A program made the translations under genes and the position numbers. Below the pieces are notes generated by a model that did not search any database, had not been told where the DNA came from, and saw nothing but the letters and a program-made list of their open reading frames with translations. Below, one piece after another: positions 1 to 11,652 of a stretch of DNA of 11,652 bases. Positions within the stretch are counted from its first letter, which is position 1. Every line of letters begins with the position of its first letter. The DNA comes from Thermoplasmatota archaeon. GTDB lineage: Archaea > Thermoplasmatota > Thermoplasmata > RBG-16-68-12 > JAGMCJ01. The DNA lies in assembly GCA_022848825.1 (NCBI GenBank), contig JAJISH010000069.1, forward strand, positions 1 through 11,652, given 5' to 3'.

Positions 1-1
1 G

Positions 2-2391
<2,390 letters not shown>

Positions 2392-2393
2392 GC

Positions 2394-2666
2394 GTGGATG
2401 TCGGCAGAGAGATCAGGAAGGCCATCGAGACAGGGGCAGTCAAACTCGGTGTGGACCAGACGAAGAAAGCGGTAAGAGACGGCAGCGCGAAGCTCGTCAT
2501 CCTTTCGAAGAACTGTCCGGACGAATTCCTGTTGGATCAATCCCAGACGAGAACGCTCAGATTCGATGGAACGAACGCCGACCTCGGATCAGCCTGTGGA
2601 AAGCCGTTTTCTATCTCGGTGCTTGCCGTCATCGAACCCGGTGACTCTGATATATTGGGTGCCTAG
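2394..2666 (+). CDS. rpl30e: Ribosomal protein L30e
   Basis: A 90-residue protein of the L7Ae/L30e/S12e/Gadd45 family, a component of the archaeal large ribosomal subunit. It shows the family alpha-beta-alpha layout: an N-terminal helix (VGREIRKAIETGAVKLGVDQ), TKKAVRDGSAKLVILSKNCP (the typical strand and turn), and the late glycine motif LGSACGKPFSISVLAV. It starts with GTG at 2394, 2 bp after the rpoA2 stop, with a GGGGG purine run just upstream. Position between rpoA2 and nusA is the classical archaeal order, which supports L30e over L7Ae. Confidence 0.95.
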   Translation: MDVGREIRKAIETGAVKLGVDQTKKAVRDGSAKLVILSKNCPDEFLLDQSQTRTLRFDGTNADLGSACGKPFSISVLAVIEPGDSDILGA

Positions 2667-2675
2667 GGTGAACTT

Positions 2676-3101
2676 GTGGAAGGAATCACGTTCGACGAGA
2701 ACACCATAAGTTATATCGCGTTCTTCCAGCGCATAACCGGTGCCAGGGTTAAGGATTGCATCGACACGGACGACAAGGTCATCTTCATCGTTGAGCCCGG
2801 GTACCTTGGGATGGCGGTCGGAAAGAAGGGAGAGATCGCCCAGAAGCTCAGGAGGATGATGAAGAAGGACATCCTCATCGTGGAGCACTCTAACAATCCT
2901 GGGACGTTCATAGCCAACCTTTTCCATCAGTTCAAAGTCCAAGGTGTGGAAGTGGAGGACAGGCCAAGAGGCACCCACGCAACGGTCAAGGTGGACCCGT
3001 CGCTAAAGGGCAAAGCCATTGGAAGGGACGGCAGCAACCTCAGACTGGCCAGACGGATAGTCAGGAGACATCATCCCATAGACAGCATAAGTGTCGACTA
3101 G
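2676..3101 (+). CDS. nusA: Archaeal NusA-like KH-domain protein
   Basis: A 141-residue RNA-binding transcription factor with two KH domains and none of the N-terminal or S1 regions of bacterial NusA, which is the normal archaeal form. The KH signature loops are visible: VGKKGEIAQKL near residues 49-59 and IGRDGSNLRLARRI near 113-126. The start is GTG 2676 with GGTGA at 2667-2671 as a likely ribosome binding site, 9 bp after the rpl30e stop, so it belongs to the polymerase operon. In many archaea rps12, rps7 and elongation factor genes follow. Here the cluster stops and a TATA box with an unrelated small gene comes next. Confidence 0.95.
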   Translation: MEGITFDENTISYIAFFQRITGARVKDCIDTDDKVIFIVEPGYLGMAVGKKGEIAQKLRRMMKKDILIVEHSNNPGTFIANLFHQFKVQGVEVEDRPRGTHATVKVDPSLKGKAIGRDGSNLRLARRIVRRHHPIDSISVD

Positions 3102-3106
3102 CGACA

Positions 3107-3116
3107 TACTTATATC
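3107..3116 (+). promoter_or_regulatory. TATA box for the small cysteine-rich gene
   Basis: The sequence ACTTATATCC lies just after the nusA stop. It predicts transcription from about 3135-3140, shortly before the start of the next gene, and marks the end of the polymerase operon. Confidence 0.65.
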
Positions 3117-3155
3117 CCGATTCCTCGATACTTTGTGTCAAGAAGGGATGGGAAT

Positions 3156-3410
3156 ATGTGCAAGTATATCTTTCAAGACAACAAGTGCTGTAACCCCGCG
3201 ATTGACAGCGATGAATGTATCGGACTCGATAACTGCCACATCTTCTCCGGGTCCAAGGAGATCGAGATGGGAGACTGCACGTTCGAGGCGTGGTACGGGC
3301 TCTACTGCCCCAAGTACAAGAGGTTCTTCTGCCCCGGCAAGGGCAACTGCGACACCTTCGAGCAGTACATGAAGAACTTCACGGGGTTCGGAAGAGGACC
3401 CAGCTCCTGA
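3156..3410 (+). CDS. Small cysteine-rich protein, unknown function
   Basis: An 84-residue protein with nine cysteines, in pairs such as CC (11-12), C..C spacings in the middle, and YCPKYKRFFCPGKGNC near the C-terminus. No signal peptide or membrane segment is visible, so it is probably a cytoplasmic metal-binding protein (zinc or an iron-sulfur centre); the metal is inference. ATG 3156 was chosen because the TATA box at 3107-3116 predicts a transcript starting near 3137 and a purine-rich stretch (GAAGGGATGGG) precedes it. A GTG at 3135 would add seven residues and could be used as a leaderless start. The gene ends 12 bp from the stop of the convergent membrane zinc-protein gene. I do not recognise the family. 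Confidence 0.75.
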   Translation: MCKYIFQDNKCCNPAIDSDECIGLDNCHIFSGSKEIEMGDCTFEAWYGLYCPKYKRFFCPGKGNCDTFEQYMKNFTGFGRGPSS

Positions 3411-3422
3411 ACCTCACAAGGC

Positions 3423-3713
3423 CTACAGGGGGCGTTTGCACTTCTCGCAGACCAATCTCGTTTCCCGCCCGCACTCCTTACAAATGCCATGGAGGAACCT
3501 CTCCTTGACGGGCGCGTGATGACAGTCCGAGACCGCCAGAACCATGTGTCCGCAGTAGTCGCAGAGGTGCTCGATCGGCCTCGTCCTCTCAACCCTCTTT
3601 TCGTAGATCTTGAGTATGACCCAGATGATGGTGAGGATGAGCACGAGTATCCCAACGACCACAATCGGCGACCCCCATGCACCCAGGCCGTTGGAGAGAA
3701 CGAAGTCGGTCAC
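3423..3713 (-). CDS. Single-pass membrane protein with cytoplasmic Cys/His zinc domain
   Basis: A 96-residue protein. Residues 16-34 form one strongly hydrophobic helix followed by KIYEKR, so the inside-positive rule places the C-terminus in the cytoplasm. The C-terminal 46 residues carry C51-x2-C54, C64-x-H66 (with H65 and H75 as alternatives), C78-x2-C81 and C89-x2-C92. That makes eight potential ligands, enough for two zinc ions in a RING-like order, although the spacing between the histidine and the third pair differs from classical RING. Two zinc ribbons are the simpler alternative. The start is GTG 3713, with a TATA-like element about 25 bp upstream, so the message is probably leaderless. 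It is divergent from the UFM1-like operon across a 162-bp gap. A role as membrane adaptor or ligase for that system is only inference from position and zinc pattern. Confidence 0.8.
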   Translation of the reverse strand: MTDFVLSNGLGAWGSPIVVVGILVLILTIIWVILKIYEKRVERTRPIEHLCDYCGHMVLAVSDCHHAPVKERFLHGICKECGRETRLVCEKCKRPL

Positions 3714-3731
3714 AAACCCTCAAACCGCTCT

Positions 3732-3743
3732 CTCATATTTATG
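3732..3743 (-). promoter_or_regulatory. TATA box for the membrane zinc-protein gene
   Basis: On the minus strand this reads CATAAATATGAG, centred about 25 bp before the GTG at 3713, which suggests a leaderless transcript. The rest of the divergent region 3744-3837 shows no gene, RNA or clear repeat. Confidence 0.6.
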
Positions 3744-3837
3744 GATATACCCACTCGCCTGACCGAGCATGATGGAGCGCTGTTCACTCTGGGCTCGTGT
3801 CTTGCTCGAGTCGATTCGCGAGAACGCTGACGCAACA

Positions 3838-3847
3838 GATTTATAGC
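3838..3847 (+). promoter_or_regulatory. TATA box of the UFM1-like operon
   Basis: GATTTATAGC is centred about 33 bp before the ATG of the ubiquitin-like gene. Initiation is expected near 3868-3870, giving a leader of only a few bases. No promoter-like element is obvious inside the following three genes, in keeping with one transcript. Confidence 0.7.
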
Positions 3848-3875
3848 ACCACGCACGTATTGAGTCGGGATACAT

Positions 3876-4121
3876 ATGGCAATGACAACTCTTCGTTTTA
3901 TCTTCATCAGCGATCCCGAGAAGCCGGTTGTCACGTTGAAGGTCCCGAACGAGATGCTTTTTCAGGAAGCCCTTGTGATGGCGGCCAAGAAGCAGGACAA
4001 GGATGCAGGCGTGCTCTCGGCAACATACCCAGGTGGCACCCCTATAGCCGGCGGGACAGTGGAGGAGATCTCTGAAAAGAGCACGAACATACACGTTATT
4101 GACCCGTCCATCGTTGGTTGA
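3876..4121 (+). CDS. UFM1-like ubiquitin-like modifier
   Basis: An 81-residue beta-grasp protein, about the size of UFM1. Strand 1 (LRFIFISDP, residues 6-14) and strand 2 (VVTLKVP, 18-24) are followed by a helix with F..AL..AA (29-37), then TVEEISEKSTNIHVIDPSIVG (61-81), which lines up with the final ubiquitin-fold strand and tail. It resembles UFM1 more than ubiquitin: SDP sits at the same place in the first hairpin, F..(A/V)L..AA starts the helix, and the chain ends in a single-glycine Val-Gly like mature UFM1, not Gly-Gly as in ubiquitin, SAMP, MoaD or Urm1. UFM1 precursors have two more residues; here the stop codon follows the glycine directly, so no maturation cleavage is needed. The chosen start is ATG 3876 (3882 is possible). 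The E2 gene begins at or over its stop. Confidence 0.9.
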   Translation: MAMTTLRFIFISDPEKPVVTLKVPNEMLFQEALVMAAKKQDKDAGVLSATYPGGTPIAGGTVEEISEKSTNIHVIDPSIVG

Positions 4122-4596
4122 TTTCTTGAAGAGGGAAGACGACCTATTCTATTTCTTGCAGTGTGCAACGATATCATCTCCGCGGGACGCCGACTGGCTC
4201 CAGAGAGTGAGGGAGGAGAAGTACGCCATTTCGAGATTCTCGGAATATCTCAGATTCCTCGAGGGGGGTGAATGGTTCGAACTGAGGCCGACGAGCGACG
4301 GCGCGACCAGATGGGTGGGCAGCGTGAGGGACGTGGGCCTGGAATTCGAGATGGAGCTTGTATTGAAGGACGCCTATCCGACAATGCCTCCGGCCGTTAG
4401 GGTCCCCAAGCTCATGGACTACACGGACAGGAAGCTGGATGACGGGGTCCTCGGGCTCAGGATATGCGACATGCATATGGAGCAGAACTATTGGTGGGAC
4501 GAATACTGCGGCATTGCTCTTTATCTCAAGCGGGAGGTCAGCTACTGGGTCCAGAGCGTTCTTCACGATATGCGCAAAGAGGGGTGGCTGAAATAG
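4114..4596 (+). CDS. UFC1-like E2 conjugating enzyme
   Basis: About 160 residues (human UFC1 has 167). It is predicted to take the activated modifier from the neighbouring E1 as a cysteine thioester. Similarity to UFC1 runs along the chain: PRD.dWLQR(V/L)..E (23 onward), EWF.L....(D/E)G.TRW.G, EFE...L...YPT.PP...VP.L (about 78-98), then G.(R/K)IC with the proposed catalytic Cys118. The classical HPN motif of ubiquitin E2s is absent, as in UFC1, which has TAK there; here the segment reads YTDRK. After the cysteine comes a tryptophan-containing helix region (NYWWDEYCG). There is no good ATG; TTG 4114 (overlapping the modifier gene by 8 bp), 4126 or 4099 could be the start, with translational coupling likely. 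UFC1 similarity was judged by eye from memory. Confidence 0.88.
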   Translation: MVDFLKREDDLFYFLQCATISSPRDADWLQRVREEKYAISRFSEYLRFLEGGEWFELRPTSDGATRWVGSVRDVGLEFEMELVLKDAYPTMPPAVRVPKLMDYTDRKLDDGVLGLRICDMHMEQNYWWDEYCGIALYLKREVSYWVQSVLHDMRKEGWLK

Positions 4597-5369
4597 AGAG
4601 GTATTCCCGCTTCATGGAGTTCCCCTTTGCAGACTTCTCGGAGCTTAAGGAGAAGAGGATTCTCATCGTCGGCGTCGGCGGGCTCGGTGCGGTGAGCGCT
4701 GAGATACTCACCAGGTGCGGCGTCGGCAAGATGGTGCTGATGGACTACGACACGATCGAGGAGGCGAATCTTAACAGACTCATCTACGACACGTCACAAG
4801 TTGGGATGAAGAAGGTGGATGCGCTGAAGGCCCACTTGAGGAAGGCGAATCCGGAGGTAACTGGCGTAGGTCATCCGTTTGACATAACGGACGGAAAGGG
4901 CTACGATCTGTTCGTCGAGGAAGTCGGCAAGAGCGACGCCGTGCTGGGATGCGTCGACACGTTCCAGGTCAGGCTCTTCATGAATTCCCAGTGCGTCAAG
5001 TCGGGGAAGCCGCTGATCGACGGCGGGGCGTCGACCGACGGGGTTAACGGAAGCGTTCATGTCGTCATCCCGGGAAAAACACCTTGCTTCAGGTGCAACA
5101 GGCCGGTCCTTGGCGAAGCGCCCCCTGTGGAGATGCAGAGACCTGAAGGCACCAGGGACACCACCGGCGTATGCCACTTCACATCGCTTCCCACGACCAT
5201 GGGGATAATCTCTAGTCTCCAGTGTCAGGAGGTCCTCAAGCTTCTGTTGAACTTCGGACATACGGCGCCCTACCTAATGTATCACGGGCTTGAGGGCGTC
5301 CTGGAGAGGTATGACTGGGAGAGGGACCCGGACTGTCCAGTTTGCGGGGATATCACGGATGAAGAGTGA
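4584..5369 (+). CDS. UBA5-like E1 activating enzyme
   Basis: A 261-residue ThiF/MoeB/E1-fold enzyme expected to adenylate the modifier's C-terminal glycine and hold it as a thioester. Visible parts: ERYSRF at the N-terminus, the nucleotide loop GVGGLG (30-35), LTRCGVGK, DYDTIEEANLNRL, zinc ligands C168-x2-C171 and C251-x2-C254, and the catalytic-site motif GVC (C197) followed by SLPTTMG and LLNFG. The last group is the signature of UBA5, the UFM1 activator, and differs from MoeB, ThiF and Uba4. LTRCG(V/I)GK and IPG...CF.C also match UBA5. The protein stops just after the last CxxC, so it lacks the UBA5 C-terminal tail (about 404 residues in human) that binds UFC1. GTG 4584 keeps the RYSR motif and overlaps the E2 gene by 13 bp; ATG 4614, behind GAGAGGT, is the alternative. 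Confidence 0.93.
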   Translation: MAEIERYSRFMEFPFADFSELKEKRILIVGVGGLGAVSAEILTRCGVGKMVLMDYDTIEEANLNRLIYDTSQVGMKKVDALKAHLRKANPEVTGVGHPFDITDGKGYDLFVEEVGKSDAVLGCVDTFQVRLFMNSQCVKSGKPLIDGGASTDGVNGSVHVVIPGKTPCFRCNRPVLGEAPPVEMQRPEGTRDTTGVCHFTSLPTTMGIISSLQCQEVLKLLLNFGHTAPYLMYHGLEGVLERYDWERDPDCPVCGDITDEE

Positions 5370-6360
5370 CGTGACCATCCAGAGAGACGTCATAGCCATA
5401 GTCCTGAGCCACGCGCTCAAGGAGAGCAGGACGAGTGGAAGGGAAGTGATCGGATGGTTGCTGGGGTTCCTCTGGAACGGAGAGATATACGTCTGTGACG
5501 CCGTCCCCTGCACCCGATACAGAAGGCAGACGAAGTTCAGCGCGGAGGCGGATCCCCTCGAGGAAGCGGAGCTCGCCAGCAAGTATCCGAGAGACGTCGG
5601 AATCGTGGGACTGTATCACTCGCATCCGTTTTCCTTGGGAAGGAACTCCTCACTGTTCAGGGATCTCTTCGACGTGGGCGATATCTTCCACAGCCATACC
5701 GATGACATCACGATGAAGAACAGAGCGGGGAAACGGAAGAACTACCTCTCCCTCGTGACGAACGGAATCGACTACGCATGCTTTGTCATGCGGAATCGGG
5801 TGGAGAGGGCATCTCCCAGGATCGTGGACAGCATTTCATACTCCGACGCGATGGATGCCCACCAGACGGAAATCGACATCTCATTTGTGCGAGCGATGGA
5901 CAGGAAGGCCCTTCCCCGCTTGATGAGGGAGCTAGGTCGGGATCTCGCTGAACACATCGACTCGACGATCGATGTGAATTCCCTCAGGGTCAGGAACCTG
6001 CCGAAGAAGGGTGGGAGGTTGTCGTCTCCCGCTGTGGACTCTCGCGGCAAGGGAAACGTCTTTAGGGCGGCCGAGGAGGATGACAAGATAATGGTCGAGG
6101 TCCACATCAACCTCAGTCCCGTTGTGTACACTTCCAGTAAGAAGGAGTCCGAGATACTGGAAGCCCTGAGAAACGAGATGATCGACGACTCTGCCTATCT
6201 CATGTGGAAGCTTCTGTCCTCCCGGATGCTGGACAGGTTCAAAGAGAGCGTGGGGAGAATCGAGGTCGGGCTCGGGTCCTTCGAGATAGACGAGGACGGC
6301 CCTCTTCCTCTGAAGATCTACAGTGCGCCCGAGAGGAGCATCGCTAGGAAGAGATCATAG
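5359..6360 (+). CDS. JAB/MPN-domain protein, candidate deconjugase of the UFM1-like system
   Basis: A 333-residue protein with an N-terminal JAB/MPN domain (about 4-140) and a C-terminal region of about 190 residues that I do not recognise. JAB metalloproteases cut isopeptide bonds of ubiquitin-like modifiers using E, HxH and D around zinc. Here E29 (GREVIGWLLG) and H87-x-H89-P (YHSHPF) are present. The canonical rest is H-x7-S-x2-D, but after S97 the expected aspartate position (100) is phenylalanine and the nearest aspartate is D102. The metal site is therefore shifted by two residues or impaired. Start ATG 5359 overlaps the E1 stop by 11 bp with GGGGAT upstream, so the gene closes the operon. 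Since the modifier needs no maturation, removal from targets is the likely role. The eukaryotic UFM1 pathway uses the cysteine proteases UfSP1/2 instead. Confidence 0.88.
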   Translation: MKSDVTIQRDVIAIVLSHALKESRTSGREVIGWLLGFLWNGEIYVCDAVPCTRYRRQTKFSAEADPLEEAELASKYPRDVGIVGLYHSHPFSLGRNSSLFRDLFDVGDIFHSHTDDITMKNRAGKRKNYLSLVTNGIDYACFVMRNRVERASPRIVDSISYSDAMDAHQTEIDISFVRAMDRKALPRLMRELGRDLAEHIDSTIDVNSLRVRNLPKKGGRLSSPAVDSRGKGNVFRAAEEDDKIMVEVHINLSPVVYTSSKKESEILEALRNEMIDDSAYLMWKLLSSRMLDRFKESVGRIEVGLGSFEIDEDGPLPLKIYSAPERSIARKRS

Positions 6361-6705
6361 CTTCGCGCCGCACTTGCCGCAGAAGGCATCCTTGCTTGAG
6401 ATCCTCTCCCCACAATCCGGACAGTTCTGCTTCTGTTTGGCGCCGCACTTGGCGCAGAAGTCGTCCGCATCTTCGACGTCACCTCCGCACTCTGCGCACT
6501 CCAAGACGCCCGTGACGGGCTCGCCGACGCTCTTCTTGTAGCATTCCTCACACGTATACTCGGCCTTGTTCTCATACTCGATTAGAATGTAGGGCTCCTT
6601 CTCCTGTCCACAGACCATGCAGGTCTCATGTTGTCGAGGCTCAGAATACTCCCGGATCCTCAGCGGCTCTTCGAGAGGAGTCTCATCCTGCTCCTCCTCT
6701 TCCAT
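6355..6705 (-). CDS. Acidic protein with three zinc ribbons
   Basis: A 116-residue protein with six CxxC knuckles: 29-32 with 52-55, 70-73 with 84-87, and 95-98 with 109-112. The last two form a double zinc ribbon of the DZANK type (CxxCG...A.FC.KCGAK repeated). Residues 1-25 are very acidic and probably disordered. There is no membrane segment, so it is likely a cytoplasmic adaptor or nucleic-acid/protein binding module; the partner is unknown. ATG 6705 was chosen because a TATA-like element sits 22-32 bp upstream and the in-frame ATG at 6753 would fall before it. It converges with the JAB gene, the two stop codons overlapping by 6 bp, so read-through from one could oppose the other. A link to the UFM1-like system is possible but rests only on position. 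Confidence 0.85.
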   Translation of the reverse strand: MEEEEQDETPLEEPLRIREYSEPRQHETCMVCGQEKEPYILIEYENKAEYTCEECYKKSVGEPVTGVLECAECGGDVEDADDFCAKCGAKQKQNCPDCGERISSKDAFCGKCGAKL

Positions 6706-6715
6706 GCAGTAATGA

Positions 6716-6731
6716 TATTGCCATGGCAATA
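6716..6731. promoter_or_regulatory. 16-bp perfect palindrome, possible operator
   Basis: TATTGCCATGGCAATA is a perfect inverted repeat lying between the TATA-like element (6727-6737, minus strand, GATTATTATTG) and the start codon of the zinc-ribbon gene at 6705. A dimeric regulator bound here would block initiation. No regulator gene is visible nearby. Confidence 0.45.
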
Positions 6732-6737
6732 ATAATC
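6727..6737 (-). promoter_or_regulatory. TATA-like element for the zinc-ribbon gene
   Basis: GATTATTATTG on the minus strand is centred about 28 bp before ATG 6705, which suggests a leaderless or nearly leaderless message. It is weaker than the other TATA boxes in the window. Confidence 0.45.
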
Positions 6738-6757
6738 TTTCGGAGCAGTTCACAGAA

Positions 6758-6931
6758 TCATTGGGCTTCCGTCACCGCGTCCTTGCCCTTCAGCAGAACG
6801 CCCTTGACGCGAGGCTTGGACCCCTTCGATGGGACCTCGATGTATGAGATGTATCCAGATCTCACGTTGAGGTGCACGAAGGAGATGTTCTCCTTCAACT
6901 CCAGCAGTCTCTTCTTGCTTCTGCGCTTCAT
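6758..6931 (-). CDS. Small basic protein (57 residues), unknown function
   Basis: A short gene on the minus strand, MKRRSKKRLLELKENISFVH then a beta-rich remainder (LNVRSGYISYIEVPSKG, PRVKGVLLKGKDAVTEAQ). The N-terminal eight residues are strongly basic, which hints at nucleic-acid or ribosome binding. Support for it being real: a strong TATA box (CTTATATACC) lies 37-46 bp upstream, giving a leader of roughly 16 bases, the codon choice matches its neighbours, and the space is otherwise empty. It ends 52 bp before the zinc-ribbon gene on the same strand, which has its own weak TATA-like element. I do not recognise the family. Confidence 0.65.
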   Translation of the reverse strand: MKRRSKKRLLELKENISFVHLNVRSGYISYIEVPSKGSKPRVKGVLLKGKDAVTEAQ

Positions 6932-6967
6932 CCCAATCCCACTTGACCAAGAAATCGGTTTTGTCGG

Positions 6968-6977
6968 TATATAAGCC
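6968..6977. promoter_or_regulatory. TATA box, readable on both strands
   Basis: On the minus strand this reads CTTATATACC and drives the 57-residue gene. The plus strand reads GGTATATAAG, also a good TATA match, which would start a transcript near 7000, well before the next gene's own TATA box. Confidence 0.65.
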
Positions 6978-7021
6978 GTCGGGCACTAGAATCAAAGTTG
7001 ATAATAGGACATCGCAGGAGC

Positions 7022-7039
7022 GGAGCCAGACTTGGCTCC
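7022..7039 (+). other. 7-bp hairpin in intergenic region
   Basis: GGAGCCA and TGGCTCC are perfect complements around a four-base loop. They lie in the 182-bp region between the divergent genes, where nothing codes convincingly. There is no following T-tract, so it is not an obvious terminator. It could be part of a leader or small RNA, or chance. Confidence 0.35.
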
Positions 7040-7086
7040 AGATGCACTCGGAACGCCCGTCTTACAAGAAGCCGTTCCACAAAGTT

Positions 7087-7094
7087 GATATAAG
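7087..7094 (+). promoter_or_regulatory. TATA box for the small acidic-tailed gene
   Basis: GATATAAG is centred about 24 bp before ATG 7114, the spacing expected for a leaderless archaeal transcript. An 11-bp direct repeat, CAAAGTTGATA, covers this element's upstream part (7080-7090) and recurs at 6993-7003. Confidence 0.65.
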
Positions 7095-7113
7095 CGAGCC
7101 AACAGAGATTATA

Positions 7114-7482
7114 ATGATGGTTGTTACACGTGACAAGCTGAAGGTCGCTATCGAGAACGCTCTCGAGGTCAGTCCTGACGAGGCCCTGGAGATGGCTGAC
7201 AGGGTGCTCAGGTACTTCGGCTACGAAAACGTCATTGTGGACAACGCAATCGATTCTGAGGACAGGAAGCTTTTCTACAGACTGCACGATGCCGCGCTTC
7301 TGAACTCGAACGTCGACTCAGAGATACTCTCCAGCGGGAAGTCGTGGAGGATTTTCTATTGGGAGATCGATGCCAGCGAAGTGGAGAGGAACCTGGAGAA
7401 GGAGAGGAAGACGAAGGAAGTCACGTACGAGGACCTTCCCGACGAAGCTTGGTGGTCAGTGAAGGCCGCGGAGGCCGAATAG
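7114..7482 (+). CDS. Small protein of unknown function, DUF6015-like (tentative)
   Basis: A 122-residue cytoplasmic protein without signal peptide or membrane helix. It begins VVTRDKLKVAIENAL with a helix rich in acidic residues (SPDEALEMADRVLRYFGYEN), then ID.EDRKLFYRLHDAALL, GKSWRIFYWEID, and a charged C-terminal helix (EVERNLEKERKTKEVTYEDL). The D..L..A...A..MS/D-E-A pattern followed by EDR.LFY...D..LL and WRI.YW reminds me of the DUF6015 family of Thermoplasmata; that match is from memory and uncertain. The start was set at ATG 7114 (7117 also possible) because a TATA box lies 24 bp upstream. The frame stays open back to 6943, but that part crosses the divergent promoter region and has no coding character. 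The 7483-7586 stretch after it shows no gene or clear terminator. Confidence 0.75.
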   Translation: MMVVTRDKLKVAIENALEVSPDEALEMADRVLRYFGYENVIVDNAIDSEDRKLFYRLHDAALLNSNVDSEILSSGKSWRIFYWEIDASEVERNLEKERKTKEVTYEDLPDEAWWSVKAAEAE

Positions 7483-7586
7483 ACCGAGTGCCGTCGTATG
7501 CCAATCCTTGTTGAAAAAGCGGTCCGATTCTTGAACAGCCAGTACTAAGATTCCGTCAGTTCCAGCGGTGCATCTCACCCACAAAG

Positions 7587-7595
7587 ATTTAAATA
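7587..7595 (+). promoter_or_regulatory. TATA box for the surface-protein gene
   Basis: ATTTAAATA predicts a start near 7616 and a leader of about 58 bases. Unlike the short genes upstream, this message has a real untranslated leader, with a small hairpin (ACCCA/TGGGT, 7633-7646) and a GGAGG ribosome binding site at 7660-7664, nine bases before ATG 7674. Confidence 0.7.
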
Positions 7596-7673
7596 GAAAC
7601 ATAGTTTACATGCGTTAGCCTCGCCATCGGCAACCCAGTATTGGGTACGATAGCATATCGGAGGAAAACGGAT

Positions 7674-10600
7674 ATGAAGACCCGAAACTCGAGCATGACA
7701 GTCACTGCCATAGTCTTGCTGCTGATGCTAGGCACTATGGTCGTGACGCCGAGCCAGAACTTGAGAGCGCAGGAAGACACAGTCGTCGTGTACGGCTGGG
7801 TTTTCGACGATATGAATGGAGATGGAGTCTGGGACGAGCCGCTCGAGTCGGGACTAGATGACGTACAGGTCGATCTGCATGATGTTTCCTCCATGGATCC
7901 CGTTTCGATGGACACCTTTGGTGGTGGCTACTTCGAGTTCGAGATATCTCAGCCGAGCTACTACTTGATACAGATAGAGTCGCCTGGGAAGCAGCTCGAA
8001 GAGGGCCGCGTGTTCTTCGGTAACGAAACGGTGATCGTCAGAGTCCACGACGAAAACCAGGACATGGGACACATCGGTCTGAAGTCGCGAGACATGAACG
8101 CCACGATTCGTGGTGCCGTGACTGACGGTATGGACGGACTGCCAATCAACGATGCAACCGTCACACTCCGCGACACGATGAACGACTTCGAGATATCACA
8201 GGTGACCGCTCCCATACACGAGTACGAGAACCGAAGAGATAAGTGGATGATATCTCCTGAGATTCCGATTCCGGATGTTCTCAATATCAGGCTAAGATTC
8301 AGGCACTGGTACAGAATGGAAAATGGACAGGATGGAGGAAACATACAGGTATCGACGGACAGTGGAGGAAGTTGGAATGTCCTGGACCCGCTTGGAGGTT
8401 ATCCCAACCCGAGCGTCGTCGAAGGTCAACCCGGTTTCACTGGAGTTGCCGGGTCAGACACTTTCTTCGAGTCCGTCTCAGCAGACCTCACCGATTATGC
8501 GGGTGAGACGATCCAGTTCGCTTTCAGATTCACAAGCGACACCACGACAATCGAGGAAGGTTGGTACATAGACCTCATCCTCATCGAGGCGGCGGGCGAG
8601 ACCATCTGGAGCGACGATGCGGAAATCGGGAATCAACGCGGATGGACCTTCCAGCCCGTGGGCGATCCCTGGCAGATCTCCGATCACAGGCACCACTCAA
8701 CGTCTCCGACCCACAGCTGGTACTGTGGTCTGGACATAGAGGGATGGTACTCGATGGAGACCTATGATGGAGAATACGAGATCGAGGTCTCCCATCTGGA
8801 CTATTCACCGACGTTCCAGACCGTGATAGTATCGCCAAACAACATCATCGGCAACCTCAAGCACACGAATGTGATCCCCGCGTCCGAGACTCTGTACCTG
8901 AACGACGTTCCGATAACCGCCCCGGACTACCAGATAGACTACCTCAACGGGACCGTGAGCTTCTTCCTGACGATAGATGTCACAGACATCATAACGGCCG
9001 ACTACGCATACACAGTGCCGGTCATGGATGAGACGCTCACGTTTGGCGCACTGGGCAACGAGATCGGAGGGACACTCTCCAACGGCAACATCGATATCGG
9101 CAGCTACGATCTCTACCTAGATGGGGCTTTGTGGCCCCCCGCGAACTACGTGCTAGACAATGTCACCGGTGTTGTGACCTACAATGTCACTATTGCTCCC
9201 GGATCCTTGATCTGGGCGAACTACACCCCTGGCGGCGGGACCCCAGTCGAGTATGAGGTTCTCACAAACACTTCCACACTCGCCTGGCCTCCAGTGTTTG
9301 GCACTCTGAGGATATGGATAAACATCCCTGAGGTTTTCTCGTTCGTGTACAACGCAAACGGAGAGGTATGGTTCACACAGCCGGTGTACGTCTTCGACGT
9401 CGTGAACGCCAGCTACGTGGCTCTACACACGGTCGTGGACGAGAAGGTCCAGCTCGCGGGAGGCACCAGGGCGGACCTTGAGCTGTTCAAATACACGATA
9501 AGCGGTCGCGCCAGAAGGGCCGACGGAGGCACCGGAATATCGGACAGACCCATTCACGCAGCACTCTATGACGCCAGCAATGGCAGGGTGATAACGAGCA
9601 CGGCCTCCACAGGACCCGAGTTCAGCATAGGCGCCTATCCTGGCGAGTTCTACGTTGTGACGAGGATAGACGGCTACAAGACCGTGACGCTACCCTCTGT
9701 CACCGTCATCGATTCAAGCGTCCCGATCTATGACCAGTACTTCGAAGTCTCTGAGGAAGAGCGCGTATACACGAACATCTCATTCGACGACAACGACTGG
9801 AACATCATCAACGTCGACACTGCCTGGAAACTCAACAGCGAGAGTTACTTGGGGGGCATGGACTGCTCCGAGCTCCACAACGTGCGAATGCAGATCGATA
9901 TCGTGCTCGGAAACGGGGACGGAACTCTCGATCTTCTGGAAATCGCAGATTTCATCACATGGATAGATGCGAAGGGGCCCAGATATGTGGTCACGGACCA
10001 GTTCTTCCTCATCGACGGCAACGAATTCGTGTCCGACCACGACAGCAACTCTGTGACCGTAACACTGTCGGCTGGACCTGTCGAGTCAACTGAGCCCTTC
10101 TGGGTTAGGACTTCCGCCCAGTACAACACGAGCGGGATCGAGTCGGGACTGGACGAATACAAGCTGACACAGTACGTGGAATACGACACAAGCATCATGG
10201 ACCAGACGGAGAAGAACCGCACATACAGCATCGATCTGCCCACGCAGGATGACGAGAGATACGAGATGGTGGAGAACGAGACGATATCAGGTATACACGT
10301 CGCAGGCTTCCTCACGATCAGGATCGACCCGCCGCAAGGTTCGGGCGGACCTGTCTCGGTCGATATGACGGTTCGCCCCTCCGTGGGTGGAGTCGCCAAG
10401 ATCGAGGTGATCGACCCGCTGGACCGCGTCTCCATCCCGCAGGATATCACATATGAGGACTACAATGCGACGGTTCCCGCGGAACTGAACATAACCTTCT
10501 CCGCAGCGACCTCGATAGACAACAGCACTTCAACAAAACTCGTCTCGCCGCACGCGAACTTCACGTGGATATTCGACACCTCCAATCCAGGTCAGAGCAC

Positions 10601-11652
10601 GAGGTACGGAATAGAGGCCATCTACAACTACACGACGGGTAACACGTATACGGTGAACCTGACCATATCCGAGTCGGGCCTGGACCCGGGTGGCGACATA
10701 AGCTACCGGGAAGCAACGATATTCGTTGATGAGCTCGACCCGAGTGCCGTGGTTTCAGTCAACATCACCTCTATCGATTGGGCCATGGACAATGCCAATG
10801 GTCAGACGATTGACGTCAACGAAAGCATGGCGATCAAGTTCGACAGTGTGGAATCGACAGACCTCATGTATGGGTCAACCGAAGGGAAGATCAAGGACTG
10901 GAAGTGGGACCTTGAGGGCGATGGAATCTGGGACAGGTTCGTCTCAAGCTTCACGTACTCCTACGGCAGTCCTGGCAACTACACGGTGAACCTCACCGTG
11001 GCCGATTCTGTCGGCCACTGGAGCTCTAACGCCACGGTCGACTTCATCGTGCACGATATCTCACCCCCATCGGCACGCATCATCCTACTGAACGACACTT
11101 ACATTCCCACGACTTCCGCTATCGAGAACAAAACGTACTACTTCAATGCCAGCGAGTCAGCGGACAACCACGATGACCTCGACAACCTCACGTTCGACTG
11201 GGACTTCGGAGACGGAACTGTAATCGCCGCGCAGCTGGGGAACTACAACGTTTCGCACGTCTTCACGATAATCGACACATACAACGTCACTGTCAATGCA
11301 ACGGACAGGGCAGGGAACGCCGGGAACAGCACCCTGACCGTCAAGGTCATCGCAGACGCGTCCTCGAGACCCGATCTGGAGGTCCTGTCAGCGACGTTCT
11401 ACAGTGAACCCAAGAGCGTCGAGGAAGGTCAGAGCATTAAGCTGTCCGTCAACGTCACCAACAAGCAGAACCATGCGACCGCTGACAGCATCAGCGTGGA
11501 CTTCTATCTGAAAGAAGGCGACAAGGAGACGAAGATCGGTGGCACAGTCAGATTCTACAATGAGTCTGGTCTGATTCCGACTGGTCAGGTCAAGATAGAA
11601 GCGGGAGAGACGATCCGGGCAGAGATATCCTTGACTCCCGAGGTCGTCGGAA
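7674..11652 (+). CDS. Giant secreted multidomain surface protein (3' end outside window)
   Basis: At least 1326 residues, open to the window edge. Residues 1-32 form a Sec signal peptide (basic start, hydrophobic core, likely cut at LRA|QE). Domains in order: SdrD B/Cna-B-like with D.NGDG..DE..E.GL (37-130); carboxypeptidase-regulatory-like fold (from 143); a jelly-roll of the type seen with M6 immune-inhibitor-A peptidases (about 190-352, STDSGGSW, then W......HHS); two related beta units with LYL(N/D)(D/G)...Y..D...G.V (about 405-510); another Cna-B-like region (from about 610); PKD-like domains (about 945-1005, 1053-1110 with WKWDLEGDG, and 1153-1225 with FDWDFGDGT); and the start of a CARDB-like domain (from 1233). 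Many N-x-S/T sequons suggest N-glycosylation. No catalytic motif is visible, so it is probably a cell-surface adhesion or S-layer-associated protein. The membrane anchor would lie beyond the window. Confidence 0.88.
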   Translation, partial: MKTRNSSMTVTAIVLLLMLGTMVVTPSQNLRAQEDTVVVYGWVFDDMNGDGVWDEPLESGLDDVQVDLHDVSSMDPVSMDTFGGGYFEFEISQPSYYLIQIESPGKQLEEGRVFFGNETVIVRVHDENQDMGHIGLKSRDMNATIRGAVTDGMDGLPINDATVTLRDTMNDFEISQVTAPIHEYENRRDKWMISPEIPIPDVLNIRLRFRHWYRMENGQDGGNIQVSTDSGGSWNVLDPLGGYPNPSVVEGQPGFTGVAGSDTFFESVSADLTDYAGETIQFAFRFTSDTTTIEEGWYIDLILIEAAGETIWSDDAEIGNQRGWTFQPVGDPWQISDHRHHSTSPTHSWYCGLDIEGWYSMETYDGEYEIEVSHLDYSPTFQTVIVSPNNIIGNLKHTNVIPASETLYLNDVPITAPDYQIDYLNGTVSFFLTIDVTDIITADYAYTVPVMDETLTFGALGNEIGGTLSNGNIDIGSYDLYLDGALWPPANYVLDNVTGVVTYNVTIAPGSLIWANYTPGGGTPVEYEVLTNTSTLAWPPVFGTLRIWINIPEVFSFVYNANGEVWFTQPVYVFDVVNASYVALHTVVDEKVQLAGGTRADLELFKYTISGRARRADGGTGISDRPIHAALYDASNGRVITSTASTGPEFSIGAYPGEFYVVTRIDGYKTVTLPSVTVIDSSVPIYDQYFEVSEEERVYTNISFDDNDWNIINVDTAWKLNSESYLGGMDCSELHNVRMQIDIVLGNGDGTLDLLEIADFITWIDAKGPRYVVTDQFFLIDGNEFVSDHDSNSVTVTLSAGPVESTEPFWVRTSAQYNTSGIESGLDEYKLTQYVEYDTSIMDQTEKNRTYSIDLPTQDDERYEMVENETISGIHVAGFLTIRIDPPQGSGGPVSVDMTVRPSVGGVAKIEVIDPLDRVSIPQDITYEDYNATVPAELNITFSAATSIDNSTSTKLVSPHANFTWIFDTSNPGQSTRYGIEAIYNYTTGNTYTVNLTISESGLDPGGDISYREATIFVDELDPSAVVSVNITSIDWAMDNANGQTIDVNESMAIKFDSVESTDLMYGSTEGKIKDWKWDLEGDGIWDRFVSSFTYSYGSPGNYTVNLTVADSVGHWSSNATVDFIVHDISPPSARIILLNDTYIPTTSAIENKTYYFNASESADNHDDLDNLTFDWDFGDGTVIAAQLGNYNVSHVFTIIDTYNVTVNATDRAGNAGNSTLTVKVIADASSRPDLEVLSATFYSEPKSVEEGQSIKLSVNVTNKQNHATADSISVDFYLKEGDKETKIGGTVRFYNESGLIPTGQVKIEAGETIRAEISLTPEVVG

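Follow-up and report, generated by a model that had tools for sequence, protein, structure and literature searches.

In eukaryotes, the genes for the modifier UFM1, the E2 enzyme UFC1, and the E1 enzyme UBA5 lie apart, and a C-terminal extension of UBA5 binds UFM1 and UFC1. The Caldiarchaeum ubiquitin operon comprises Ub, E1, E2, RING, and Rpn11, and bacterial Ubl operons (BilABCD, Bub) have the gene complement Ubl-E1-E2-JAB. The SAMP/Urm1/MoaD-ThiS systems are not known to have an E2, and their carriers end in GlyGly. One survey describes Ufm1 as eukaryote-only (PMC4327156) and a second describes both UFM1 and UFC1 in this way (PMC10183829). The original prediction for the locus studied here named no described archaeal UFM1 operon, without excluding one. 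UFL1 and DDRGK1 have been proposed to have been present in Asgard archaea before UFM1 evolved (PMC10183829).

We analyzed a window of 11,652 nucleotides from a Thermoplasmata genome. Positions 3876-6360 hold a compact unit of four genes (about 2.5 kb) in the order modifier, E2, E1, and JAMM-type (JAB) protease, all found where the original prediction had placed them. Adjacent genes overlap or are separated by a few bases (Table 1). The E2 probably starts at the TTG codon, because homologues begin near that codon. We read this archaeal operon as a UFM1-type modifier system (probability roughly 0.86), whose putative E1 and E2 are homologous to human UBA5 and UFC1 and which is predicted to tag proteins with its modifier and to remove the tag by its own metalloprotease. 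This reading draws on homology, gene order, invariant catalytic-type residues, co-occurrence, and purifying selection. Modifier, E2, and E1 had been put forward as three independent pointers to the UFM1 pathway; each survived testing, and the prediction proved largely right. Assembly contamination was considered and rejected, since archaeal RNA polymerase genes lie on the same contig as the operon, near-identical loci occur in other Thermoplasmata MAGs, and three relatives are on records titled chromosome. The RNA polymerase genes and the chromosome-titled relatives, together with the full separation of the archaeal E2s from animal UFC1s, also make a recent transfer from a eukaryote unlikely.

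Table 1. Genes of the archaeal unit and its convergent neighbor (positions in the window).
Feature	Position	Strand	Remarks
UFM1-like modifier, 81 aa	3876..4121	+	likely ATG start; ends exactly in ...DPSIVG
UFC1-type E2	4126..4596	+	likely TTG start at 4126; the Cys of RICDMH is invariant and matches the UFC1 catalytic Cys in the alignment
UBA5-type E1	4584..5369	+	likely GTG start at 4584; Cys in GVCHFTSLPTTMG; CxxC pairs CFRC and CPVC
JAB/JAMM-type metalloprotease	5359..6360	+	likely ATG start; long C-terminal part without Pfam match
Double zinc-ribbon protein, conserved convergent neighbor	6355..6753	-	PF12773; N-terminal CxxC..CxxC finger

The C-terminus of the modifier reads ...IDPSIVG, with no residue after the Gly. 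A profile of the modifier family aligned with human UFM1 over the full length (E 3e-6), and 0 of 300 shuffles scored as high. When the predicted fold (pLDDT 91.4) was used in two structure comparisons, the 11 best matches were all UFM1; as modeled, the fold is that of UFM1 rather than of another Ubl. Profile, shuffle test, and fold matches bear out the claim that a single-glycine Val-Gly modifier points to UFM1. The window's modifier alone gave no match to any Ufm1 model and so stayed below the Pfam cut-off (PF03671), and Pfam Ufm1 was listed for only 9 of 41 diverse modifier relatives (best E 0.0011). When the PDB was searched by sequence, a profile of 18 modifiers found nothing, and the single modifier sequence gave chance-like matches only. 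An end pattern requiring Gly was matched by 86 of 97 modifier sequences; VG was present in 83 of these 86, and 57 of them had no tail after the Gly. Cys replaces the end Gly in one full-length relative (P0175), and the modifier homologue of locus L034 ends in ...VGSC, the end of human UFM1. The modifier alignment (A5) covered 41 of the 97 modifiers, chosen for diversity.

The E2 scored 39.8 bits against Pfam UFC1 (PF08694; cut-off 25). UFC1 matches exceeded the Pfam cut-off in all 19 carrier genomes, and the E2s of all 19 matched UFC1 at E<=0.01. By sequence against the PDB at E<=1, UFC1 accounted for 26 of 27 matches, the 27th had an E of 0.95, and no ubiquitin-type E2 was among them. The 29 structural matches of the E2 model at E<=0.001 were UFC1 entries, including a single UBA5-UFC1 fusion; the model is poor (pLDDT only 53) and therefore serves only as support for the sequence evidence. 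The HPN triad is absent from the sequence before the E2 Cys. The E2 had been described as one without HPN that follows UFC1, and the Pfam, PDB, and structural matches support the UFC1 assignment. The opposing assignment, to ubiquitin-type or bacterial E2 families, was not borne out, as the PDB sequence search yielded no ubiquitin-type E2, though the carrier E2s gave weaker Pfam matches to Prok-E2_B (8/19) and UQ_con (6/19). C115 is invariant (19/19) and aligns with the catalytic Cys116 of human UFC1 (RIC versus KIC). C14 is the second invariant Cys (19/19), and W142 is also invariant. The TAK motif region reads TDRK, with K 11 rather than 8 residues before the Cys in a gapped part of the alignment.

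The best PDB match of the E1 was human UBA5 (177 bits), compared with 98 bits for MoeB. In BLASTP against the window's E1, human UBA5 scored 168 bits and the best paralogue 110 bits. The GVC..SLPTTMG and LLNFG motifs align with human UBA5, as had been predicted. The E1 tree included one UBA5 (human) and the 19 ThiF-family (MoeB/ThiF) paralogues of related genomes that had loci and good length. Human UBA5 and 17 operon E1s grouped together at 100/97, apart from these paralogues, so the E1 sits with UBA5 and not with MoeB/ThiF. The E1 alignment (A3) covered 17 of the 19 operon E1s, leaving out one cut by a contig end and one with an N stretch; the E1 Cys and both CxxC pairs were invariant in 17/17. 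In families f1-f4, which include the window's family, the E1 stops right after the last CxxC, without a C-terminal UBA5-type segment. The E1 tails of f7, f20, and f27 were considered as a UBA5-like UFC1-binding motif and rejected, since shuffles did equally well, with 498 of 5000 scoring as high in the best case.

Among solved structures, the archaeal E1, E2, and modifier are best matched by UBA5, UFC1, and UFM1, respectively. Eukaryotic UFMylation shares with the archaeal unit a single C-terminal Gly after Val, an E1 Cys in the adenylation domain, and an E2 without HPN. However, the archaeal genes are grouped in a single operon, in which a JAMM protease gene takes the place of UFSP, most archaeal modifiers are tail-free, and the f1-f4 E1s lack the UBA5 C-terminal extension. 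UFSP (PF07910) and UFL1 (PF09743) were matched in 0/19 carriers, and the control genomes gave no match to either. uL24 is the known human UFM1 substrate (PMC11354881); as an archaeal substrate it was rejected, because its C-terminus showed no carrier-specific tail between 16 carriers and 14 non-carriers. With the Caldiarchaeum ubiquitin operon, the unit shares an archaeal operon of modifier, E1, E2, and JAMM protease, whereas its modifier, E1, and E2 belong to the UFM1, UBA5, and UFC1 types and not to the ubiquitin type. No RING family was found among the Pfam matches of the unit and the neighbors scanned.

The protease scored 27.2 bits against Pfam JAB (cut-off 22.5). The JAMM-type residues E29, H87, H89, S112, and D115 were invariant in 14/14 sequences of the alignment (A4), which left out three of the 17 JABs that were cut by contig ends. 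The His-to-Ser spacing of the motif varies among the operon JABs and is longer than usual. Profile matches were weak; the nearest in the PDB was the Rpn11 homologue of Caldiarchaeum (E 0.0017), with CSN5 at E 0.0046. A JAB gene does not in itself indicate the UFM1 pathway; eukaryotes use UFSP, of peptidase family C78, for UFM1 (PMC4327156). Six of the seven families have the zinc-ribbon protein next to the unit. Two of 14 non-carriers also contain near full-length relatives, and 28 of 30 genomes gave a zinc-ribbon match of some kind; the protein was therefore rejected as a strict partner and regarded as an association only. That it acts as an adaptor or E3 is speculative.

We found the unit in 19 genomes belonging to seven families, with the modifier detected in 18 of the 19 E2 carriers and in 0 of 14 non-carriers. 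In the 19 carrier regions, the modifier lies just upstream of the E2 in 18, with the E1 next in 19 and the JAB after it in 17. One contig ends inside the E1 (L036), no JAB was found beside the E1 in L034, part of whose locus is N, and G037 has E2, E1, and JAB with no detectable modifier. Because this order recurs and within-genus dN/dS is 0.05-0.25 for all four genes, the arrangement is no chance. Identity to the window's protein across families is 70-99% for the modifier, the most conserved of the four, 58-99% for E2, 54-97% for E1, and 29-87% for JAB. Viral and plasmid carriage were rejected, with no E2 relative in one scan of viral contigs and no E2 match among plasmids.

Since, among solved structures, the tag protein and two enzymes match the human UFM1 system best, UFM1-type protein tagging would likely predate eukaryotes. 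We somewhat favor an origin in archaea, where modifier, E1, and E2 would have evolved jointly in a single operon whose JAMM protease was the original remover; all three would have passed by descent to eukaryotes, which subsequently gained UFSP, the UFL1 complex, and the ribosome as a target. An ancient transfer, in which an ancestor of the Thermoplasmata acquired UFM1, UFC1, and UBA5 from an early eukaryote and combined them with a local JAB gene, is unlikely. It would suit the patchy spread (14/37 genomes of the order; 6/389 in the phylum draw) and the 90 E2 relatives, of which all five with an organism name belong to this archaeal group. It would also suit the makeup of the trees, with their one UBA5 and, in the E2 tree, 11 of the eukaryotic UFC1s among the 120 listed of 1589, all animals as far as named. 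However, three separate eukaryotic genes would need to be moved and ordered, a split supported at 100/100 sets the archaeal E2s apart from the animal UFC1s, and the operon E1s exclude human UBA5 at 92/92, with a long-branch warning. The archaeal set is also diverse, spanning the seven families with the same neighbors beside the operon in f1, f2, and f4.

Far less probable is a sulfur-carrier or SAMP/Urm1-like system, with a modifier devoted mainly to carrying sulfur and an E1 that activates sulfur as MoeB-type enzymes do. The E1 superfamily includes MoeB, ThiF, UbaA, and Uba4, the E1 scores best in NCBIfam against MoeB models without reaching their cut-offs (128 of 266 bits), and the JAB weakly matches the desampylase (26.9 bits; NCBIfam cut-off 130). 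However, the unit includes an E2 with an invariant Cys, the modifier ends in ValGly and not GlyGly, the E1 lies on the UBA5 side of the tree, and all 16 genomes searched have two or more ThiF-family genes each. An anti-phage Ubl system like bacterial Bil/Bub, resembling UFM1 by chance, shares the gene complement and is marginally less probable again; the modifier's structural match to it is weaker than to 10 of 11 UFM1 rows, and PADLOC gave no match for E2 or modifier.

In a UFM1-type system, the E1 would adenylate the C-terminal Gly of the modifier and load the modifier through a thioester bond onto its own Cys in GVCHFTSLPTTMG. From there, the invariant Cys of the E2 (UFC1-type) would receive the modifier, and the E2 would attach it to protein amino groups, alone or with a helper; to name the zinc-ribbon neighbor as that helper is guesswork. 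Release of the modifier, and trimming of the precursor where a tail follows the Gly, would fall to the JAMM protease.

A prokaryotic modifier-E2-E1 unit makes the origin of the UFM1 pathway a testable question, and the JAMM gene in the operon suggests that removal may be performed by a different protease class. The unit offers a minimal four-gene system for asking what role UFM1 conjugation played where there is no endoplasmic reticulum. If the archaeal origin is true, the Thermoplasmata operons would be living relatives of the ancestral system.

The window (contig C420 in our numbering) belongs to a 1.96-Mb genome in 453 contigs that is 89% complete. By Pfam, its 5' part encodes two RNA polymerase Rpb1-type proteins, which we take to be the archaeal A' and A'' subunits, and a NusA-like KH protein. 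The four genes of the UFM1-like unit all lie on the + strand, and adjacent ones either overlap or are separated by a few bases. This order was kept in most of the carriers (the 19 genomes whose E2 matches Pfam UFC1). The tight packing described in the original prediction was confirmed. The start codons of E2 and E1 were chosen based on the start points of homologues. Pfam gave no family above the cut-off for the small protein upstream of the unit.

Features of the UFM1-like unit and its surroundings in the window
Feature	Position	Strand	Remark
Small protein	3423-3713	-	Upstream of the unit; apparently one membrane helix and CxxC zinc fingers
TATA-like stretch	3840-3846	+	About 30 bases 5' of the modifier start codon; compare archaeal promoters
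Modifier	3876-4121	+
E2	4126-4596	+	TTG start at 4126
E1	4584-5369	+	GTG start at 4584
JAB	5359-6360	+
Double zinc-ribbon protein	6355-6753	-	Converges on the JAB gene
DUF6015 protein	6943-7482	+	Relatives adjoin the unit in families f2 and f4
Large protein	7641-11652	+	Runs off the window; relatives adjoin the unit in f2 and f4

As judged from its sequence, the E2 belongs to the UFC1 family. It scored 39.8 bits against Pfam UFC1 (cut-off, 25). The PDB search gave 27 matches at E ≤ 1, of which 26 were UFC1 (E-values, 8e-9 to 6e-8), one of them a UBA5-UFC1 fusion; the 27th was unrelated (E = 0.95). All 19 E2 homologues matched UFC1 at E ≤ 0.01, with weaker Pfam matches to Prok-E2_B (8/19) and UQ_con (6/19). 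The Cys of the RICDMH motif, which is invariant among the homologues, aligned with human UFC1's catalytic Cys (KIC); a second invariant Cys is close to the N-terminus. Although the predicted structure was weak (pLDDT 53), all 29 Foldseek matches at E ≤ 0.001 were UFC1. A protein search returned 90 relatives of the E2, and the five with an organism name were assigned to Thermoplasmata, Methanomassiliicoccales, or 'Methanobacteriota'. Among named records, the loci with 89-99% E2 identity to the window were Thermoplasmata MAGs. Recent transfer from a eukaryote, which the original prediction considered, is unlikely because 30 archaeal E2s and 11 eukaryotic UFC1s (animals as far as named) fell at opposite ends of a long branch with 100/100 support in the E2 tree.

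The top PDB match of the E1 was human UBA5 (177 bits), followed by MoeB (98 bits); the E1 family profile gave 224 and 135, respectively. In BLASTP with the window's E1, human UBA5 scored 168 bits and the ThiF-family paralogues at most 110; the genomes searched contain other ThiF-family genes. A tree was built from 40 E1-like proteins, including human UBA5, 17 operon E1s, Escherichia coli MoeB and ThiF, fungal Uba4, and 19 ThiF-family paralogues from related genomes. A branch with 100/97 support united UBA5 with the operon E1s, leaving MoeB, ThiF, Uba4, and the paralogues on the other side. The operon E1s formed one group (92/92) with UBA5 outside; the tree program flagged UBA5 as a long branch, whose placement may therefore be spurious. 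In the tree and the sequence searches, the E1 groups with UBA5, yet it is without the C-terminal segment of UBA5. The predicted UFC1 and UBA5 types of the two enzymes were both upheld. A different archaeal E1-E2 pair, an E2/UBC family gene adjoining a ThiF-family E1 gene, was seen on the Salinigranum marinum plasmid NZ_CP100464.1 (locus L121).

The modifier is UFM1-like. A terminal pattern requiring Gly was fitted by 86 of 97 modifiers, 57 ending exactly at Gly and 29 carrying a tail of 1-29 residues. The other 11 were mostly cut or scrambled metagenome proteins; P0175, a full-length relative, has Cys where Gly is expected. The modifier of genome G050 (locus L034) ends in VGSC, as does human UFM1. 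Across families, the modifier was the best conserved of the four proteins, as expected because such a protein must fit several partners. The JAMM-type residues of JAB (E29, H87, H89, S112, and D115) were kept in 14/14 proteins, and its nearest relatives, at weak E-values, were the Caldiarchaeum Rpn11 homologue and CSN5. JAB is predicted to remove the modifier and to trim its tail. PF07910, the eukaryotic UFM1 protease family, and UFL1 (PF09743) were each found in 0/19 carriers, but the control genomes were equally without a match, so that the carriers may nonetheless have them.

UFC1 was present in 17/61 relatives, 14/37 genomes of the order, and 6/389 genomes drawn across the phylum; pooled, the searches gave 19 genomes of seven families. 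In these 19 regions, window included, the modifier gene was directly upstream of E2 in 18, E1 followed E2 in all, and JAB was present in 17. In one region (L036) the contig ends inside E1; in L034, modifier, E2, and E1 were present and JAB was not found beside E1, unlike in its family mate L037. A genome-wide profile search found the modifier in 18/19 carriers and 0/14 non-carriers. The exception, G037 (L038), has E2, E1, JAB, and the zinc gene, and may reflect loss, an assembly gap, or a very divergent modifier. Within the genus, dN/dS values of the window versus L032 and L033, respectively, were 0.05 and 0.15 (modifier), 0.10 and 0.11 (E2), 0.15 and 0.25 (E1), and 0.17 and 0.12 (JAB).

The zinc-ribbon gene was convergent with JAB in 6/7 families, and its product is a candidate adaptor or E3. 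A longer form in f20 (L037:4519-5661) and f7 (L038:4911-6245) has an extra N-terminal part whose sequence resembles a membrane helix together with further helices. Near full-length relatives also occurred in two f4 non-carriers, G007 and G011. Their loci (L119 and L120) keep, in order, the zinc gene, a DUF6015-like gene, one further gene, and a gene for a large secreted-looking protein, and the UFM1 unit is missing. The genes beyond the zinc gene are the identical set in carriers, marking one site with the unit and, in the non-carriers, apparently empty of it. This shared site suggests that the unit was lost in the genus of G007 and G011, although it may instead have been gained elsewhere.

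Grau-Bove et al. describe SUMO and Ufm1 as eukaryote-specific and not in Archaea or Bacteria (PMC4327156). A 2023 EMBO J paper (PMC10183829) likewise confines UFM1 and UFC1 to eukaryotes and proposes that Asgard archaea had UFL1 and DDRGK1 before the evolution of UFM1. A 2024 review reports homologues of the UBA5 catalytic domain in Archaea and Bacteria (PMC11354881). UFM1, UFC1, and UBA5 are unmentioned in PMC1779556 and PMC5654768. An 'Asgard archaeal UFM1' serves as an outgroup for Vps22/36 in a 2022 paper on Asgard archaea (PMC9192718); the name probably denotes a UFM1-ligase protein. Consistent with the original prediction, no description of an archaeal or prokaryotic UFM1-type operon was found among titles and abstract openings, a scope outside which preprints and most subscription journals fall; an earlier description elsewhere is possible. 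The unit is not the entire eukaryotic pathway. We infer that it works like the UFM1 core, given the homology, the order of the genes, and the residues that stay invariant.
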